A stretch of DNA of 64,000 bases from Clostridiaceae bacterium. Lineage in GTDB: Bacteria > Bacillota > Clostridia > Lachnospirales > Lachnospiraceae. Below, in pieces: positions 1 to 64,000 of this stretch. The DNA lies in NCBI GenBank assembly GCA_910575585.1, contig CAJTGF010000007.1:62001-126000 (forward strand), read 5' to 3'. The notes under the pieces are model-generated. The model saw only the letters and a program-made list of their open reading frames with translations. It did not search any database and was not told the origin of the DNA. The position numbers were made by a program, and so were the translations under genes. How positions within the stretch are numbered: position 1 is the stretch's first letter; every line of letters begins with the position of its first letter.

Positions 1-1
1 T

Positions 2-3000
2 ACAGTGGGGGACGCCATACTTTCTCTCCTGGATTTTTATGAACAGGATTCATGGTACGGTTTCGGAGGGCTTCACGACTGTAAAGAGACCGAAAACAGC
101 TGGCAGTTTCGCCTTTATGCCGGAGTGCCGGGAAGTCCGGCCAATTTTGCCGTATTGGGGCCCCAGGAGGGGGAGCCTGTTATTTATCATCGTATTCCCT
201 GGATCCCCGACAATATTGTGGAGAGTCCCAGGTGGATGTACGCGGTCTATAAAAGCAGTCCGTCTCCGGATGCTTTTGGAACTTACGAAGATCTCTGTTC
301 CTGGCAGACCCTGGGCCAGCGCCGGTACAGCGCTGTTTTGGTAAGCGATGCCAGGGCTCTGGGAGACGGGACTATTGTGTCCAGGACAGTGGGGCAGAAT
401 GTGTACTATAAAAAAGGAGAAATCCTTCGGGACCATGACGGCAGCCCTCTGCAGGCATATGAGTGGGTGGATGTGATGGATGTGGTGACACAGGTTCAGG
501 AGATCTACACCTGGACAGAGATCCCTGTCACAAAGAAAAACGGGAGTTTGATAGGCCACAGCAGCGGAAGCTTTACAGATGCCTATGGAGCGGTGAGCAG
601 CGACAAAGAGGAAAGTCTGACAGTTACCTATAAGCTGGTGCTGCCCCGGCGGGAGATCACTCTGACACAGGAGGAGATAGACAGATTTCCGCCGGAATGT
701 GGATACCACGTGGGAGACACAGCAGGGTATGGAGACTATATGCTTCGGGCTGTGGGAGCCTGGGTGCAGGCATATCTGGATTATGACCATCAGACGATGG
801 CAGGTTCTGGCCTGTATGTGAAACCTGTCAGCCTTATTTATCCCGGACAGGACTTCGTGTACCAGGACGGAGCCGCAAAGCCTGGGGAAGGTACCAGAAA
901 GAACCCTGTGGGCGTGCAGGAGCGGGTTATCGGACAGTCGGTGAAGGTGACCAAAGCTATCCATCAATCCGATGAAGCAGTGGGGAACTTTCGGTTTAAA
1001 GTTTATCTGAAAAGCAATCTGGAACGGCTTTACCGGGATCAGGAGGGAACGGTCATCTGGATGGACAGAAAGGGAAATGAAACGGACCCGGTCAATAGAT
1101 CTTACCCCGCTCTTGTGCCGAAACTTTATACAAAGACGGCTCATAAGACTGCGCCGCTGTACAAAGATCCACAGGAAAGCGTAATTGCCAACCATGTTTT
1201 GTATGGGATGGACGGCGGTTTCATCAGCAGCCGGCCGAACTCCGGCTACACGGCAGTTTTGGAGACTGATGCCGGCGTCTGCAATTACGAAAAGTTTTTT
1301 GATGCCATTGCCGTTGCCAATAAAGACAAATGGAAGGATGCATCCCCATCCCACACATCCCACAGACCTCTTGGCAACAAGGTAAACCGTACTTCTAAGG
1401 CGGAGGAGAATATAACCGTATCGGATCAGGTGCGGCAGTTTGCCATTGACTGGTATCTGGATAGGGAAGTGGAAAAGCTGCTGAAAAACGAGGAGGAAAA
1501 ATCCACAGGCACAGGGATGGCTTACAGCGATCAGCTGTATGACCAGGCTCTGTGGGAGGCCATAAAAAAATCGGAGAATTATCTGAAGCCGTTTTTTGCC
1601 TACGACCTGGATAGTATTTACGCGGTCAGATGGGACTTGGAACCGGGAGGCGGAAAGGACGGCGACGAGACCACATTAAGCGCGGATAAAGAGGAGGCAC
1701 AGCGGTGTTTCGGTCTGTCCCGCTCGCTTCCCTACGGAACCTATGTGATCGTGGAACAGCAGCCCCAGTACGCGGAACTGGAGGATCTAAAGAACCGGCA
1801 TTACGATACGGATACTCCCAAAGAGATCCTTGTCCCTTCCGTTTATGAGAGTTATGAGGGAGCCATGGAAACACCTGGGAAGATGAGCGGCTATTATACA
1901 TACCGCAGGGACTTGTCCCCCGGTGAGCTGGCGTCCAGATATCAGATCCGGTTTAATCAGGAAGACCATGTGGTGAAAGCTCACACCAATTTCGGCGATT
2001 TTGAGATCTATAAATACGGAATGTCCATGAAAGCCATCGCCAACGGAGACAGTCAGCCAGGGAAAGGCGATTACTTTGCCCTGACCCAAAGTGAATATAA
2101 ACCGCTGCCCAATTACTACAACCAGGAGGATAACCGGTGTACAGGCCATGTGCCTTACTATTTGACAGAGGGAATGAACGGGCGGGATAGCGTTTCCAAA
2201 GTGTACCGTTACAGTTCTGTGTCGGAGACAGGCGCTGAAAATACCATGATGGGCGCGTTGAAAGCCCGTGAGGGAGAATATGCCCAGGCGCTGGTGCCGT
2301 GGAGCCTGGCGGCGCCGGAGCAGGAGCAGGAGGATATAAGACCCCTTCCCGGGGGTGGAAGCAGTTACCACGGATTTACTTATGGTCATTTTGTTGACAC
2401 ACCTTATAAGAGCAGGCTGCGGATTGAAAAGTTGGATTCACAGACCCATGAAAATCTCCTTCATGACAGAGCCATCTTCCGGATATACAAAGCCAGCCGG
2501 GATGATTCCCGGTACGGCGCCGGGGAAGTGAAGACATATGAGGAGAGGACGCTTATAGCAGGAAGCAGGCTGTTTTTAGAGGGAATGGGGGCAGTACAGA
2601 TCACCCCGACAGCCAGATCAGGATTGGGGGTGGGAGAAAGATGCACCGGTTTTGTCCCTGCCGGGACTCCGATCTGCAGGGAGAAGGACCAGGTTATCTT
2701 TTCTGACGGCCATGGCGGAAAGGTGGGAGACTTTAGAGCCTGTACAACCACCAGGGACGGCATTATGGACAAGCCGGAGGGAGAGGCGAGGATTTATGGG
2801 GACCAGAACGCGGGATATCTGGAGACGCCTCAAAAGTTGGACGCCGGAGCTTACGTTCTTGTAGAGATTAGTCCGCCGGCAGGCTATACAAGGGCAAAGC
2901 CCATAGCGCTGGAACTATATAGCGATAAAGTGGCCTACAGTAAGAGCGGGGACGAAACAGGCACCGTGTTGGCCACCATCTATAACCGGGCTGCAAAGGC

Positions 3001-6000
3001 AGAGATGCCTGGAAGCGACGAAGAAGAAGGCGGGGACTTGGCCCGGATCTATGTGGAAAATGCGCCCATAAAGTTAAGGATTGAAAAGAAAAAGAGTTCT
3101 GACACCCAGGTGACTTACAAGATAAGCGGACGGCTGGAAGGAAGTCTGGCAGAGATCGGAGGCGATCCTGCATACGAATACGCTTACAGCCAGGGACGGT
3201 ATCTGGGCTATGGATGGAAAAAGGGGACGTTAGAGTATTTAAAGCAGCAAAAGGATGAGGGAGCGCAGGTAGATATCGTATATCACGGAGATATTTTTGC
3301 CGGGTATGGATATGTCACTGTGGACGGACAAAAATGGAAAGAGGACAATCCCTATGTAGCCGGAGCCATGATGACGCTGTATGAAGGGCTGGAGCTAAAG
3401 CCGTCAGGCAACAGGGAAGATCATGGATATGAGGGGCTGGTGGTTGAGCGTAATTTAGCCGGGAATGTGACAAGGATGTATGTCAGGAAAGGGTATGCCG
3501 GGAGCCGAACGGAGTTTCTTAACGTGCAGGCGGATGTAGGAGACCAGACAGAGAAGGCAAAAACCAGGGATATTGTGGAAAGCTGGAAAAGAATTGTGGA
3601 AAAGCGGAAAAAATCTGTGGAAAACCAGGAAGGGCTTGTGGAAAATCCGTCCAAGATCATGGATACTGTGAAAATTACCATGGTAATTTCGGAAAAAACG
3701 GTGGATAACCAGGGGGTAAATGTGGAAAAACCGGAAAAATCTGTTGATAATCCGGGACAGCCTGTGAAAGATCAGGGGGATATTGTGGAAAACCACCTGG
3801 ATATTGTGGATGGAATCTGGGATGCAGAGGCGGTGGAACGCCAGGACACGGATATTTTGTACTATGACCTTGGGGACTTGGACGTATTTGTTCAAAAATC
3901 TGTGGACGGTGTGGTTATGGGATATGGCTACAACATAGACCACAACCTGGTAGAATTGGGGCAGATGGAAGAGGACAGGATCAACTGCGCTCCCACGGAT
4001 AGGGAGGTTTCCGTATTTGCCTTTAAAGGCGGTATGCCTTATCTGGAACTTACCGGAGGAAACTTTACAGAGATGTCCTATGATGCGCGGGATAAATGTT
4101 TTCATTTGCCAAAGGACGCTTTGGTGTACCACATTGACAAGGATGGAAACAGGGACGCTCTGGTAGATGCCCACACCGGAATGGCTTATGTAAAAGATCC
4201 GGTGACCGATACCGTCTATGTGTGGCCCGTGAAAGTGACCAGGGACCGGTTGGGGAGAACGGTGGGAACCGACAAGATCACAACGTCCCGGATCGGGGAG
4301 ACCGGGGAACATAAGGAGGCCGGGTATGTAACAGGCACCTGGAAGCCAAAAGATGACGAACAGAGTCATGAGATGGCCACGGTCATTCAAAATTTAGGAA
4401 AGCAGAATATGGACGGAGAGCCAATCTATCATGACAACAACGGATTTTTTGAAAAATTCATGCGTCCTGTTGTGGATGAACACGGCCTTGCGGTGTATTT
4501 TACGTGCAGCCGAAAGACATACGAAAAGGAGACTTCTCTGTATGACAGGGACGGAGATTTTGTGAGGAAAAAGACCTCGGACCTTTTAGACGACTATGAA
4601 AAGGCTTCCTATGTGGCAGAAGGGTTTCAGAGCTTAAATGATACAAACACTCCCATATACCACAGAGCCGGGGAGAGTTATCTGTTGGAAAATACATGGA
4701 TAACCGGACAGAAAAGCCCCAATGATCCATTTGACAGGGAGATGACAGATGGGCAGGCCGATATTTTGAAACGGGTTCCTGCAGGCGTATATATTATGGA
4801 GGAATTAAAAGCGCCCCAGGGATATGTAAAGGGATTTCCCACAGGCATGACCATAGAAGAAACTGGTCAGATCCAGGTTAAGGCTATGGAAGACGACAGC
4901 ACAAAGATCGTGGTACAGAAGCTGGATAATACGAAAACGTATAGGTATCAGGTGCTGGATATGGATGTGACCGATGCTTCCGGCGCGCATCCCATAATTG
5001 GAACCGTCCAGGAGGGAAAAGGAAGTTTTGGCCACGGCCAGACAGAGGGCGCCAAACTGACTCTTTTTGAGGCAGAACATCAGGGAACCCATGGAGACGG
5101 CGGGGAAAGACGAAAGGCGGTTCTTACATGGGAGTCGAAAAAGGTGCCTCTGTATGCAGAAGGAGTAGGGGCAGGCAGTTATGTGCTGGAGGAGACGGTA
5201 ACGCCTAAAGGTTTTGTCACTGCCGACCCGATGCCGGTGGAAGTAAACAGCTTGGGACAGGCGCAGATCATTTCCATGTTCAATGACCATACGAAGGTGG
5301 AATTTGCCAAGGAAACCATGGAGGATGGACAGCGGAGACTGCTTAATGGAGCCGGTTTTACGCTGTATGAGGCGGTTACGGATGAAAACGGCCAGCCGGT
5401 TTTTCATGACGGCCAGCCAAAATATGACAGAGAGAAACCAGTAGATACCTGGGTCAGCAATGACGCAAGGATCTACAGCGGGTTTGGGGAGGCATTTGAG
5501 GAAATGTACCGGGAGTACGGAACCTCCGGGCAAAGCATCTCGTGGAGCTGGGAGGGCAGGGATTATAAAGCGGAATACGTGTCCCATGAACAGATTGACG
5601 CTTCAGCGGCCAAAGGAGGAGCATCCCGATTTCCCACAACTGCGGACATAAGATTTTGCACCGAAGAAGGACAGATGATCCGCATCGTGGTATACCAGCA
5701 GCAGGAGAACCGACAGGGCAGAGAATTTGTCTTCGAGTATCAATTTGACTATAAAAAACTTCCGGGTATCAGTGACCGAGGGGTTTCCTACCTAACGGCC
5801 CAGGGCATGCGGCGTCTTGATTATCTGCCAGTGGGGAAGCATTTTGTTTTGGTGGAAACCAGCCCGCCGGCAGGTTTTGGGGCGGCAGCGGACAGGCTGA
5901 TCACTGTTGAGGATACGGCTCAGATCCAGAGATACCGGGTGATGAACCACAAAAGCACGCTTTTGATATCGAAAAGCGGGGGAGAAAGGCAGGGTGTTTT

Positions 6001-9000
6001 AAAGGATATCCAGGAACTTTCGGGAGCGCGTTTGGCTCTTTACAGAGCCGACGAAAATGGTCTTCTGGTTCGGGAACCTGAATATCTGGCTGCGCAGTGG
6101 GTCAGCGGTTCGGACGGGGTATACACGGAAACAGACCAGATAAACGGACGGATCCCTGCAGGATACAAAAAGGGGGACAAGAAGCCTCATGAACTGTCAC
6201 AGCTGCCAAAGGGCATCTATTACCTGGTGGAACAGGAAAGCCCGGATTATTATGGGATAACAGAACCGGTGAAAATCATCTATGAACAGGATCAGCAGAT
6301 CCAGCTGATTCGGATGTGGGACCAGATGGTTCTGGGTGAACTTCAGATAATAAAGACCGACAGCCATGGAGAATTGCTGAAAGGGGCGGTGTTTGAGCTT
6401 GCGGCTTACCGGGGCATGGAGAGGGAACCTGTATTTAAAAGACTCTTAAGTGACCTCAATGGCACTGTCCATGTGTCAGGATTGCCTGTAGGGGAGCAAG
6501 ATGAGGATGGAAAGGTGATACCCTACAAATATCGGCTGCGGGAGGTGACGCCGCCTTGCGGGTATGCGTCGGATATGCAGATCCACACATTCTGGTTTGG
6601 ACCGCAGGATGAAGACGTGTCCTGGGACGGTGAAAATAAGGCAGAGATAACGATAACGGTCGTCAACGAGAAAACCAGAGTCTTGATCCGAAAGCAGGTT
6701 TTTGGTTCTCCGGACCAGTGGGTTAAGGGCGCGCAGCTGGCAGTGTATCCGGTAATTGGACGTGATGATAAAGGGCAGTACCTTTATGATGAGGAAAACC
6801 CCATAGACCAATGGATAACCAAGGAAGAGGGCAGCCACGTGCTGGAGGGGCTGACAGCCGGAGCGACGTACCTGCTGTTAGAGAAAAAAGCTCCGGAAGG
6901 ATATGAACGAATGCAGCCTTATGTATTTACGCTGTCAGAAGACGGGAGACAGATCTGCGCCGTAAGCGGGCAGATGGGGGTGGTCACCGTCCATCCTCAT
7001 GAGAAAGGCGGAGGGATCCGTTTGGTGGAACTGCAGGGACGCTACGGAGTAAAGGTGGAGATGGAACTGCGCAATGAGGCAGGGGAAATGGTTTCTTCCT
7101 GGATAGCAGGAGGAGAAGGCCATGTGCTGACAGAGGAAGACGGGATCCGGGACGGGCAGATATACCGACTGACAGAAACAACGGTTTACAGTGACGGTTC
7201 CAGGGAGATCACGGGGCACGTTACCAGGCGGTGCCATCTGTCAGAGGAAGGGACCTGGACCGCAGCGGACCGGACGGTGGAGAAAGTGCATTTGAGCCTG
7301 ACCCATGAGGATGGAACAGAGATCCGATCCTGGAACCCGTCACCATTTATGCCCAAAATAGAAGTGGAAAATCCGGCCAAGGCGGAAAGTCCCAAGATCG
7401 TAATCAATGGCGGGGCGGGAGCTGTGAAGTCTTCGGAATTAATGTCCGTCTCCATCACCTGCGTTAACTGGGATCATACTGCCGCGGACATGACGCTTTT
7501 GGCTGGGGCCGGGCAGGAGGCGGTCATCATTGACCCGGGAGAGGGAGAATTGAGGGACAACGGAGTCCAATACACGTTAAAAGGGATGAAGCCGGGGGAG
7601 AGCCGTCAAGTTCAGTTTGCGTGCCAACTGACGCCTGATGTTAGGGAAGTGACCGTTACCGCCGTTTCCCGATGTCAGGGGAGAACGACGGAGGAAAGGA
7701 AGACGGTTCCGGTACTGGAGAAAAACAAATTGACCGTCTTTTATGAGGTTACAGGCACGGGAAAGAAAGGCGAAGAAGCCGGAAACCGGGATTTTCAGGT
7801 GTTTTTGTACAGAGATTCCGGGGAGGAGCTAAAAGGGACTTATGAGTACGAAGGAAACCAAAAAGGCACCTTAAAAAGCGGTGATATCCTTACTTTGGGA
7901 GCCAATGAGTTTGTGACCATTGACCCGGGAAAGATTTACAAGAATATTCGGTATAAGGTAGTGGATGTGCAGGAAGGACTGTGCCGGGAGGGGCAGGCAG
8001 GAGCAGACACAGGGGCATGTTCTCTCTTTTCTTGGGAGGTGACGGACCATACCTGCGGGACAGTGTTCCAAAAGGGCTGTCAATATCAGCTTCTGGAAAC
8101 TACTTATTACAGTGACGGCACTGAACGGACCAGCGGAAAGATGCGATTTTTTATGGGAGATCCGGTGTCCGTTGAGGGGATGGCGGTTATGGACAGAAAG
8201 CAGACAGTGGCTGTCAGTAAAAAGGAGATCGCGGGAGGGGCGGAATTGGAAGGAGCCTTTATGCAGGTGAAAAAGCCGGACGGCAGTGTTTTGGAGGAAT
8301 GGATATCGAAAAAGGAACCCCATATACTGAAAACAGTTTTGATACCGGGGGAACCCTATATCCTCCATGAAAAGGCGGCGCCGGCCGGGTACGGATATGG
8401 GGAAGACCTTGTATTTCAGGTGACAGAGGGGGAATATGTGGATCAGATTATCATGGAAGACAAAAAGACTCACGTAGTCTTCAGCAAAAAAGCGATCACA
8501 GGTCAGGATGAGATTGTGGGCGCAGTGATGCAGGTTCTGGACGGGGAGAAAAATGTGGTGGAGGACTGGATCTCCGGTGTCAGGCCCTATGAGATCATAG
8601 GGAAGCTGGAAGCGGGAAAGACCTATACGCTCCATGAGGAACTGCCGCCCTGTGGATATGCTTATGGGGAGGACGTGCCGTTTACTGTGTCAGAAGACGG
8701 AACGATTGACATGGTGGAGATGAGAGATAAGCCTACCCATGTGGAAATTAGCAAGACTGATATTACAGGAGATAAGGAACTTTCGGGAGCCAGGATGGAG
8801 GTGCTGGATAAAAAGGGCCAGGTGATAGCGCAGTGGACGTCCGGGGAGAAACCTTATAAGCTGGTGGGGGTGCTTAAGGCAGGGGACACCTACACACTGC
8901 GGGAGACGGCGGCGCCGGACGGATACGCTTATGGATCCGACGTGAAATTTACGGTCTCCAGAGACGGGACCATAGACCGTGTGGCTATGAAGGATGAGGT

Positions 9001-10492
9001 CACACGGGTAAAGATCTTGAAGATTGATGCAAAGACGGGACTTGCCCTGGCAGGAGCCAGGCTGGAACTGGTGACTTTAGACGGGGCGGTGGCAGCTGCC
9101 TGGACAAGCACAAAGGAGGCGTATTTGCTGGAAGGCAAACTCCGGACAGGCCAGACTTACCTTGTGCGGGAAAAGAAAGCGCCGTCAGGCTACCGGGTAC
9201 TGGATAAGGACATCTATTTTACAGTGCCAAAAGAAGCCGGGATTATAACTGTGGAGGTTGAGAATCAGAAGAAGCCCTCTGCCGGGGAGCCTAAGGAGCC
9301 GGAAAAGCCAGAGGGACCAAAGAAGGTCAAAGAACAGGAGAAAACAGGAAAAGTGTATACGGATTATTGGTCCCTTATGGAAGCCCACGGGAAGACGTCC
9401 TACCAGACATTTACCAATTTAAAGCTTCCCAAAATGGGAGACGAGAGCCGTGGGGGAAGAAAGACGGTTTGGCTGGCAGGTCTTGGATGTCTTTTGGCGG
9501 CGTGGGCCGTAAGGAAGAAAAGACCAAAGGGGAGGTTTGGGACCCTTACATGCCTTTGTCTGATTGGGAGCCTGGCGTTTACGCTGGCTGCAGCTGACCC
9601 TGTTTTGGCCGAGACCGTAGAGGTACAGCCGGAGGGACGGCTTGTGGTCACGGGGGAAGTATGCCGGGAGGAAAGCCAGCTGCCGGAGGTTTTGCCGGAA
9701 GTTTACCGATATGGGGACGCAGAGTATATACGCCAGTCCTATCAGGTGGTAACGGCTATGACCGAGGAGGGCGTAAAAGAGGTAGAGGAGACCATTACCT
9801 ATGAGGAGGTGGAACAGATCGACACGCTGCCGGAGACGGCGCGGATCACGGTAACAGACCAGAGGTATAATACAGAATATAAAAAGGATTTTCCGGTTTT
9901 GGATGCGCAGTTTTATAACTGGAGATGGGTGTCCGGGTTTGAGTTTCCCATTACCGTGGAGGAGGCAGATGCAGACACCTATGAATTAAACGGGATACTG
10001 GTTCCGGCCAGGGAAGAAGACCCGTTTGCAGGTTTCGAGGACCAGCTTCTGGCATTGGCCCAGATCAACCCGGATTATTATCGGATCCGACAGGTGAGAT
10101 GGGTTGGAAGTTCATGGCTGGGAGAAGACGGAAAGATGTACCGCAACGCCATGGCAGCAGGGGAGAAGTATGTGGCGGACTGCCGGGCAGTTTACGGCGG
10201 CACGGCCATTCTGGAACCTGTGTCAGGGGTGGCCTGGCAGGCAGTTTATCAGAAGGCAGAGGAAGAATCGGAGCCGGAACCGGAGACCGCGGGGGAGGAA
10301 ACATGGCAGCTTCATGCTGCCACCCCCGCTGCCGAGGAACCTGTGGGGGAGGAACCCGGACAAGGTGGGATATGGCTGCGGATCGGTTTGGAACAGGCGG
10401 TATTTTCCGTGGGGATATTCCTTATGCTGCTGCCGCTTTTTATTTTTCTTGTCAGGAGGCGTCAAAAGGCGCATAACTCTTTAAAAAGGTAA
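2..10492 (+). CDS. Giant Cna-B/SpaA-type surface protein (5' end outside window)
   Basis: Cell-surface adhesin or pilin-like protein. The frame is open to the window edge and the first in-frame start (GTG at 5) has no ribosome site or signal peptide, so the true start lies upstream; residues below count from that GTG. About 3,495 residues are visible. Many Cna-B/SpaA-like domains are recognisable by a leading Lys strand and a closing E-x(2)-P-P/A-x-G-Y strand (residues 805-965, 1480-1620 and onward), which in this family form Lys-Asn/Asp isopeptide bonds. Residues 1188-1271 are twelve heptads and 2735-3090 four exact 89-residue repeats. LPKMG at 3141, a hydrophobic stretch (3156-3169) and RKKR form a sortase-type sorting signal. 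The frame then continues through a second signal-peptide-like segment (3178-3202, VLA before E), about 250 extracellular residues and a final membrane anchor (about 3461-3482). No sortase gene is in the window. Binding partner unknown. Confidence 0.85.
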   Translation, partial: TVGDAILSLLDFYEQDSWYGFGGLHDCKETENSWQFRLYAGVPGSPANFAVLGPQEGEPVIYHRIPWIPDNIVESPRWMYAVYKSSPSPDAFGTYEDLCSWQTLGQRRYSAVLVSDARALGDGTIVSRTVGQNVYYKKGEILRDHDGSPLQAYEWVDVMDVVTQVQEIYTWTEIPVTKKNGSLIGHSSGSFTDAYGAVSSDKEESLTVTYKLVLPRREITLTQEEIDRFPPECGYHVGDTAGYGDYMLRAVGAWVQAYLDYDHQTMAGSGLYVKPVSLIYPGQDFVYQDGAAKPGEGTRKNPVGVQERVIGQSVKVTKAIHQSDEAVGNFRFKVYLKSNLERLYRDQEGTVIWMDRKGNETDPVNRSYPALVPKLYTKTAHKTAPLYKDPQESVIANHVLYGMDGGFISSRPNSGYTAVLETDAGVCNYEKFFDAIAVANKDKWKDASPSHTSHRPLGNKVNRTSKAEENITVSDQVRQFAIDWYLDREVEKLLKNEEEKSTGTGMAYSDQLYDQALWEAIKKSENYLKPFFAYDLDSIYAVRWDLEPGGGKDGDETTLSADKEEAQRCFGLSRSLPYGTYVIVEQQPQYAELEDLKNRHYDTDTPKEILVPSVYESYEGAMETPGKMSGYYTYRRDLSPGELASRYQIRFNQEDHVVKAHTNFGDFEIYKYGMSMKAIANGDSQPGKGDYFALTQSEYKPLPNYYNQEDNRCTGHVPYYLTEGMNGRDSVSKVYRYSSVSETGAENTMMGALKAREGEYAQALVPWSLAAPEQEQEDIRPLPGGGSSYHGFTYGHFVDTPYKSRLRIEKLDSQTHENLLHDRAIFRIYKASRDDSRYGAGEVKTYEERTLIAGSRLFLEGMGAVQITPTARSGLGVGERCTGFVPAGTPICREKDQVIFSDGHGGKVGDFRACTTTRDGIMDKPEGEARIYGDQNAGYLETPQKLDAGAYVLVEISPPAGYTRAKPIALELYSDKVAYSKSGDETGTVLATIYNRAAKAEMPGSDEEEGGDLARIYVENAPIKLRIEKKKSSDTQVTYKISGRLEGSLAEIGGDPAYEYAYSQGRYLGYGWKKGTLEYLKQQKDEGAQVDIVYHGDIFAGYGYVTVDGQKWKEDNPYVAGAMMTLYEGLELKPSGNREDHGYEGLVVERNLAGNVTRMYVRKGYAGSRTEFLNVQADVGDQTEKAKTRDIVESWKRIVEKRKKSVENQEGLVENPSKIMDTVKITMVISEKTVDNQGVNVEKPEKSVDNPGQPVKDQGDIVENHLDIVDGIWDAEAVERQDTDILYYDLGDLDVFVQKSVDGVVMGYGYNIDHNLVELGQMEEDRINCAPTDREVSVFAFKGGMPYLELTGGNFTEMSYDARDKCFHLPKDALVYHIDKDGNRDALVDAHTGMAYVKDPVTDTVYVWPVKVTRDRLGRTVGTDKITTSRIGETGEHKEAGYVTGTWKPKDDEQSHEMATVIQNLGKQNMDGEPIYHDNNGFFEKFMRPVVDEHGLAVYFTCSRKTYEKETSLYDRDGDFVRKKTSDLLDDYEKASYVAEGFQSLNDTNTPIYHRAGESYLLENTWITGQKSPNDPFDREMTDGQADILKRVPAGVYIMEELKAPQGYVKGFPTGMTIEETGQIQVKAMEDDSTKIVVQKLDNTKTYRYQVLDMDVTDASGAHPIIGTVQEGKGSFGHGQTEGAKLTLFEAEHQGTHGDGGERRKAVLTWESKKVPLYAEGVGAGSYVLEETVTPKGFVTADPMPVEVNSLGQAQIISMFNDHTKVEFAKETMEDGQRRLLNGAGFTLYEAVTDENGQPVFHDGQPKYDREKPVDTWVSNDARIYSGFGEAFEEMYREYGTSGQSISWSWEGRDYKAEYVSHEQIDASAAKGGASRFPTTADIRFCTEEGQMIRIVVYQQQENRQGREFVFEYQFDYKKLPGISDRGVSYLTAQGMRRLDYLPVGKHFVLVETSPPAGFGAAADRLITVEDTAQIQRYRVMNHKSTLLISKSGGERQGVLKDIQELSGARLALYRADENGLLVREPEYLAAQWVSGSDGVYTETDQINGRIPAGYKKGDKKPHELSQLPKGIYYLVEQESPDYYGITEPVKIIYEQDQQIQLIRMWDQMVLGELQIIKTDSHGELLKGAVFELAAYRGMEREPVFKRLLSDLNGTVHVSGLPVGEQDEDGKVIPYKYRLREVTPPCGYASDMQIHTFWFGPQDEDVSWDGENKAEITITVVNEKTRVLIRKQVFGSPDQWVKGAQLAVYPVIGRDDKGQYLYDEENPIDQWITKEEGSHVLEGLTAGATYLLLEKKAPEGYERMQPYVFTLSEDGRQICAVSGQMGVVTVHPHEKGGGIRLVELQGRYGVKVEMELRNEAGEMVSSWIAGGEGHVLTEEDGIRDGQIYRLTETTVYSDGSREITGHVTRRCHLSEEGTWTAADRTVEKVHLSLTHEDGTEIRSWNPSPFMPKIEVENPAKAESPKIVINGGAGAVKSSELMSVSITCVNWDHTAADMTLLAGAGQEAVIIDPGEGELRDNGVQYTLKGMKPGESRQVQFACQLTPDVREVTVTAVSRCQGRTTEERKTVPVLEKNKLTVFYEVTGTGKKGEEAGNRDFQVFLYRDSGEELKGTYEYEGNQKGTLKSGDILTLGANEFVTIDPGKIYKNIRYKVVDVQEGLCREGQAGADTGACSLFSWEVTDHTCGTVFQKGCQYQLLETTYYSDGTERTSGKMRFFMGDPVSVEGMAVMDRKQTVAVSKKEIAGGAELEGAFMQVKKPDGSVLEEWISKKEPHILKTVLIPGEPYILHEKAAPAGYGYGEDLVFQVTEGEYVDQIIMEDKKTHVVFSKKAITGQDEIVGAVMQVLDGEKNVVEDWISGVRPYEIIGKLEAGKTYTLHEELPPCGYAYGEDVPFTVSEDGTIDMVEMRDKPTHVEISKTDITGDKELSGARMEVLDKKGQVIAQWTSGEKPYKLVGVLKAGDTYTLRETAAPDGYAYGSDVKFTVSRDGTIDRVAMKDEVTRVKILKIDAKTGLALAGARLELVTLDGAVAAAWTSTKEAYLLEGKLRTGQTYLVREKKAPSGYRVLDKDIYFTVPKEAGIITVEVENQKKPSAGEPKEPEKPEGPKKVKEQEKTGKVYTDYWSLMEAHGKTSYQTFTNLKLPKMGDESRGGRKTVWLAGLGCLLAAWAVRKKRPKGRFGTLTCLCLIGSLAFTLAAADPVLAETVEVQPEGRLVVTGEVCREESQLPEVLPEVYRYGDAEYIRQSYQVVTAMTEEGVKEVEETITYEEVEQIDTLPETARITVTDQRYNTEYKKDFPVLDAQFYNWRWVSGFEFPITVEEADADTYELNGILVPAREEDPFAGFEDQLLALAQINPDYYRIRQVRWVGSSWLGEDGKMYRNAMAAGEKYVADCRAVYGGTAILEPVSGVAWQAVYQKAEEESEPEPETAGEETWQLHAATPAAEEPVGEEPGQGGIWLRIGLEQAVFSVGIFLMLLPLFIFLVRRRQKAHNSLKR
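3566..3817 (+). repeat. Twelve in-phase 21-bp units inside the giant surface gene
   Basis: Twelve consecutive 21-bp units encode heptads of the form x-x-[ISLTN]-V-[ED]-[NK]-x. A TGTGGAAAA-like core recurs exactly every 21 bp at 3574, 3595, 3616, 3637, (3658, 3679 degenerate), 3700, 3721, 3742, 3763, 3784 and 3805. The core is one base from TGTGGATAA, the complement of a DnaA box. There are no spacers, so it is not a CRISPR array. The unit sits between Cna-B-like regions and probably forms an extended linker. Confidence 0.85.
8207..9274 (+). repeat. Four tandem 267-bp Cna-B-like repeats
   Basis: Repeat starts at 8207, 8474, 8741 and 9008 are each exactly 267 bp (89 codons) apart. Each begins V-x-[IVF]-[SL]-K, carries a W-[IT]-S motif in the middle, then [HR]-E-x(2)-[AP]-P-x-G-Y, and ends in a [FT]-T/Q-V strand. 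The fourth unit is the most diverged and leads into a Pro/Lys/Glu-rich stalk before the sorting signal. Exact spacing indicates tandem duplication. Confidence 0.85.
9425..9610 (+). other. Internal sortase-type sorting signal followed by a second signal-peptide-like segment
   Basis: Within the open frame: LPKMGDE (9425), hydrophobic run from 9470, RKKRPKGR, then a second hydrophobic core ending in PVLAE near 9610. The first half has the order of a cell-wall sorting signal (Met at the usual Thr position); the second half has the order of a Sec signal peptide (basic, hydrophobic, small-residue cleavage site). No stop codon and no convincing start with ribosome site separates them. Confidence 0.6.
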
Positions 10493-10508
10493 AATTTTTT
10501 GGTATGAT
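10480..10508 (+). promoter_or_regulatory. Possible malQ promoter
   Basis: TTTAAA and TATGAT are separated by 17 bp; the -10 is good, the -35 weak and it overlaps the end of the upstream gene. Confidence 0.3.
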
Positions 10509-10564
10509 AGGGGCAGCGAGAAAAATCCTGAAATTACATAGCAGGGGAAGAGGAGGAACAGGGT

Positions 10565-12058
10565 ATGAGGGAGTGCGGGATTTTGCTGCCCATAGCCAGT
10601 CTGCCGTCAAAATACGGCATCGGAGCATTTTCAAAGGAGGCGTATGAATTTGTAGACCAGTTAAAGGAGGCGGGACAAGATTACTGGCAGATCCTGCCCC
10701 TGGGTCCTACGGGGTATGGGGATTCTCCCTATCAGTCATTTTCCGCGTTTGCGGGCAACCCGTATTTTATTGATCTGGAACAGCTGAAAAAGGAGAAGCT
10801 TCTGACAAACAAAGAGTGCCAGTCCGCGGACTTCGGACAGGACGAGACCTGCATTGACTACGGCAAATTGTATGAGAACCGGTTTGACGTGTTAAGGAAG
10901 GCGTTTGCGCGGTGGAAAGACCGGATGGAGCAGGAGGGTGCGGATGTTGCGCGGCTGTTTGAAGAGGAGCTTATCCAGGAGACAAGGGATTACTGTTTTT
11001 ATGCTGCGGTGAAAAGGCATTTTCAGGAGAAAAGCTGGGTGAAGTGGGACCGGGATATCCGTCTTCGGGAAACGGAGGCCCTAAAGGAGTACAGCAGGAT
11101 CCTGGCCGATGAAATCCAGTTTTATGAGTTTCAGCAGCTTATGTTCCTGACCCAGTGGAGGAAGCTGAAACAATACGCTAACGAAAAGGGAATCCGGTTT
11201 ATCGGAGATATCCCCATTTATGTGGCATTTGACAGCGCCGACAGCTGGAGCCGGCCGGAGCTGTTCCAGTTTGACGAAGAGAACCGTCCGAAAGCCGTGG
11301 CAGGATGTCCGCCGGACGCGTTTTCCGCCACCGGACAGCTTTGGGGCAATCCTTTATACGATTGGGAGTACCATAAAAAGACCGGATTCCAATGGTGGAT
11401 GCGGAGGATGGAGTACTGTTTTGAGCTGTATGATGTGGTGAGAATAGACCATTTCAGAGGATTTGACGAGTACTATGCCATCCCTGCCGGGGCCGACACC
11501 GCGATCAATGGAACCTGGGAAAAAGGGCCGGGAGCCGCCTTGTTTCAGGTTATGAAGGAGACCTTTGGGAAGGTTCCTATCATTGCGGAGGATTTGGGAT
11601 TTCTGACTCCCACGGTGTACAAACTTTTGGAAGATACCGGATTTCCCGGAATGAAGGTGCTGCAGTTTGCGTTCAGTACAGATGAGAGGAGCAATTATCT
11701 GCCGTATTTTTATGAGCGCAACTGCGTGGTCTATACGGGAACTCACGATAATGACACGGTGCAGGGATGGTATGAGACCATGGATAAGGATCAGAAGCGG
11801 TTTACCAGAGACTATATGGACAACGGAAGCACGCCGAAAAACGAGGTGGCGTGGGATTTTATCCGCCTGGCCGTATCCAGCGTGGCGGACCTGGCTATTG
11901 TGCCGCTGCAGGATTATCTCTGCATCGGAAAGGAGGGGCGGATCAACACGCCGTCGACCCTGGGAGGAAACTGGACATGGCGGCTGAAAAAAGGGGAATT
12001 TACCGCAAAGATCAGAAAACGGTGCAGGAAGCTTAACGCGGTTTACGGAAGATGTTAG
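10565..12058 (+). CDS. malQ: 4-alpha-glucanotransferase (amylomaltase)
   Basis: Transfers alpha-1,4-glucan segments between maltodextrins and releases glucose; cytoplasmic. The 497-residue length fits GH77. The catalytic triad is visible as Asp295 in RIDHFRG, Glu342 in AEDLG and Asp395 in GTHDND; the N-terminus has the usual LLPIASLPS(K)YGIG start strand and PYQSFSAFAGNP loop. ATG at 10565 follows a GAGGAGGAA ribosome site. It stands alone between the surface-protein gene and a convergent gene; no maltose transporter is in the window, so it probably serves internal glycogen or imported maltodextrin turnover. Confidence 0.95.
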   Translation: MRECGILLPIASLPSKYGIGAFSKEAYEFVDQLKEAGQDYWQILPLGPTGYGDSPYQSFSAFAGNPYFIDLEQLKKEKLLTNKECQSADFGQDETCIDYGKLYENRFDVLRKAFARWKDRMEQEGADVARLFEEELIQETRDYCFYAAVKRHFQEKSWVKWDRDIRLRETEALKEYSRILADEIQFYEFQQLMFLTQWRKLKQYANEKGIRFIGDIPIYVAFDSADSWSRPELFQFDEENRPKAVAGCPPDAFSATGQLWGNPLYDWEYHKKTGFQWWMRRMEYCFELYDVVRIDHFRGFDEYYAIPAGADTAINGTWEKGPGAALFQVMKETFGKVPIIAEDLGFLTPTVYKLLEDTGFPGMKVLQFAFSTDERSNYLPYFYERNCVVYTGTHDNDTVQGWYETMDKDQKRFTRDYMDNGSTPKNEVAWDFIRLAVSSVADLAIVPLQDYLCIGKEGRINTPSTLGGNWTWRLKKGEFTAKIRKRCRKLNAVYGRC

Positions 12059-12080
12059 AGCATATTTGAAAATCCACTGC

Positions 12081-12129
12081 CGCCAAAAAAGAAAAGCCAG
12101 AAGAGCGGCCAAGCTGCCGTTCCTCTGGC
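12081..12129 (-). terminator. Terminator for the minus-strand membrane-protein gene
   Basis: Arms at 12096-12109 and 12116-12129 form a long, slightly mismatched hairpin. Read on the minus strand it is followed by TTTTCTTTTTT, so it terminates transcription from 12885 and may also stop malQ. Confidence 0.65.
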
Positions 12130-12183
12130 CGGTTATGCCAGCGATATGCCAAAAGCGGGTATCGGAGTGTGGTTGAAACCATG

Positions 12184-12885
12184 TTAAGCGATCTCACCGG
12201 ACGGCTGGGACTCCTCCGGGAGGGATCCATCGGATTCGGCAGGGTCCAATTCATTGAGGGAGAAGGTAGTGACGTATTCGTTGCCGGACATATCCCGTAT
12301 GGTGACGGAAAGGCCGTTGGGGTCCATCTGAAAGGAGATCCTGCCGGTGGCCTTGTCCACATTTAAAGGCTGAATCTGCTGTCCGGACGAAGTCTGGGCT
12401 AAAATGGAGGAATAGTCGATGCCGGACTGGGTGTCTATGACCGTAAAGGATAATAGCCCGTCTTCAGACACATAGTCCTCTATGGCGGGAGGCTCGTCGT
12501 CCAGAATGTCAATGTGCTCATATTCCAAAAGAGCCATGCCGTTGAAGTTTTTCATATAGATCTCCAGGGAACCGTTATGGTTAATGGTGGAACGGTAGGT
12601 GCGTCTTCCCACCTTAACAAGATCAATGGGTTCGGAATCCATCTTTATGGTCACTTCTTTCAGGGGCATGACGGATTTAATGGTGAAAGTGATATCCGTA
12701 GTCCGATAGTCGTTGGTGCCTTCGATGACTACTTCGTATTTGGGCTTTGTGGTGACCAGAAAGAAAATAATGCTGTTGATCACGATGAAAGGCAGTACAA
12801 AAAAAAGCAGCAGCTGGATCAGGTCAGGACTGGGAAATGAGTTGTATTTATATTGACGCGAACTTTGATATGTACGTCGATCCAT
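12184..12885 (-). CDS. Single-pass membrane protein with extracellular Ig/Big-like region, unknown function
   Basis: I chose the ATG at 12885 (MDRRTYQSS) because AAGGAGGTTT lies just upstream; the frame runs further up without a ribosome site. The protein has 234 residues: a short basic N-terminal tail, one membrane segment (about residues 22-45, LLLFFVLPFIVINSIIFFLV), then about 185 outside residues rich in beta strands with phrases such as DNGSLEIYMKN-like strands and a closing SGNEYVTTF strand that resembles Ig-like or bacterial cadherin-like modules. The tail is acidic. It has no lipobox. Probably surface-exposed; no partner is evident. Monocistronic, convergent with malQ. Confidence 0.7.
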   Translation of the reverse strand: MDRRTYQSSRQYKYNSFPSPDLIQLLLFFVLPFIVINSIIFFLVTTKPKYEVVIEGTNDYRTTDITFTIKSVMPLKEVTIKMDSEPIDLVKVGRRTYRSTINHNGSLEIYMKNFNGMALLEYEHIDILDDEPPAIEDYVSEDGLLSFTVIDTQSGIDYSSILAQTSSGQQIQPLNVDKATGRISFQMDPNGLSVTIRDMSGNEYVTTFSLNELDPAESDGSLPEESQPSGEIA

Positions 12886-12917
12886 AGCAAAAACCTCCTT
12901 TGAAGATAAACAATTTA

Positions 12918-13067
12918 TAGCATGTAACAGTTCAGATAACCCTTGAACTGTTACGCGTCCGGCCATGAAAATCGCTTCGCGATGGGGCCGGATGCCTGCT
13001 GCCATTACGTTTTCGTACGGTCAGCGCGGTAAACGCGCAGACCTACCTGAACTGTTACTATAGCATA
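12918..13067. repeat. Structured 150-bp intergenic element with three GTAACAGTTCA arms
   Basis: GTAACAGTTCA at 12924-12934 is followed by its inverted copy at 12944-12954 and by a second inverted copy at 13048-13058. The flanks (TATAGCAT on the left, ATAGCATA-like on the right) also pair, so the whole unit closes as one hairpin. Internal stems include CCGGCC/GGCCGG with ATCGC/GCGAT (about 12958-12992) and GCGCG/CGCGC (about 13024-13038). It lies between divergent genes. It looks like a dispersed palindromic repeat or a structured RNA; no second copy was noticed in this window. Confidence 0.6.
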
Positions 13068-13176
13068 GCAGAAAAGAAAGGTTCTTACAAGTTTATCTTC
13101 TAAATTCTTTGAAGTTGTGGTAAGATGTTCGTAATAGTTCAGGTTTGTCAAACATCCCAATACAGAGAGGAGTCTT

Positions 13177-13719
13177 ATGATCAGGAGAGCAGCGGAATTT
13201 GCAGCCAAAGCCCATGAGGGGGCTTTGAGGAAAGGAAGCAGGATACCTTATATTTCCCACCCTATGGAGGTGGCCATGATAGTTGCGTTGATAACGGACG
13301 ATAAAGATTTGATCGCTGCGGCATATCTTCATGATGTGATCGAGGATGCCGGGGTGACTTACCAGGAACTGGAACGGGAATTTGGGTCTCATATCGCGCA
13401 GCTTGTGAAGAAGGAAAGTGAAGACAAGTCCAAAACCTGGATGGAGAGAAAACAAGCCACCATTGACCGGCTGGCTGTTGCCGAGAGGGAGGACAAGATA
13501 CTTGCCTTTGGGGACAAGCTAAGCAACCTCCGCAGCACGGCAAAAGATTATATGGTGGTAGGGGATGAGATCTGGCAGAAGTTTAGGGCTAAGGACAAGG
13601 GACTGCAGGGGTGGTACTATATAAGCATGGTAGAGAGTTTTGCGGTTTTTAAGGAACACCCATTTTATCAGGAGTATCTGCGGCTGTTAGATCTGGTGTT
13701 TCAGTGGGAGCCTGCCTGA
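13177..13719 (+). CDS. HD-domain phosphohydrolase, RelA/SpoT hydrolase-like (Mesh1-type)
   Basis: Likely a small manganese-dependent hydrolase of (p)ppGpp or a related nucleotide. The 180-residue protein is essentially one HD domain: a first His in ISHPMEVA, the HD pair in AYLHDVIEDAG (about residue 51), and a distal Asp in AFGDKLSNLR, which matches the order in the hydrolase half of SpoT and in stand-alone Mesh1 proteins. There is no synthetase, TGS or ACT domain. ATG at 13177 follows AGAGAGGAG. The C-terminal half is more divergent than in Mesh1, so another nucleotide substrate is possible. Confidence 0.8.
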   Translation: MIRRAAEFAAKAHEGALRKGSRIPYISHPMEVAMIVALITDDKDLIAAAYLHDVIEDAGVTYQELEREFGSHIAQLVKKESEDKSKTWMERKQATIDRLAVAEREDKILAFGDKLSNLRSTAKDYMVVGDEIWQKFRAKDKGLQGWYYISMVESFAVFKEHPFYQEYLRLLDLVFQWEPA

Positions 13720-13726
13720 TCACACA

Positions 13727-13755
13727 TTGCATCCCCAGTGAAAATGTGTTAAAAT
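13727..13755 (+). promoter_or_regulatory. thrC promoter
   Basis: TTGCAT, 17-bp spacer, TAAAAT, about 40 bp before the thrC start. Confidence 0.5.
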
Positions 13756-13793
13756 AAACGGCATCTTAGATTAGTCTAGAAAGGATATGGATC

Positions 13794-15281
13794 ATGAATA
13801 TATTATACCAGAGCACCCGGGGAGGGGAGAAGGATGTGACAGCCTCCCAGGCGATTTTAAAAGGATTGGCCCAGGACGGCGGCTTGTTTATGCCCACTGA
13901 GATACCAAAGCTGGATAAAACTTTGGGGGAACTGGCTAAAAAGTCCTATCAGGAGACGGCATATGAGGTGATGAAGCTGTTTTTGACAGACTTCACAGAG
14001 GAAGAGCTGAAACAATGCATCAATTGCGCCTATGACCATAAATTTGACACGGAGGTCATCGCTCCTCTGATAAAAGCAGACGGCGCATATTATCTGGAGC
14101 TGTTTCACGGCAGCACTATCGCCTTTAAGGATATGGCGCTGTCCATTCTGCCCCACCTTATGACTACTGCGGCAAAGAAAAACCATGTGGATCAGGAGAT
14201 CGTGATCCTCACCGCCACCTCCGGGGATACGGGAAAGGCGGCGATGGCAGGTTTTGCCGATGTCCCTGGGACCAGGATCATCGTATTTTATCCAAAAGAC
14301 GGGGTCAGCAGCATACAGAAGCTGCAGATGGTGACCCAGAAGGGGGATAATACGGCGGTTGTGGCGATCCGCGGCAACTTTGACGATGCCCAGACCGGGG
14401 TAAAGAAGATTTTTGCGGACAAGGAATTTGGGCAGGAACTGGCCAAGAAAGGATTTGTATTGTCCTCTGCCAATTCCATCAACATAGGCAGGCTGATTCC
14501 CCAGATTGTCTACTATGTATATGCCTACGGTCAGCTTCTTAAAAACGGGGAGATCTCTGACGGGGAGAAGATTCATGTCACGGTCCCCACCGGTAACTTT
14601 GGCAACATTCTGGCGGCATATTTCGCAAAGCAGATGGGAGTGCCCATTGACAAGCTGATCTGCGCTTCCAATGACAATAAGGTTTTGTATGATTTCTTTT
14701 CCACAGGAACTTACGACAAAAAGAGAGACTTTTTGCTGACCATCTCACCGTCTATGGATATCCTGATCTCCAGCAATCTGGAAAGGCTGATCTACCTAAG
14801 CACAGACTGCTGTCCCCAGAAGACCGGGGAGCTGATGGCGGATCTGGCAGAGAAGGGAGCCTATACCGTAAGTGAGGATATGAGGCAGCGAATGGCTGAC
14901 TTTGCAGGCGGCTTTGCCACCCAGCAGGAGGATAAAGATGCCATAAGGCGGCTTTATGAGAATACGGGATATGTGATGGATACCCACACAGGAGTTGCCA
15001 GCGCGGTGTACCAGAAATATAAGGCGGATTCCGGGGATGAGACAAAGACCGTCATCGCGTCCACAGCCAGCCCCTACAAGTTTGCCAGAAGCGTTATGGA
15101 GGCCATTGGGCAGGGAGAACTGCCGGAGGATGAGTTTGCGCTTATTGACAAGCTTTCCGAAGTTTCCGGCGTGGAGATCCCAAAAGCAGTGGAGGAGATC
15201 CGCTGCGCTGTCGCGCGTCATGCCAGGGAGTGCGGGATCCAGCGGATGAAGGGGACCGTAGGGGAAATTTTAGGATTATAA
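13794..15281 (+). CDS. thrC: Threonine synthase
   Basis: PLP enzyme that converts O-phospho-L-homoserine to L-threonine; cytoplasmic, last step of threonine synthesis. At 495 residues it is the long (class I, fungal/E. coli-like) form. The start YQSTRGG is typical; PLP Lys112 sits in STIAFKDMA, and the phosphate-binding loop TATSGDTGKAAM follows, with the VPTGNFGN motif later. ATG at 13794 follows AGAAAGGATATGG. Other threonine genes are not adjacent, so it is transcribed alone. Confidence 0.95.
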   Translation: MNILYQSTRGGEKDVTASQAILKGLAQDGGLFMPTEIPKLDKTLGELAKKSYQETAYEVMKLFLTDFTEEELKQCINCAYDHKFDTEVIAPLIKADGAYYLELFHGSTIAFKDMALSILPHLMTTAAKKNHVDQEIVILTATSGDTGKAAMAGFADVPGTRIIVFYPKDGVSSIQKLQMVTQKGDNTAVVAIRGNFDDAQTGVKKIFADKEFGQELAKKGFVLSSANSINIGRLIPQIVYYVYAYGQLLKNGEISDGEKIHVTVPTGNFGNILAAYFAKQMGVPIDKLICASNDNKVLYDFFSTGTYDKKRDFLLTISPSMDILISSNLERLIYLSTDCCPQKTGELMADLAEKGAYTVSEDMRQRMADFAGGFATQQEDKDAIRRLYENTGYVMDTHTGVASAVYQKYKADSGDETKTVIASTASPYKFARSVMEAIGQGELPEDEFALIDKLSEVSGVEIPKAVEEIRCAVARHARECGIQRMKGTVGEILGL

Positions 15282-15294
15282 TCGTTAAATTATC

Positions 15295-15323
15295 TTTTCA
15301 AATCCTGCAGAATGTTGTATACT
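15295..15323 (+). promoter_or_regulatory. fba promoter
   Basis: TTTTCA, 17-bp spacer, TATACT, 64 bp before the aldolase start. Confidence 0.5.
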
Positions 15324-15386
15324 TGAAACAAATGCAGGCTTTGCCGGCAGAGGAAGTATACTTATAAGAGATGGAGGGTTTTGATT

Positions 15387-16250
15387 ATGTTAGTATCAGC
15401 AAGAGACATGCTTGAAAAAGCGAGAGAAGGCAAGTATGCCGTAGGTCAGTTCAACATCAACAACCTGGAGTGGACCAAAGCGATTCTGCAGACAGCGCAA
15501 GAGCTTCAGTCCCCTGTGATCCTGGGCGTGTCCGAGGGAGCAGGCAAGTATATGACAGGCTACAAGACCGTTGTAGGCATGGTAAACGGGATGCTGGAAG
15601 AGATGAACATTACGGTTCCGGTAGCGCTCCACTTAGATCACGGCAGCTATGACGGATGCTTAAAGTGTATCGAAGCAGGTTTTTCATCCGTTATGTTTGA
15701 CGGCTCCCACTATCCGATTCAGGAGAATGTGGCAAAGACCACAGAGTTAGTTAAGATCTGCAAGGATAAAGGACTTTCCCTGGAGGCAGAGGTTGGCTCC
15801 ATCGGCGGCGAGGAAGACGGAGTTGTAGGCGCCGGCGAGTGCGCGGATCCCGACGAGTGCAAGGCTATCGCGGATCTGGGCATTGACTTTTTGGCAGCAG
15901 GCATCGGCAACATCCACGGCAAATACCCGGAGAACTGGGCTGGCTTAAGCTTTGAGACCCTGGCGGCAGTTAAGGAGAAAGTAGGCGACATGCCTTTAGT
16001 CCTTCACGGCGGTACAGGTATTCCTGCTGACATGATCAAGAAGGCCATCAGCCTTGGCGTTGCCAAGATCAACGTAAATACCGAGTGCCAGCTGGCGTTT
16101 GCGGAGGCTACCCGCAAGTACATTGAGGCAGGCAAGGATCAGCAGGGTAAGGGCTTTGACCCGAGAAAGCTTCTTGCGCCGGGCGCAGAGGCGATTAAGG
16201 CTACCGTAAAAGAGAAGATGGAACTGTTCGGCTCTGTAGGAAAGGCGTAA
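15387..16250 (+). CDS. fba: Class II fructose-1,6-bisphosphate aldolase
   Basis: Zinc-dependent aldol cleavage of fructose-1,6-bisphosphate to dihydroxyacetone phosphate and glyceraldehyde-3-phosphate in glycolysis. I start at ATG 15387 (MLVSARDML) because GGAGGG lies 8 bp upstream; a TTG six bases earlier is less suitable. The zinc and catalytic motifs are present: LHLDHGSYD, a Glu in LSLEAEVGSIGGEEDG, and later HGGTGIPADMI and INVNTECQLAF. 287 residues, standard size. The coding sequence uses a strongly biased set of codons, as expected for an abundant enzyme. A GatY/KbaY tagatose aldolase is the only close alternative. Confidence 0.93.
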   Translation: MLVSARDMLEKAREGKYAVGQFNINNLEWTKAILQTAQELQSPVILGVSEGAGKYMTGYKTVVGMVNGMLEEMNITVPVALHLDHGSYDGCLKCIEAGFSSVMFDGSHYPIQENVAKTTELVKICKDKGLSLEAEVGSIGGEEDGVVGAGECADPDECKAIADLGIDFLAAGIGNIHGKYPENWAGLSFETLAAVKEKVGDMPLVLHGGTGIPADMIKKAISLGVAKINVNTECQLAFAEATRKYIEAGKDQQGKGFDPRKLLAPGAEAIKATVKEKMELFGSVGKA

Positions 16251-16273
16251 GCTGCGGTTTCTTAAGAAAATAC

Positions 16274-16302
16274 TTGCTTTTTTACCGTAAATGGTTTATC
16301 TT
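16274..16302 (+). promoter_or_regulatory. Possible glnN promoter
   Basis: TTGCTT, 17-bp spacer, TATCTT. It lies upstream of the hairpin at 16322, which would put that hairpin in the glnN leader. Confidence 0.35.
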
Positions 16303-16321
16303 ATCTAATGAAAGAACGGAC

Positions 16322-16356
16322 GGCGTTCTCCTGGTTCCGAGGAGAACGCCATTTTT
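16322..16356 (+). terminator. Strong intrinsic terminator between fba and glnN
   Basis: Perfect 11-bp stem (16322-16332 with 16340-16350), 7-base loop, then ATTTTT. It ends the fba message or, if the promoter at 16274 is real, acts as a leader attenuator of glnN. Confidence 0.85.
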
Positions 16357-16406
16357 CAATGGAAGAATGAAACGCTTTATGAGGAAAAGGAGAGGACGGA
16401 GAAAAC

Positions 16407-18530
16407 GTGAGCGAGATTGTGAATGTTGTGGAGCTTTTTGGCAAAAATGTGTTCAACGAGACGGTTATGAGGGAGTATCTTCCCAAAGGCGTTTTTAAGA
16501 AATTAAAGAAGACCATTGAGGACGGCGCAGAGCTGGATCCGTCCATTGCGGACGCAGTGGCCCACGCCATGAAAGACTGGGCCATTGACAGAGGGGCGAC
16601 CCATTATACCCACTGGTTTCAGCCTTTGACAGGAGTTACGGCGGAAAAGCATGACTCATTTATCTCAGCCCCGGACTCGGAGGGCAAGGTCATCATGGAA
16701 TTTTCCGGCAAGGAGCTTATAAAGGGGGAGCCGGACGCGTCGTCATTTCCGTCAGGCGGACTTCGGGCTACTTTTGAGGCCAGGGGCTACACGGTCTGGG
16801 ACTGCACGTCCCCTGCGTTTTTGCGGGAGGACACGTTAGGCGTGACGCTGTGCATTCCTACGGCGTTTTGTTCCTACACAGGGGAGGCCCTTGACCAGAA
16901 AACTCCTCTTTTGCGCTCCATGCAGGCCATTGACGCCCAATCTCTGCGCATTTTAAGGCTGTTCGGCAACACCACAGCAAAAAGAGTGGTGCCTTCCGTT
17001 GGACCGGAGCAGGAGTATTTTCTTGTTGACCGAGATAAATATCTTCAGAGAAAAGACCTGATCTATGCCGGCCGCACCCTGTTCGGAGCCAGGCCGCCTA
17101 AGGGCCAGGAGATGGAGGACCACTATTTCGGCGCGATCCGCGAGCGGATCGGCGGCTACATGAAAGAGGTAAACCAGGAACTGTGGAAGCTGGGGGTCAC
17201 CTCCAAGACCCAGCACAATGAGGCGGCTCCGGCTCAGCATGAGCTGGCGCCTATTTATGACCAGGTAAATTTGGCGGTTGACCACAATCAGATGGTGATG
17301 GAGACCTTAAAAAAGGTGGCGGGCCGCCACGGCATGACCTGTCTTCTTCATGAGAAGCCATTTGCCGGAGTAAACGGTTCGGGAAAGCACAATAATTGGT
17401 CTTTAGTATCTGACGACGGCATTAACCTTTTAAATCCCGGAGAGACTCCCCATGAGAATATCCAGTTCCTTCTGGTCTTGGGCTGTATCATGAAAGCAGT
17501 GGATAAGTACGCCGACCTTCTGCGGGAATCCGCTTCCGATGCAGGCAACGACCACAGGCTGGGGGCGGACGAGGCGCCGCCTGCCATTATCTCTATCTTT
17601 GTGGGAGAGCAGCTGGAGGATGTGATCGATCAGCTGTGCAGCACCGGGGAGGCGACCCACTCCAAGACAGGAGGCAAGCTGATGACCGGTATTGCCACAC
17701 TGCCGGATCTGGATAAGGATGCCACAGACCGAAACCGCACATCCCCATTTGCGTTTACAGGCAACAAATTTGAATTTCGCATGGTGGGCTCCTCCGATTC
17801 CGTGGCTCCGCCCAATGTGGTGCTGAATACCATTGTGGCCGAGGCATTTAAGGAGGCGGCTGATCAGCTGGAGCAGGCGGAAGACTTTGACTCCGCAGTC
17901 CATGACATGATCAAAAGCCTGCTGGCTGAACACCGCAAGATTATCTTTAACGGAAACGGATATTCAGACGCATGGGTAAAGGAGGCGGAGGCCAGAAAAC
18001 TTCCCAACATCCGCTCCATGGTAGATGCCATCCCGGCCCTTACTACAGAGAAGGCCATAAAATTGTATGAGACCTTCGGCGTATTTACCAGGGCGGAGCT
18101 GATGTCCAGGGCAGAGATCGAATACGACGCCTACGGAAAAGTGATCAACATTGAGGCCAGGACCATGATCGACATGGCCGGCAAGCAGATCATCCCTGCA
18201 GTCATCAAGTACACGACCCAGCTGGCCGGGTCCATCAATGCGGTGAAAGCGGCCTGTCCCGACGGTCTGGCGGATATCAGCGCGCAGATACAGCTTCTTA
18301 AGGAGACATCAACCCTTTTGGCAAAGATGAAGGAGGCGTTGTCCGCTTTGGAAGAGCTGACTGCAAAATGCGGCGCCATCCAGGATGCATGCACGCGGGC
18401 TCATAGGTATCATGACCAGGTAGTTCCTGCTATGGAAGAGCTTAGGGCTCCTGCCGACAGGCTGGAGATGATCGTAGACAAAGAACTGTGGCCGTTTCCA
18501 AGTTATGGGGATCTGATCTTTGAAGTGTGA
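16407..18530 (+). CDS. glnN: Glutamine synthetase type III
   Basis: ATP-dependent amidation of glutamate to glutamine; dodecameric cytoplasmic enzyme. The 707-residue length and motifs are those of GSIII rather than the shorter type [17 protein letters not shown] near the start, [42 protein letters not shown] and [16 protein letters not shown]. The start is GTG at 16407 with AAGGAGAGGACGGAG upstream. Monocistronic. Nitrogen control could act at the leader hairpin, but no ANTAR-type double hairpin is visible. Confidence 0.95.
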
Positions 18531-18581
18531 TCAGCATAGAGATGGTGGGGAAAAACGTGGTGTAAATTTATGAAGATCCCT

Positions 18582-18655
18582 CTCCTGTCCGGGCATGCCG
18601 CTGCGGCATAAGGACCTCGTTTTGAGGGGCGGCGGACAAAAACCCGGACAGGGGG
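18582..18655. terminator. Large hairpin between convergent glnN and luxS
   Basis: CCTGTCCGGG (18584-18593) pairs with CCCGGACAGG (18643-18652) around an inner GCCGC/GCGGC stem. There is no long T-run on either side; likely a bidirectional stop for the two convergent genes. Confidence 0.45.
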
Positions 18656-18659
18656 CCTA

Positions 18660-19142
18660 TCATTTTGCGGGATAGATCAATCTTTCCTGCGTGATCCCAT
18701 AAAGAACTTCCTTTAGATACTTGTCCGCTAAAAATTTCGTCATGGGCAGGTTCATATCCAGATAATTCCCGCAGTCTTTGGCTGCGGCTCCCGGCACTTC
18801 GCCTTCAAAATCTCTTATAAATTCAAACATACGGGTCAGCAGAGGGACGATATCCTGTGATCCATAGTCGCCGGTCATAAGCAGATAGAAGCCGGTACGG
18901 CACCCCATGGGACCAAAGTACAGTACCTTGTCTTTAAACTCCGCGTCATTTCTCAAAAACGTGGCCCCAAGATGCTCCAAAGTATGCACTTCCGCCGTGT
19001 TCATCACCGGCTCAAAATTAGGGCGGGTCATGCGGATGTCAAAGGTAGTTACACAGGCATCTTTGGCGTGGTCTTTTCGGGACACATAGACACCGGGCAG
19101 CAGACGCAGGTGGTCAATGGTAAAGCTTGTGATTTTTTCCAT
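18660..19142 (-). CDS. luxS: S-ribosylhomocysteine lyase (LuxS)
   Basis: Cleaves S-ribosylhomocysteine to homocysteine and the AI-2 precursor DPD; cytoplasmic step of the activated methyl cycle. I start at ATG 19142 (MEKITSFTIDH) with AAAGGAG upstream. 160 residues, normal size. Metal ligands are His53 and His57 in HTLEHL and Cys124 in KDCGNY; catalytic Cys81 lies in GPMGCRTGFY and Glu56 in HTLEH. Monocistronic, with its own promoter. No lsr-type AI-2 uptake genes are in the window. Confidence 0.96.
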   Translation of the reverse strand: MEKITSFTIDHLRLLPGVYVSRKDHAKDACVTTFDIRMTRPNFEPVMNTAEVHTLEHLGATFLRNDAEFKDKVLYFGPMGCRTGFYLLMTGDYGSQDIVPLLTRMFEFIRDFEGEVPGAAAKDCGNYLDMNLPMTKFLADKYLKEVLYGITQERLIYPAK

Positions 19143-19200
19143 GATGATCTCCTTTTTCAGAAAATAATGATCCAAATAACAGTCTTATGTCCTGCCCTTA

Positions 19201-19229
19201 AGTATAGCGAAAAAACGTGGAAAATACAA
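19201..19229 (-). promoter_or_regulatory. luxS promoter
   Basis: On the minus strand TTGTAT, 17-bp spacer, TATACT, about 60 bp before the luxS start. Confidence 0.55.
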
Positions 19230-19288
19230 GGCAGTGGTCTTTCTTTTTTCTTTCCGCATAAATATGGAAAAAGAAAGGAGCATTTGGC

Positions 19289-21907
19289 ATGAAGGATTGG
19301 TATCAATGTACGGGAAAAGAGACTTTGGCCCTTCTTGAGGCGGGGGAAGAGGGGCTGACAACAAGGCAGGCGCAGAAGAGAGAAAAACAGTATGGGCCGA
19401 ATGTTCTAAAAGGATCGGACAGAAAACCTATCTGGAGCGTGTTTTTGGAGCAGTTTCAGGACCTTCTGGTCATTATTCTCATAGGCGCTGCCGTGATTTC
19501 CATGGTGACAGGTAATCCGGAGAGCACAGTGGTCATCTTTGCGGTTATAACCTTGAATGCGGTCTTGGGAACCGTACAGCACGAGAAGGCCCGGAAATCT
19601 CTGGAAAGCCTGAAATCATTGTCCTCCCCCATGGCCGTGGCCTTAAGGGACGGGGCAAAGGTCCAGATCCCCTCCAAAGAGGTGGTGCCCGGGGATATCC
19701 TTTACCTGGAAAGCGGTGATCTGGTGGTGGCTGACGGAAGGATCTTACAGAGCGTGGCCCTGATGATCAATGAAAGCTCCCTGACCGGAGAGTCGGACGC
19801 CGTGGCCAAACAGACCCGTCCTCTCTCCGGCCAGGTTTCCCTGGCAGACCGCAGCAACATGGCTTACAGCGGTTCCCTGGTAACGGGCGGCCGTGGCGTC
19901 ATGGCAGTAACAGAGACGGGGATGGAGACGGAGATTGGCCGCATTGCCTCAATGATGAGCGGAACGGAGGAGAAAAAAACGCCTCTCCAGATCAGTCTGG
20001 ACCAGTTCGGCAGCCGGCTGGCGGCGGCGATTATGGTGATCTGCCTTGTGGTCTTTGGGCTTAGTTTGTATCGGGGCATGGCCATGCTGGACTCTCTGAT
20101 GTTTGCCGTGGCCCTGGCTGTGGCGGCGATCCCCGAGGCTCTGGGTTCGATCGTAACCATTGTCCAGGCTATGGGGACCCAGAAGATGGCAAAGGAACAG
20201 GCCGTTATCAAGGACTTAAAAGCGGTTGAGAGCCTTGGATGCGTGTCCGTTATCTGCACGGATAAAACCGGAACCCTGACCCAGAACCGGATGTGTGTGG
20301 AGCAGGTGGAGCTGGGAGGAAGGCTGCTGCGTCCGGATCAGATTGAGAAAGGAAATGAACATCACCGCCTTTTCCTGCAGATCTGCGGTCTGGTCAATGA
20401 CGCGGACGTAAAAAACGGCCAGGAGGTAGGCGATGCCACGGAGCTGGCTCTGCTCCATCTGGTACAGCAGTGCGGCATGGATCCGGAGGAAATGCGAAGG
20501 CGGTTTCCGCGTAGCCGGGAGTTCCCCTTTGATTCCACGAGAAAGCTTATGAGCACCGTCCATCAGCTGGCCCAGGGCCAGATACTTTTGTGCAAAGGCG
20601 CTATGGATGTCCTTTTGGAGCGCAGCAGCCGGATCGAAGACCAGGGGGGCGCGCGGCCTTTGACTTTTGCGGACAAACGGGAGATCACAAAGCTGCATGA
20701 CGCCTGTTCCCGCCAGGGCCTTCGCGTGTTGGCCTTTGCCTATCGTCCTTTAAAGGGAGAGAGTGGTACATGGGGAGAGAAAAAGCTGGAGCAGGATTTG
20801 GTGTTTTTGGGGATGGCGGCCATGATGGATCCGCCCCGGCCGGAGACCAGGCAGGCGGTCATGGATGCCAGAAGGGCCGGGATCAAGCCGGTGATGATCA
20901 CAGGGGACCACAAAGTCACCGCTATGTCTATAGCAGGCCAGATCGGGATCATGAAGGAGGGGGAGGAGGCAGTTTCCGGCTCCCAGCTGGATCGCATGGA
21001 TAATGAGGAGCTGGCGGACCGGATCGGGAATATCAGCGTGTACGCCAGGGTTTCTCCGGAACACAAGCTGCGGATCGTAAAAGCGTGGCAGGATAAAGGC
21101 AGGATCGTGGCCATGACCGGAGACGGGGTCAATGATGCTCCCGCTTTAAAGCAGGCGGACATCGGCGTGGCTATGGGACAGACGGGAACCGAAGTGTCCA
21201 AAGACGCGGCATCCATGATCCTGGCAGACGATCACTTTGCCACGATTATCAAGGCAGTGTCCAACGGGCGGAACGTCTACAGAAATATACGCAATGCCAT
21301 AGAGTTTTTATTGTCCGGTAATATGGCGGGGATCTTCTGTGTTCTGTACACTACGCTCATGTCCATGCCCCTTCCCTTTGCCCCGGTTCATCTTTTGTTC
21401 ATCAATTTGCTGACGGACTCCCTTCCTGCCATTGCCATAGGCATGGAACAGCCGGAGGGGGAGCTGTTAAACCAGCCGCCCAGAGATCCCGGACAGGGAA
21501 TCTTGACAAAACGGTTTTTGCGGGATATTTTGATCCAGGGAGGGCTCATAGCGGTCTGTACCATGTACGCTTACCACACGGGACTGGGGCAGGGCAATGA
21601 CGCGGTGGCCAGTACGATGGCGTTCGCCTCCCTGACCCTTGCAAGATTGTTCCACGGCTTTAACTGCCGCAGCAGCCATTCCATCTTCCACCTGGGGATC
21701 ACCAGCAATCTTTACACGGTAATGGCTTTTGAGGCCGGGGTATTGCTTATGGGCGCCGTGCTGTTTATACCCAGGCTTCAGGTGCTGTTTTCGGTGTCGG
21801 ATTTAAGCGTAAATCAGCTGATGGTAGTGGGCGGCTGCGCGTTTTTGCCTACCATAGTCCTTCAGGCGTGGAAGATCCTTCGGGAACAGGGAAGCCGAAG
21901 AGGTTAA
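19289..21907 (+). CDS. Type II cation-transporting P-type ATPase, calcium-type
   Basis: Membrane pump, most likely exporting Ca2+. 872 residues with the standard order: N-terminal cation-ATPase domain, actuator motif LTGES (near residue 167), membrane helix 4 with PEAL at 282-285, phosphorylation Asp325 in CTDKTGTLTQNRM, hinge TGDGVNDAPALK and a C-terminal bundle of about six helices. Calcium pumps normally read PEGL in helix 4; here it is PEAL, while Glu283 that coordinates cation is kept. ATG at 19289 follows AAAGGAG. A pyrimidine tract (about 19248-19257) can pair with the purine-rich ribosome site. Confidence 0.88.
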   Translation: MKDWYQCTGKETLALLEAGEEGLTTRQAQKREKQYGPNVLKGSDRKPIWSVFLEQFQDLLVIILIGAAVISMVTGNPESTVVIFAVITLNAVLGTVQHEKARKSLESLKSLSSPMAVALRDGAKVQIPSKEVVPGDILYLESGDLVVADGRILQSVALMINESSLTGESDAVAKQTRPLSGQVSLADRSNMAYSGSLVTGGRGVMAVTETGMETEIGRIASMMSGTEEKKTPLQISLDQFGSRLAAAIMVICLVVFGLSLYRGMAMLDSLMFAVALAVAAIPEALGSIVTIVQAMGTQKMAKEQAVIKDLKAVESLGCVSVICTDKTGTLTQNRMCVEQVELGGRLLRPDQIEKGNEHHRLFLQICGLVNDADVKNGQEVGDATELALLHLVQQCGMDPEEMRRRFPRSREFPFDSTRKLMSTVHQLAQGQILLCKGAMDVLLERSSRIEDQGGARPLTFADKREITKLHDACSRQGLRVLAFAYRPLKGESGTWGEKKLEQDLVFLGMAAMMDPPRPETRQAVMDARRAGIKPVMITGDHKVTAMSIAGQIGIMKEGEEAVSGSQLDRMDNEELADRIGNISVYARVSPEHKLRIVKAWQDKGRIVAMTGDGVNDAPALKQADIGVAMGQTGTEVSKDAASMILADDHFATIIKAVSNGRNVYRNIRNAIEFLLSGNMAGIFCVLYTTLMSMPLPFAPVHLLFINLLTDSLPAIAIGMEQPEGELLNQPPRDPGQGILTKRFLRDILIQGGLIAVCTMYAYHTGLGQGNDAVASTMAFASLTLARLFHGFNCRSSHSIFHLGITSNLYTVMAFEAGVLLMGAVLFIPRLQVLFSVSDLSVNQLMVVGGCAFLPTIVLQAWKILREQGSRRG

Positions 21908-22064
21908 GAGGGCTGTTAAGTCGGGAGACTGGGCAGCGGTAGCGGGTTTGAGGACAGGGGAAACGCAAACTTTTATTTTTAGACACATCTATATAAAGTT
22001 CTTAGTGAACGGAGTATTAAAAGCTTGCGTTTACCGCACCCCTGAGGGAATTTACCGGTTGCAT

Positions 22065-22093
22065 TTGCCGGAAAAATATGGTACGCTTACTAT
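22065..22093 (+). promoter_or_regulatory. Possible glpK promoter
   Basis: TTGCCG, 17-bp spacer, TACTAT, just before the leader hairpin. Upstream, 21908-22064 holds no gene that I can support. Confidence 0.35.
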
Positions 22094-22102
22094 AACGTTG
22101 CC

Positions 22103-23732
<1,630 letters not shown>

Positions 23733-23773
23733 TCGTTTAAGAGCTACAGGGATTATTTTTATTTTATCAATGC

Positions 23774-23802
23774 TTGACGTATTTTGGCAGATGTGGTAGA
23801 CT
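23774..23802 (+). promoter_or_regulatory. Promoter of the mgtC-glp operon
   Basis: TTGACG, 17-bp spacer, TAGACT, upstream of the leader hairpin. Confidence 0.5.
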
Positions 23803-23827
23803 AAGTAACAGCTAAATAATTACCTGT

Positions 23828-23889
23828 GAGATGAGAGCAGCAAGGTATGATTTGTGGAATGGGATCCATAGATTTACCTTGCTCTTTTT
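23828..23889 (+). terminator. Leader terminator of the mgtC-glp operon, candidate GlpP target
   Basis: AGCAAGGTA (23839-23847) pairs with TACCTTGCT (23875-23883), followed by CTTTTTT. A shorter inner GGATCC dyad lies in the loop. It is preceded by GAGATGAGAGCAG, similar to the glpK leader, and lies 84 bp before the first gene. Confidence 0.65.
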
Positions 23890-23972
23890 TCGCTTTTACA
23901 CCATGGAAGCGGGCAGCTTAGCCCCTAAGCGGGAATATCTTCATACCGCAGGAGAAAGGAACAGGTGAGGAA

Positions 23973-24665
23973 ATGATTGATGGATTCATGTCGGCAGCGG
24001 AGGGATGGTCCACCACAGCCATGGTCATCCGAATGGTCTCCGCGCTTATTATCGGCACGGTTATTGGCATTGACAGAGCCCTAAAGCGCCGGGGGGCAGG
24101 GATTAAGACCCATACGCTGGTGTGTCTGGGCGCGGCTTTGGTGATGATGACGGGACAGTATATCAGGATGAATTTTGAAGGCAATATGGATATTGCCCGT
24201 ATGGGAGCCCAGGTGATCAGCGGCGTCGGTTTTCTGGGAGTCGGGACCATTATAGTTACCGGCAAGAATCAGATTCGCGGTCTTACTACTGCGGCAGGTC
24301 TGTGGGCCTGCGCGTGTCTTGGGCTGGCTGTGGGGATCGGGTTTGTGAAAGGCGCGTTTATCACTCTGATCCTGGTGATGATCACCTTGAAATTTCTGAC
24401 CAGGCTGGATGCGCTGCTCCATATGTACGCCAAGGTATTTGACTTATACGTCGAATTTCCCAACAATCAGTGCGTGTCCGAATTTATGGAACGGCTCCAT
24501 AAGATGGAAGTGAAAGTCTGCAACATGGAATTGAGCAAAAGCAAGATCAAAGGAGAAGGCCCCAATGCCATTGTCTGCATTGAGGTGACCAGCCGCAGCA
24601 AAAGACATAATGTGCTGGAGAGCATTCGAGGCATGGTATGCGTAAAGCATGTAGAAATATTGTGA
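23973..24665 (+). CDS. MgtC/SapB family membrane protein
   Basis: Inner-membrane protein of 230 residues. About four to five membrane segments fill residues 15-140; the region with ALIIGTVIGIDRALKRRGAGIKTHTLVCLGAALVM-type motifs (Arg-rich loop, then THTLV) and SGVGFLGVGTI is characteristic of MgtC. The soluble C-terminal part (about 155-230) resembles an ACT-like fold. MgtC proteins are tied to Mg2+ limitation and ATP-synthase control in Salmonella, but the family also has unrelated roles. Here it is the first gene behind the glp leader and 40 bp ahead of the flavoprotein genes, which suggests a link to glycerol-phosphate metabolism or simple co-transcription. Confidence 0.85.
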   Translation: MIDGFMSAAEGWSTTAMVIRMVSALIIGTVIGIDRALKRRGAGIKTHTLVCLGAALVMMTGQYIRMNFEGNMDIARMGAQVISGVGFLGVGTIIVTGKNQIRGLTTAAGLWACACLGLAVGIGFVKGAFITLILVMITLKFLTRLDALLHMYAKVFDLYVEFPNNQCVSEFMERLHKMEVKVCNMELSKSKIKGEGPNAIVCIEVTSRSKRHNVLESIRGMVCVKHVEIL

Positions 24666-24705
24666 CGGCAAAGCCGTAGCAGTATATGAAAAAAGGAGAG
24701 ACGAT

Positions 24706-26139
24706 ATGAGTGGATTGCAGTATGATGTAACGATTATTGGCGGCGGCGTGACAGGAGCCGCAGTAGCCAGGGAATTGTCCAGGTATCAGTTGAAGACATG
24801 CGTGGTAGAGAGGGCGGAGGACGTGTGTTCCGGCACCTCCAAGGCCAACAGCGCCATTGTCCATGCCGGATATGACGCTGCTGCAGGTTCTTTGAAGGCC
24901 AAGATGAACGTGGAGGGAAACGAGATGATGGGGCAGCTGTCCAAAGATCTGGATTTCGCGTTCCGCAGAAACGGTTCCCTGGTGCTGTGCTTTTCGGAAG
25001 AAGACAGGCCGGCGTTGGAGGCCCTCTATGAAAGGGGCGTGGCCAACGGGGTTCCGGATGTAACGATCATCACCGGAGACCAGGTTCGGGCTATGGAGCC
25101 CAATGTGACAGACGAGGTGGTGGCTGCTCTTTATGCGCCTACAGGCGGCATCGTATGCCCCTTTGGGCTGACCATTGCTTTGGCGGAAAATGCCTGCGAT
25201 AACGGCGTGGAGTTCCGATTCCTGACAGAAGTGACTGACATTGCAAAGATCGACGGGGGCTACAAGCTGTCATTGAAAGAAAAAGAAGACATCACTACCA
25301 GATTTGTGGTCAATGCCGCCGGAGTATATGCGGATGTGTTCCACAATATGGTATGTGAGGATAAGATCACGATCGTTCCCAGAAAAGGCGATTACTGCCT
25401 GCTGGATCAGGAGGCAGGGAAACATGTGGACAAGACCATTTTCCAGCTTCCCGGCAAGTACGGCAAAGGCGTGTTAGTGGCCCCCACCATCCACGGCAAT
25501 CTTCTTATCGGGCCTACGGCTTCGGATATTGAGGACAAGGAAGGCACTTATACCACAGCCGGGGAGCTGGCGGACGTTACACAAAAATCTGCCAGAGGCG
25601 TGAAGAACATTCCCTACCGCCAGGTTATCACCTCATTCTCCGGCCTGCGGGCTCACGAGTCCCATGACGAGTTTATCATCGGGGAGAGCGCGGACGGATT
25701 TTACGACGCGGCGGGCATTGAGTCCCCGGGACTTTCCAGCGCTCCTGCCATCGGCGTGTACTTAGCCGAGATGATCGCCAAAAAGGCGGGCGCTTGTGAG
25801 AAAGAGAACTTTATCGCCACCAGGAAAGGGATCCCCCACGTATCTGCCATGAGCAGGGAGGAGAGGGCAGCGCTTATTAAGGAGCGTCCGGACTACGGCA
25901 CCATCGTGTGCCGCTGTGAGAATGTCAGCGAAGGAGAGATCGTGGACAGCATCCGCCGCACTCTGGGAGCAAGGTCCTTAGACGGCATCAAGAGAAGGGT
26001 GCGCCAGGGAATGGGACGCTGCCAGGCAGGATTCTGCACCCCAAGAACCATGGAGATCCTGTCCAGGGAGACAGGCATTCCCATGGAAGCGATCTGCAAA
26101 AATCAGCCCGGCTCTGAGATGATCACCGGAGAAGCATAG
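24706..26139 (+). CDS. FAD-dependent glycerol-3-phosphate dehydrogenase-like protein with C-terminal Fe-S (BFD-like) domain
   Basis: Probably oxidises sn-glycerol-3-phosphate to dihydroxyacetone phosphate. 477 residues: N-terminal dinucleotide fold VTIIGGGVTGAAVARELS, a DAO-type catalytic core up to about residue 370 with SGLRAHESHDEF and GIESPGLSSAPAIG, and a C-terminal domain with four Cys (CRCEN about residue 400, then CQAGFC about 434) of the BFD-like [2Fe-2S] type. This layout is that of GlpA of anaerobic GlpABC. The ATG follows AAAAAGGAGAG. The next two genes would supply the electron-transfer partners. Confidence 0.85.
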   Translation: MSGLQYDVTIIGGGVTGAAVARELSRYQLKTCVVERAEDVCSGTSKANSAIVHAGYDAAAGSLKAKMNVEGNEMMGQLSKDLDFAFRRNGSLVLCFSEEDRPALEALYERGVANGVPDVTIITGDQVRAMEPNVTDEVVAALYAPTGGIVCPFGLTIALAENACDNGVEFRFLTEVTDIAKIDGGYKLSLKEKEDITTRFVVNAAGVYADVFHNMVCEDKITIVPRKGDYCLLDQEAGKHVDKTIFQLPGKYGKGVLVAPTIHGNLLIGPTASDIEDKEGTYTTAGELADVTQKSARGVKNIPYRQVITSFSGLRAHESHDEFIIGESADGFYDAAGIESPGLSSAPAIGVYLAEMIAKKAGACEKENFIATRKGIPHVSAMSREERAALIKERPDYGTIVCRCENVSEGEIVDSIRRTLGARSLDGIKRRVRQGMGRCQAGFCTPRTMEILSRETGIPMEAICKNQPGSEMITGEA

Positions 26140-26150
26140 GAGGAAGAAAG

Positions 26151-27416
26151 ATGAAACATCATGATATCGTAATCATTGGCGGAGGACCGGCAGGATTATC
26201 CGCAGCAGCTGCAGCAAGGAAAGCCGGGATCCAGGATATCCTGATCCTGGAGCGTGACGGAGTACTGGGCGGCATCTTAAACCAGTGTATCCATAACGGT
26301 TTCGGGCTTCACACCTTTAAGGAAGAGCTGACAGGACCGGAGTACGCTTCCCGGTACATTGACATGGTGGAGGAGGAGAAGATCCCCTACAAGCTGAACA
26401 CCATTGTGGTTGACATCAATAAGGACAGAGAAGTTACCTACATAAACAAAGAAGAGGGTCTGGTCACCATCCAGGCAGGCGCTGTGATCCTGGCTATGGG
26501 ATGCCGGGAGCGTCCCAGGGGAGCCCTGAACACGCCGGGATACCGTCCGGCAGGCATTTACTCCGCGGGAACGGCCCAGCGGCTGATGAATATTGAGGGC
26601 TACTGCGTGGGAAAGGAAGTCGTGATCCTGGGTTCCGGTGACATCGGTCTGATCATGGCAAGGCGTATGACATTAGAGGGAGCAAAGGTAAAGGTGGTTG
26701 CGGAGCTGATGCCGTACTCCGGCGGCCTTAAGAGAAATATCGTTCAGTGTCTGGATGATTACGGCATCCCCTTAAAGCTGAGCCACACCATTATCAATAT
26801 CGAGGGCAAGGATCGCCTTACGGGCATCACTCTTGCGCAGGTGGACGAAAACCGCAATCCGATCCCCGGCACAGAGGAGCATTACACCTGCGACACCCTT
26901 CTTTTGAGCGTGGGACTGATCCCGGAAAATGAGCTGTCCAAAGGCGCGGGAGTTTCCATGAACCGGATCACTTCCGGCCCCAATGTGGACGACTGCCTTG
27001 AGACGGAAGTGGAGGGCATCTATGCCTGCGGCAATGTGCTCCATGTCCACGACCTGGTTGACTTCGTATCCCAGGAGGCGGCTCTGGCAGGGGAGAACGC
27101 GGCTGCTTACGTGAAAGAAGGCAAAGAGAAAGAAAAGACGCACAAAGTACCTCTGGTTGCGGAAAACGGCGTTCGCTACACAGTACCCCAGGTGCTGAAC
27201 GTGGATACCATGAAAGATTCGGTGACCGTGCGTTTCCGTGTGGCTGACGTTTATAAGGACCGCTGCATTGCCATATACTATGATGACAAGCTGATCTCCA
27301 GAAGAAAGAAGAAAGTCCTTGCCCCAGGCGAGATGGAGCAGGTAGTCCTCAAGAAGAGCAGCTTTGAAGAATATCCAGAGATTAAGCAGATTAAGATTTG
27401 TACGGAGGTGGAGTGA
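26151..27416 (+). CDS. FAD/NAD(P)-dependent oxidoreductase, partner of the glycerol-3-phosphate dehydrogenase
   Basis: Pyridine-nucleotide-disulfide-reductase-type flavoprotein of 421 residues. FAD fold VIIGGGPAGLSAAAAARK at the N-terminus, LNQCIHNGFGLHTF after it, a second (NAD) fold VVILGSGDIGLIMARRM around residue 163, and YACGNVLHVHDLVDFVSQEA near residue 290. The Cys pair of true disulfide reductases is absent. It begins 11 bp after the dehydrogenase gene and ends overlapping the next, so the three are co-translated. I infer that it passes electrons from glycerol-3-phosphate to NAD(P) or another acceptor, replacing GlpB. Confidence 0.8.
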   Translation: MKHHDIVIIGGGPAGLSAAAAARKAGIQDILILERDGVLGGILNQCIHNGFGLHTFKEELTGPEYASRYIDMVEEEKIPYKLNTIVVDINKDREVTYINKEEGLVTIQAGAVILAMGCRERPRGALNTPGYRPAGIYSAGTAQRLMNIEGYCVGKEVVILGSGDIGLIMARRMTLEGAKVKVVAELMPYSGGLKRNIVQCLDDYGIPLKLSHTIINIEGKDRLTGITLAQVDENRNPIPGTEEHYTCDTLLLSVGLIPENELSKGAGVSMNRITSGPNVDDCLETEVEGIYACGNVLHVHDLVDFVSQEAALAGENAAAYVKEGKEKEKTHKVPLVAENGVRYTVPQVLNVDTMKDSVTVRFRVADVYKDRCIAIYYDDKLISRRKKKVLAPGEMEQVVLKKSSFEEYPEIKQIKICTEVE

Positions 27417-27778
27417 TGGAGACAAGGAATCTGATTTGTATTGGGTGTCCTCTGGGCTGTCCGGTGACAGTGACCATGGACGGAGATAATATCGCCGTAA
27501 CAGGCAACACCTGTCCCAGAGGGGAGGACTACGCGAAAAAGGAAGTGTTAAGCCCAACCAGAATCGTAACCTCCAGTATCCGGGTCAATGGCGGAGAGAT
27601 CGCCAGAGTGTCGGTTAAGACAAAAAGCGACATCCCCAAATCGAAGATCTTTGATGTGATGAAAGAGATCCAGGCAGTCCGGGCAGAGGCGCCTGTGGCT
27701 CTGGGCCAGGTCCTGATTGAGGACTGCGCAGGCACCGGAGTAGAGATCATCGCCACAAAGGCTGTAGGACGCGTTTAG
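27416..27778 (+). CDS. DUF1667 cysteine-motif protein
   Basis: Small protein (120 residues) with two Cys clusters: CIGCPLGC near the start and CPRGEDYA around residue 42, a pattern like the Fe-S region of molybdopterin oxidoreductases. It is the usual third gene after the two flavoproteins in Firmicutes glp operons. The ATG at 27416 shares a base with the preceding TGA (ATGA overlap) and has GGAGGTGGAG upstream; the earlier in-frame start is rejected. Probably an electron carrier subunit; not shown by sequence alone. Confidence 0.8.
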   Translation: METRNLICIGCPLGCPVTVTMDGDNIAVTGNTCPRGEDYAKKEVLSPTRIVTSSIRVNGGEIARVSVKTKSDIPKSKIFDVMKEIQAVRAEAPVALGQVLIEDCAGTGVEIIATKAVGRV

Positions 27779-27941
27779 ACGCGGATTTTTGGGCCGCATC
27801 CCCATTAGAGCGGTATCGGTATGCAACGCTCTAAGCGGACCGGAAAGCGCGTATTGCCTAATTATAGATTTCGGCTGGGCAGTATCGGAAGATTGCCTGA
27901 TATTCCGATGCTGCTCCAACGGCCGGAGATTAAGGACAAAG

Positions 27942-28784
27942 ATGGAGAAATTTGTGGAGAAAAATAAAAAGCCTGACGACCGGGCCGGTCTTCTTGAGAA
28001 GATCAATTTGTTTGTGCTGGATATGGACGGAACATTTTATCTGGGAGACCAGGTGATCGACGGCGCTGTTGATTTTGTGCGGTATGTGGAGAAAAAGGGC
28101 AGAAACGTTTTATTTTTTACCAACAATTCTTCCCAGTCCCCCAAAGTATATATGGAGCGGCTGAAACATATGGGCTGTCCCATTACAAGAGAGCAGATCA
28201 TGACCTCCGGTGACGTGACCATTACCTACTTAAAGGAACACCACAGGGGGAAACGGGTGTACCTGGTAGGTACCGAAGCGCTGAGGGAAAGTTTTCAGGA
28301 GGAGGGGATCTGCTTGTGGAGGGAGAAAGACCCGGATCCGGAAATTGTGGTTGTGGGCTTTGACACCACATTGACCTATGAGAAACTGTGCCGGGCCTGT
28401 GAGTATATCCGGAGAGGGGCGCTGTTTCTGGCGACCCATCTGGATCTAAACTGTCCCACAAAAGACGGATTTATACCGGACTGCGGTTCTTTCTGCGCGG
28501 CGATCACCGCGTCCACGGGGGTGGAGCCCAAGTATCTGGGTAAGCCGTTTCCGGAGACCCTTGACATGGTGTTAGTGAGGACGGGGGAGAAAAAGGAGCG
28601 GACGGCTTTCGTAGGAGACCGTCTGTACACGGATGTAGCCACAGGAGTATACCACGGCGCCTGGGGCTTTTTGGTGCTGACAGGGGAGACTACCCAAAAG
28701 GACCTGGAAAACTCCAGGATACAGCCTCATGGGGTCTTTCGATCCCTGGGGGAGATGAAGGAGCTGCTGGAAGGAGTCATTTAG
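27942..28784 (+). CDS. HAD-IIA family phosphatase (NagD/p-nitrophenylphosphatase-like)
   Basis: Phosphatase of the HAD superfamily, 280 residues from ATG 27942; the frame is open upstream but lacks a ribosome site. Motif I is FVLDMDGTFYLGD, motif II FFTNNSSQSP, motif III Lys in LGKPFPETLDMV and motif IV FVGDRLYTDVATG. The C2-type cap lies between II and III. Substrates in this subfamily are small phosphates (glycerol phosphate, phosphoglycolate, UMP). Placement after the glp genes makes glycerol-3-phosphate a reasonable guess. The 163-bp gap before it holds a TTAGAGCG/CGCTCTAA hairpin (27805-27834). Its stop overlaps the stop of the convergent gene. Confidence 0.85.
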   Translation: MEKFVEKNKKPDDRAGLLEKINLFVLDMDGTFYLGDQVIDGAVDFVRYVEKKGRNVLFFTNNSSQSPKVYMERLKHMGCPITREQIMTSGDVTITYLKEHHRGKRVYLVGTEALRESFQEEGICLWREKDPDPEIVVVGFDTTLTYEKLCRACEYIRRGALFLATHLDLNCPTKDGFIPDCGSFCAAITASTGVEPKYLGKPFPETLDMVLVRTGEKKERTAFVGDRLYTDVATGVYHGAWGFLVLTGETTQKDLENSRIQPHGVFRSLGEMKELLEGVI

Positions 28785-29473
28785 GGAAGAGGGTCCTTTT
28801 CAAAGGCGTATTCAAGAAAACGTATCACGGCATCCGGATGCTGTGTGTAGGAGAATACCATAAGATAATGGGGGGCAGCCGTATGGGAGGCTGCTCCTTT
28901 TGAAAAACGGGAGCCTTCCAGGCTGACGGCGCAGGCTTTTGTCACCCCCTGGGAATCGGGGATATAATAAAGATTGTCTTTCAGCTGCCCAGCCAGTTGG
29001 GAGGGAAGGAGCTGTTCCAGATCACAGAGCGGGAAGGTTTTGCTGTAATAATCCGTAAGCTCTCTGGTGGTAACGAGAAAATCCAGCTCTCTGGCGGAGA
29101 CGTAGGCCACGATCTTGCTCTGGCTGGCGGTGTGGTAGTCGATGGAGGAGCCTCTTTGGATGTAAAGGCTGTCGTCAAACACAACCTGCTGTTTGGAAGA
29201 AAGCCCTAACACCCGGGAAAACTCCTTAGCGATCTGGTCCGCGGGAAAACAGTTGGTTTCGTCGTTGGTGAAAAATCCTTCCAGCACGGTTTCGCGCCGC
29301 GTCTGCATCCAGACGTCTCCAAGATAAAATCCTGCCAGCGCAAGGCATAAAAAGATAAAAGCATACCCTCGGTAGTAATCCAGGATAAAGCGGAGTTTCT
29401 GTGTAAATGAAAGGGTTCTTAACGTAGCAATGTCTTTGGAAAAGCTTTCCCGAATTCTCTGTAAAAATCTCAT
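28781..29473 (-). CDS. Membrane-anchored protein of unknown function, paralogue of 38670-39350
   Basis: 230 residues. A cytoplasmic N-terminal tail (about 33 residues, basic) is followed by one membrane helix (about 36-54) and an outer domain. The outer domain shares with the paralogue at 38670 the phrases K-x-x-A-x-V-x-[SA]-RELD, E-x-TD-x-Y, DLEQLLP, KD-x-L, AVSL and a closing T-x-H-x-DA-x-I. These lines resemble a degenerate solute-binding-like or TlpA-unrelated fold that I cannot name. ATG at 29473 follows AAGGAGAG. It is divergent, 53 bp apart, from a YesL-family gene, and the second pair has the same arrangement. Confidence 0.75.
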   Translation of the reverse strand: MRFLQRIRESFSKDIATLRTLSFTQKLRFILDYYRGYAFIFLCLALAGFYLGDVWMQTRRETVLEGFFTNDETNCFPADQIAKEFSRVLGLSSKQQVVFDDSLYIQRGSSIDYHTASQSKIVAYVSARELDFLVTTRELTDYYSKTFPLCDLEQLLPSQLAGQLKDNLYYIPDSQGVTKACAVSLEGSRFSKGAASHTAAPHYLMVFSYTQHPDAVIRFLEYAFEKDPLP

Positions 29474-29526
29474 AAGTTCTCTCCTTGTGGTATACGGATT
29501 AAAAATAATAAAAAAGGAAGATTGCC

Positions 29527-30147
29527 ATGAATCATTTGTTTAATCCTGAAAATCGGTTTTGGAATTTTATGAACAAGATCACGGATGTATTTCTTTTGGG
29601 GATCCTGTGGTTTCTATTCTCCATCCCTGTGGTCACCATGGGCGCTGCCACCACATCCCTGTATCAGTTTACCCTGAAACAGGCGGATGACGAGGAGGGC
29701 TATGTTTTCAAAAGCTTTCTGAAAGCGTTCATGAAAAATTTCAGGCAGGCCACGATGCTGTGGCTGATCGTTCTGGCGGCAGGCGCTTTTCTGGCGGCGG
29801 ATATGTGGGCCTGTATGCGGATTTCCATCCCCTCTGGGGTGCGGGTAGTCTGTTTCGGCGTCCTTTTGTGCCTGAGCCTTATTTACATCCTGACTGCGCT
29901 TTACATCTTTCCTGTACTGTCCAGATTTTGCCTGCCCATAAAAACCATCCTGCCTCACAGCTTCATTATGGCCATGGGCAACCTCTACATATCGGTGACC
30001 GTGCTGGTGACTTACATGGTATTCGGGGTCCTGGCCTGGCATATTCCCGTTCTGTTTCCCGTATTTATGGCGCTGGCTGCTTTTATCAGCTCCTATTTGT
30101 TCCGGTATGTATTCGCACGTTACCAGGAGGATAATGACGCGGCGTAA
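29527..30147 (+). CDS. YesL family (DUF624) membrane protein
   Basis: 206 residues with about five membrane helices. Family hallmarks: W-x-F near the start, LWFLFSIPVVTMGAATTSLY, then the cytoplasmic loop EGYVFKSFLKAFMKNFRQAT. YesL proteins are found beside sugar ABC importers and yesMN-type regulators in Firmicutes; function unknown. Here the sugar-type importer starts 1.4 kb further on, across a LacI regulator. It has a paralogue at 39510 in an equivalent divergent pair. Confidence 0.85.
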   Translation: MNHLFNPENRFWNFMNKITDVFLLGILWFLFSIPVVTMGAATTSLYQFTLKQADDEEGYVFKSFLKAFMKNFRQATMLWLIVLAAGAFLAADMWACMRISIPSGVRVVCFGVLLCLSLIYILTALYIFPVLSRFCLPIKTILPHSFIMAMGNLYISVTVLVTYMVFGVLAWHIPVLFPVFMALAAFISSYLFRYVFARYQEDNDAA

Positions 30148-30160
30148 AGGACCGCGTCTT

Positions 30161-31225
30161 CTAATCTTCTTCTTTTACCTTTCCGGTAGTGCGGCCGATC
30201 ACCAGCCGGCTCTGATATTCTACCCGAGTGATGGCATTGTCATCGATCGACTCTGATTCCACCCGAAATTTTTCCGACAGCAGCCGGATGCTGCTCCTGC
30301 CTCTCTCCACAATGGCGTGTTCGATCGTAGTCAGATCCACACCCGAAAATCTGGAGGGATAGATATTATCAAAGCCGCAGAGGCTCATGTCTTCCGGGAT
30401 GCGTATCCCGGCATCGATCAGGGCGGCTCTCACGCCGTAGGCCACCATATCGTTGATCGCCACGATGGCAGTGACTTTGGGCGATTCTTCCAAACATCTG
30501 CGGGCCAGAGCATAGCCCACTTCATGCTCCACTTCCGTGACGTATAATTCCTTGTGGGAGGAAACATCCTGGCTGTACACTGTGACGGTGCCCAAAGGGC
30601 AGGACTGGGAATATTCATCTCTTAATCCGTCGCACCGCTTCAGCCGGGAGGAATGTTCCTCGTTGAGGGTAGTGGAGATATAAGCGATATGCTTGTGGCC
30701 CAGTTTTATCAGGTGGTCGGCCACCATGCGTCCGGCGGAATAATTGTTCACGTCCACGGTGTCAAGGTTTAAGTCGTAAGCCCGGTCGCCCACTGCCACG
30801 ATGGGGACCACCTTGCTGGTCTCCTCCGCCAGACGGGGCTGCTGGGGGATCATGGAAAAAATAACGCCGTCAATGTTGGGCTCCGTGGCCATCTCAAGGA
30901 CTTCACGCTCCGCGGCCTTATCCCAGTATGTGGTAAAGACCAAAGTAAGATACCCCCGCAGCCTGGCCTCCTGCTCCATGCTCTGGATCAGGGTGGCATA
31001 GTAAGGGTTCATAAGGGAAGGACAGACAATAAGGATGGTCTGCCTGGGGTTTTTATGGCGCTGATTTTTTTTGGAGATATATCCCATCTGACGGCTGGTC
31101 CGGTAAACATTTTGGATCGTCTGCTCCGTAAACCTGGACAGATTTCTGCCGTTGAGGATCATGGAAACGGAGGCGGGGGAGACTCCCGCGGCAGCGGCGA
31201 TGTCTTTGATCGTTGTTTTTTTCAT
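30161..31225 (-). CDS. LacI family transcriptional regulator
   Basis: 354 residues from ATG 31225 (MKKTTIKDIAAAAGVSPASVS) with TAGGAGGTTACTGT upstream. The N-terminal LacI helix-turn-helix spans residues 3-50 with the hinge-like region after it, and a periplasmic-binding-protein-type effector domain follows (from about ILIVCPSLMNPYYATLIQS). Divergent from the ABC importer, which it probably represses until a sugar- or glycerol-phosphate-type ligand is bound. It ends 14 bp from the YesL gene (convergent). Confidence 0.9.
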   Translation of the reverse strand: MKKTTIKDIAAAAGVSPASVSMILNGRNLSRFTEQTIQNVYRTSRQMGYISKKNQRHKNPRQTILIVCPSLMNPYYATLIQSMEQEARLRGYLTLVFTTYWDKAAEREVLEMATEPNIDGVIFSMIPQQPRLAEETSKVVPIVAVGDRAYDLNLDTVDVNNYSAGRMVADHLIKLGHKHIAYISTTLNEEHSSRLKRCDGLRDEYSQSCPLGTVTVYSQDVSSHKELYVTEVEHEVGYALARRCLEESPKVTAIVAINDMVAYGVRAALIDAGIRIPEDMSLCGFDNIYPSRFSGVDLTTIEHAIVERGRSSIRLLSEKFRVESESIDDNAITRVEYQSRLVIGRTTGKVKEED

Positions 31226-31559
31226 ACAGTAACCTCCTAAAACCGTTAACCAATATGTTGTTTTAAAAAGTTTAACATTTTTCAACAGATAAATCAAGCA
31301 CTTTTTTATCAAAAATAAAAATTACTCTAGATATAATACACGAAATTATAGAAAATATGAAAAAAGAACAAGGTTAATATTGACAAATAGCACAAAAATA
31401 TGGTAAGTTTATAGTACATAAATTCTATCCTTGTTAAGGATATCGTTAAATATTGGTAAAACATCACACTGGGCGCCCTGTATTTTGTGATTAATATTTA
31501 ACAATGTTTAACAAAAATTCAACAAGTATTTTACTAAAAAATGATCGGAGGAAGTATCT
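31226..31559. promoter_or_regulatory. AT-rich divergent control region between lacI-type gene and ABC importer
   Basis: 334 bp without a gene. It contains TTGACA at 31380-31385, a CCTTGTTAAGG partial palindrome near 31430, and several GTTTAAC/TTTAACA-type motifs at both ends (near 31249, 31272, 31497, 31507). These motifs recur in inverted orientation and are candidate operators; I could not single out one operator. Much more AT-rich than its surroundings. Confidence 0.5.
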
Positions 31560-32924
31560 ATGAAGAAGATGTTGTCAGTAGTATTGACGGCAGCGCTGGG
31601 GTGCAGCCTGCTTAGCGGGTGCAGCGGCGGAGGTTCCACAGGCGGCAGAGCACAGCAGGCTGCCCAGGGCGGTTCCGGAGATGAGGCGGCCGGAGGGGCT
31701 GCTTCAGCAGATCCGTCCGCGTATGAGGTTACAGAGCCGATTACCATCCAGTGGTGGCATGCTCTGGAAGATCAGTATTCCCAGACAGTGGCGGAGATCG
31801 TGGAGGGCTTCAACAGCTCCCAGGATCTGATTACCGTGGAGGCCACCTATGTGGGAAGTTATGCTCAGACCAATGAGGCTCTGGTGGCGGCCAACGCGGC
31901 GGGGACAGGACTTCCGGCAGTGACCGTGGCCAACACGCCTTACGTGGCAGAGTACGGCGCGGGCGGCCTTACGGAAGATCTGACGCCCTACATCCAGGCT
32001 ACGGGATTTGAAATTGACGATTTCGGAAAAGGCATGGTGGACGCGTCAAGCTACGACGGAAAGCAGGTGGCCCTTCCGTTCCTTATCTCTACCCAGATCA
32101 TGTATTACAATAAGGATATGGCAGATGCGGAAGGCATCACCATCCCGGAGAAGTGGGACGATATGGACGCGTTTTTGGAGAAGGCTTCCGTGGTCAACGG
32201 CGGCGCCACAGAGCGGTACGGAACCATTATTCCAGGGTGGGATCAGTGGTATTTTGAGACCTTTTACTTAAACCAGGGTGTGAAGCTGATCAACGACGAC
32301 CGGGTTTCCACAGACCTTGACAGCGAGGCGGCGGTGGGACTGGTGAACCAGTTCAGAGGCTGGGTTGACAAGGGCTATGTGAACTGGACTACCATGGACA
32401 GCGACGCTTCCTCCAATATGAGGCAGGCGTTCATCGACGGCAAGGCATTTTCCGTGATCCACACCAGTTCTCTGTACAATACTTATGTTGACAAGTGCGA
32501 TTTTGAGGTAGGCATGGCGTGGCTGCCGGGAGGCGACACCAAGAATCAGGAGATCGGCGGCTGTGTGCTTTTGATCCCCTCCAAAAACGACCAGGCTACC
32601 AAGAACGCGGCATGGCAGTTTTTGTCCTACCTGTGCAGCAAGGAAGTAAATATGAAGTGGGCCAGGGAGACCGGCTATATTCCTACAAGAAATTCCGTGC
32701 TCCAGACCGAAGAGGGCAAAGAATTCCTGAAAGAGAAGCCTGCGTTCCAGTGTATTTTTGACAATCTTGACCTGATCAACCCCAGGATCCAGCATCCGGG
32801 CTGGAATCAGCTGTCCACCATCTGGAAGAACTATATGCTTGAGATCATGGTGGAGGATGTGGATATCCCGTCAAAGCTGGAAACTATGGTGGAAGAGATC
32901 AATGAAGTTCTGGAAGACGCATAA
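31560..32924 (+). CDS. ABC importer solute-binding lipoprotein, UgpB-like
   Basis: Extracellular substrate receptor. 454 residues with a lipoprotein signal (MKKMLSVV..., lipobox LLSGC, Cys21) and a low-complexity Gly/Ala/Ser linker. The mature part matches family-1 extracellular binding proteins and is close in phrasing to UgpB: TIQWWHALE, LPFLISTQIMYYNKDMA, ETGYIPTRNSV. Given the phosphodiesterase and GlpP genes downstream I infer glycerol-3-phosphate or glycerophosphodiesters as ligand; a sugar is the alternative. ATG follows GATCGGAGGAAG. Confidence 0.85.
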   Translation: MKKMLSVVLTAALGCSLLSGCSGGGSTGGRAQQAAQGGSGDEAAGGAASADPSAYEVTEPITIQWWHALEDQYSQTVAEIVEGFNSSQDLITVEATYVGSYAQTNEALVAANAAGTGLPAVTVANTPYVAEYGAGGLTEDLTPYIQATGFEIDDFGKGMVDASSYDGKQVALPFLISTQIMYYNKDMADAEGITIPEKWDDMDAFLEKASVVNGGATERYGTIIPGWDQWYFETFYLNQGVKLINDDRVSTDLDSEAAVGLVNQFRGWVDKGYVNWTTMDSDASSNMRQAFIDGKAFSVIHTSSLYNTYVDKCDFEVGMAWLPGGDTKNQEIGGCVLLIPSKNDQATKNAAWQFLSYLCSKEVNMKWARETGYIPTRNSVLQTEEGKEFLKEKPAFQCIFDNLDLINPRIQHPGWNQLSTIWKNYMLEIMVEDVDIPSKLETMVEEINEVLEDA

Positions 32925-32948
32925 AGAAGAGTAAGACAGTTTAGAAAG

Positions 32949-32983
32949 CGGCCTTCGGTTTTACTGCCGAGGGCCGTATTTTC
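32949..32983 (+). terminator. Intercistronic hairpin after the binding-protein gene
   Basis: CGGCCTTCGG pairs with CCGAGGGCCG, followed by TATTTTC. Typical partial terminator that gives more binding protein than permease. Confidence 0.6.
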
Positions 32984-33000
32984 AAAAAGGAGGCGTTAAG

Positions 33001-33909
33001 GTGGAGAAGAAACCTTTCATGAAGCCGAGGACTGTATCAGCGGTAAAAGATTTTGTCTGTGTCCTGCCGGCGCTGATTTTTCTGGCAATATTTACGTATT
33101 ACCCCATCTGCAGGCTGATCCAGATCAGTTTTACGGACTGGAACCTGCTGAATGACCGTTGGAATTATGTGGGACTTAAGAACTGGATCTGGCTGTTTAA
33201 CGGTTCGGGGACCAAGCATCTGTTAAATTCCTTAAAGGTGACTATCCTGTATTCCATAGGCGAGCTGGCCATTACCCTGGTGGGAGGACTGATATTCGCG
33301 CTGATCTTCAACCGGATGAACGCGGCGTTTTCCTTTATGAGGGCAGTTGTATTTGTGCCTAAGTATGTGGCCATGTCCTCGGCAGCGGTTGTGTTTTTGT
33401 GGATACTGAACACGGATAACGGTATTTTGAATTATCTCATCACTTCCCTGGGTCTGCCGGCAGTTGACTGGCTGGGCAATCGGAATACGGCTCTTTTGTC
33501 CGTGCTCCTCCTTACGGGGTGGAGGGCAGTGGGATACGGCATGATGATCTATCTGTCGGCCATGATCGGGATCTCCAAAGATTACTATGAGGCCGCGTCA
33601 TTGGACGGGGCCACGGCGGTGCAGAGATTTTGGAAGATCACCATTCCCATGCTTTCGCCTACGACGCTGTTTTTGTTTGTGACCACGTTTATCTCCTCCA
33701 TGAAAGTGTTCCAGTCGGTTGACATTTTGACCAAGGGAGGACCGTACCGCTCCACAGAGGTGTTTGTGTATAAGATCTACCTGTATGCTATGGAGGATTT
33801 CCGTATGGACAGAGCTTCCGTCATCGCCATCGCGTTTTTCGTGCTGCTTCTGATCATTACGGCATCTACCTTTAAGGTTTCCAACAGCAGCGTTCATTAC
33901 GATTCATAA
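33001..33909 (+). CDS. ABC importer permease, UgpA/MalF type
   Basis: 302 residues with six membrane helices. The EAA loop, which docks the ATPase, reads YYEAASLDGATAVQRFWKITIPMLSP near residue 200. GTG start at 33001 follows AAAGGAGGCG; no ATG is better placed. Forms a heterodimer with the next gene product. No ATP-binding gene is in this operon, as is usual when a shared MsmK/UgpC-type ATPase is used. Confidence 0.9.
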   Translation: MEKKPFMKPRTVSAVKDFVCVLPALIFLAIFTYYPICRLIQISFTDWNLLNDRWNYVGLKNWIWLFNGSGTKHLLNSLKVTILYSIGELAITLVGGLIFALIFNRMNAAFSFMRAVVFVPKYVAMSSAAVVFLWILNTDNGILNYLITSLGLPAVDWLGNRNTALLSVLLLTGWRAVGYGMMIYLSAMIGISKDYYEAASLDGATAVQRFWKITIPMLSPTTLFLFVTTFISSMKVFQSVDILTKGGPYRSTEVFVYKIYLYAMEDFRMDRASVIAIAFFVLLLIITASTFKVSNSSVHYDS

Positions 33910-33924
33910 AAAGGAGGCATACCT

Positions 33925-34806
33925 ATGAGCGGAACCAAAGCAGCCAGCCATCTGGAACGGGAGCTGGCAGCGAAAAGAAAAAAGAAGATAATTAAGATCG
34001 TGCAGTATACACTGGCTATCATAGTAACTCTCATCGTGATGTTTCCTTTGTACTGGATGCTGTCATCCTCTGTAAAGTCACAGGAGGAGATCCTGCTCCT
34101 AAAGCCGACGCTTTGGCCAAAGGAGATCCATCTGGAGAACTATGCCAATGTATTTAACCGGGTCGATTTCGGAAAGTATTATTACAATACCATCGTTATG
34201 ACCGCGGGCATCCTGATCTCCCAGATCGTCACCGGTGTTTTCGCGGCTTACGGATTTTCAAAAGGAAAATTTAAGGGACAGAATCTGTGCTTTATGATCG
34301 TGCTGGGCGCGCTGATGATCCCCATCCAGGTTACCTTTATCCCCATCTACATTATGTGCGCCAACTGGGGACTGTCCGATACGTTTTTGGGACTGATCCT
34401 TCCGGAGTGCATTTCTCCCTACTACATCTTTATGCTGCGGCAGACGTTTATGGCCATTGATGACAGCTATATTGACGCGGCCAAGGTGGACGGACTTGGC
34501 AGAGTGGGAGTGATCACTAAGATCCTGACGCCTATGTGTAAATCAACGCTGTTTACCACGACCCTGGTGACATTTACCAATGGATGGAACAGCTATTTCT
34601 GGCCTAAGATCATTGCGAAAAACGAACAGAGGAGAGTTCTGACCGTTGGGCTGGCCCAGCTGAAAAATACATTTGCCGGTCAGGCCACCATGAACAACCA
34701 TGAGATCATGGCCGGCGCTGTTATGGCCATCTTCCCTGTAGTGATCCTGTTTTTTGTTTTCCAGAAATATATGCTGACCGGATACTCCAAAGCTGCCATG
34801 AAATAG
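33925..34806 (+). CDS. ABC importer permease, UgpE/MalG type
   Basis: 293 residues with six membrane helices; first helix after a basic tail, MFPLYWMLSSSVKSQEE as in MalG/UgpE, and an EAA-type loop YIDAAKVDGLGRVGVITKILTPM. It starts 15 bp after the partner permease behind AAAAGGAGGC. The C-terminus ends FVFQKYMLTGYSKAAMK, a family signature (…KYxxxGxxxGAVK) with KAAMK instead of GAVKG. Confidence 0.9.
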   Translation: MSGTKAASHLERELAAKRKKKIIKIVQYTLAIIVTLIVMFPLYWMLSSSVKSQEEILLLKPTLWPKEIHLENYANVFNRVDFGKYYYNTIVMTAGILISQIVTGVFAAYGFSKGKFKGQNLCFMIVLGALMIPIQVTFIPIYIMCANWGLSDTFLGLILPECISPYYIFMLRQTFMAIDDSYIDAAKVDGLGRVGVITKILTPMCKSTLFTTTLVTFTNGWNSYFWPKIIAKNEQRRVLTVGLAQLKNTFAGQATMNNHEIMAGAVMAIFPVVILFFVFQKYMLTGYSKAAMK

Positions 34807-34816
34807 AAAAAAAGCC

Positions 34817-34845
34817 TTGAATTAAGGGGCATATGGCAGTATAAT
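34817..34845 (+). promoter_or_regulatory. Promoter of the phosphodiesterase gene
   Basis: TTGAAT, 17-bp spacer, perfect TATAAT; 34 bp before the start codon. Confidence 0.65.
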
Positions 34846-34879
34846 AGGCGGCGTAATAAAGAGAAGGGACTGTAAAAAG

Positions 34880-35614
34880 ATGAAAGTATGGGCGCACAGG
34901 GGATATAGCGGAAGGTATCCGGAGAATACGATGCTGGCTTTTAAAAAAGCGGCCGAGGCCGGATGCGACGGCATAGAGTTGGATGTTCAGCTGACAAAGG
35001 ATGATGTGCTGGTTGTTATCCATGACGAGACCATTGACCGTGTGACGGACGGCACAGGCAGGGTGGTGGATTACACCTATGAGGAATTGAAGCGGTTTAA
35101 CGCCGCGAAGAAGTTTTTGGAGGCAGGATTTCATCCGGTTCCCACATTTGAAGAGTACTGTGCTTGGGCGGCCGACATTGGCATGGTCACCAATATTGAG
35201 ATAAAGACGGGACATTATTATTATGAGGATATTGAGAGAAAGATCGTGGACATGGTCAGAAGCCACGGTCTGGAGGATAAGGTGCTGTATTCTTCCTTTA
35301 ATCACATATCCCTGGTCAGGATCAAGGAGCTGGCCCCAGAGGCGCAGTGCGGCGCGCTTTTAGGTGAGGCGGGGATGGGCAATGCGGGTTATTATTGCCA
35401 TTCCAGAGGATTTCAGTGGTATCATCCGGGCTATAAAGGGCTTACGGAGGAATTGGTGCGGGGCTGTAAAGAGTATGGGATCGGCATCAATGTCTGGACG
35501 GTCAATGGCATGGACGAGCTGGAACAGTTGGATCTGTGGGAGTGCGGCGGCGTGATCACCAACTATCCGGCAGTGTGCAGAGCCTGGGTGGATCGTAAGA
35601 AGAGTAAGGCTTAA
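34880..35614 (+). CDS. Glycerophosphodiester phosphodiesterase, cytoplasmic
   Basis: Hydrolyses glycerophosphodiesters to glycerol-3-phosphate and an alcohol. 244 residues, no signal peptide, so UgpQ-like. Catalytic and metal motifs: AHRGYSGRYPENTMLAFKKA (His and Glu-Asn), ELDVQLTKDDVLVVIHDETIDR (metal Glu/Asp and catalytic His), then NIEIKTG. It follows the importer with its own promoter, so imported diesters can be cleaved inside the cell. The product feeds the flavoprotein operon at 24.7 kb. Confidence 0.93.
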   Translation: MKVWAHRGYSGRYPENTMLAFKKAAEAGCDGIELDVQLTKDDVLVVIHDETIDRVTDGTGRVVDYTYEELKRFNAAKKFLEAGFHPVPTFEEYCAWAADIGMVTNIEIKTGHYYYEDIERKIVDMVRSHGLEDKVLYSSFNHISLVRIKELAPEAQCGALLGEAGMGNAGYYCHSRGFQWYHPGYKGLTEELVRGCKEYGIGINVWTVNGMDELEQLDLWECGGVITNYPAVCRAWVDRKKSKA

Positions 35615-35629
35615 AAACGCATATAGTTG

Positions 35630-35681
35630 AACGGCAGCAGATAAAAAGGAATTTGCTTTTTGCCTGCTGTCGTTTGATTTT
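35630..35681 (+). terminator. Hairpin after the phosphodiesterase gene
   Basis: AACGGCAGCAG (35630-35640) pairs with CTGCTGTCGTT (35664-35674), with an inner AAAAAG/CTTTTT stem, then TTGATTTT. The 3' side overlaps the -35 of the next promoter. Confidence 0.55.
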
Positions 35682-35702
35682 CCCGGAAGATTGGTGTATG
35701 AT
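35674..35702 (+). promoter_or_regulatory. glpP promoter
   Basis: TTGATT, 17-bp spacer, TATGAT, 23 bp before the TTG start. Confidence 0.55.
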
Positions 35703-35725
35703 AGAGAGGTTGGGAGGGCTGTAAA

Positions 35726-36286
35726 TTGAAGTTAGAGGATATTTTCGCGTCTTCTCCGGTGATCACGGCTGTGAAAGACGACACAGGGCTGGAACACGCC
35801 ATGGAGAAAGACTGCGCTATGGTATTTATTTTGTACGGGAATGTGTGCAATATTTCATCTATTGTGGAAAAGGTAAAGGAACGGGGGAAACTGGCCATCG
35901 TCCATGTGGATCTGATCGCGGGATTAAGCTCCAAAGAGGTGGCGGTGGATTTTATTAAGGAGAATACCAGGGCGGACGGGATCATCAGCACCAGGACAGG
36001 CATGGTGAAGCGGGCTATGGAACTTGGGCTCATCGGCGGACAGCGGGCCTTTCTCATTGATTCCATTGCCCTTGAAAATACCAGGAAGCAGCTGACGTCT
36101 TTTCAGCCGGATTTTATGGAGATCATGCCGGGGATGATGCCCAAGATCTTGAAGCGCATCCGGGAGACCACCTCCGTGCTTCTGGTGGCAGGCGGGCTCT
36201 TGTCCGATAAGCAGGACATCATGGCCGCGTTTCAGGCAGGGGTGGACGCGGTGTCCACCACCAAGGAAGATCTGTGGGAGGTTTAG
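35726..36286 (+). CDS. glpP: Glycerol-3-phosphate responsive antiterminator
   Basis: RNA-binding regulator that, with glycerol-3-phosphate bound, prevents termination in glp leader RNAs (known from Bacillus subtilis). 186 residues in a TIM-barrel-like fold; the family phrases FILYGNVCNISSIVEKVK, HVDLIAGLSS, DGIISTRTGMVKRA, DFMEIMPGMMPKI and AGVDAVSTTKEDLWEV are all present. The start is TTG at 35726, eight bases after GGGAGGG; no ATG is nearby. Candidate targets inside the window are the hairpins at 22103 and 23828. Confidence 0.92.
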   Translation: MKLEDIFASSPVITAVKDDTGLEHAMEKDCAMVFILYGNVCNISSIVEKVKERGKLAIVHVDLIAGLSSKEVAVDFIKENTRADGIISTRTGMVKRAMELGLIGGQRAFLIDSIALENTRKQLTSFQPDFMEIMPGMMPKILKRIRETTSVLLVAGGLLSDKQDIMAAFQAGVDAVSTTKEDLWEV

Positions 36287-36335
36287 GAAAAAAACCGACA
36301 CTGCCAATTTTAATTAAGAAAGAGGAACCTGATCT

Positions 36336-37040
36336 ATGCATCAGCAGAATTACATAAAGGGAATGAGGGAGGGCATCCCTGTTGGCCTGGGGTATTTTGT
36401 GGTGTCCTTTACCATCGGCATCGCGGCCAGAAAGGCGGATTTGACACCTGTGCAGGCTGCGGTTATGTCATTTACCAACAATACATCCGCAGGACAGTTT
36501 GCTTCTTTTGCGCTGATTGCCTCTGGGGCTCCCTATATTGAGATGGTCATATCTCAGGCGGTGATCAATCTCAGGTACTGTCTCATGTCCTGCGCCCTGT
36601 CGCAGAAACTGGACCGGGGACTGCCTTTTTACCACCGGCTGTTTGTGGCCTTTGGGGTAACTGACGAGATCTTCGGACTGTCCATATCCCAGAAAGGGAA
36701 GCTGGATCCGTGGTATACTTACGGCGTCATGAGCGTGGCGGTCCCCGGATGGTCTCTGGGGACTCTGGCGGGGGTGTTGTCTACGGGGGTTCTGCCGGGG
36801 ACATTTTTAAATGCCATGAACATGGCTCTGTATGGGATGTTTATCGCCATTTTTATGCCGGCGGCCAGGCAGGATAGGAAGCTGCTGCCCATTATCTTTA
36901 TTGCTATGGCCTTAAGCGCCGCGGTCCATTGGCTGCCTCTGTTTGATTTTATCTCATCGGGGATGAAGATCATCGTGCTGACACTGGCCATTTCCGCGGG
37001 AGCAGCCGTGCTTATGCCTGTGCCGGAGGAGGAAGCATGA
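36336..37040 (+). CDS. azlC: AzlC family branched-chain amino acid exporter, large subunit
   Basis: 234 residues with about six to seven membrane helices. Family motifs: GIPVGLGYFVVSFTIGI at the start, FTNNTSAGQFASFALI, and LRYCLMSCALSQKL (usually N-x-R-x-x-L/M). Pairs with AzlD to export branched-chain amino acids or analogues such as 4-azaleucine. The stop overlaps the AzlD start by four bases. ATG follows AAAGAGGA. Confidence 0.9.
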   Translation: MHQQNYIKGMREGIPVGLGYFVVSFTIGIAARKADLTPVQAAVMSFTNNTSAGQFASFALIASGAPYIEMVISQAVINLRYCLMSCALSQKLDRGLPFYHRLFVAFGVTDEIFGLSISQKGKLDPWYTYGVMSVAVPGWSLGTLAGVLSTGVLPGTFLNAMNMALYGMFIAIFMPAARQDRKLLPIIFIAMALSAAVHWLPLFDFISSGMKIIVLTLAISAGAAVLMPVPEEEA

Positions 37041-37333
37041 AAAATTATATGTATATCCTGGTAATGGCGGTGACCACCTATCTGATCCGGGTGGTTCCCC
37101 TGGCATTTTTAAGGAAAGAGATCAAGAACCGGACATTCCGCTCCTTTTTGACTTATGTGCCGTATGTGACGCTGTCGGTGATGACGTTTCCGGCCATTTT
37201 GGAGGTCACAGAGCGTACATGGATCTCTGTCGTGGGATTTGCGGCTGCCATGGTCATGGGGTACTGCAGGGTCAGTTTGTTCGCGGTATCCATGGGGTGC
37301 TGCCTGCTGGTATTCTTATTGCAGGTATTGTGA
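37037..37333 (+). CDS. azlD: AzlD family branched-chain amino acid exporter, small subunit
   Basis: 98 residues with three to four membrane helices; motif TYLIRVVPLAFLRKEIKNR, then FLTYVPYVTLSVMTFPAIL is typical of AzlD. ATGA overlap with azlC shows translational coupling. The partners form one exporter. Confidence 0.9.
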   Translation: MKNYMYILVMAVTTYLIRVVPLAFLRKEIKNRTFRSFLTYVPYVTLSVMTFPAILEVTERTWISVVGFAAAMVMGYCRVSLFAVSMGCCLLVFLLQVL

Positions 37334-37355
37334 GGAAGTTATGGCAATTACAGGC

Positions 37356-37384
37356 TTGCCAGAGCGGAGCGGATTTGATAAAAT
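37356..37384 (+). promoter_or_regulatory. Cyclophilin gene promoter
   Basis: TTGCCA, 17-bp spacer, TAAAAT, 38 bp before the start. Confidence 0.5.
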
Positions 37385-37421
37385 AGGTAGGAATTTACCA
37401 ACAAGAAAGGAACTTGTGAGC

Positions 37422-37940
37422 ATGGCAAATCCAGTTGTAACCATCACCATGGAAAATGGAGATGTGATGAAGGCGGAGCTGTATCCGGAGATCGCTCCTA
37501 ATACGGTCCGTAATTTTATCAGTCTGATCAAGAAGGGATTCTACGACGGGCTGATCTTTCACAGGGTAATAAGCGGTTTTATGATCCAGGGCGGATGTCC
37601 GGACGGAGTAGGCACCGGCGGACCAGGGTACTCCATCAAGGGCGAGTTTGCCCAGAACGGGTTTTCCAATGACCTGAAGCATACGCCGGGCGTGCTGTCT
37701 ATGGCGCGTTCCATGGCGCCGGATTCCGCCGGATCCCAGTTTTTTATCATGCACAAAAAATCACCTCATTTGGACGGCGCTTATGCGGCGTTCGGCAAGA
37801 TCGTTGAGGGCATGGATGTGGTAGATAAGATCGCGGACGTAAGGACGGATTATATGGACCGCCCCATGGAGGAGCAGAAGATCCAGTCCATGACCGTGGA
37901 CACGAAGGAGACGGAGTACCCGGAACCGGAGACCTGTTAA
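37422..37940 (+). CDS. Cyclophilin-type peptidyl-prolyl cis-trans isomerase
   Basis: Cytoplasmic protein-folding enzyme; 172 residues from ATG 37422 (MANPVVTITMENGDVMKAELYPE), with AAGAAAGGAAC upstream. The longer frame is rejected because it has no ribosome site and starts within azlD. Active-site motifs FHRVISGFMIQGG and AGSQFFIMHKKSPHLDG are present; no signal peptide. Confidence 0.93.
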   Translation: MANPVVTITMENGDVMKAELYPEIAPNTVRNFISLIKKGFYDGLIFHRVISGFMIQGGCPDGVGTGGPGYSIKGEFAQNGFSNDLKHTPGVLSMARSMAPDSAGSQFFIMHKKSPHLDGAYAAFGKIVEGMDVVDKIADVRTDYMDRPMEEQKIQSMTVDTKETEYPEPETC

Positions 37941-38005
37941 TCTGCTAATGCCGCCGGAATGCGGCGGGAGTGGCTTGGGGAAACGGGCTGTAAGGAGTAA
38001 ACACC

Positions 38006-38731
38006 ATGACAAGAGAGTATCCGGTCATGATAGAGGGACAATTGCATTATGTGATCGTATCGGATGACAGGGAGGCTCTCCTGGCTGCTAAGGCGGCCGG
38101 GAAAGCCTCTGTTGGATTATGGCAAAATGGGGAAAGTCAGGGCTGGCTCCCGGCGGATCATGTCATAGAGTCTGTGGAGGATGTGGACCGGGAGTATCTG
38201 GAGCAGGCGGCGCGCAGACATCTGGGCCTTCCGTGGGTCATAATAGAGACAAAGAGGCTGATGCTGCGGGAATTTAAAGCCGGGGATGAAAGCAGGATCT
38301 CGGCAGAAGCCGGGGAAGGCGGGGCGGACCGGATATTCCGCAACAGGAAGTCGTTGGAGGATTATATCCATTGTCAATATGGATTTTATGGTTACGGTAT
38401 CTGGGCGGTTGTGGACAGAAAGGAAGGAACGATGGTGGGCAAGGCAGGGGTGACGAACCTGACCGGGCTGTGGGAGTGTGTGAAAGATGCCGATGCCCTG
38501 GAACTGGGATACCACATTTTTAGCCCTTACCGGAGACAGGGGCTGGCTTTGGAAGCCTGTAAAGGCGTGTTGGAATGGTATAGGAGGCATATGGACTGTC
38601 CTTTGTACGCAAAAATAGACGCCTCCAACGAGGCGTCTATAAGCGTGGCGAAAAAACTTGGCTTTGGGCTTAAAGACCAAAAATATATCGGATCAGGGCA
38701 ATGGCTGCGTCTGTATGAGTGGAATTGCTGA
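38006..38731 (+). CDS. GNAT N-acetyltransferase (RimJ/RimL type) with extra N-terminal domain
   Basis: 241 residues. The C-terminal ~165 residues are a GNAT domain: ETKRLMLREF start strand, VGKAGVTNL, LELGYHIFSPYRRQGLALEA with the acetyl-CoA loop Y-R-R-Q-G-L-A, and NEASISVAKKLGF. The N-terminal ~80 residues form a separate small domain, found attached to such enzymes in Lachnospiraceae; function unknown. The last 62 bp overlap, antisense, the 3' end of the next gene. Substrate unknown. Confidence 0.85.
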   Translation: MTREYPVMIEGQLHYVIVSDDREALLAAKAAGKASVGLWQNGESQGWLPADHVIESVEDVDREYLEQAARRHLGLPWVIIETKRLMLREFKAGDESRISAEAGEGGADRIFRNRKSLEDYIHCQYGFYGYGIWAVVDRKEGTMVGKAGVTNLTGLWECVKDADALELGYHIFSPYRRQGLALEACKGVLEWYRRHMDCPLYAKIDASNEASISVAKKLGFGLKDQKYIGSGQWLRLYEWNC

Positions 38732-39350
38732 TGACGCTTAGGTTGGACGCGTTTTCTGACAGATGCATGGCCTGGGCAAAGTCGGTGCCTGATATATCCA
38801 GAGAGACGGCCCGGGACTGTCCGGCGCTGTCCCGGGAAGATCCCAGGCGGTCTTTCACTGAAAGGAGAATATCGGCAGGAAGAAGCTGCTCTAAATCTGC
38901 CAGACCGTCCATGGAGGCATAATGGTCCGTGTTCTCCCGGTCAGCCATGAGAACATCCAACTCCCTGGAGGCCACAAGGGCGGAAAGCTTGGCCATGGAG
39001 GCATAGCTGTACTCCGTAGCCGCGTCCCCATAGGAGATGAACATGGATTCCGCGTAGACAGGTTCCTTTTTGCCGAATTCCATGAAGGCGTGAAAATCCT
39101 CCTCCAGGATGGAGGTGTCAAGTTCCTGGGCTGACTGATGGTTGATGATCATACAGTACAGGCCGGGGTGGATGGTGGCGTTGTAAACAGAGGTGGCGAT
39201 GATGTTCAGCAGTATGACGGCCAATACAAGGCCGCCGATGTGAAACTTGTAATATTCCCAGATGTACCACAGCTTGTCCGAAGGGGACATGTCTTTCATC
39301 TTGCTGCGTTCTGAGCGAAGTTCCTCTTTTAATTGTTCTTTCAGAGACAT
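38670..39350 (-). CDS. Membrane-anchored protein of unknown function, paralogue of 28781-29473
   Basis: 226 residues. A charged cytoplasmic N-terminus (about 38 residues, many Lys/Glu) precedes one membrane helix (about 40-60); the rest is outside. It shares with the paralogue the RELD, TDHYAS/TDYYSK, DLEQLLP, AVSL and C-terminal TDAAIALIRY-type phrases. ATG at 39350 follows AGAGGA. It is divergent from a YesL gene, as is its paralogue. Its 3' end runs 62 bp into the acetyltransferase gene on the other strand. Confidence 0.75.
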   Translation of the reverse strand: MSLKEQLKEELRSERSKMKDMSPSDKLWYIWEYYKFHIGGLVLAVILLNIIATSVYNATIHPGLYCMIINHQSAQELDTSILEEDFHAFMEFGKKEPVYAESMFISYGDAATEYSYASMAKLSALVASRELDVLMADRENTDHYASMDGLADLEQLLPADILLSVKDRLGSSRDSAGQSRAVSLDISGTDFAQAMHLSENASNLSVISNSTHTDAAIALIRYIFGL

Positions 39351-39379
39351 AGTGATTCCTCTATTCTTGTATTAAAATT

Positions 39380-39409
39380 AAGGGTATCTTAACATTATAC
39401 CATACCCTT
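39380..39409. promoter_or_regulatory. Inverted repeat over the minus-strand -10 region
   Basis: AAGGGTAT (39380-39387) and ATACCCTT (39402-39409) flank the minus-strand TATAAT (39394-39399). Operator-like placement between the divergent pair. Confidence 0.4.
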
Positions 39410-39451
39410 TGGGGACTGTTCATAAAATTTCTATGAAATCAGAGCATAAAA

Positions 39452-39480
39452 TTGATTTTTCATGGTATATCCGATATAAT
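39452..39480 (+). promoter_or_regulatory. Promoter of the second YesL gene
   Basis: TTGATT, 17-bp spacer, TATAAT, 30 bp before the start. Confidence 0.6.
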
Positions 39481-39509
39481 AAAGAAAATTTAGAAAAGAG
39501 GAAATGCCT

Positions 39510-40193
39510 ATGTTATCAGGTTTATTTAACTACGACAATCCGGTGTGGCGGTTTATCGGTAAATTTTGGGATGTGCTTATTGTCAATGTCTTGTGGGTCG
39601 TGTGTTCGATCCCTGTGATCACCATAGGAGCCTCCACCACCGCGATGTACTACGTTACGCTCCGGCTGGTGAGAGATGATGACGGATACACGTTCCGGTC
39701 ATTTTTTAAGTCATTTAAGGAGAATTTTAAGCAGGCTACCATCATATGGCTGATCTTTCTGGCTGTGGGGACGCTTTTGGCATTTGATCTGTATTATTTC
39801 GTGAGATTGGTGTCGCCCTCGACCCTTCGGACTGTGATGATCACCGCGTTTTTATCCATGGCGTTTATCTGGATGGCCATGTTTACCTACGTGTTTCCGC
39901 TGCAGGCCCGGTTTTATAATCCGGTAAAGAGAACGATCTTTAATTCTTTTTTCATGTCTGTCCGCCATGTGTTCAGCACCATAGGGATGGTAGCGGCAGA
40001 CGGGGTGATCATTTTTTTGTCGCTGACATACATTCCCCAGCTTACCATCTTCGGAGTGGCTTTGATTGCGTTTTTTAATTCGTATTTCTTTAACAATATT
40101 TTTAAAAAATATATGCCAAAAGAAGAGAAGCCGGCGGATATGGAGCTGCGTCCTCTGTTTGCCGAGGAGCAGGATGCCGGCAGCTCTTCCTGA
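39510..40193 (+). CDS. YesL family (DUF624) membrane protein, second copy
   Basis: 227 residues from ATG 39510, which is eight bases after AAAGAGG; the ATG at 39504 is too close. Five membrane helices. Clear paralogue of 29527-30147: LFN-x-x-N-x-x-W near the start, SIPVITIGASTTAMY, GYTFRSFFKSFKENFKQAT. There is no sugar transporter next to this copy. Ends 11 bp from the convergent hemolysin III gene. Confidence 0.85.
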   Translation: MLSGLFNYDNPVWRFIGKFWDVLIVNVLWVVCSIPVITIGASTTAMYYVTLRLVRDDDGYTFRSFFKSFKENFKQATIIWLIFLAVGTLLAFDLYYFVRLVSPSTLRTVMITAFLSMAFIWMAMFTYVFPLQARFYNPVKRTIFNSFFMSVRHVFSTIGMVAADGVIIFLSLTYIPQLTIFGVALIAFFNSYFFNNIFKKYMPKEEKPADMELRPLFAEEQDAGSSS

Positions 40194-40204
40194 TATCTTT
40201 GGCG

Positions 40205-40858
40205 CTATGCTACAAACTGATACATCATCACATAATGGCAGAAGCTTCCTCCCATGACAAACAGATGGAAGATCTCATGGGAGCCGAAGTTCTGATGTCT
40301 GGAGTTGAACAGAGGCAGCTTCAGCGCGTAGATGATTCCGCCTGCGGTGTAGATGATCCCTCCGGCCAAAAGCCAGCCAAAGGCGGCGGCGGGAAGCGCC
40401 CGGACGATCTTTCCCAGCGCCAGGACGCAGACCCAGCCCATGGCGATGTATAAAAGGGAAGAGAACCACTTAGGGCAGGTGATCCAGCAGGCTTTTATGA
40501 CGATGCCGAAAAGGGCGATGGACCAGACGAGAGCCAAAAGTCCCCATCCGGTGCGGTCTCCAAGGACCACCATGCATACCGGTGTGTATGTGCCGGCGAT
40601 AAGGATAAAGATCATCATGTGGTCAACTTTGCGCAGGAGCTTGTTGATGTCCGGGGAAATGTCCAGGGTATGGTATATGGTACTGGCAGCATAGAGCAGT
40701 ATCATGCTTAGGATAAATATGGCCAGGGCAGGCGTAGCCAGTCCGCCGGCTTCGCGGTATGCTTTGGAAAGCAGGGGGGTGGCAGCCAGGATGGCAAGCA
40801 CCATAGCGATAAAATGGGTGATGGCGCTGCCCGGGTCCTTGATGTGCAGTTTGCTCAT
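40205..40858 (-). CDS. Hemolysin III / PAQR family membrane protein
   Basis: 217 residues with seven membrane helices. The family's metal-type residues are visible: Ser-x3-His in AASTIYHTLD, Asp in RKVDHMMIFILIAGTYTP and H-x3-H in GSHEIFHLFVM. Named for one Bacillus cereus protein with pore activity, but most members are housekeeping proteins of unknown, possibly lipid-hydrolase, role. ATG at 40858 follows AAGGAGGT. Confidence 0.9.
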   Translation of the reverse strand: MSKLHIKDPGSAITHFIAMVLAILAATPLLSKAYREAGGLATPALAIFILSMILLYAASTIYHTLDISPDINKLLRKVDHMMIFILIAGTYTPVCMVVLGDRTGWGLLALVWSIALFGIVIKACWITCPKWFSSLLYIAMGWVCVLALGKIVRALPAAAFGWLLAGGIIYTAGGIIYALKLPLFNSRHQNFGSHEIFHLFVMGGSFCHYVMMYQFVA

Positions 40859-40919
40859 AGAGATACCTCCTTCTATTGAAAAAAATTATGTATTCCCATA
40901 AAGAGTAAAAAACCTTGCT

Positions 40920-40940
40920 ATGTAGTTTTAAAAACTACAT
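40920..40940. promoter_or_regulatory. 21-bp perfect palindrome between hemolysin III and pseudouridine synthase genes
   Basis: ATGTAGTTTT, one central A, AAAACTACAT. Followed by an AT-rich TATACTATA stretch. It lies 62 bp before the minus-strand gene and 97 bp before the plus-strand gene and looks like an operator (ATGT...ACAT ends as in PadR-type sites). Confidence 0.5.
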
Positions 40941-41036
40941 TATCTATTATCTTATACTATACAGTAGGAGAGAGAAAAATGCAAGGTTTTATTTAATTTT
41001 AAGAAACCGGTAGAAAAGCAGGGAGAGGAGACCGCG

Positions 41037-41717
41037 GTGGAAGTATTATACGAGGATAAAGATATCATAGTTGTGAAAAAGCCGGTGGGGATGGAGTCCC
41101 AGTCCAGTGCTTCATTTGTCCCTGACATGGTCAGCGAGATCAAGAAACATATCCACAATCAATATCCACATGCCGGGGAACCATATGTGGGAGTTATCCA
41201 CAGACTGGACAGGCCGGTAGGTGGAGTTATGGTGTATGCCCGGACGAAAAAGGCGGCGGCAGCCTTAAGCCAGCAGGTTCAAAGCCGAACAATGAAGAAA
41301 GTGTATAAAGCCGTCGTTTGCGGAAGAATTGTGGATAATGTGGAAAACTTTGTGGATTATTTGTTGAAAGACAGCAGAAATAATGTGTCGAAAATTGTGG
41401 AAAAGGGGATAATGGGGGCGAAACGTGCCGAATTAAGGTACCGGGCCGTTAAAAGGATGGAAGATCCGCAGCCTTTGACTTTGGTAGAGATAGAGTTATC
41501 CACAGGCCGTCACCATCAGATCCGGGTCCAGTTTGCGGGGCATGGGCTGCCGCTGTGGGGAGATAGCCGGTACAACCCGCAATTTGCAGGCGGAGGCCGG
41601 CGGGGAGAGTCGCTGGCTCTCTGGGCGTGGCAGCTGTCCTTTGCCCATCCGTCCACAGGAGCGGTGATGGCCTTTGAGACAGAGCCGGAGGGGAAAGCGT
41701 TTCAGTGGTTTTTGTGA
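41037..41717 (+). CDS. RluD-like RNA pseudouridine synthase
   Basis: Converts uridine to pseudouridine in rRNA or tRNA. 226 residues, so a short form without the S4 domain that RluD carries. Catalytic Asp is in VIHRLDRPVGGVMVYARTK; the later motifs YLLKDSRNN and LSTGRHHQIRVQFAGHG are family-typical. The start is GTG at 41037 behind GGGAGAGGAG. The gene holds three exact TTATCCACA boxes. A terminator follows at 41888. Confidence 0.88.
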   Translation: MEVLYEDKDIIVVKKPVGMESQSSASFVPDMVSEIKKHIHNQYPHAGEPYVGVIHRLDRPVGGVMVYARTKKAAAALSQQVQSRTMKKVYKAVVCGRIVDNVENFVDYLLKDSRNNVSKIVEKGIMGAKRAELRYRAVKRMEDPQPLTLVEIELSTGRHHQIRVQFAGHGLPLWGDSRYNPQFAGGGRRGESLALWAWQLSFAHPSTGAVMAFETEPEGKAFQWFL

Positions 41718-41887
41718 TGAAAACGCATCAATGGAATCAAATGGAAAAGATGGATAAAAATCTATGGAGGAAAGATACATAAGATCACGGCATCAGCGCA
41801 TACTGATATCGTACAAATGAAGTACAAATCAAAAACAGGCGAGTCCATGGTTCAGCCGTGTAAAGAACTGAAGATGGAATAGCGCGG

Positions 41888-41914
41888 GGGGAGCCTTTTG
41901 GCTCCCCTGTTTTT
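41888..41914 (+). terminator. Terminator after the pseudouridine synthase gene
   Basis: GGGGAGCC, TTTT loop, GGCTCCCC, then TGTTTTT. The 170 bp between the gene and this hairpin hold no convincing gene. Confidence 0.75.
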
Positions 41915-41936
41915 GTCTTCGCCCCAGGGGCGCGGT

Positions 41937-42914
41937 CTAATCTGCAGGAAGGCCGCTGTGGTAAGAGTAGTTGCCCAGTTCTCCCAAAAGGGGGATAAGA
42001 TCTGGCTGCAAAGCTTCTTTTACGCTGACAATGCTCTGGTTTAACAGATAGTTGACGGTGCGGCATTTGGCAAGGCACTGGCGGAATAATTCCGGGAAAG
42101 AGGCGGTGGAGGCCATCTGCTTGTTCCAGGGATTGCACCAGGCTTCATGGTCCAGGTTCAGGCTCCATCCAGGGTTGGATACATGGTCTGTCACCAGCTT
42201 TCGGGAAGCCATGGGATTGGCCAGGAAAATGGATTCGAAAAATTCTATGCTGCTGCGCTTTTTTCCCGACGGGTCCGACAAGGTCCGGCAGCCGAACCGA
42301 AGAGCCAGGATGGAACGGTGGACCATCCGGGGAGACACCTGGAAATTATTTTTGTAGGAAAGAGGATAGTAGGCTTCATTGATGCAGCGGGAAAGAAGCC
42401 TGGAGATAAACTGGGTCTCCTGGCCATTGAGGCAGATGGTGGCCGCCTGGTTAAATTCCGACGGCTTTTTCTTTTTGTATTTTCGAAGAAGAAGGGCGTC
42501 AATGTCATTTTCCAGCTCGGCGTGAAGGCCGTGGTGCTGGCTGCTGGGATTGTTGATGTCGTAATGAATGCGGCCGTAGACGTAGGGATGGCAGATGGAG
42601 TCGCCGATATAGTGGCACAGATATCCGCAGAAATAAGCCACAGCCTGTTCCCGCTGCTGTTTTGACTGGATCTGGGGTATCTGCTTTAAGTAAACGTCAA
42701 AGAACAGATTGACATTATGTTCATGCATATAGGAGCCTACATTGCGGTAATCCCGGTGCCGCAGGATGGGGATGTTGTAAAAGAACATATCCGGACCCTG
42801 GAGTCCCAGCTGGTAGAGCCAGCGGTATTTGGAAATAATATGCTTCAGAGGATTGGAAGGAAGGTCATTGTAAGCCTTCATCCCTAAAATGTAGTGTGTG
42901 GTAAAGCCAGGCAT
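41937..42914 (-). CDS. Zinc-dependent phospholipase C-like protein
   Basis: 325 residues with the PF00882-type His/Asp pattern: FTTHYILG near the start, QGPDMFFYNIPILRHRDYRNVGSYMHEHN, and YFCGYLCHYIGDSICHPYVYGRIHYD, which carry the metal ligands. No signal peptide is visible, so it is probably cytoplasmic, unlike the secreted alpha-toxin-type enzymes; role unknown. ATG at 42914 follows GGAGG. Could be a phosphatase on lipid-like substrates. Confidence 0.85.
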   Translation of the reverse strand: MPGFTTHYILGMKAYNDLPSNPLKHIISKYRWLYQLGLQGPDMFFYNIPILRHRDYRNVGSYMHEHNVNLFFDVYLKQIPQIQSKQQREQAVAYFCGYLCHYIGDSICHPYVYGRIHYDINNPSSQHHGLHAELENDIDALLLRKYKKKKPSEFNQAATICLNGQETQFISRLLSRCINEAYYPLSYKNNFQVSPRMVHRSILALRFGCRTLSDPSGKKRSSIEFFESIFLANPMASRKLVTDHVSNPGWSLNLDHEAWCNPWNKQMASTASFPELFRQCLAKCRTVNYLLNQSIVSVKEALQPDLIPLLGELGNYSYHSGLPAD

Positions 42915-43107
42915 ATGGAACCTCCATGTTTACAGAGTTTATTCTTGTGAAGGCGGTGGGCCGATATTTTTTTAATTATATCATGTTTTTCGGACAGGGG
43001 GAAGAGGGTGGGAAAAATTGTGGGGAAGACAAAAGGGATGAATTGCTGCAGATTGGAATAAATGGATATCCTGGGGAATAAATGATAAAAAACATTGGGA
43101 GCAGGAT

Positions 43108-44505
43108 ATGATCCATTTGATACACAGCGCGGTGTGGGGGCCTTTGCTGCTGGGCCTTTTACTTTTGACCGGAGGGATCCTGACCGTGGATTCCGGCGGT
43201 TTCCAATTCAGAGGAATAACCGTGTGGTGGAAAGTTACGGTGGGAAGTCTTTTTGGCAGGGATACCGGGGGAGGTGAGCGCCGGGAGGAAGATTCCGTCA
43301 ACAAGTTCCAAGCAGCCTGCACCGCCCTGGCGGCCACTATCGGTACGGGCAATATCGTAGGTGTGGCGTCGGCCCTTACGGCCGGGGGGCCGGGGGCCAT
43401 CTTCTGGATGTGGGTGTCAGCGGCCATAGGCATGATGACTGCATATGGGGAAACCTGTCTTGGACTGTTGTACCGCTACCGGGACGGCCGGGGGAGGTGG
43501 ATATGCGGACCCATGGTCTACCTGGCCAGAGGGCTTGGCAGTCCGGGGTTAAGTCTTACATACGGGATCTTGTGCCTTCTGGCTTCCCTGGGAATGGGCA
43601 GCATGGTCCAATCCAACGCCGCCGCCCAGACCGTGTGCTATCTGACAGGGGTAAAGCCTGTGTTCTGCGCAGTGGTGATTACAGGGCTGACGGTCTTTGT
43701 GGCCTGGGGCGGAACCATGCGGGTGGCCAATGTGGCGGAGCGGCTGGTTCCCGTTTCTGCCGCCGTTTACATGATATTTTCCATGGCAGTCCTGATAAAA
43801 TGCCATGACCGGATCCTTCCGGCCTTTGAGGAGATCTTTAGCCATGCCCTGATGCCCAGATCGGTTTTAGGCGGCGCGGGAGGGTACGGGATTGCCAGAA
43901 GCTTTCGATACGGCATCGCCAGAGGCGTTTTTTCCAACGAGGCCGGTCTTGGAAGCCTGGCAGGACTTCACGGGGCCACTGACGGCACCACCCCCCAGGA
44001 GCAGGGCATGTGGGCCATGTTCGAGGTGTTTTTTGATACGGTGGTGATCTGCACCATGACTGCTCTGGTGATATTGTGCGTCACGGGAGGCAGCCAGGGC
44101 CTTGCCAAAGGAAACTATGACGGGGCCGTGCTGACTGCCCATTGCTTTGAGGCGGCGCTGGGGCCGGCGGGGCAGTATCTGGTGTCATGCTCCATGGTGG
44201 TATTTGCCTTTGCCACCATGATCGCCTGGTACTATCTGGGAAGACAGACTTTGGATGGGGTCATGGCCCAGATGGGGCAGTGGATCCCCCTATCAGAGAC
44301 CGCTGCGGCAAAGATCCACGCTGTCTATCTGATCCTATATGGGTATGCCGTGTTTTTGGGGTGTGTCAGCAGCCTGACGGCGGTTTGGGAATTGTCGGAT
44401 ATCTGGAATGGCCTTATGGCGTTCCCCAATATATTTGCTCTGTTGCTTTTGCGGAAAAACATACAATATCCGGATCGGTCAGGGGCGTGTATTTGGCGGG
44501 AATGA
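43108..44505 (+). CDS. Sodium:alanine symporter (AGCS family)
   Basis: 465 residues, about ten to eleven membrane helices; imports alanine or glycine with Na+. Family motifs: FQAACTALAATIGTGNIVGVASALTAGGPGAIFWMW, TVCYLTGVKPVF, and RGVFSNEAGLGSLAGLHGATD. ATG at 43108 has GGGAGCAGGAT upstream. A strong terminator follows at 44542. Independent unit. Confidence 0.92.
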   Translation: MIHLIHSAVWGPLLLGLLLLTGGILTVDSGGFQFRGITVWWKVTVGSLFGRDTGGGERREEDSVNKFQAACTALAATIGTGNIVGVASALTAGGPGAIFWMWVSAAIGMMTAYGETCLGLLYRYRDGRGRWICGPMVYLARGLGSPGLSLTYGILCLLASLGMGSMVQSNAAAQTVCYLTGVKPVFCAVVITGLTVFVAWGGTMRVANVAERLVPVSAAVYMIFSMAVLIKCHDRILPAFEEIFSHALMPRSVLGGAGGYGIARSFRYGIARGVFSNEAGLGSLAGLHGATDGTTPQEQGMWAMFEVFFDTVVICTMTALVILCVTGGSQGLAKGNYDGAVLTAHCFEAALGPAGQYLVSCSMVVFAFATMIAWYYLGRQTLDGVMAQMGQWIPLSETAAAKIHAVYLILYGYAVFLGCVSSLTAVWELSDIWNGLMAFPNIFALLLLRKNIQYPDRSGACIWRE

Positions 44506-44541
44506 ATTTTCAAAAATGTCTAGGATATGGAAACGGAAGAC

Positions 44542-44588
44542 AGCAAAATGCCGATACCATGAAAACGGTATCGGCATTGTTTTGCTTT
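44542..44588 (+). terminator. Terminator after the alanine symporter gene
   Basis: Perfect 12-bp stem AATGCCGATACC (44547-44558) with GGTATCGGCATT (44567-44578), extended by AGCAAAA/TTTTGCT. Confidence 0.8.
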
Positions 44589-44642
44589 ATTAAGGGATAA
44601 AAGGGAGGAGAGCTGATAAATTGCTTTACCAGCTCGAGTATT

Positions 44643-44735
44643 ATGAAAAAAATCTTATAAGCACTTGTACATTGGCTTACAGCAGTTGTTCTGCTGATGG
44701 TTATAGTATATGCGGCAATCATGAAGAAATCATGA
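44643..44735 (+). pseudogene. Possible tiny membrane-peptide gene with in-frame stop
   Basis: Reads MKKIL, TAA (44658-44660), then 24 codons with a strongly hydrophobic stretch (WLTAVVLLMVIVYAAI) ending MKKS and TGA. Without the stop it would be a typical one-helix peptide with basic ends. No strong ribosome site. Could be chance, a decayed gene, or a type I toxin-like remnant. Confidence 0.25.
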
Positions 44736-44787
44736 TGTGTCTGTAAAAGGTTTTTGAATGATTTTTGAACAAAATATGAACGACCGG

Positions 44788-45981
44788 TCAGCGGCATCTC
44801 AGCACGTGCTCGTAGAAGGATTTCATCTGCTTTTCCGTGTCAAATACCGCCACATACATCTGATTGCCCATGGCTCCGGCCAGGACATCCGGGATCCGGT
44901 CCACCATCTTCATGTGCTCCCCGTACTTCTTCATAATATCCTGATGGCTCATGACAAAGTCTTTGCCGTCCCGCAGTCCTGCAAAGGCGCAGAAGGCGTG
45001 TTTGCCCACAGGTACGGTGGAGTGGCCGAAGGCGATCATATCAGCCCAGATCTTGTACACGTTGGTGCTGTGGGCAAAGTTGATCATATCCGGGGTAAAT
45101 CCGCCGCAGGGGCGCATGTTCACCTCCAAAGCCATAACGTCTCCCTTTTTGCCAAGGCCCTTGTGGTCTTTCAGAAGGCGGAAAAATTCAAAATGAACGA
45201 AACGGCTCTTTACGCCGAAGCTTTTTACGGTGGCCCGGCCTGCTTTTTTCACATCCGGCTTTAAGGATTTTACGATATAGTAGATGGAGTTATCCGCGTT
45301 GTTGACAATATCCATGATGGAGTTTGGCGTCACGTTGCCGGTTTCGAAAACAGGTTCTCCGTTGGCGTCAATGATGGCGTCATAGGAATTGACCTCCGCG
45401 TCCACAAATTCCTCCATGATATAAGGGATGTGAGGCAGTTTCTGGTCAAAAAACTGTTTTAACTCCTCCTCATTGGACAATTTGTAGGTGTGGGAGGCCC
45501 CCACGCCGTTGTCCGGCTTGGCGATGACGGGATAGTCCACCTTTTTGATAAATTCCAGACAGCCCTCTAGGGTGTCCACCAGATGGTGGCGCGCTACAGG
45601 GATGCCGGCTTTTATGTAAAACTCCTTCATCCTGGACTTATACTTGATGCGGGGGATATCGCTTACCTGGAAACCGCTTGTGATGTTGAAATCCGTTCTC
45701 AGCTTTGCGTCCCGTTCCAGCCAGTACTCATTGTTGGATTCCAGCCAGTCAATGCGGCCGTGCTTGAAGATGAAAAATGCCACAGCCCGGTATACTTCGT
45801 CCTCATTTTCCAGGCTGCTGACCTTGTAGTATTCATTTAAGCTTCCCTTTAGGTCGGCGGTCAGTTCGTCATAGGGCTGGTCGCCGATGCCCAGCACGTT
45901 CATGCCGTTGTTTTTAAGTTCCCGGCAGAACTGCCAGTAATTGGTGGGAAAATTGGGGGAGATAAAGATACAGTTTTTCAT
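44788..45981 (-). CDS. ATP-grasp ligase, third gene of a minus-strand operon
   Basis: 397 residues. Activates a carboxylate as acyl-phosphate and joins it to an amine or thiol. The fold order is visible: an N-terminal Rossmann-like part (CIFISPNFPTNYWQFCRELKNNGMNVLGIG), the ATP-binding Lys in YPVIAKPDNGVGASHTY, the hinge YIMEEFVDAEVNSYDAIID, and metal ligands in MALEVNMRPCGGFTPDMINFA. It resembles carbamoyl-phosphate-synthase-like or biotin-carboxylase-like ATP-grasp proteins. ATG at 45981 follows AAGGAAGGAAG. It lies downstream of two esterases. Substrates unknown. Confidence 0.85.
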   Translation of the reverse strand: MKNCIFISPNFPTNYWQFCRELKNNGMNVLGIGDQPYDELTADLKGSLNEYYKVSSLENEDEVYRAVAFFIFKHGRIDWLESNNEYWLERDAKLRTDFNITSGFQVSDIPRIKYKSRMKEFYIKAGIPVARHHLVDTLEGCLEFIKKVDYPVIAKPDNGVGASHTYKLSNEEELKQFFDQKLPHIPYIMEEFVDAEVNSYDAIIDANGEPVFETGNVTPNSIMDIVNNADNSIYYIVKSLKPDVKKAGRATVKSFGVKSRFVHFEFFRLLKDHKGLGKKGDVMALEVNMRPCGGFTPDMINFAHSTNVYKIWADMIAFGHSTVPVGKHAFCAFAGLRDGKDFVMSHQDIMKKYGEHMKMVDRIPDVLAGAMGNQMYVAVFDTEKQMKSFYEHVLRCR

Positions 45982-46084
45982 AATACTTCCTTCCTTTGTC
46001 TGATATTTGAGGACAGCATTGGGCTGTCACAGAGGTTATTATTGCTGTCGTGACGGCAGAGTACGCAGGGGAGCAGGAGGTTTC

Positions 46085-46837
46085 TTACCCCAGAAGATGG
46101 GGAACAAAATATGTTACCTGCTTGTACCACCACGGCCAGTCGTGGGCGCAGTCGTAGCCCCAGTAATCTACCCACAGATGGATGCCTTTGCTGCGCAGGA
46201 TGCCGTCCAGCTGCCTGGTGGAGTCGGGGATTTCCCACGGTCCCTGTCCCACGCAGATAATGGCTTTCTTCTGGTTGTAAAGCTCAATATAAGGGTGATC
46301 CAGAGGCATGTTGGGAAGAAAGTGGACCGGGGAATTTTCATACACCAGTCTGTTCATAAATCCGTCAAAGCCATAGTCCGCGGTATAGATGCCGCTTAAA
46401 GCCAGCAGGCCGTCAAACAGGTCCGGGCGGCGGAAAAACAGTGTGGCGGCATGGGTGGCGCCTAAGCTGCAGCCAAAGGTAATAACGCCCGGATAGCCGT
46501 CCCAGCCATTGCGCTCATTGACCATGGCCCGAATAAAGGGGACCATCTCGTCGGTAATATAGCGGACCCACTGTTCATGGCGCCAGATACGCCAGCCGGG
46601 GTCGCCGGCCTTGTTTGACCAGGTCTCCTTGTCAAGGGTGTCGATGGAAAATACCATCACCTGTCCGGATTCGATCCAGGGAGACCACACGTCCGCCATG
46701 CGGTAGTTCTCGAAATCAAAGAACCGTCCGTCCTGGCAGGGGATGAAGAGGACCGGCCGTCCGGCGTGGCCGTAGACTTTACATTCCATGTCCCGCTCCA
46801 GAGCAGGACTGTAGTTTTTAAAATATTGTACTTCCAT
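46085..46837 (-). CDS. Alpha/beta-hydrolase esterase, cytoplasmic
   Basis: 250 residues of the esterase D/DUF-type hydrolase group. The nucleophile elbow is FGCSLGATHAA (Ser in G-C-S-L-G); the C-terminal His is likely in CAHDWPWWYKQ. The N-terminal strand VYGHAGRPVLFIPCQDGRFFDFEN is typical for this group. No signal peptide. It begins 15 bp after the preceding esterase gene ends, and 103 bp separates it from the ATP-grasp gene. ATG at 46837 follows AAGGAGGC. Confidence 0.85.
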   Translation of the reverse strand: MEVQYFKNYSPALERDMECKVYGHAGRPVLFIPCQDGRFFDFENYRMADVWSPWIESGQVMVFSIDTLDKETWSNKAGDPGWRIWRHEQWVRYITDEMVPFIRAMVNERNGWDGYPGVITFGCSLGATHAATLFFRRPDLFDGLLALSGIYTADYGFDGFMNRLVYENSPVHFLPNMPLDHPYIELYNQKKAIICVGQGPWEIPDSTRQLDGILRSKGIHLWVDYWGYDCAHDWPWWYKQVTYFVPHLLG

Positions 46838-46851
46838 AAATGCCTCCTTGT

Positions 46852-47661
46852 TTATTTCTTATCCTGTTTTTTCGGCTCCTGGTCTTTGGGCTTTCCCGGC
46901 GGTTCGTACATAAGCGTTTCCATAAAGAAGGGGATCTGCCGTTCCCAGCTGGCCTCGCTGTGGTCTCCGCCGGGGACGATGCGGAAGTTAAGGTAGATCT
47001 GCCGTTCCAGGAGAAGGGAAGCAATTTTTCCAAAGCTTTGGAGCATATTTTTATGGTTAAAGATTTCTTTAGAGCCGTAGTCCATATACAGGGTGGTGCC
47101 GCTGCCCAGCTTGACGCTGCGGATCAGGTTGGCCAGTCTGTCCGGATCTACCCACAGGGACGGGGACAGGGCGGCGGCTCTGGAAAAATACCGGTTGTAT
47201 TCCAAAAGGGCGTAGATGCTCATAAGGCCCCCCATGGAACTGCCTGCGATAAAGGTGTGTTCCCTGTCCGGAATGGTGCGTATATGGGCGTCGATGTCCG
47301 GTTTGAACTTGTGGACCAGCCATTCCATGGTGATCTTGCCCCAGCCGGGGATCTGGCCGAATCTGGCATCCCGAAAGGCGAAGGGGGAGTACTCTTTCAG
47401 GCGCCCGTGGTCAGGGCTGTGGTTGCACTCCACCGCGGCAATGATCAGGGGGGCTCGGGTTTCTTCCATAAATTCCTTCATGCCCCAGCTTTTTCCGTAT
47501 GTAGCGTCGGAATCAAAAAATACGTTGTGACCGTCAAACATATAAAGAACAGGATAGCGTTTATCCGGGTCATCATCATAGTAATCCGGAAGGTACAGAT
47601 ATGCCCGCCGGGTCTGGGCTCCAGTCAGTTCCGGAATGGTAATATCCCATTTTTCTACCAT
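46852..47661 (-). CDS. Alpha/beta-hydrolase, esterase D / enterochelin-esterase-like
   Basis: 269 residues from ATG 47661 (MVEKWDITIPELTG), with GGAG 11 bases upstream; a GTG four codons earlier is too close to that site. Motifs: YPVLYMFDGHNVFFD oxyanion strand, nucleophile in IAGSSMGGLMSIYALLEYN (G-S-S-M-G-G), acid in DYGSKE and His in PGGDHSEASWE. No signal peptide. First gene of the esterase-esterase-ligase operon. The Lys/Asp/Pro-rich tail (PPGKPKDQEPKKQDKK) is unusual. Confidence 0.85.
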   Translation of the reverse strand: MVEKWDITIPELTGAQTRRAYLYLPDYYDDDPDKRYPVLYMFDGHNVFFDSDATYGKSWGMKEFMEETRAPLIIAAVECNHSPDHGRLKEYSPFAFRDARFGQIPGWGKITMEWLVHKFKPDIDAHIRTIPDREHTFIAGSSMGGLMSIYALLEYNRYFSRAAALSPSLWVDPDRLANLIRSVKLGSGTTLYMDYGSKEIFNHKNMLQSFGKIASLLLERQIYLNFRIVPGGDHSEASWERQIPFFMETLMYEPPGKPKDQEPKKQDKK

Positions 47662-47705
47662 AGCTGTCTTCACTCCGTTTTAAATATAGTAAGAATACTT
47701 TGATA

Positions 47706-47734
47706 AATATAGCACAAGGGGGTGGAAATAGCAA
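47706..47734 (-). promoter_or_regulatory. Promoter of the esterase-ligase operon
   Basis: On the minus strand TTGCTA, 17-bp spacer, TATATT, 45 bp before the start. Confidence 0.5.
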
Positions 47735-47830
47735 GACTTGATTAGGTTAATAGTGTAATAGTTTAAAGTGAAAAGGTAAGAGAACTGATATGAGGAGTGA
47801 TACGGACATGTGGAAGTGCATTTGGCAGGC

Positions 47831-47859
47831 TTGACGTTATGAGGCAGGGGGTGTAAAAT
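47831..47859 (+). promoter_or_regulatory. Promoter of the GH13 gene
   Basis: TTGACG, 17-bp spacer, TAAAAT, 34 bp before the start. Confidence 0.6.
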
Positions 47860-47892
47860 AGCAGTATCAAATAATGGGAGAGGTCTGTCTAT

Positions 47893-49740
47893 ATGAGTAT
47901 GAGCAGAGATGAAGAGATTTATGAAGGGCGTCTGAAAAAACATATTGATGAGCTGAAGTGGCTGTATATGGAGCTTTATGACGCTCCGGATATGTTTGAG
48001 GAACTTTGCGGCAATATGAGCAGGGTTTATAAAGAGAGAAAGAAATCTTTAAAAGATCTGGATCGGAAGCGGGAATGTGATCCGGAGTGGTTTAAGGGCA
48101 ATGACATGCTGGGCATGATGATGTACACGGGACTGTTTGGGGGAACGCTGAAAGGGGTGGAGAAACACCTGGATTATCTCCAGTCCTGCGGGGTAAACTA
48201 TGTGCATCTGATGCCGCTTATGGAGTCTCCAAAAGACCGGTCCGACGGCGGGTACGCAGTGGCGGATTTCAGAAAGGTGCAGCCGGAGCTTGGGACCGTG
48301 GATGATCTGGAGCATCTGGCGGACAGCTGCCACAAGCAGAATATGAGTCTGTGCCTGGATTTTGTTATGAACCACACCTCCGAGGACCATGAGTGGGCAA
48401 AACGGGCCAGAGCCGGAGAGAAGGAGTATCAGGACAGGTATTTCTTCTATGACACCTGGGACATTCCGGCACAGTACGAGAAGACGGTACCCCAGGTATT
48501 TCCCACCACGGCTCCTGGGAATTTTACGTGGCTGGAAGACTGCAGAAAGCATGTGCTGACCACATTTTATCCTTACCAGTGGGATCTGGATTACAGGAAC
48601 CCGGTTGTGTTCAATGAGATGATGTACAACTTCCTGTTTTTTGCCAATCTGGGCGTGGATGTTATCCGCATTGACGCGGTGCCTTATATCTGGAAAGAGC
48701 TGGGTACCAGCTGCCGGAACCTTCCCAAGGTACATACCATTGTCCGCATGATGCGCATGATCGGGGAGATCGTGTGTCCGGGGATCCTGCTTTTGGGCGA
48801 GGTGGTGATGGAGCCGGCCAAGGTGGCCCCCTATTTTGGAACCGTGGAGAAACCGGAGTGCCATATGCTGTACAATGTTACCACCATGGCCACCATCTGG
48901 CATACGGTTGCGGTGCAGGATATCCGGCTTTTGAGGAAGCAGCTGGACAGCGTGTATGGCCTTCCCAAATCCTATACGTTCCTCAATTATCTGCGGTGCC
49001 ATGACGATATCGGCTGGGGGCTGGATTATGACCAGCTGGAGAAGTGGGACATGTTCCAGGCTTCTCACAAAAGGTATCTCAATGATTTCTACCTGGGCAA
49101 GACCTGGGAGAGTTTCAGCAGAGGGGAGCTTTACAATGACGACCCGGTGACCCAGGACGCCCGGTTCTGCGGGACCACCGCATCCATGTGCGGGGTGGAG
49201 ACGGCTTTGGAGCACGGGGATGACAATGCTTTGGAGCAGGCGCTGCGCCTGGATCTGATGCTCCATGCTTTTATGCTCCAGCAGGCCGGGATACCGGTTA
49301 TTTACAGCGGCGATGAGATCGGGCAGCTGAATGATTATTCTTATAAAAATGAGCCGGAGAAAGCCGTGGACTCCAGGTATGTCCACCGCTCTTCTTTCCG
49401 GTGGGATCTGGCAAAACATGTTCATAAGCCTGAAACGGTCCAGGGCAGGATCTTTGATGGGCTTCGGAAGCTGGAGGTGATACGCGCAAGTCATGAAGCG
49501 TTTACGGCTCAGGCTCACGCAGAGACCATCGGATGGGAGGATATGTCTGTGCTGGGGATCATGCGGACCGGGAAAACGGAGCGCGTCACCGGGATCTATA
49601 ATTTCAGCAGGAGTGAGAAGACCGTATCCTGGATCGGCGGAGGAAAGGATCTGCTGACCGGACAGGACGGGGCAAAAGACGGATATGTAACGCTGAAACC
49701 TTATGGGTTTATCTGGCTTAGGGAGGGAATGCAGGGCTGA
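47893..49740 (+). CDS. Amylosucrase-like GH13 glucosyltransferase/hydrolase
   Basis: 615 residues, no signal peptide, so acts in the cytoplasm. The alpha-amylase-type barrel has all catalytic residues: nucleophile Asp261 in VDVIRIDAVPYIWKELGTSC, acid/base Glu303 in LLLGEVVM and Asp371 in LRCHDDIGW. The stretch around SCRNLPKVHTIVRMMR and RCHDDIGW is close to amylosucrase (GH13_4), which makes alpha-glucan from sucrose; other activities such as sucrose hydrolysis are possible. The N-terminal ~90 helical residues and C-terminal beta domain also fit. Own promoter. No sucrose transporter adjacent. Confidence 0.85.
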   Translation: MSMSRDEEIYEGRLKKHIDELKWLYMELYDAPDMFEELCGNMSRVYKERKKSLKDLDRKRECDPEWFKGNDMLGMMMYTGLFGGTLKGVEKHLDYLQSCGVNYVHLMPLMESPKDRSDGGYAVADFRKVQPELGTVDDLEHLADSCHKQNMSLCLDFVMNHTSEDHEWAKRARAGEKEYQDRYFFYDTWDIPAQYEKTVPQVFPTTAPGNFTWLEDCRKHVLTTFYPYQWDLDYRNPVVFNEMMYNFLFFANLGVDVIRIDAVPYIWKELGTSCRNLPKVHTIVRMMRMIGEIVCPGILLLGEVVMEPAKVAPYFGTVEKPECHMLYNVTTMATIWHTVAVQDIRLLRKQLDSVYGLPKSYTFLNYLRCHDDIGWGLDYDQLEKWDMFQASHKRYLNDFYLGKTWESFSRGELYNDDPVTQDARFCGTTASMCGVETALEHGDDNALEQALRLDLMLHAFMLQQAGIPVIYSGDEIGQLNDYSYKNEPEKAVDSRYVHRSSFRWDLAKHVHKPETVQGRIFDGLRKLEVIRASHEAFTAQAHAETIGWEDMSVLGIMRTGKTERVTGIYNFSRSEKTVSWIGGGKDLLTGQDGAKDGYVTLKPYGFIWLREGMQG

Positions 49741-49919
49741 ACGCAATAGAAAAGCGGCAGGCAGATATCCGGATCATCAATCCGGGGACAAGGTCAGGGA
49801 GTTCGCTGTAAAATACCAGATAAAGGTATGGGATTGATCGTCTTTCCAGGAATATTATTTTTTCACCTACTCACAATAAAGCTATATAGGAGACGACTAT
49901 GTGAGATAAGGTGGCGTGG

Positions 49920-50969
49920 ATGTGGGAAAACAGGAAGTTTAGAAAAGGTATAAAGATTTTGGGAGTCACGGCAGCAGTGTATGTGGTGTTTCGTTTTCTG
50001 CTGGCTTTGGTGGCTCCCTTTGTATTTGCATGGCTGACGGCGCTGGCGCTTAAGCCCCTGGCCTGCGCCGTGTCCGGGGCGGTACGGGTGCGGTGGAAAG
50101 ATAAGTCTGTAGGGATCTCCGTGGGGGCGGCGGGGCTATTGGCGCTGGCAATTCTCATGGGGATCGGGGGGACGCTTATGTATGCGGGCGGGAAACGGCT
50201 TTATGAACAGGCGGCCATGCTGGCGGAACGGTTTCCATGGTGGGTGGAGCAGCTTGACAAGTATCTGACTGGGGTGTGCCGACAGGTGGAAGGGGCGCTG
50301 TCTCTGAAGCCGGACACCATGGTCTGCGCGGCCAGAGATATGATACGGAGTCTGGCCGGCACGGTGAAACGCGGCGCGATGCCCTATGTCATGGGCAATT
50401 CGGTGAACATTGCCAAATATTGTGTGTGCTGCTGCGTGATCACGGCGCTGTACATTATCGGGGTTATGCTGTTTCTTCAGGAGATGGACGGATGGAAGGA
50501 GCGGATGGAGGAGTCTGTGTACCGGGAGGAATTTGCCAGGATCAAACGATTGCTGTGCATAGTGGCCAATGCCTATCTGCGCACCCAGGGGATCATTATG
50601 CTGCTGACTACGGCGGTGTGTATCGGAGGGTTCTTCCTTATGGGTAATTCCTACTATTTTCTCGCAGGGGTGGGGATCGGTATTCTGGATGCCCTGCCGG
50701 TGTTCGGGACCGGGACGGTTTTGATCCCGTGGACCATACTGTGTTTTTTGAGAGGACGGTGGGGAAGAGGAGTCATGGTGCTTGGGATTTACCTGATCTG
50801 CTATTTCTTAAGGGAAATCCTGGAGGCCAGGCTTATGGGCAGCAAGGTGGGCCTTACCCCCCTGGAGACTCTGGTGTCCATGTATGTGGGACTCCAGGTG
50901 TTCGGGATATTCGGATTTCTTCTGGGGCCTTTGGGACTGCTGCTTGTAAAGGAGTTTGGGGTGGAGTGA
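49920..50969 (+). CDS. AI-2E/YtvI family membrane protein
   Basis: 349 residues with seven or eight membrane helices and a soluble insert (about 80-160). ATG at 49920 is five bases after AAGGTGG; the GTG at 49911 has no ribosome site. C-terminal family phrases are GILDALPVFGTGTVLIPWTIL and GLTPLETLVSMYVGLQVFGIFGFLLGPLG. Similar Firmicutes proteins are called YtvI (sporulation) or AI-2E family; the AI-2 link is from one distant member and is not supported by context here. Followed by a regulator gene with its own promoter. Confidence 0.8.
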   Translation: MWENRKFRKGIKILGVTAAVYVVFRFLLALVAPFVFAWLTALALKPLACAVSGAVRVRWKDKSVGISVGAAGLLALAILMGIGGTLMYAGGKRLYEQAAMLAERFPWWVEQLDKYLTGVCRQVEGALSLKPDTMVCAARDMIRSLAGTVKRGAMPYVMGNSVNIAKYCVCCCVITALYIIGVMLFLQEMDGWKERMEESVYREEFARIKRLLCIVANAYLRTQGIIMLLTTAVCIGGFFLMGNSYYFLAGVGIGILDALPVFGTGTVLIPWTILCFLRGRWGRGVMVLGIYLICYFLREILEARLMGSKVGLTPLETLVSMYVGLQVFGIFGFLLGPLGLLLVKEFGVE

Positions 50970-50983
50970 CTTAATAAAAACGG

Positions 50984-51012
50984 TTGTCGGGGCAGGGGAA
51001 AAACTATATAAT
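50984..51012 (+). promoter_or_regulatory. Promoter of the RpiR-family gene
   Basis: TTGTCG, 17-bp spacer, perfect TATAAT, 53 bp before the start. Confidence 0.6.
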
Positions 51013-51064
51013 GAAGTAAGGATTAAGAAAACGACGTGTGATAAAAGAACGGGGTGAAGCAAAC

Positions 51065-51838
51065 ATGTTTACCTATGAAGAGATCATGAGCCTTAATGAA
51101 CTGGAGATGAGTGTGTACCAGTATGTGCTGAAGCACAAGGAGAAAGCGGGATACATGAAGATACGGGAATTGGCGGAGGAAGCCCATGTGTCCACCACCA
51201 CGGTTCTGCGGTTCTGCAAGAAGATGGGGTGCGGCGGATATTCGGAGTTTAAGGTTCAGTTAAAGCTGTATCTTAGCAGGCAGATCGAGCCGGAGACAGA
51301 TGTGGATATCAGCAATTTGGCAGATTATTTAAACCGGTTTAAGACAGAAGAGTATATGAGGACCATTGACCGCGCCGTGGCTTTGCTCAAGGAGTCCTCC
51401 AACATTTTCTTCATCGGCGTGGGAACTTCCGGCATGCTGGCAAAATACGGTTCCAGGTATTTTTCCAATGTGGGGTGGCTGTCTTTGTGCATTGACGACC
51501 CCTTTACTCCGGTCTTCGGGGATCACGGAGAGGAGACTGCGGTGGTGGCTCTGTCCGTGTCCGGGGAGACGGAGCAGGTTTTGAATATGGCCAATGGACT
51601 GAAGATGAAAGGCTGCAGGCTGGTTTCCATCACCAACACCCCCAACTGCACCCTGGCGCAGATGAGCGACTGCAATATTTCTTACTATATGCCGGTGAGA
51701 AAAACAGCCCGGTATTTTAATATAACCCTTCAGGCGCCGGTGGTCACTATCCTGGAGGTCTTGGGCAATAAGCTGTACTGCGCGGACCCGGAACGGCAGG
51801 AGGTGATGATGGAGCAGGGAGAAGAAACATCGGAATGA
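51065..51838 (+). CDS. MurR/RpiR family transcriptional regulator
   Basis: 257 residues from ATG 51065 with GGGGTGAAG upstream. N-terminal helix-turn-helix (about 1-75; IRELAEEAHVSTTTVLRFCKKMG) and a C-terminal SIS domain (about 105-240; FIGVGTSGMLAKYG, ALSVSGETEQVL), which binds a phosphosugar. It precedes a PTS EIIC and a 6-phospho-beta-glucosidase, so the ligand is probably a phospho-beta-glucoside. Candidate binding site: the direct repeats at 51883-51915. Confidence 0.9.
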   Translation: MFTYEEIMSLNELEMSVYQYVLKHKEKAGYMKIRELAEEAHVSTTTVLRFCKKMGCGGYSEFKVQLKLYLSRQIEPETDVDISNLADYLNRFKTEEYMRTIDRAVALLKESSNIFFIGVGTSGMLAKYGSRYFSNVGWLSLCIDDPFTPVFGDHGEETAVVALSVSGETEQVLNMANGLKMKGCRLVSITNTPNCTLAQMSDCNISYYMPVRKTARYFNITLQAPVVTILEVLGNKLYCADPERQEVMMEQGEETSE

Positions 51839-51848
51839 TCCTTTGGCA

Positions 51849-51881
51849 AAACAGCGTGAGAAAAAACACGCTGTTTTTTTG
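51849..51881 (+). terminator. Terminator after the RpiR-family gene
   Basis: AAACAGCGTG pairs with CACGCTGTTT, followed by TTTTT. Confidence 0.85.
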
Positions 51882-51882
51882 A

Positions 51883-51915
51883 TGTAACACGTTTTAATCG
51901 CTGTGACATGTTTTA
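51883..51915. promoter_or_regulatory. Two direct repeats upstream of the PTS promoter
   Basis: TGTAACACGTTTTA (51883-51896) and TGTGACATGTTTTA (51902-51915) share TGTRACAYGTTTTA and start 19 bp apart, 17 bp before the -35 box. Good candidate operator for the adjacent RpiR regulator. Confidence 0.5.
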
Positions 51916-51931
51916 TCTGTTGGTAAATATG

Positions 51932-51960
51932 CTGACAAGTATGCGGTTTTTCATTATAAT
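51932..51960 (+). promoter_or_regulatory. Promoter of the beta-glucoside operon
   Basis: CTGACA, 17-bp spacer, perfect TATAAT, 118 bp before the EIIC start. Confidence 0.6.
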
Positions 51961-52077
51961 TGGAACACAAAATAAACAAAATGCCGAAAAAGAGCGCTGA
52001 TTTTTTGGAGATTCCGCATATTTGCCGGGAAAAGAGGTCCTGAAAAGCAGCGCAGCGGCAGGCAAGGAGGGTTCAAT

Positions 52078-53415
52078 ATGAGCTTTATGGAAACCATGCA
52101 GGCGAAAATGGACGCCACGTTCGTCCCCATCGCTTCAAAACTCAACGGGCAGCGGCATGTGGCCGCAGTGCGTGATGCATTTACCCTGGCATTTCCGCTG
52201 ACCCTGGCAGGCTCCATTATTACGCTGGTTAATTTTGCGGTGCTGTCACCGGACGGGTTTATTGCCAAGATGCTCCATCTGGGGGATTTGGTTCCCAATC
52301 TGGCGGATTATCAGCAGATCTTTACGCCGATTCTTAACGGCACCACAAACATCATGTCAGTACTCATTGTATTTCTTACGGCCTACAAGCTGGCGGAGGC
52401 CAATGAAGGGGACAAGGTTTTGTCTTCCCTGTGCGCCATCGGCACATTTTTTATCATCTACCCAGCCTATGTGGCCAGTGAAGTGGGAAATGCCCTGCCT
52501 ATGACATTTATGGGGGCCCAGGGGCTTTTTGTGGCGTTGATCGTGGGACTGCTTGTGGGAGAACTGATCCCGAAGATGGCGAGGAACAAAAAGCTGTGCA
52601 TCAAAATGCCGGATTCGGTTCCGCCGGCTGTGGCCCAGTCCTTTAACCTGGTAATTCCTATTATCATCGTGTTTGTAGGAGCCACGGTTATCAACTACAT
52701 ACTGGGGTTTGTGGCAGAAGGCGGCATCCAGTATGTGATCTACAACAGCATCCAGACACCGTTCAGATCTCTGGGAGGAAATATTGTTACTATCCTGATC
52801 TTTGTCGTGGCACAGCAGTTTCTGTGGATTCTGGGAATCCATGGGCCAAACACCTTAAGCGCCATCCGTTCCGTGATGTTTGCGGAGCAGGGCGTTGCAA
52901 ACCTGGCGTATTTTGGAACCAGCGGTACGACTCTGGGATGCCCGTTTCCCCTTACCTGGGGCAGCATCAACGACGCGTTCGGCAACACGGGAGGTTCCGG
53001 CGCGACTTTGGGCCTGATCATCGCCATTTTCCTGGTGGCCAGAAAAGACAAGCAGCAGATGACCATCGGCAAGCTGGCTCTGGCTCCCGGCCTCTTCAAT
53101 ATCAATGAGCCGCTTATGTTCGGGCTTCCTATTGTTATGAATCCGATTTACGTGGTTCCCTTTATTTTAGCTCCGGTTTCTGGTAATATAATAGGGTATC
53201 TTTGTACCATGGTGTTTAAGATCATTCCGCCGGTGACGCTTGATATCGGTTGGACCACTCCCGGATTTTTGATACCGTTTCTGGGATCAGGTGGGACCAA
53301 TCCGCTGTCGCTGGTGATCGGTATCCTGTGCGTATGTGTCAGTACCGTCATATACCTTCCGTTTGTCAGCGCGGCGGCGAAAGTAAATATGCGGAATGCA
53401 TCAGAGGAGGAGTAA
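52078..53415 (+). CDS. PTS EIIC, lactose/cellobiose family
   Basis: Membrane channel component of a phosphotransferase uptake system for beta-glucosides. 445 residues, about ten membrane helices; GxxNINEPLMFGLPIVMNP with the EP pair is the sugar-binding signature, and FGTSGTTLGCPF/HGPNTLSAI-type motifs are family typical. No EIIA or EIIB domain is fused and none is encoded in the window, so these must come from elsewhere. ATG at 52078 follows AAGGAGGG. It lies 3 bp before the GH1 gene. Confidence 0.92.
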   Translation: MSFMETMQAKMDATFVPIASKLNGQRHVAAVRDAFTLAFPLTLAGSIITLVNFAVLSPDGFIAKMLHLGDLVPNLADYQQIFTPILNGTTNIMSVLIVFLTAYKLAEANEGDKVLSSLCAIGTFFIIYPAYVASEVGNALPMTFMGAQGLFVALIVGLLVGELIPKMARNKKLCIKMPDSVPPAVAQSFNLVIPIIIVFVGATVINYILGFVAEGGIQYVIYNSIQTPFRSLGGNIVTILIFVVAQQFLWILGIHGPNTLSAIRSVMFAEQGVANLAYFGTSGTTLGCPFPLTWGSINDAFGNTGGSGATLGLIIAIFLVARKDKQQMTIGKLALAPGLFNINEPLMFGLPIVMNPIYVVPFILAPVSGNIIGYLCTMVFKIIPPVTLDIGWTTPGFLIPFLGSGGTNPLSLVIGILCVCVSTVIYLPFVSAAAKVNMRNASEEE

Positions 53416-54849
<1,434 letters not shown>

Positions 54850-54867
54850 CAGGAAGACAGAATATGG

Positions 54868-54899
54868 GGGACGGCCCAGGGGAATATGGCGGCCGTCCC
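54868..54899 (+). terminator. Hairpin after the GH1 gene
   Basis: GGGACGGCC (54868-54876) pairs with GGCCGTCCC (54891-54899). The following stretch is only moderately T-rich, so termination is uncertain. Confidence 0.5.
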
Positions 54900-54915
54900 A
54901 CAAATGGGTTTATTC

Positions 54916-55042
54916 ATGTACTCTCGGAATCTCTCCTGCACCTGCCTTTGTGGATGATTTTCCGTCAGATGCACATAAATTTATGCGCATCTGACAAAAA
55001 ACATCTCATAAAATCAGGCACAAAGAGTCTCCGAGAGTACAT
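54916..55042. repeat. 127-bp nested palindrome before the ROK gene
   Basis: Outer arms ATGTACTCTCGGA (54916-54928) and TCCGAGAGTACAT (55030-55042) are a perfect 13-bp inverted repeat. A middle stem pairs TTTGTG.../CACAAAG and GATTTT/AAAATC. The core at 54964-54995 is a 32-bp palindrome: GTCAGATGC, one mismatch, CATAAATTTATG, GCATCTGAC. It is 27 bp before the ROK start. Either a small palindromic mobile element or a leader RNA of the ROK gene. Confidence 0.6.
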
Positions 55043-55069
55043 AGTCTAAAAGAGGGGGAAAAGACGGTT

Positions 55070-55978
55070 ATGGCGGATATAAAAAAGTGTCTTTGCATTG
55101 ACGTAGGGGGAACGGCGATAAAGCATGGAGTGATTGATTCCGATCTGAATTTAACCCATAAAGGAGAGGTTCCCACATCCTTCGACGGCGTGGACGATTA
55201 TCTGGATGCCCTGGAACAGATCTACAGGCAGACTTTGGACCGGGTGCAGGGAATTGCCATGTCGGTTCCGGGAGTTATTGACAGTGAAAACGGCATCTGC
55301 ATCAGCGGAGGAAACTTAAAGTTCATTGAGAATTTTAATCTGGCAGAAGAACTGGGAAAACGGATGAAGGTTCCGGTGTCGGTTATGAATGACGCTAAGA
55401 GCGCGGCTATGGCGGAGGCCAGATGGGGGGCTTTGGCCGACTGTAAGGACGGTATCGTTATCGTTCTTGGCACAGGGATTGGCGGGGCGCTGATCAAGGA
55501 CGGAAAGGTCCATTTTGGAAAAAGCTTTGCTGCCGGAGAGTTTAGCTTTATTAATTTAAGTGAGAGTATGGATTCTATGGACAGTACCTGGGCAGGACGG
55601 GCGGGAAATCCCAGGCTCCGCGCTTTGGTGGCCAACGCTAAAGGGATTGAAGATCCGGAGTCTATTACGGGTTTTGACGTGTTTCGCTGGGCAGGGGAGG
55701 GGGATCCGCTGGTTCTTATGGCGCTAGAGCAGTTTACCAGGGGTATCGCCCATATGATCATTAACCTGCAGGTGATTTATGACCCGGACAGGTTCGTCAT
55801 CGGAGGAGGCATCAGCAGGCAGCCTCTTTTGCTGAAATATATTCAGAAGAACCTGGATTATTTTTATACCCAGTTTAAATGGCCGGGACAGAAGGCGGAT
55901 GTAGCTACCTGCAAGTTCTTTAATGACGCGAATTTGATCGGGGCTTACAGTTATTATTTGAGCCGGTTTGGAGAGTAA
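55070..55978 (+). CDS. ROK family protein, probable sugar kinase
   Basis: 302 residues. ATP-binding start CIDVGGTAIKHGVID, then VMNDAKSAAMAEARWG (catalytic Asp in ND) and VLGTGIGGALIKDG. The Cys-rich zinc motif found in many ROK kinases and repressors is missing from the expected place, where the sequence reads EFSFINLSESMDSMDSTWAG. No helix-turn-helix, so a kinase, possibly for glucose or a beta-glucoside. ATG at 55070 follows AAAGAGGGGG. It ends the beta-glucoside group; a strong terminator follows. Confidence 0.85.
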   Translation: MADIKKCLCIDVGGTAIKHGVIDSDLNLTHKGEVPTSFDGVDDYLDALEQIYRQTLDRVQGIAMSVPGVIDSENGICISGGNLKFIENFNLAEELGKRMKVPVSVMNDAKSAAMAEARWGALADCKDGIVIVLGTGIGGALIKDGKVHFGKSFAAGEFSFINLSESMDSMDSTWAGRAGNPRLRALVANAKGIEDPESITGFDVFRWAGEGDPLVLMALEQFTRGIAHMIINLQVIYDPDRFVIGGGISRQPLLLKYIQKNLDYFYTQFKWPGQKADVATCKFFNDANLIGAYSYYLSRFGE

Positions 55979-56007
55979 GTTCCGGTTTTGCATACTCCTG
56001 GAAAGCA

Positions 56008-56050
56008 GGGGACAGACAGTGGTTTCGCAGTCTGTCCCCTTTATTTTTGT
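56008..56050 (+). terminator. Terminator after the ROK gene
   Basis: GGGGACAGAC (56008-56017) pairs with GTCTGTCCCC (56030-56039), followed by TTTATTTTTG. Separates the beta-glucoside group from the cupin group. Confidence 0.85.
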
Positions 56051-56124
56051 CTTATCATAAACAAAAACCGGTCCGGGATTTATCGGTTTTTTGCAGGAAA
56101 TTATTGTTTTTTTATCTGAATTCT

Positions 56125-56218
56125 CAAAGTTTAGAAAAAGGAAATGCAGAGATACTAAACTTTGTGGAAGTACCGGATAAATAATCGAATATTTAGATAA
56201 TGGAAATAGAAAAATCGA
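56125..56218. promoter_or_regulatory. Operator-like dyad and direct repeats before the cupin cluster
   Basis: CAAAGTTTAG (56125-56134) and CTAAACTTTG (56155-56164) form a perfect dyad, centres 30 bp apart. Downstream, ATCGAATATTTAGAT and ATCGAAATATTTGTAGAT (about 56187 and 56215) are similar direct repeats. All lie upstream of the promoter at 56235, where a LysR-type activator would bind. Confidence 0.5.
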
Positions 56219-56234
56219 AATATTTGTAGATGAA

Positions 56235-56264
56235 TTGACATAATTACCTGATATTTTGTATAAT
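56235..56264 (+). promoter_or_regulatory. Promoter of the cupin cluster
   Basis: TTGACA, 18-bp spacer, TATAAT; both boxes are perfect. 42 bp before the first cupin gene. Confidence 0.7.
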
Positions 56265-56305
56265 TTCACCATCAAAAATAAAATATTTTACAGGAGGATG
56301 TAAAA

Positions 56306-57070
56306 ATGAAACAAATGCAACTGGCTAAGGGCAAGGATGTAACATTTCAATTTGAAAACGGCCTGGCACAGACAGAGATTTTGGCTGGGTGCAGTGAGGA
56401 CTTGAGGATTTTTAGATGTGTCCTGAAAAAAGGCCATGTTTGGAAGCCGGAATTATTCAGTATCACGGACAAGATTCAGTTTTTTGCATTTATTTCAGCA
56501 AGCGGGTATGTACTGACTACGGACCGCTCCTACAATATAGATGACAGGGCTGTTTTCTGTCCTGATTTTGACAAGGATCCTGGTATTGAAATTCATGCCG
56601 GAGCAGAGGACTTGGAATTTTATCGGTATATCGGTGTGATGAATGACTGGGATATCCGGAGATTCAAATTGCAGCACATTGTCCTCCCAAGATTCAGGCT
56701 GTTTAAAGACGGCGTACGCTATACGGAGGGCTTCACAGGAGATGCCGGTTCCAACCTTCGTTCCCATCTGCTTTTGGAAGGAAGGCAGCTTGGAAGATAC
56801 AGTATGGGGTATAATGTAGGAGAGGGCCCGTCTTTTGTGGGAACTCATACACATGATGTAGTAGAACAGTGGTATTTCGTCCTTCAGGATTCCAGCTTTA
56901 CCTATACTGCCGACCAGGGAGATGTGGAGATGGAAGCATATGACGTATCTTATACGGACAGAGGAGTTCCTCATGGAAGCAAGGCACGCGCCGATCAGAA
57001 GATCAACTATTTCTGGGTAGAACTGGCTACGGAGGGATACCCGGAAGTGGCGATTGCTCCGGAAGAATAA
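56306..57070 (+). CDS. Bicupin-like protein 1 of unknown function, intact metal motif
   Basis: 254 residues, two beta-rich halves; the C-terminal half has a canonical cupin metal site: His181, His183 and Glu187 in GTHTHDVVEQWYFV and His223 in RGVPHGS. The N-terminal half lacks such residues. It is a distant paralogue of the two cupins at 58072 and 58830 (shared GG..RIFRC/..RNFRCSLKAG, QLGR, D-W-[ED] and closing YFWVE/YYVWFEH lines). ATG follows CAGGAGGATG. First gene of the cluster; LysR follows after 67 bp. Could be an isomerase, epimerase or dioxygenase; I do not recognise the reaction. Confidence 0.7.
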   Translation: MKQMQLAKGKDVTFQFENGLAQTEILAGCSEDLRIFRCVLKKGHVWKPELFSITDKIQFFAFISASGYVLTTDRSYNIDDRAVFCPDFDKDPGIEIHAGAEDLEFYRYIGVMNDWDIRRFKLQHIVLPRFRLFKDGVRYTEGFTGDAGSNLRSHLLLEGRQLGRYSMGYNVGEGPSFVGTHTHDVVEQWYFVLQDSSFTYTADQGDVEMEAYDVSYTDRGVPHGSKARADQKINYFWVELATEGYPEVAIAPEE

Positions 57071-57137
57071 CATTGAGAAAGGTGGCTGGCTAGGATAATG
57101 ATTGGGATGAAATTACATAGGACAGGAAGGAGGACAT

Positions 57138-58049
57138 ATGGATTTAGAAAGCATCGAGATCTTTTTGGCAGTTGTACGGACGAGAAATGTTTCAAAAGCA
57201 GCCAAGATCCTGTTTATCTCCCAATCTACGGTCAGCTACCGGTTAAGGCTTTTGGAGGAAGAACTGGACTGCAAGCTGGTGGAGCGGGGAAGGGGACAGA
57301 ATCAGACTTGCCTGACAAAAGAGGGGGAGATGTTTTTCCCCATTGCCGAACGTCTAAAAAATATACGGTATGACATTGAGTCGTTTAAAGACATATCCCG
57401 CCATCCTTCAATTAGTATCGGCTGTGTGGAGAGCATGGCAATCTATTTGCTGGATGAATTGAATAATCAGGTGGCAGAGCGCAATAATAAAGTGAAAATG
57501 CATTTTATGATCAATAACAGCGAGAATATTTATGAGATGCTGGAGAACGGACAAGTTGATCTTGCCTATGTGATCGAACCCATAAGACAGAAAAATATAT
57601 CGCTGACTCCCTTATTTACGGAACAGATGGTATTGGTAGCTTCTGACGCTATGAAACTGGAGGGCAGCAGCATCCATCCAAACCAGTTGGATATACGGGA
57701 TGCCTGCCAATTTGACTGGAAAGAACAGAATCTTAACACATGGTTTGAACATTGGTTCAACCCCAAAGAGCTTCCTTATCTGAAGACCAACTCGCCGCCC
57801 TTTGCCTTCAGCTTTATGAAGAGTCATGTATGCTGGTCTGTGGTTCCCCATTCCATGGGCAAAAGGCTGGAGCGGGAGGCTGGAATGAAGCTTTATACCA
57901 TTAAGGAACCGCCCCAGGAACGGATCTGCTATCGGGCGGCATCGAATGGCAGACACACCTTGTATCCGGATGCGATCAAATATTGGGACAGAGAAATGAA
58001 GCGTTTTATTCTCTCAAAGCCGTGGCTGGAGACGGCAAAAGAAAAGTGA
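57138..58049 (+). CDS. LysR family transcriptional regulator
   Basis: 303 residues. N-terminal winged helix-turn-helix (1-60; IEIFLAVVRTRNVSKAAKILFISQSTVSYRLRLLEEELDCKLVER) and a C-terminal effector domain from about residue 88. It is embedded among the cupin genes on the same strand, so is likely both regulator and member of the operon. Candidate site: dyad at 56125-56164. Inducer is presumably the pathway substrate. ATG follows AAGGAGGACAT. Confidence 0.92.
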   Translation: MDLESIEIFLAVVRTRNVSKAAKILFISQSTVSYRLRLLEEELDCKLVERGRGQNQTCLTKEGEMFFPIAERLKNIRYDIESFKDISRHPSISIGCVESMAIYLLDELNNQVAERNNKVKMHFMINNSENIYEMLENGQVDLAYVIEPIRQKNISLTPLFTEQMVLVASDAMKLEGSSIHPNQLDIRDACQFDWKEQNLNTWFEHWFNPKELPYLKTNSPPFAFSFMKSHVCWSVVPHSMGKRLEREAGMKLYTIKEPPQERICYRAASNGRHTLYPDAIKYWDREMKRFILSKPWLETAKEK

Positions 58050-58071
58050 ATGAGAAATCGGAGGTAAAAAG

Positions 58072-58815
58072 ATGGCCATTAAGATAGACAGAAGGAGTTC
58101 TGATATACCCTATGATGAACACGGGTTTGCCATGACAGAACTGCTTCCCGGAACTTATGAAGGAGGGATCCGGAATTTCAGATGCAGTTTAAAGGCAGGG
58201 AGCCAGTACAGCCCCGCGCTGTATAAAGATAAAACGGTTATCCTGTTTTTCGGTATGGGAAGAGGATATGTGATTGATGAAAAGGACGCCTATAATATCG
58301 AAGAATTAAGTTTTTATGTACCGGAATTCGATAAAACTCCATATACGGTCCATGCTGCTGAGGATATGGAATTTGTGTTAAGCGTGGTGGAGATGAACCA
58401 GTGGGATTGGGAAGTTTACAACGCGTCCCATGCAAGGCTGCCGTTTTTCCGCCCTATCAGCAAGTGTTCTGTTTATGACCAGAGCTGCAAAGGGCCGAAA
58501 ACCTCATCCTGGAATGTGCTTCAGGGAAAACAGCTTGGGCGGATCATGATCGGCGCGGTCAGGGCAGTGGGAGACGGCACCAGGGAAAAAGGCCATAAAG
58601 CCGTACATCAGTGGAACTACTGTGTAGGCAATTCGGACTTTAACCTGACCGTGGGAGACGAAACCGTGGGAACCGTTGCCGGCGACTGGAGTTTTGTTCC
58701 GGCGGGAGAGGATCACAGCCTTGTTTCTGAGGAAGGGAAAGAGGCCTATTATGTTTGGTTCGAACATTTTGCAAAAGAAAAAGATTTTATCGTAAAGCCC
58801 GCCCCAAGGCGTTAA
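58072..58815 (+). CDS. Bicupin-like protein 2 of unknown function, altered metal motif
   Basis: 247 residues. Strongly similar to cupin 3 over the whole length (TELLPGTY-x-GGIRN, EDMEFVLSVVEMNQWD, KQLGRIM, GNSDFN, PAG-x-DHSL). In the C-terminal half the HxHx(3)E positions read Lys173, His175 and His179, with His215 kept. Thus one His is replaced by Lys and the usual Glu by His. That fits an altered metal site or none. ATG at 58072 follows GGAGGTAAAAAG. 14 bp before the cupin 3 start. Not recognised as any named enzyme. Confidence 0.7.
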   Translation: MAIKIDRRSSDIPYDEHGFAMTELLPGTYEGGIRNFRCSLKAGSQYSPALYKDKTVILFFGMGRGYVIDEKDAYNIEELSFYVPEFDKTPYTVHAAEDMEFVLSVVEMNQWDWEVYNASHARLPFFRPISKCSVYDQSCKGPKTSSWNVLQGKQLGRIMIGAVRAVGDGTREKGHKAVHQWNYCVGNSDFNLTVGDETVGTVAGDWSFVPAGEDHSLVSEEGKEAYYVWFEHFAKEKDFIVKPAPRR

Positions 58816-58829
58816 AAGGAGATGCGACC

Positions 58830-59597
58830 ATGGAAAAGGTATATGTAGTAAAAAATGAAGATATCAAAGTGGAATATGATGAAAACGGATTTTACATGAC
58901 AGAGCTGCTTCCCGGCACCTACAGCGGAGGCATCCGGAATTATAAATGTTTCCTGAAAGCCGGCTGCGAAGTCAGCCCAAAGTTGCACAAGGACGATACG
59001 GTGATCCTTATGTTCGGCAGGGGAAGAGGGTATGTGAGAACGGCAGAGAAACTTCACAAAATAACGGAAGTTGCTTTCTACGCGCCTGATTTTGACAGGG
59101 TTCCCTATGCGATACATGCCTATGAGGATATGGAGTTTGTGCTGAGCGTGGTGGAAATGAATCAGTGGGATAAGGAATTGTATCAGGAGTGTCATATCCG
59201 GCTTCCCTACTTTACCCTTATCAGCGATGCCGTTATTTATGATCAGGACTGTAAAGGCCCAAACACCTCTTCCTGGTGGATCTTCAGCCCCAAACAGCTG
59301 GGAAGGATCATGCTGGGAGTTGTCAGGGCCGTAGGAGAGGGTACGGTGGAAAAGGGCCATGACAGAGTGGAGCAGTGGAATTATTGTCTGGGCAATTCGG
59401 ATTTTAACATGACTGTGGAGGATGCTCCGGTGGTCAATCATAAGGCCGGTGAGTGGAGCTATATTCCGGCTGGCTTTGACCATTCGCTATTGGCTGACCC
59501 TGGAAAAGAGATCTACTATGTCTGGTATGAGCATTATGTGAGGGAGAAGGATTTCTGTGTCAGTCTGGAACCGGGACAGGAGTGGACGGACGATTAA
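58830..59597 (+). CDS. Bicupin-like protein 3 of unknown function
   Basis: 255 residues from ATG 58830 (MEKVYVVKNEDIKVEYD) behind AAAAGGAGATG; the earlier frame start overlaps cupin 2. Metal-site positions read Lys175, His177, Glu181 (in KGHDRVEQWNYC) and His218 (in PAGFDHSL): one of the two early His is missing, the Glu is kept. Same fold as cupin 2. The two may form a heterodimer. Followed after 28 bp by ABC importer genes. Confidence 0.7.
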   Translation: MEKVYVVKNEDIKVEYDENGFYMTELLPGTYSGGIRNYKCFLKAGCEVSPKLHKDDTVILMFGRGRGYVRTAEKLHKITEVAFYAPDFDRVPYAIHAYEDMEFVLSVVEMNQWDKELYQECHIRLPYFTLISDAVIYDQDCKGPNTSSWWIFSPKQLGRIMLGVVRAVGEGTVEKGHDRVEQWNYCLGNSDFNMTVEDAPVVNHKAGEWSYIPAGFDHSLLADPGKEIYYVWYEHYVREKDFCVSLEPGQEWTDD

Positions 59598-59625
59598 CTT
59601 ATAATACGGAAGGAGGACATCATCC

Positions 59626-60279
59626 ATGGGCAACTTGAAAGTCTTATCTATTTGGGAGCAATACAGCTACTATTATCTGGAAGGAATGTCCGCAACCCTT
59701 AAAATAGCAGTGGTATCTGTACTTACCAGTATTTTGTTCGGAATAATCATTGGTATCCTGCGGCTGTCCAGAAACTGCGTGCTGAAAAATATTTTTGCGT
59801 TTTATGTAAGCTTTATCCGGGGCACGCCCATGCTGATTCAGATTTACATTGTTTATTATTCTCTTTCTTTCAATATGACTATGTTTACTGCTTCGGTGGT
59901 GGCGCTGACAGTAAACGCAAGCGCATATATCGGTGAAACGGTGAGAGGAGGCATTGAATCGGTTGATAAAGGGCAGATGGAAGCGGCCAGGAGTCTTGGG
60001 CTGTCTCACTGGCAGGCGATGCAGGAGATCGTGATCCCCCAGGCCATAAAGAGCATTTTGCCGTCTCTGTGCAACCAGTTTATTATTCTGATAAAAAATA
60101 CGTCCATGATGTCTGTCATCGGCGTCCATGAGCTGATGTATAACTCCAATACCGTGCGGGCCAATACCTACCTGGCATTTGAACCCCTTATCATAGCGGC
60201 GACCATGTATTTTGTGGTGTGCTTTATACTTGAAAAGGGCGTCAATTATCTTGAGAGGAGGCTGAAATACAGTGCTTGA
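59626..60279 (+). CDS. Polar-amino-acid-type ABC importer permease
   Basis: 217 residues, HisM/GlnP family with about five membrane helices. The first helix contains [18 protein letters not shown], the EAA loop reads [29 protein letters not shown], and [13 protein letters not shown] precedes it; all typical. ATG at 59626 follows GGAGGACATC. The stop overlaps the ATPase start by 8 bp. The substrate class is amino acid or a similar small zwitterion; opines and amino sugars also use this family. Confidence 0.92.
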
Positions 60280-60994
60280 CGTAATAAATCTGGAGAAGAG
60301 TTTTGGAAAACTTCATGTTCTTCGGGGAATCAATGTTACCATAAAGAAAGGCGAGGTTGTATGCGTCATCGGTCCCTCCGGCGGAGGCAAGAGTACGTTT
60401 ATCCGCTGCCTTAACCTTTTGGAGAAACCTACAGGAGGCGATATCATTTTCGAAGGGGTATCGCTGATGAATAAAAAAGTAAACCTGGATGAACACAGAA
60501 AAAAGATCGGGATGGTGTTTCAGCACTTTAATTTGTTTGCCAATAAAAATGTTCTTAACAATATAACCCTGGCTCTTATGAAAGTGAAGAAGATGAAGCG
60601 GGAGGAAGCCGACGAAGTGGCCATGAAGATGTTAAAGAGGGTAGGCCTGGAGGAAAAGGCGCGGCAGTTTCCAAGCCAGCTTTCGGGAGGCCAGAAGCAG
60701 AGGGTGGCTATCGCCCGGTCCCTTGCCATGAATCCGGATATTATGCTATTTGATGAGCCTACCAGCGCCCTGGACCCTGAGATGGTGGGGGAGGTGCTAA
60801 GCCTTATGAAAGAATTGGCAAAAGACGGAATGACCATGGTGGTGGTGACCCATGAGATCGGCTTTGCCCGGGAAGTGGCTGACCGGATCTTGTTTCTGGA
60901 TCAGGGGGTTATTTTGGAGGAAAACAGTCCCGATGAGCTTTTGAACCATCCTGTGCATGAGAGAACAAAGGACTTTTTATCTAAGGTTCTTTAA
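60272..60994 (+). CDS. Polar-amino-acid-type ABC importer ATPase
   Basis: 240 residues. Walker [16 protein letters not shown], signature [16 protein letters not shown], Walker [21 protein letters not shown], and the His-switch [13 protein letters not shown]. The GTG start at 60272 follows GAGAGGAGG inside the permease gene, so the two are translationally coupled. GlnQ/HisP type, 240 residues as usual. Confidence 0.93.
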
Positions 60995-61014
60995 TATAAG
61001 AAAGGAGAAGTACT

Positions 61015-61998
61015 ATGAAAAAAAGATGGATCGCAACAGCACTTGCAGCAGTTATGGCAGCAGGCACACTGGCAGGCTGCAGTTCGAAACCGGAGGAGAC
61101 ACAGGCTCCTGCCCAGGTGGAGATGACGGTAGATGCCGGGACTGTCCAGACGGAGGCGCCTTCCGGTACGGAGGCAGAGACAGAAGCACAAGAGTATGGG
61201 CCGATTCTTTCGAAAGCAAAGGAATCAGGGAAACTGGTTGCGGCGATCAACGCGCAGTCTCCGCCGTGGAGGTTCCACAAAATCGTAGACGGGCAGGATA
61301 AACTGTGCGGCTTCGAGATCAGCATGTGCTATGGATTGGCTGATTATGTATCGGAGAAGCTGGGGACCGAGGTGGAAGTTGAAATTAATGATATGACCTT
61401 CCCGGGAGTTCTGGCAGCGCTGCAGGCAGGACAGGTGGATTTTGCCCCGTCGCTGGCAGGCACTGAGGAGAGAAGGCAGAATATGGATTTTTCCATTCCC
61501 TATCACCGCTCCCTCCAGACGATCGTGATCAAGAAGGACAGGGAAAATGAGGATATTTTCGCCCCTGAGAATGGCATGAATGGTGTCAGCACGGCGTCTC
61601 TGCAGGGTTCCTCCACCTCGGTTACTTTTGCGGAGCAGTATCCGGATGCCAACCTGATCGACTATGAGTCAACGCCGGACATTGTGCTGGCAGTGGCCAA
61701 CGGCAAAGTGGATGCAGCCGTTCTTAACGAGAAATATGCCATCCTTATCTGTAAAGCAAACCCGGATCTGATGATTGACTATGATCTGTCCTTTGATATT
61801 CCCGTTGACAGAGATCCCGGCGCATCCATTGCCATTCCCAAGGGCAATGAGGATTTTGTAGAGCTGGTAGATGAGTGGCTCAATACGATCTTATCTGACG
61901 GCACGTTCTCCTCTTACGAGCAGGAAGCAATCGCGCAGTTGGATGATCCGGATCTGCTGGAAGGCTTCAGCTCCAAGAATATTCTGAATCAAAAGTAG
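61015..61998 (+). CDS. ABC importer solute-binding lipoprotein, family 3
   Basis: 327 residues: signal peptide and lipobox LAGCS (Cys21), Glu/Thr-rich linker to about 57, then a family-3 binding domain. Recognisable lines: LCGFEISMCYGLADYVSEKLG, GVLAALQAGQVDFAPSLAGTEERRQNMDFSIPYH (Arg of TERR binds substrate carboxylate in the family) and AVANGKVDAAVLNEKY. In amino-acid receptors the first segment reads GFDVD; here it is GFEIS, so ligand contacts differ. Completes the importer. ATG follows AAAGGAG. Confidence 0.9.
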   Translation: MKKRWIATALAAVMAAGTLAGCSSKPEETQAPAQVEMTVDAGTVQTEAPSGTEAETEAQEYGPILSKAKESGKLVAAINAQSPPWRFHKIVDGQDKLCGFEISMCYGLADYVSEKLGTEVEVEINDMTFPGVLAALQAGQVDFAPSLAGTEERRQNMDFSIPYHRSLQTIVIKKDRENEDIFAPENGMNGVSTASLQGSSTSVTFAEQYPDANLIDYESTPDIVLAVANGKVDAAVLNEKYAILICKANPDLMIDYDLSFDIPVDRDPGASIAIPKGNEDFVELVDEWLNTILSDGTFSSYEQEAIAQLDDPDLLEGFSSKNILNQK

Positions 61999-62019
61999 AT
62001 GCATGCGCTTGTTAAAAGA

Positions 62020-62056
62020 GCTGCCGCAGCAAGCACTTTGCTGCGGCAGCATTTTT
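62020..62056 (+). terminator. Terminator between importer and TIM-barrel genes
   Basis: GCTGCCGCAGCA (62020-62031) pairs perfectly with TGCTGCGGCAGC (62039-62050), followed by ATTTTTAG. Likely partial, since the next genes are 25 bp on with no clear new promoter. Confidence 0.75.
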
Positions 62057-62081
62057 AGGATGGAATACGAAAGGAGCGATT

Positions 62082-62948
62082 ATGGAAACCATAAAGCTAT
62101 CTGATATTGGCAATTCAAATGCCCATTACAGATTTTACACTTTTGAGACATTTCTGAAACACCAGAAACGGCTGGGAGTGAAACGGGTGGATCTGTTTGG
62201 GGCAACACCCCATGTGTGGATTGATGCCTACAGCCAGTCAGGAGGAAAAAAGACCCGGCAGATGATCCAATCTTTCGGACTGACACCCGGCGTGTTTATA
62301 CCGGAATTTTCTTCTATGCGCTATACGCTTGGAAGCGGAGAGGAGTCGCATGCCAAAACACATGAGTATCTGAAATATTGCCTGGAGTTTGCAGCGGAGA
62401 TGGAAACCAGCCAAATGGTAATAACTGCCAACGGCTTTCTTTTGGATATTGAAGAAAAGCAGCGCCGTTTCAGGCTGACAAAAGAACTTGGATATGTGCT
62501 GGATATGGCAGAGCCTTTGGGAATCCGGATCCTTCTGCAGAACCATTACAGCGATCATACGAATATGATACGAACCATAAGGGATATGGATTGGTGTTTA
62601 AAGAGCATGGAGGGAAGGAAGATCGGGGCGGCTTTGGATGTAGCATCTGCTTATGAGGCCGGAGAGGATATTGAGCAGTGGCTTTTGCGTTTTAAGGACA
62701 GACTTGAGTATGTGTGCCTGTCCAACACTAAATTTGACGGCGCCAAATATTATTGGGGGGACGGTTACCTGAATCTGGCTGATCTTGCAGCGCAGCTGAC
62801 CCATGGGGCATATTCGGGCGGCATCGGATGTTTTTATATGGTCCGGGATTATTTGAAAGAGCCCTGGACGGCTGATGAGCGGACCGTGAAAATGCTTGCA
62901 TGGGCGTTTGAAGGCAGGGAGGATGAAAGAGCAAAACATGGGAGGTGA
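62082..62948 (+). CDS. Xylose-isomerase-like TIM-barrel protein, degenerate metal site
   Basis: 288 residues of the sugar phosphate isomerase/epimerase (AP endonuclease 2-like) superfamily, paralogous to the next gene (YTFETFLKHQKRLG and HTFEYFLDAMEELG; WGDG in both). The four metal-ligand positions read Gln153 (usual Glu), Asp186, Cys212 (usual His) and Phe251 (usual Glu), so the usual metal site is not complete. Either metal-free, or a non-catalytic partner of the next protein. ATG at 62082 follows AAAGGAGCG. Confidence 0.75.
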   Translation: METIKLSDIGNSNAHYRFYTFETFLKHQKRLGVKRVDLFGATPHVWIDAYSQSGGKKTRQMIQSFGLTPGVFIPEFSSMRYTLGSGEESHAKTHEYLKYCLEFAAEMETSQMVITANGFLLDIEEKQRRFRLTKELGYVLDMAEPLGIRILLQNHYSDHTNMIRTIRDMDWCLKSMEGRKIGAALDVASAYEAGEDIEQWLLRFKDRLEYVCLSNTKFDGAKYYWGDGYLNLADLAAQLTHGAYSGGIGCFYMVRDYLKEPWTADERTVKMLAWAFEGREDERAKHGR

Positions 62949-62952
62949 GATT

Positions 62953-63780
62953 TTGAAGGGGAAGATAAAGCGGAAACAGATTGCGGGGATGAATCTGATC
63001 TATAAATGGCATACATTTGAATATTTTCTGGATGCCATGGAGGAGTTGGGCTTTGAAAGTATTTTTTTGTGGGGCGGCCCTCCCCATTTTGACTGCGATT
63101 ATCTGTCGTATCCAAAGTGCGGCCGCGTCCAAAAAGCTGTCCGGCATCATGGCCTTGAAATTACAGGATTTCTGGTAACAGGCTCCAACTACCGGTATCA
63201 GATTGCCACGGAGGAGCCGGATCAGAGAGAGCACGTTTTTAACTACTTTCGGAACGGCATTCTGGCCTGTGAGGAATTAGGAAGCCCATGTATTTCCATG
63301 AATTCCGGCTGGGGATACCAGGACCATGACAGAGAAGAGGCCTTTAAGCGCTCCCGGGATATGATCAGCCGGCTCTGTGAAGAGGCCGGGAAACACCATG
63401 TCCGGATCGTCTTGGAAAGCCTGAAGTCCTGCGAGACAAACCTGGTAGTTACCATGGAGGATATGAAGCGGATGGAGCGGGAGGTCAATCATCCGGCGTT
63501 TTCCATTATGGCGGATACGGGAGCCATTGGATATAACAAAGAACGTCTGGAGGACTGGTTTGACTGTTTCGGAAAACAGATCCGATCCATTCATTTTGTA
63601 GACGGGATGCATCTGACATGGGGAGACGGAAAATCCGGCCTGGATGACATGATAAAATCCATAATAACGCATGAATATCAGGGATGTCTGGCTCTGGAAA
63701 CTTCCGGGTCAGCATATCTGCCTGATCCAATAGAAGCTGACAGGAAGGCGATGAGGATTCTAAGCCCGTTCTTAGAATAA
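62953..63780 (+). CDS. Xylose-isomerase-like TIM-barrel protein, intact metal site
   Basis: 275 residues from TTG 62953 (next to GGGAGGTGAG, aligning with the paralogue's start); an ATG at 62938 is possible but has no site. Metal ligands are all present: Glu155 in VLESL, Asp188 in ADTGAI, His214 in IHFVDG and Glu249 in ALETSG. The fold suggests isomerisation or epimerisation of a sugar or keto-sugar, or ring opening. Begins 4 bp after the previous gene. Reaction unknown. Confidence 0.8.
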   Translation: MKGKIKRKQIAGMNLIYKWHTFEYFLDAMEELGFESIFLWGGPPHFDCDYLSYPKCGRVQKAVRHHGLEITGFLVTGSNYRYQIATEEPDQREHVFNYFRNGILACEELGSPCISMNSGWGYQDHDREEAFKRSRDMISRLCEEAGKHHVRIVLESLKSCETNLVVTMEDMKRMEREVNHPAFSIMADTGAIGYNKERLEDWFDCFGKQIRSIHFVDGMHLTWGDGKSGLDDMIKSIITHEYQGCLALETSGSAYLPDPIEADRKAMRILSPFLE

Positions 63781-63785
63781 AACAT

Positions 63786-64000
63786 ATGAGTGAACCCTTA
63801 TTTTCCAAAAAACAGATTTATAATATGGTGATTCCGCTGATCATGGAACAGGTGTTTATGGCGGCTATCGGAATGTTTGATGTGATCATGGTAAGCGGTC
63901 TGGGAGAGCATTCGATTTCAGCCGTATCCCTTGTGGATTTTATTAATCAGCTGATCAACAGCGTTCTGACAGCCCTGTCTACAGGAGGGGCCATTGTCTG
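63786..64000 (+). CDS. MATE family efflux protein, 5' part (runs off the window)
   Basis: The ATG at 63786 opens a frame to the end of the window (71 complete codons). MSEPLFSKKQIYNMVIPLIMEQ, then VFMAAIGMFDVIMVSGLGEH and STGGAIV match the first two membrane helices of MATE exporters. It begins 5 bp after the TIM-barrel gene, so it is probably in the same operon and may export a product. Confidence 0.8.
   Translation, partial: MSEPLFSKKQIYNMVIPLIMEQVFMAAIGMFDVIMVSGLGEHSISAVSLVDFINQLINSVLTALSTGGAIV

Follow-up and report, generated by a model that had tools for sequence, protein, structure and literature searches.

In the AllE-type bicupin (S)-ureidoglycine aminohydrolase the metal is held by Glu, His, His and Gln, and KdgF, a small single cupin, opens the ring of 4,5-unsaturated uronates. 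Enzymes of the ketose 3-epimerase type carry the metal site E-D-H-E, and amino-acid-binding proteins hold the carboxylate of their ligand with an Arg and its amino group with an acidic residue. C-glycoside deglycosidase clusters presumably contain an oxidoreductase and a DgpB-like gene; in a literature search by word, a study of the C-glycoside enzymes (PMC8563793) showed no occurrence of 'cupin'.

In the accessible portion of a paper on KdgF, the text gives the metal site as three His and one Gln, a legend names Glu56, and the catalytic residues of BeKdgF are Asp102, Phe104 and Arg108, which lie 12, 14 and 18 residues after the last His (PMC11381880). The SftX/DUF4867 cupins of sulfoglycolysis, as far as the accessible part of their description goes, have an unsettled role for which ring opening is proposed. 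Like the cupins described here they are encoded among sugar genes in gut Firmicutes (PMC11968277), but they belong to another protein family and another sugar.

Here we describe an unnamed conserved operon of a gut-type Clostridia genome, with a probable role in the import and degradation of an acidic sugar. The window, as we call the whole stretch of DNA analysed, is 64,000 nucleotides long.

Organisation of the operon

The ten-gene set is real: nine genes are complete and the tenth, encoding the MATE transporter, runs past the window end, all on the plus strand (Table 1). Gaps of 5–83 bases and two short overlaps bear out the close packing of nine plus-strand genes in a preliminary description of the window, whose family assignments for the LysR, ABC and TIM-barrel proteins likewise held in Pfam and NCBIfam searches. 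A ROK gene lies directly upstream of the operon, and a prolyl-tRNA synthetase gene follows the MATE gene. Because a congener (locus L044) has all ten genes in the same order, at 77–97% identity, we regard the arrangement as more than chance.

The operon had been placed behind one consensus promoter. All 12 of the 12 sigma-70 box positions at 56235–56264 agree with the consensus, but the single-promoter reading is qualified by the hairpin ahead of TIM1, of which 30 of 31 bases are the same in L044. Over the -10 box, 26 bases show no difference between the window and L044; the -35 box of L044 is weaker. The operator-like dyad of the preliminary description was not confirmed: what we see upstream of the promoter is an AT-rich near-direct repeat (AATCGAATATTT / AATCGAAATATTT), partly conserved in L044, which is a candidate site for the LysR-type regulator.

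Table 1. Features of the operon, in window coordinates
Feature	Position	Strand	Character and basis
Promoter region	56150..56305	+	TTGACA-18-TATAAT; upstream AT-rich near-direct repeat, candidate LysR site
CUP1	56306..57070	+	Bicupin, HxH subtype; His181, His183, Gln188, His223 in C-terminal domain; Pfam, alignment
LysR-type regulator	57138..58049	+	Pfam/NCBIfam
CUP2	58072..58815	+	Bicupin, KGH subtype (first His of HxH missing); alignment, predicted model
CUP3	58830..59597	+	Bicupin, KGH subtype; ATG at 58830; alignment
Permease	59626..60279	+	Amino-acid-type ABC importer; Pfam/NCBIfam
ATPase	60272..60994	+	Amino-acid-type ABC importer; Pfam/NCBIfam
Binding protein	61015..61998	+	Family-3 solute-binding lipoprotein; Arg retained, amino-binding acid replaced by Asn; Pfam
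Hairpin	62020..62050	+	Terminator-like, 14 pairs; between binding-protein gene and TIM1
TIM1	62082..62948	+	Xylose-isomerase-like barrel, degenerate metal site Q-D-C-F; Pfam/NCBIfam, alignment
TIM2	62938..63780 (ATG)	+	Ketose-3-epimerase-type barrel, metal site E-D-H-E; Pfam/NCBIfam, alignment, model
MATE transporter, 5' part	63786..64000	+	ATG at 63786; remainder ends 1,189 bases past window

The bicupins

The earlier label of bicupin stands for CUP2, whose predicted model (mean pLDDT 92.4) aligns over its full length with bicupins, but Pfam gives it less backing: CUP1 and CUP2 match Cupin_2 below the cut-off, and CUP3 (searched with the reading from 58827, one residue longer than from its ATG) has no Pfam match. 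No cupin reached a curated NCBIfam cut-off, and in none of the libraries searched did the family reach a curated model; PDB searches with single sequences and with two profiles returned scattered weak cupin matches and no close solved structure. The preliminary description knew of no named pathway with this set, which agrees with these searches, and a literature search judged by titles and the openings of abstracts, in which subscription journals were poorly covered, found no description of the gene set. Bicupins of this family are rare, and we found no characterised member among them.

Identity between the window bicupins and the AllE-type proteins (4e2q, 1rc6, 1sfn, 1sef) is 9–11%, with 1sfn the best profile match of that set (E 0.072). 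The predicted model points to a bicupin fold in common with (S)-ureidoglycine aminohydrolase, but the genomic context of the window bicupins is sugar uptake. By sequence, CUP2 has E-x2-H-x3-H and a His as its last conserved residue.

Another likeness is with KdgF. In an alignment of 59 bicupin rows, one of them truncated, all 18 HxH rows, CUP1 included, keep HxHx4Q...H, and these three His and one Gln, similarly spaced, suggest a metal site of the KdgF kind. The His, the Gln and the last His are kept in 39 of the 40 non-HxH bicupins, among which CUP2 and CUP3 lack the first His of HxH; the third bicupin of locus L053 lacks the usual metal residues. At +12 and +14 from the last His, however, CUP1, CUP2 and CUP3 have Tyr and Trp, and at +18 Ala, Phe and Tyr respectively, counting by spacing along the sequence; across the alignment Tyr stands at +12 in 58 rows and Trp at +14 in 56. 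We therefore reject full membership of KdgF, the Asp/Phe/Arg triad being missing. KdgF is not among the matches of the PDB profile searches, nor among the 50 matches listed for the CUP2 model, the latter excluding nothing.

The importer and the TIM-barrel pair

The importer is of the amino-acid type (family 3): SBP_bac_3 (80.3 bits) and the HEQRo-type permease model TIGR01726 (79.5 bits) are both over their cut-offs, and the best NCBIfam match of the ATPase is GlnQ, at 310.9 bits, under the cut-off of 379. A zwitterionic or carboxylated ligand had been proposed. The carboxylate-type Arg is kept in the binding proteins of the window and L044, but the zwitterionic part of this proposal is weakened, since in both the acid that usually contacts the amino group has become Asn, and the window protein lacks the complete pair of Arg and acid of an alpha-amino-acid-binding protein. 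In L050 the Arg is missing as well; the binding proteins of L079, L056, L049 and L082 keep the acid.

TIM2 has its E-D-H-E ligands at residues 159, 192, 218 and 253 (numbered from 62941), as expected of a ketose 3-epimerase, and among known structures its model resembles those of ketose 3-epimerases and TM_0416. In TIM1 only one of the four ligands is left, and from these residues the protein is probably a pseudoenzyme with an apparently lost active site. Uneven pairs, with one intact and one degenerate metal site, recur in other loci and offer a clear-cut case for testing whether sugar metabolism employs a pseudoenzyme subunit. Neither barrel reached a curated NCBIfam cut-off; FrlC (fructoselysine 3-epimerase, NF007360) is the best match of both, at 83.9 bits for TIM2 and 71.5 for TIM1 against a cut-off of 305. 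TIM2 thus differs from FrlC and the ketose 3-epimerases (psicose/tagatose epimerases, TM_0416) in lying far under the FrlC cut-off, in the degenerate copy alongside, and in that no FrlB/FrlD-like gene was found with it.

Occurrence of the module in other loci

In relatives the genes form a recurring module rather than lying scattered. Among 33 bicupin loci, a MATE gene is present in 23 (a count that pools at least two MATE subgroups), a xylose-isomerase-like TIM barrel in 18, and the importers vary; it is important to note that these loci were collected by way of their bicupins, and this choice itself bears on the recurrence. The sets of genomes drawn overlap one another, and the genome of the window is among them. 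L072 contains one truncated bicupin row, and the counts leave out the stretch L073, which overlaps it and contains two more bicupins; the TIM2 genes of L050 and L012 and the permease gene of L079, missed by the gene caller, were recovered by tblastn. L049 and L082 were not counted as window-like: besides the family-3 ABC genes in their vicinity they have a sugar ABC, and a TIM barrel is missing.

The MATE subgroup of the window occurs in L012, L044, L046, L055 and L057. In L012, TIM1, TIM2 and MATE of the window type stand behind a family-1 sugar ABC importer and three KGH bicupins, and hence the importers differ around one core. The bicupin family recurs in Clostridia as the core of apparent sugar-acid clusters. 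Further bicupin loci carry HyuA/HyuB with a TRAP transporter, a peptide-type (family 5) importer or a PFL-like gene, and one has a sulfatase and two GFO/IDH/MocA oxidoreductases; because of these, the family may have several substrates.

Possible substrates

Our tentative reading, to which we give slightly less than an even chance, is that the operon serves uptake and breakdown, by isomerisation, of a uronate-type sugar acid. In L046, L055, L057, L076 and L083 a single HxH bicupin is flanked by two family-1 binding proteins, and each locus also has GH28 and GH88, two permeases, a TIM barrel and MATE. In L075 a divergent gene of the GH88 family, a 2-hydroxyacid dehydrogenase gene, a TIM-barrel gene and a bicupin gene follow one another. 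L079 unites on one strand LacI, UxaC, an ATPase, two bicupins, a TIM pair, a family-3 binding protein and a permease with UxuA, UxuB, KDPG aldolase and a KDG-kinase-like protein; no second UxaC turned up in that genome. The neighbourhood thus favours sugar acids. Also in favour are the conserved metal residues of the bicupins, the window binding protein with its Arg kept and its acid lost, the matches of the TIM2 model and the lack of FrlB/FrlD-like genes around bicupins; the binding proteins of L050, L079, L056, L049 and L082 and the Amadori-type relatives of TIM2 speak against it. The gene set of hexuronate catabolism (UxaC-UxuB-UxuA-KdgK-Eda) is present in L079 but not in the window operon, and the classical route has no bicupins, TIM pair or MATE. 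The window operon contains no glycoside hydrolase or uronate gene, UxaC/UxuA/UxuB being absent from the window stretches; these three occur in one of 36 bicupin stretches (L079), and close GH28/GH88 genes in five of the 36. Since 22 of the 23 genomes searched for UxaC have it, nine of these being without a bicupin match, its presence at genome level says little.

The ligands suggested earlier omitted uronates, which the relatives favour, and included Amadori compounds, for which there are TIM-barrel cousins. It is possible, though we think it unlikely, that the importer takes up a fructosamine-like conjugate of sugar and amino acid, with a FrlC-like TIM pair and bicupins that cleave. Besides the FrlC matches, the nearest TIM2 relatives outside bicupin loci are Amadori-type, and most of those examined adjoin FrlB/FrlD-like genes. 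Frl-type Amadori operons share with the window a FrlC-like TIM and, in L088 and L089, family-3 ABC genes, but have no bicupins; L089 has two TIMs, MATE, a family-3 ABC importer and FrlB/FrlD-like genes together. Yet both TIMs of L089 keep the metal site, unlike the window pair, the window scores fall far short for FrlC, the binding protein has lost its amino-binding acid, and the relatives carry GH28/GH88 and uronate genes. Moreover, in the 36 stretches that surround 35 bicupin loci, tblastn with the L089 proteins (E 1e-6) found neither FrlB-like nor FrlD-like genes, whereas of 20 TIM loci free of bicupins 14 have FrlB-like and 13 FrlD-like genes. These 20 loci, our sole control, were taken from the better TIM matches, representing 20 of the 36 genomes there that had no bicupin match, and were counted over whole stretches, not within 9 kb.

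A scheme to which we attach little belief would join both contexts, the uronate genes beside bicupins and the Amadori genes beside sister TIMs: acidic sugar conjugates, for instance a uronic acid–amino acid product of Amadori type, would be broken down without phosphorylation, with bicupins in place of kinase and deglycase and with the TIMs as a heteromer in which one epimerase is active and the other dead, so that hexuronate is released for UxaC. On such a product the FrlD/FrlB route would be unworkable, because its carboxylate sits where FrlD would phosphorylate. With PfkB-type kinases in the L057, L074 and L079 stretches and the ROK gene upstream of the window operon, handling free of phosphorylation is conjectural. 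It is quite improbable that the bicupins handle 4,5-unsaturated uronates as functional replacements of KdgF/KduI and lead to KDG. About as improbable is a 3-keto-glycoside pathway, in which an oxidoreductase encoded elsewhere makes a 3-keto sugar, TIM2 is YcjR-like and the bicupins eliminate the aglycone: the nine window genes include no oxidoreductase, and such a locus was seen once only. A C-glycoside deglycosidase cluster, suggested by the TIM barrels, was rejected, the window operon having neither oxidoreductase nor DgpB-like gene.

If the substrate is a uronate-type sugar acid, the LysR protein would sense it or an intermediate, and the family-3 importer would take up a small carboxylated sugar. 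The bicupins might open or isomerise this at the metal site of the C-terminal barrel, HxH CUP1 perhaps sharing the work with KGH CUP2 and CUP3, and TIM2 would epimerise the keto acid so formed, TIM1 serving as its non-catalytic partner; MATE might export a by-product or serve in exchange. The bicupin reaction, once known, would name a missing step in Clostridial use of uronates or related dietary compounds. The product could enter the usual hexuronate pathway, for which the same genome has genes outside the operon: its contig C3 carries UxaC and an altronate/galactarate-dehydratase-type gene.

Organisation of the cluster and its conservation

The window spans positions 62001-126000 of contig C7 (genome G000), whose assembly totals 6.13 Mb in 253 contigs. 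All nine complete genes of the cluster lie on the plus strand, behind a promoter that matches the consensus at 12/12 positions, and the MATE gene follows them across the window end. Because the first gene downstream of it is that for prolyl-tRNA synthetase, we place the end of the cluster at MATE. The PTS EIIC, GH1 and ROK genes upstream are probably a group apart, of beta-glucoside type; read by eye, the sequence after the ROK gene holds a hairpin and then T residues.

L044, a stretch from a genome of the window's genus (G005, contig C2; the same DNA as L011, recorded as Hungatella sp.), carries the ten genes in identical order at 77-97% identity. The -10 region is kept there, and the repeat upstream of the promoter only partly. 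A terminator-like hairpin between the binding protein and TIM1 genes is identical in L044 at 30/31 bases, despite an insertion adjoining it there, and may lower TIM and MATE expression relative to that of the binding protein.

Coordinates of features in the window and in stretches from other genomes
Stretch	Positions	Feature
Window	52078-55978	PTS EIIC, GH1 and ROK genes
Window	~56008-56049	Hairpin and T residues
Window	56306-63780	Nine complete genes, plus strand
Window	62020-62050	Terminator-like hairpin
L044	5670-5805	Region of the hairpin counterpart
L071	7155-10239	Distant bicupin and neighbour
L072	9056-18999	Bicupin and TIM2-like genes
L080	10630-12672	Relative of the window cluster
L094	7791-11257	Four tandem TIM barrels
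L107	5539-12203	Bicupin and sulfatase genes

The binding protein and the TIM pair

About 230 residues of the window binding protein can be aligned with solved amino-acid-binding proteins. In such proteins the Arg of the T-x-E-R motif presumably holds the carboxylate and an acidic residue the amino group. The binding proteins of the window and L044 keep the Arg and have Asn, as against Asp/Glu in the three solved proteins compared; those of four other loci (L079, L056, L049 and L082) keep the acid, and that of L050 has lost both. On these residues, the simplest reading is that the window ligand would be carboxylated and lack an alpha-amino group.

By alignment, TIM2 has the metal-site residues Glu159, Asp192, His218 and Glu253, and TIM1 has Gln, Asp, Cys and Phe at the same four positions. 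The predicted model of TIM2 (13 alignment rows, pLDDT 90.7) matches ketose 3-epimerases, TM_0416 and YcjR. At six loci (window, L044, L012, L050, L053 and L079) one TIM is intact and the copy next to it has at least two of the four ligands changed. Some bicupin-free loci, L096, L097 and L106 among them, likewise have a degenerate partner, and both sites are intact in the pairs of L089 and L104. Four such barrels follow one another in L094, where the fourth has a changed metal ligand. In L080, a relative of the window cluster, the second TIM and the ATPase are seen only as fragments.

Neighbourhoods of bicupin and TIM genes

Within 9 kb of a bicupin, counted over 33 loci, we found MATE in 23, a family-1-type sugar binding protein in 22, TIM in 18, a family-3 permease and a family-3 binding protein in seven each, GH28 and GH88 in five each, and a DctM-like gene in four. 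MATE occurs in 3/20 bicupin-free TIM loci. As background, the window's 6.1 Mb genome has 66 MatE domain matches and five to PF01261, two of the latter inside this cluster. The family-3 importer, TIM pair and bicupins occur together at four loci (window, L044, L050 and L079). L079 is the most telling: there the importer, two bicupins of the HxH subtype and the TIM pair lie on one strand together with LacI, UxaC, UxuA, UxuB, KDPG aldolase and a KDG-kinase-like gene. In the window's genome, contig C3 holds a UxaC gene and, near it, a gene of the altronate/galactarate-dehydratase type.

The TIM family was present in 41 of the 397 genomes of a family draw at E 1e-45. Among the 20 bicupin-free TIM loci fetched, 14 have an FrlB-like and 13 an FrlD-like gene, names taken from scanned representatives that all score below the curated cut-off. 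A FastTree phylogeny, rooted at the midpoint and read irrespective of branch support, excluded the barrels of GH28 loci. In it, TIM2 proteins from seven bicupin loci cluster together, as neighbours of a bicupin-free group (L087-L098); that of an eighth, L072, falls elsewhere. L087-L093 and L097 hold uncharacterised clusters of FrlB/FrlD-like genes and an FrlC-like TIM, with Amidohydro_2, YjbQ, Amidohydro_3, a YfcC-type carrier, BtpA and an FGGY kinase as varying extras; L089 additionally has a family-3 ABC importer and MATE.

A proposed route and its alternatives

The window cluster looks like a sugar-acid catabolic operon. A small sugar acid would be taken in through the ABC importer and opened or isomerised by metal-dependent bicupins; TIM2 would then epimerise it, with TIM1 as partner, and the product would feed into the hexuronate route. 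No FrlB/FrlD-like gene turned up in any of the 36 stretches that surround 35 bicupin loci, a result that points to handling of the sugar without phosphorylation and deglycation of the FrlD/FrlB type. A kinase step may nevertheless take part, because PfkB-type kinases of a kind other than FrlD occur in L057, L074 and L079, and the window operon is preceded by a ROK gene. On a bolder and less probable reading, the substrates would be acidic Amadori-type conjugates.

By membership tests, the cluster belongs to neither the Frl, the KdgF nor the classical hexuronate system. KdgF is the known uronate ring-opening cupin (PMC11381880), and SftX offers a precedent for a cupin of unsettled role, its ring opening being a proposal (PMC11968277). 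The parts covered of a paper on KduI/DhuI clusters (PMC12838403) do not describe a cluster of the window type.

Other gene sets occur around bicupins. L072 and L073 combine bicupins and a TIM2-like gene with a TRAP transporter and HyuA/HyuB, the LysR of this region being seemingly split across two frames. In L071, the protein encoded next to a distant bicupin resembles pyruvate formate-lyase and carries a glycyl radical domain. In L107, from a Subdoligranulum record deposited as a plasmid, a bicupin occurs with a TIM barrel, a sulfatase and two oxidoreductases of the GFO/IDH/MocA type.
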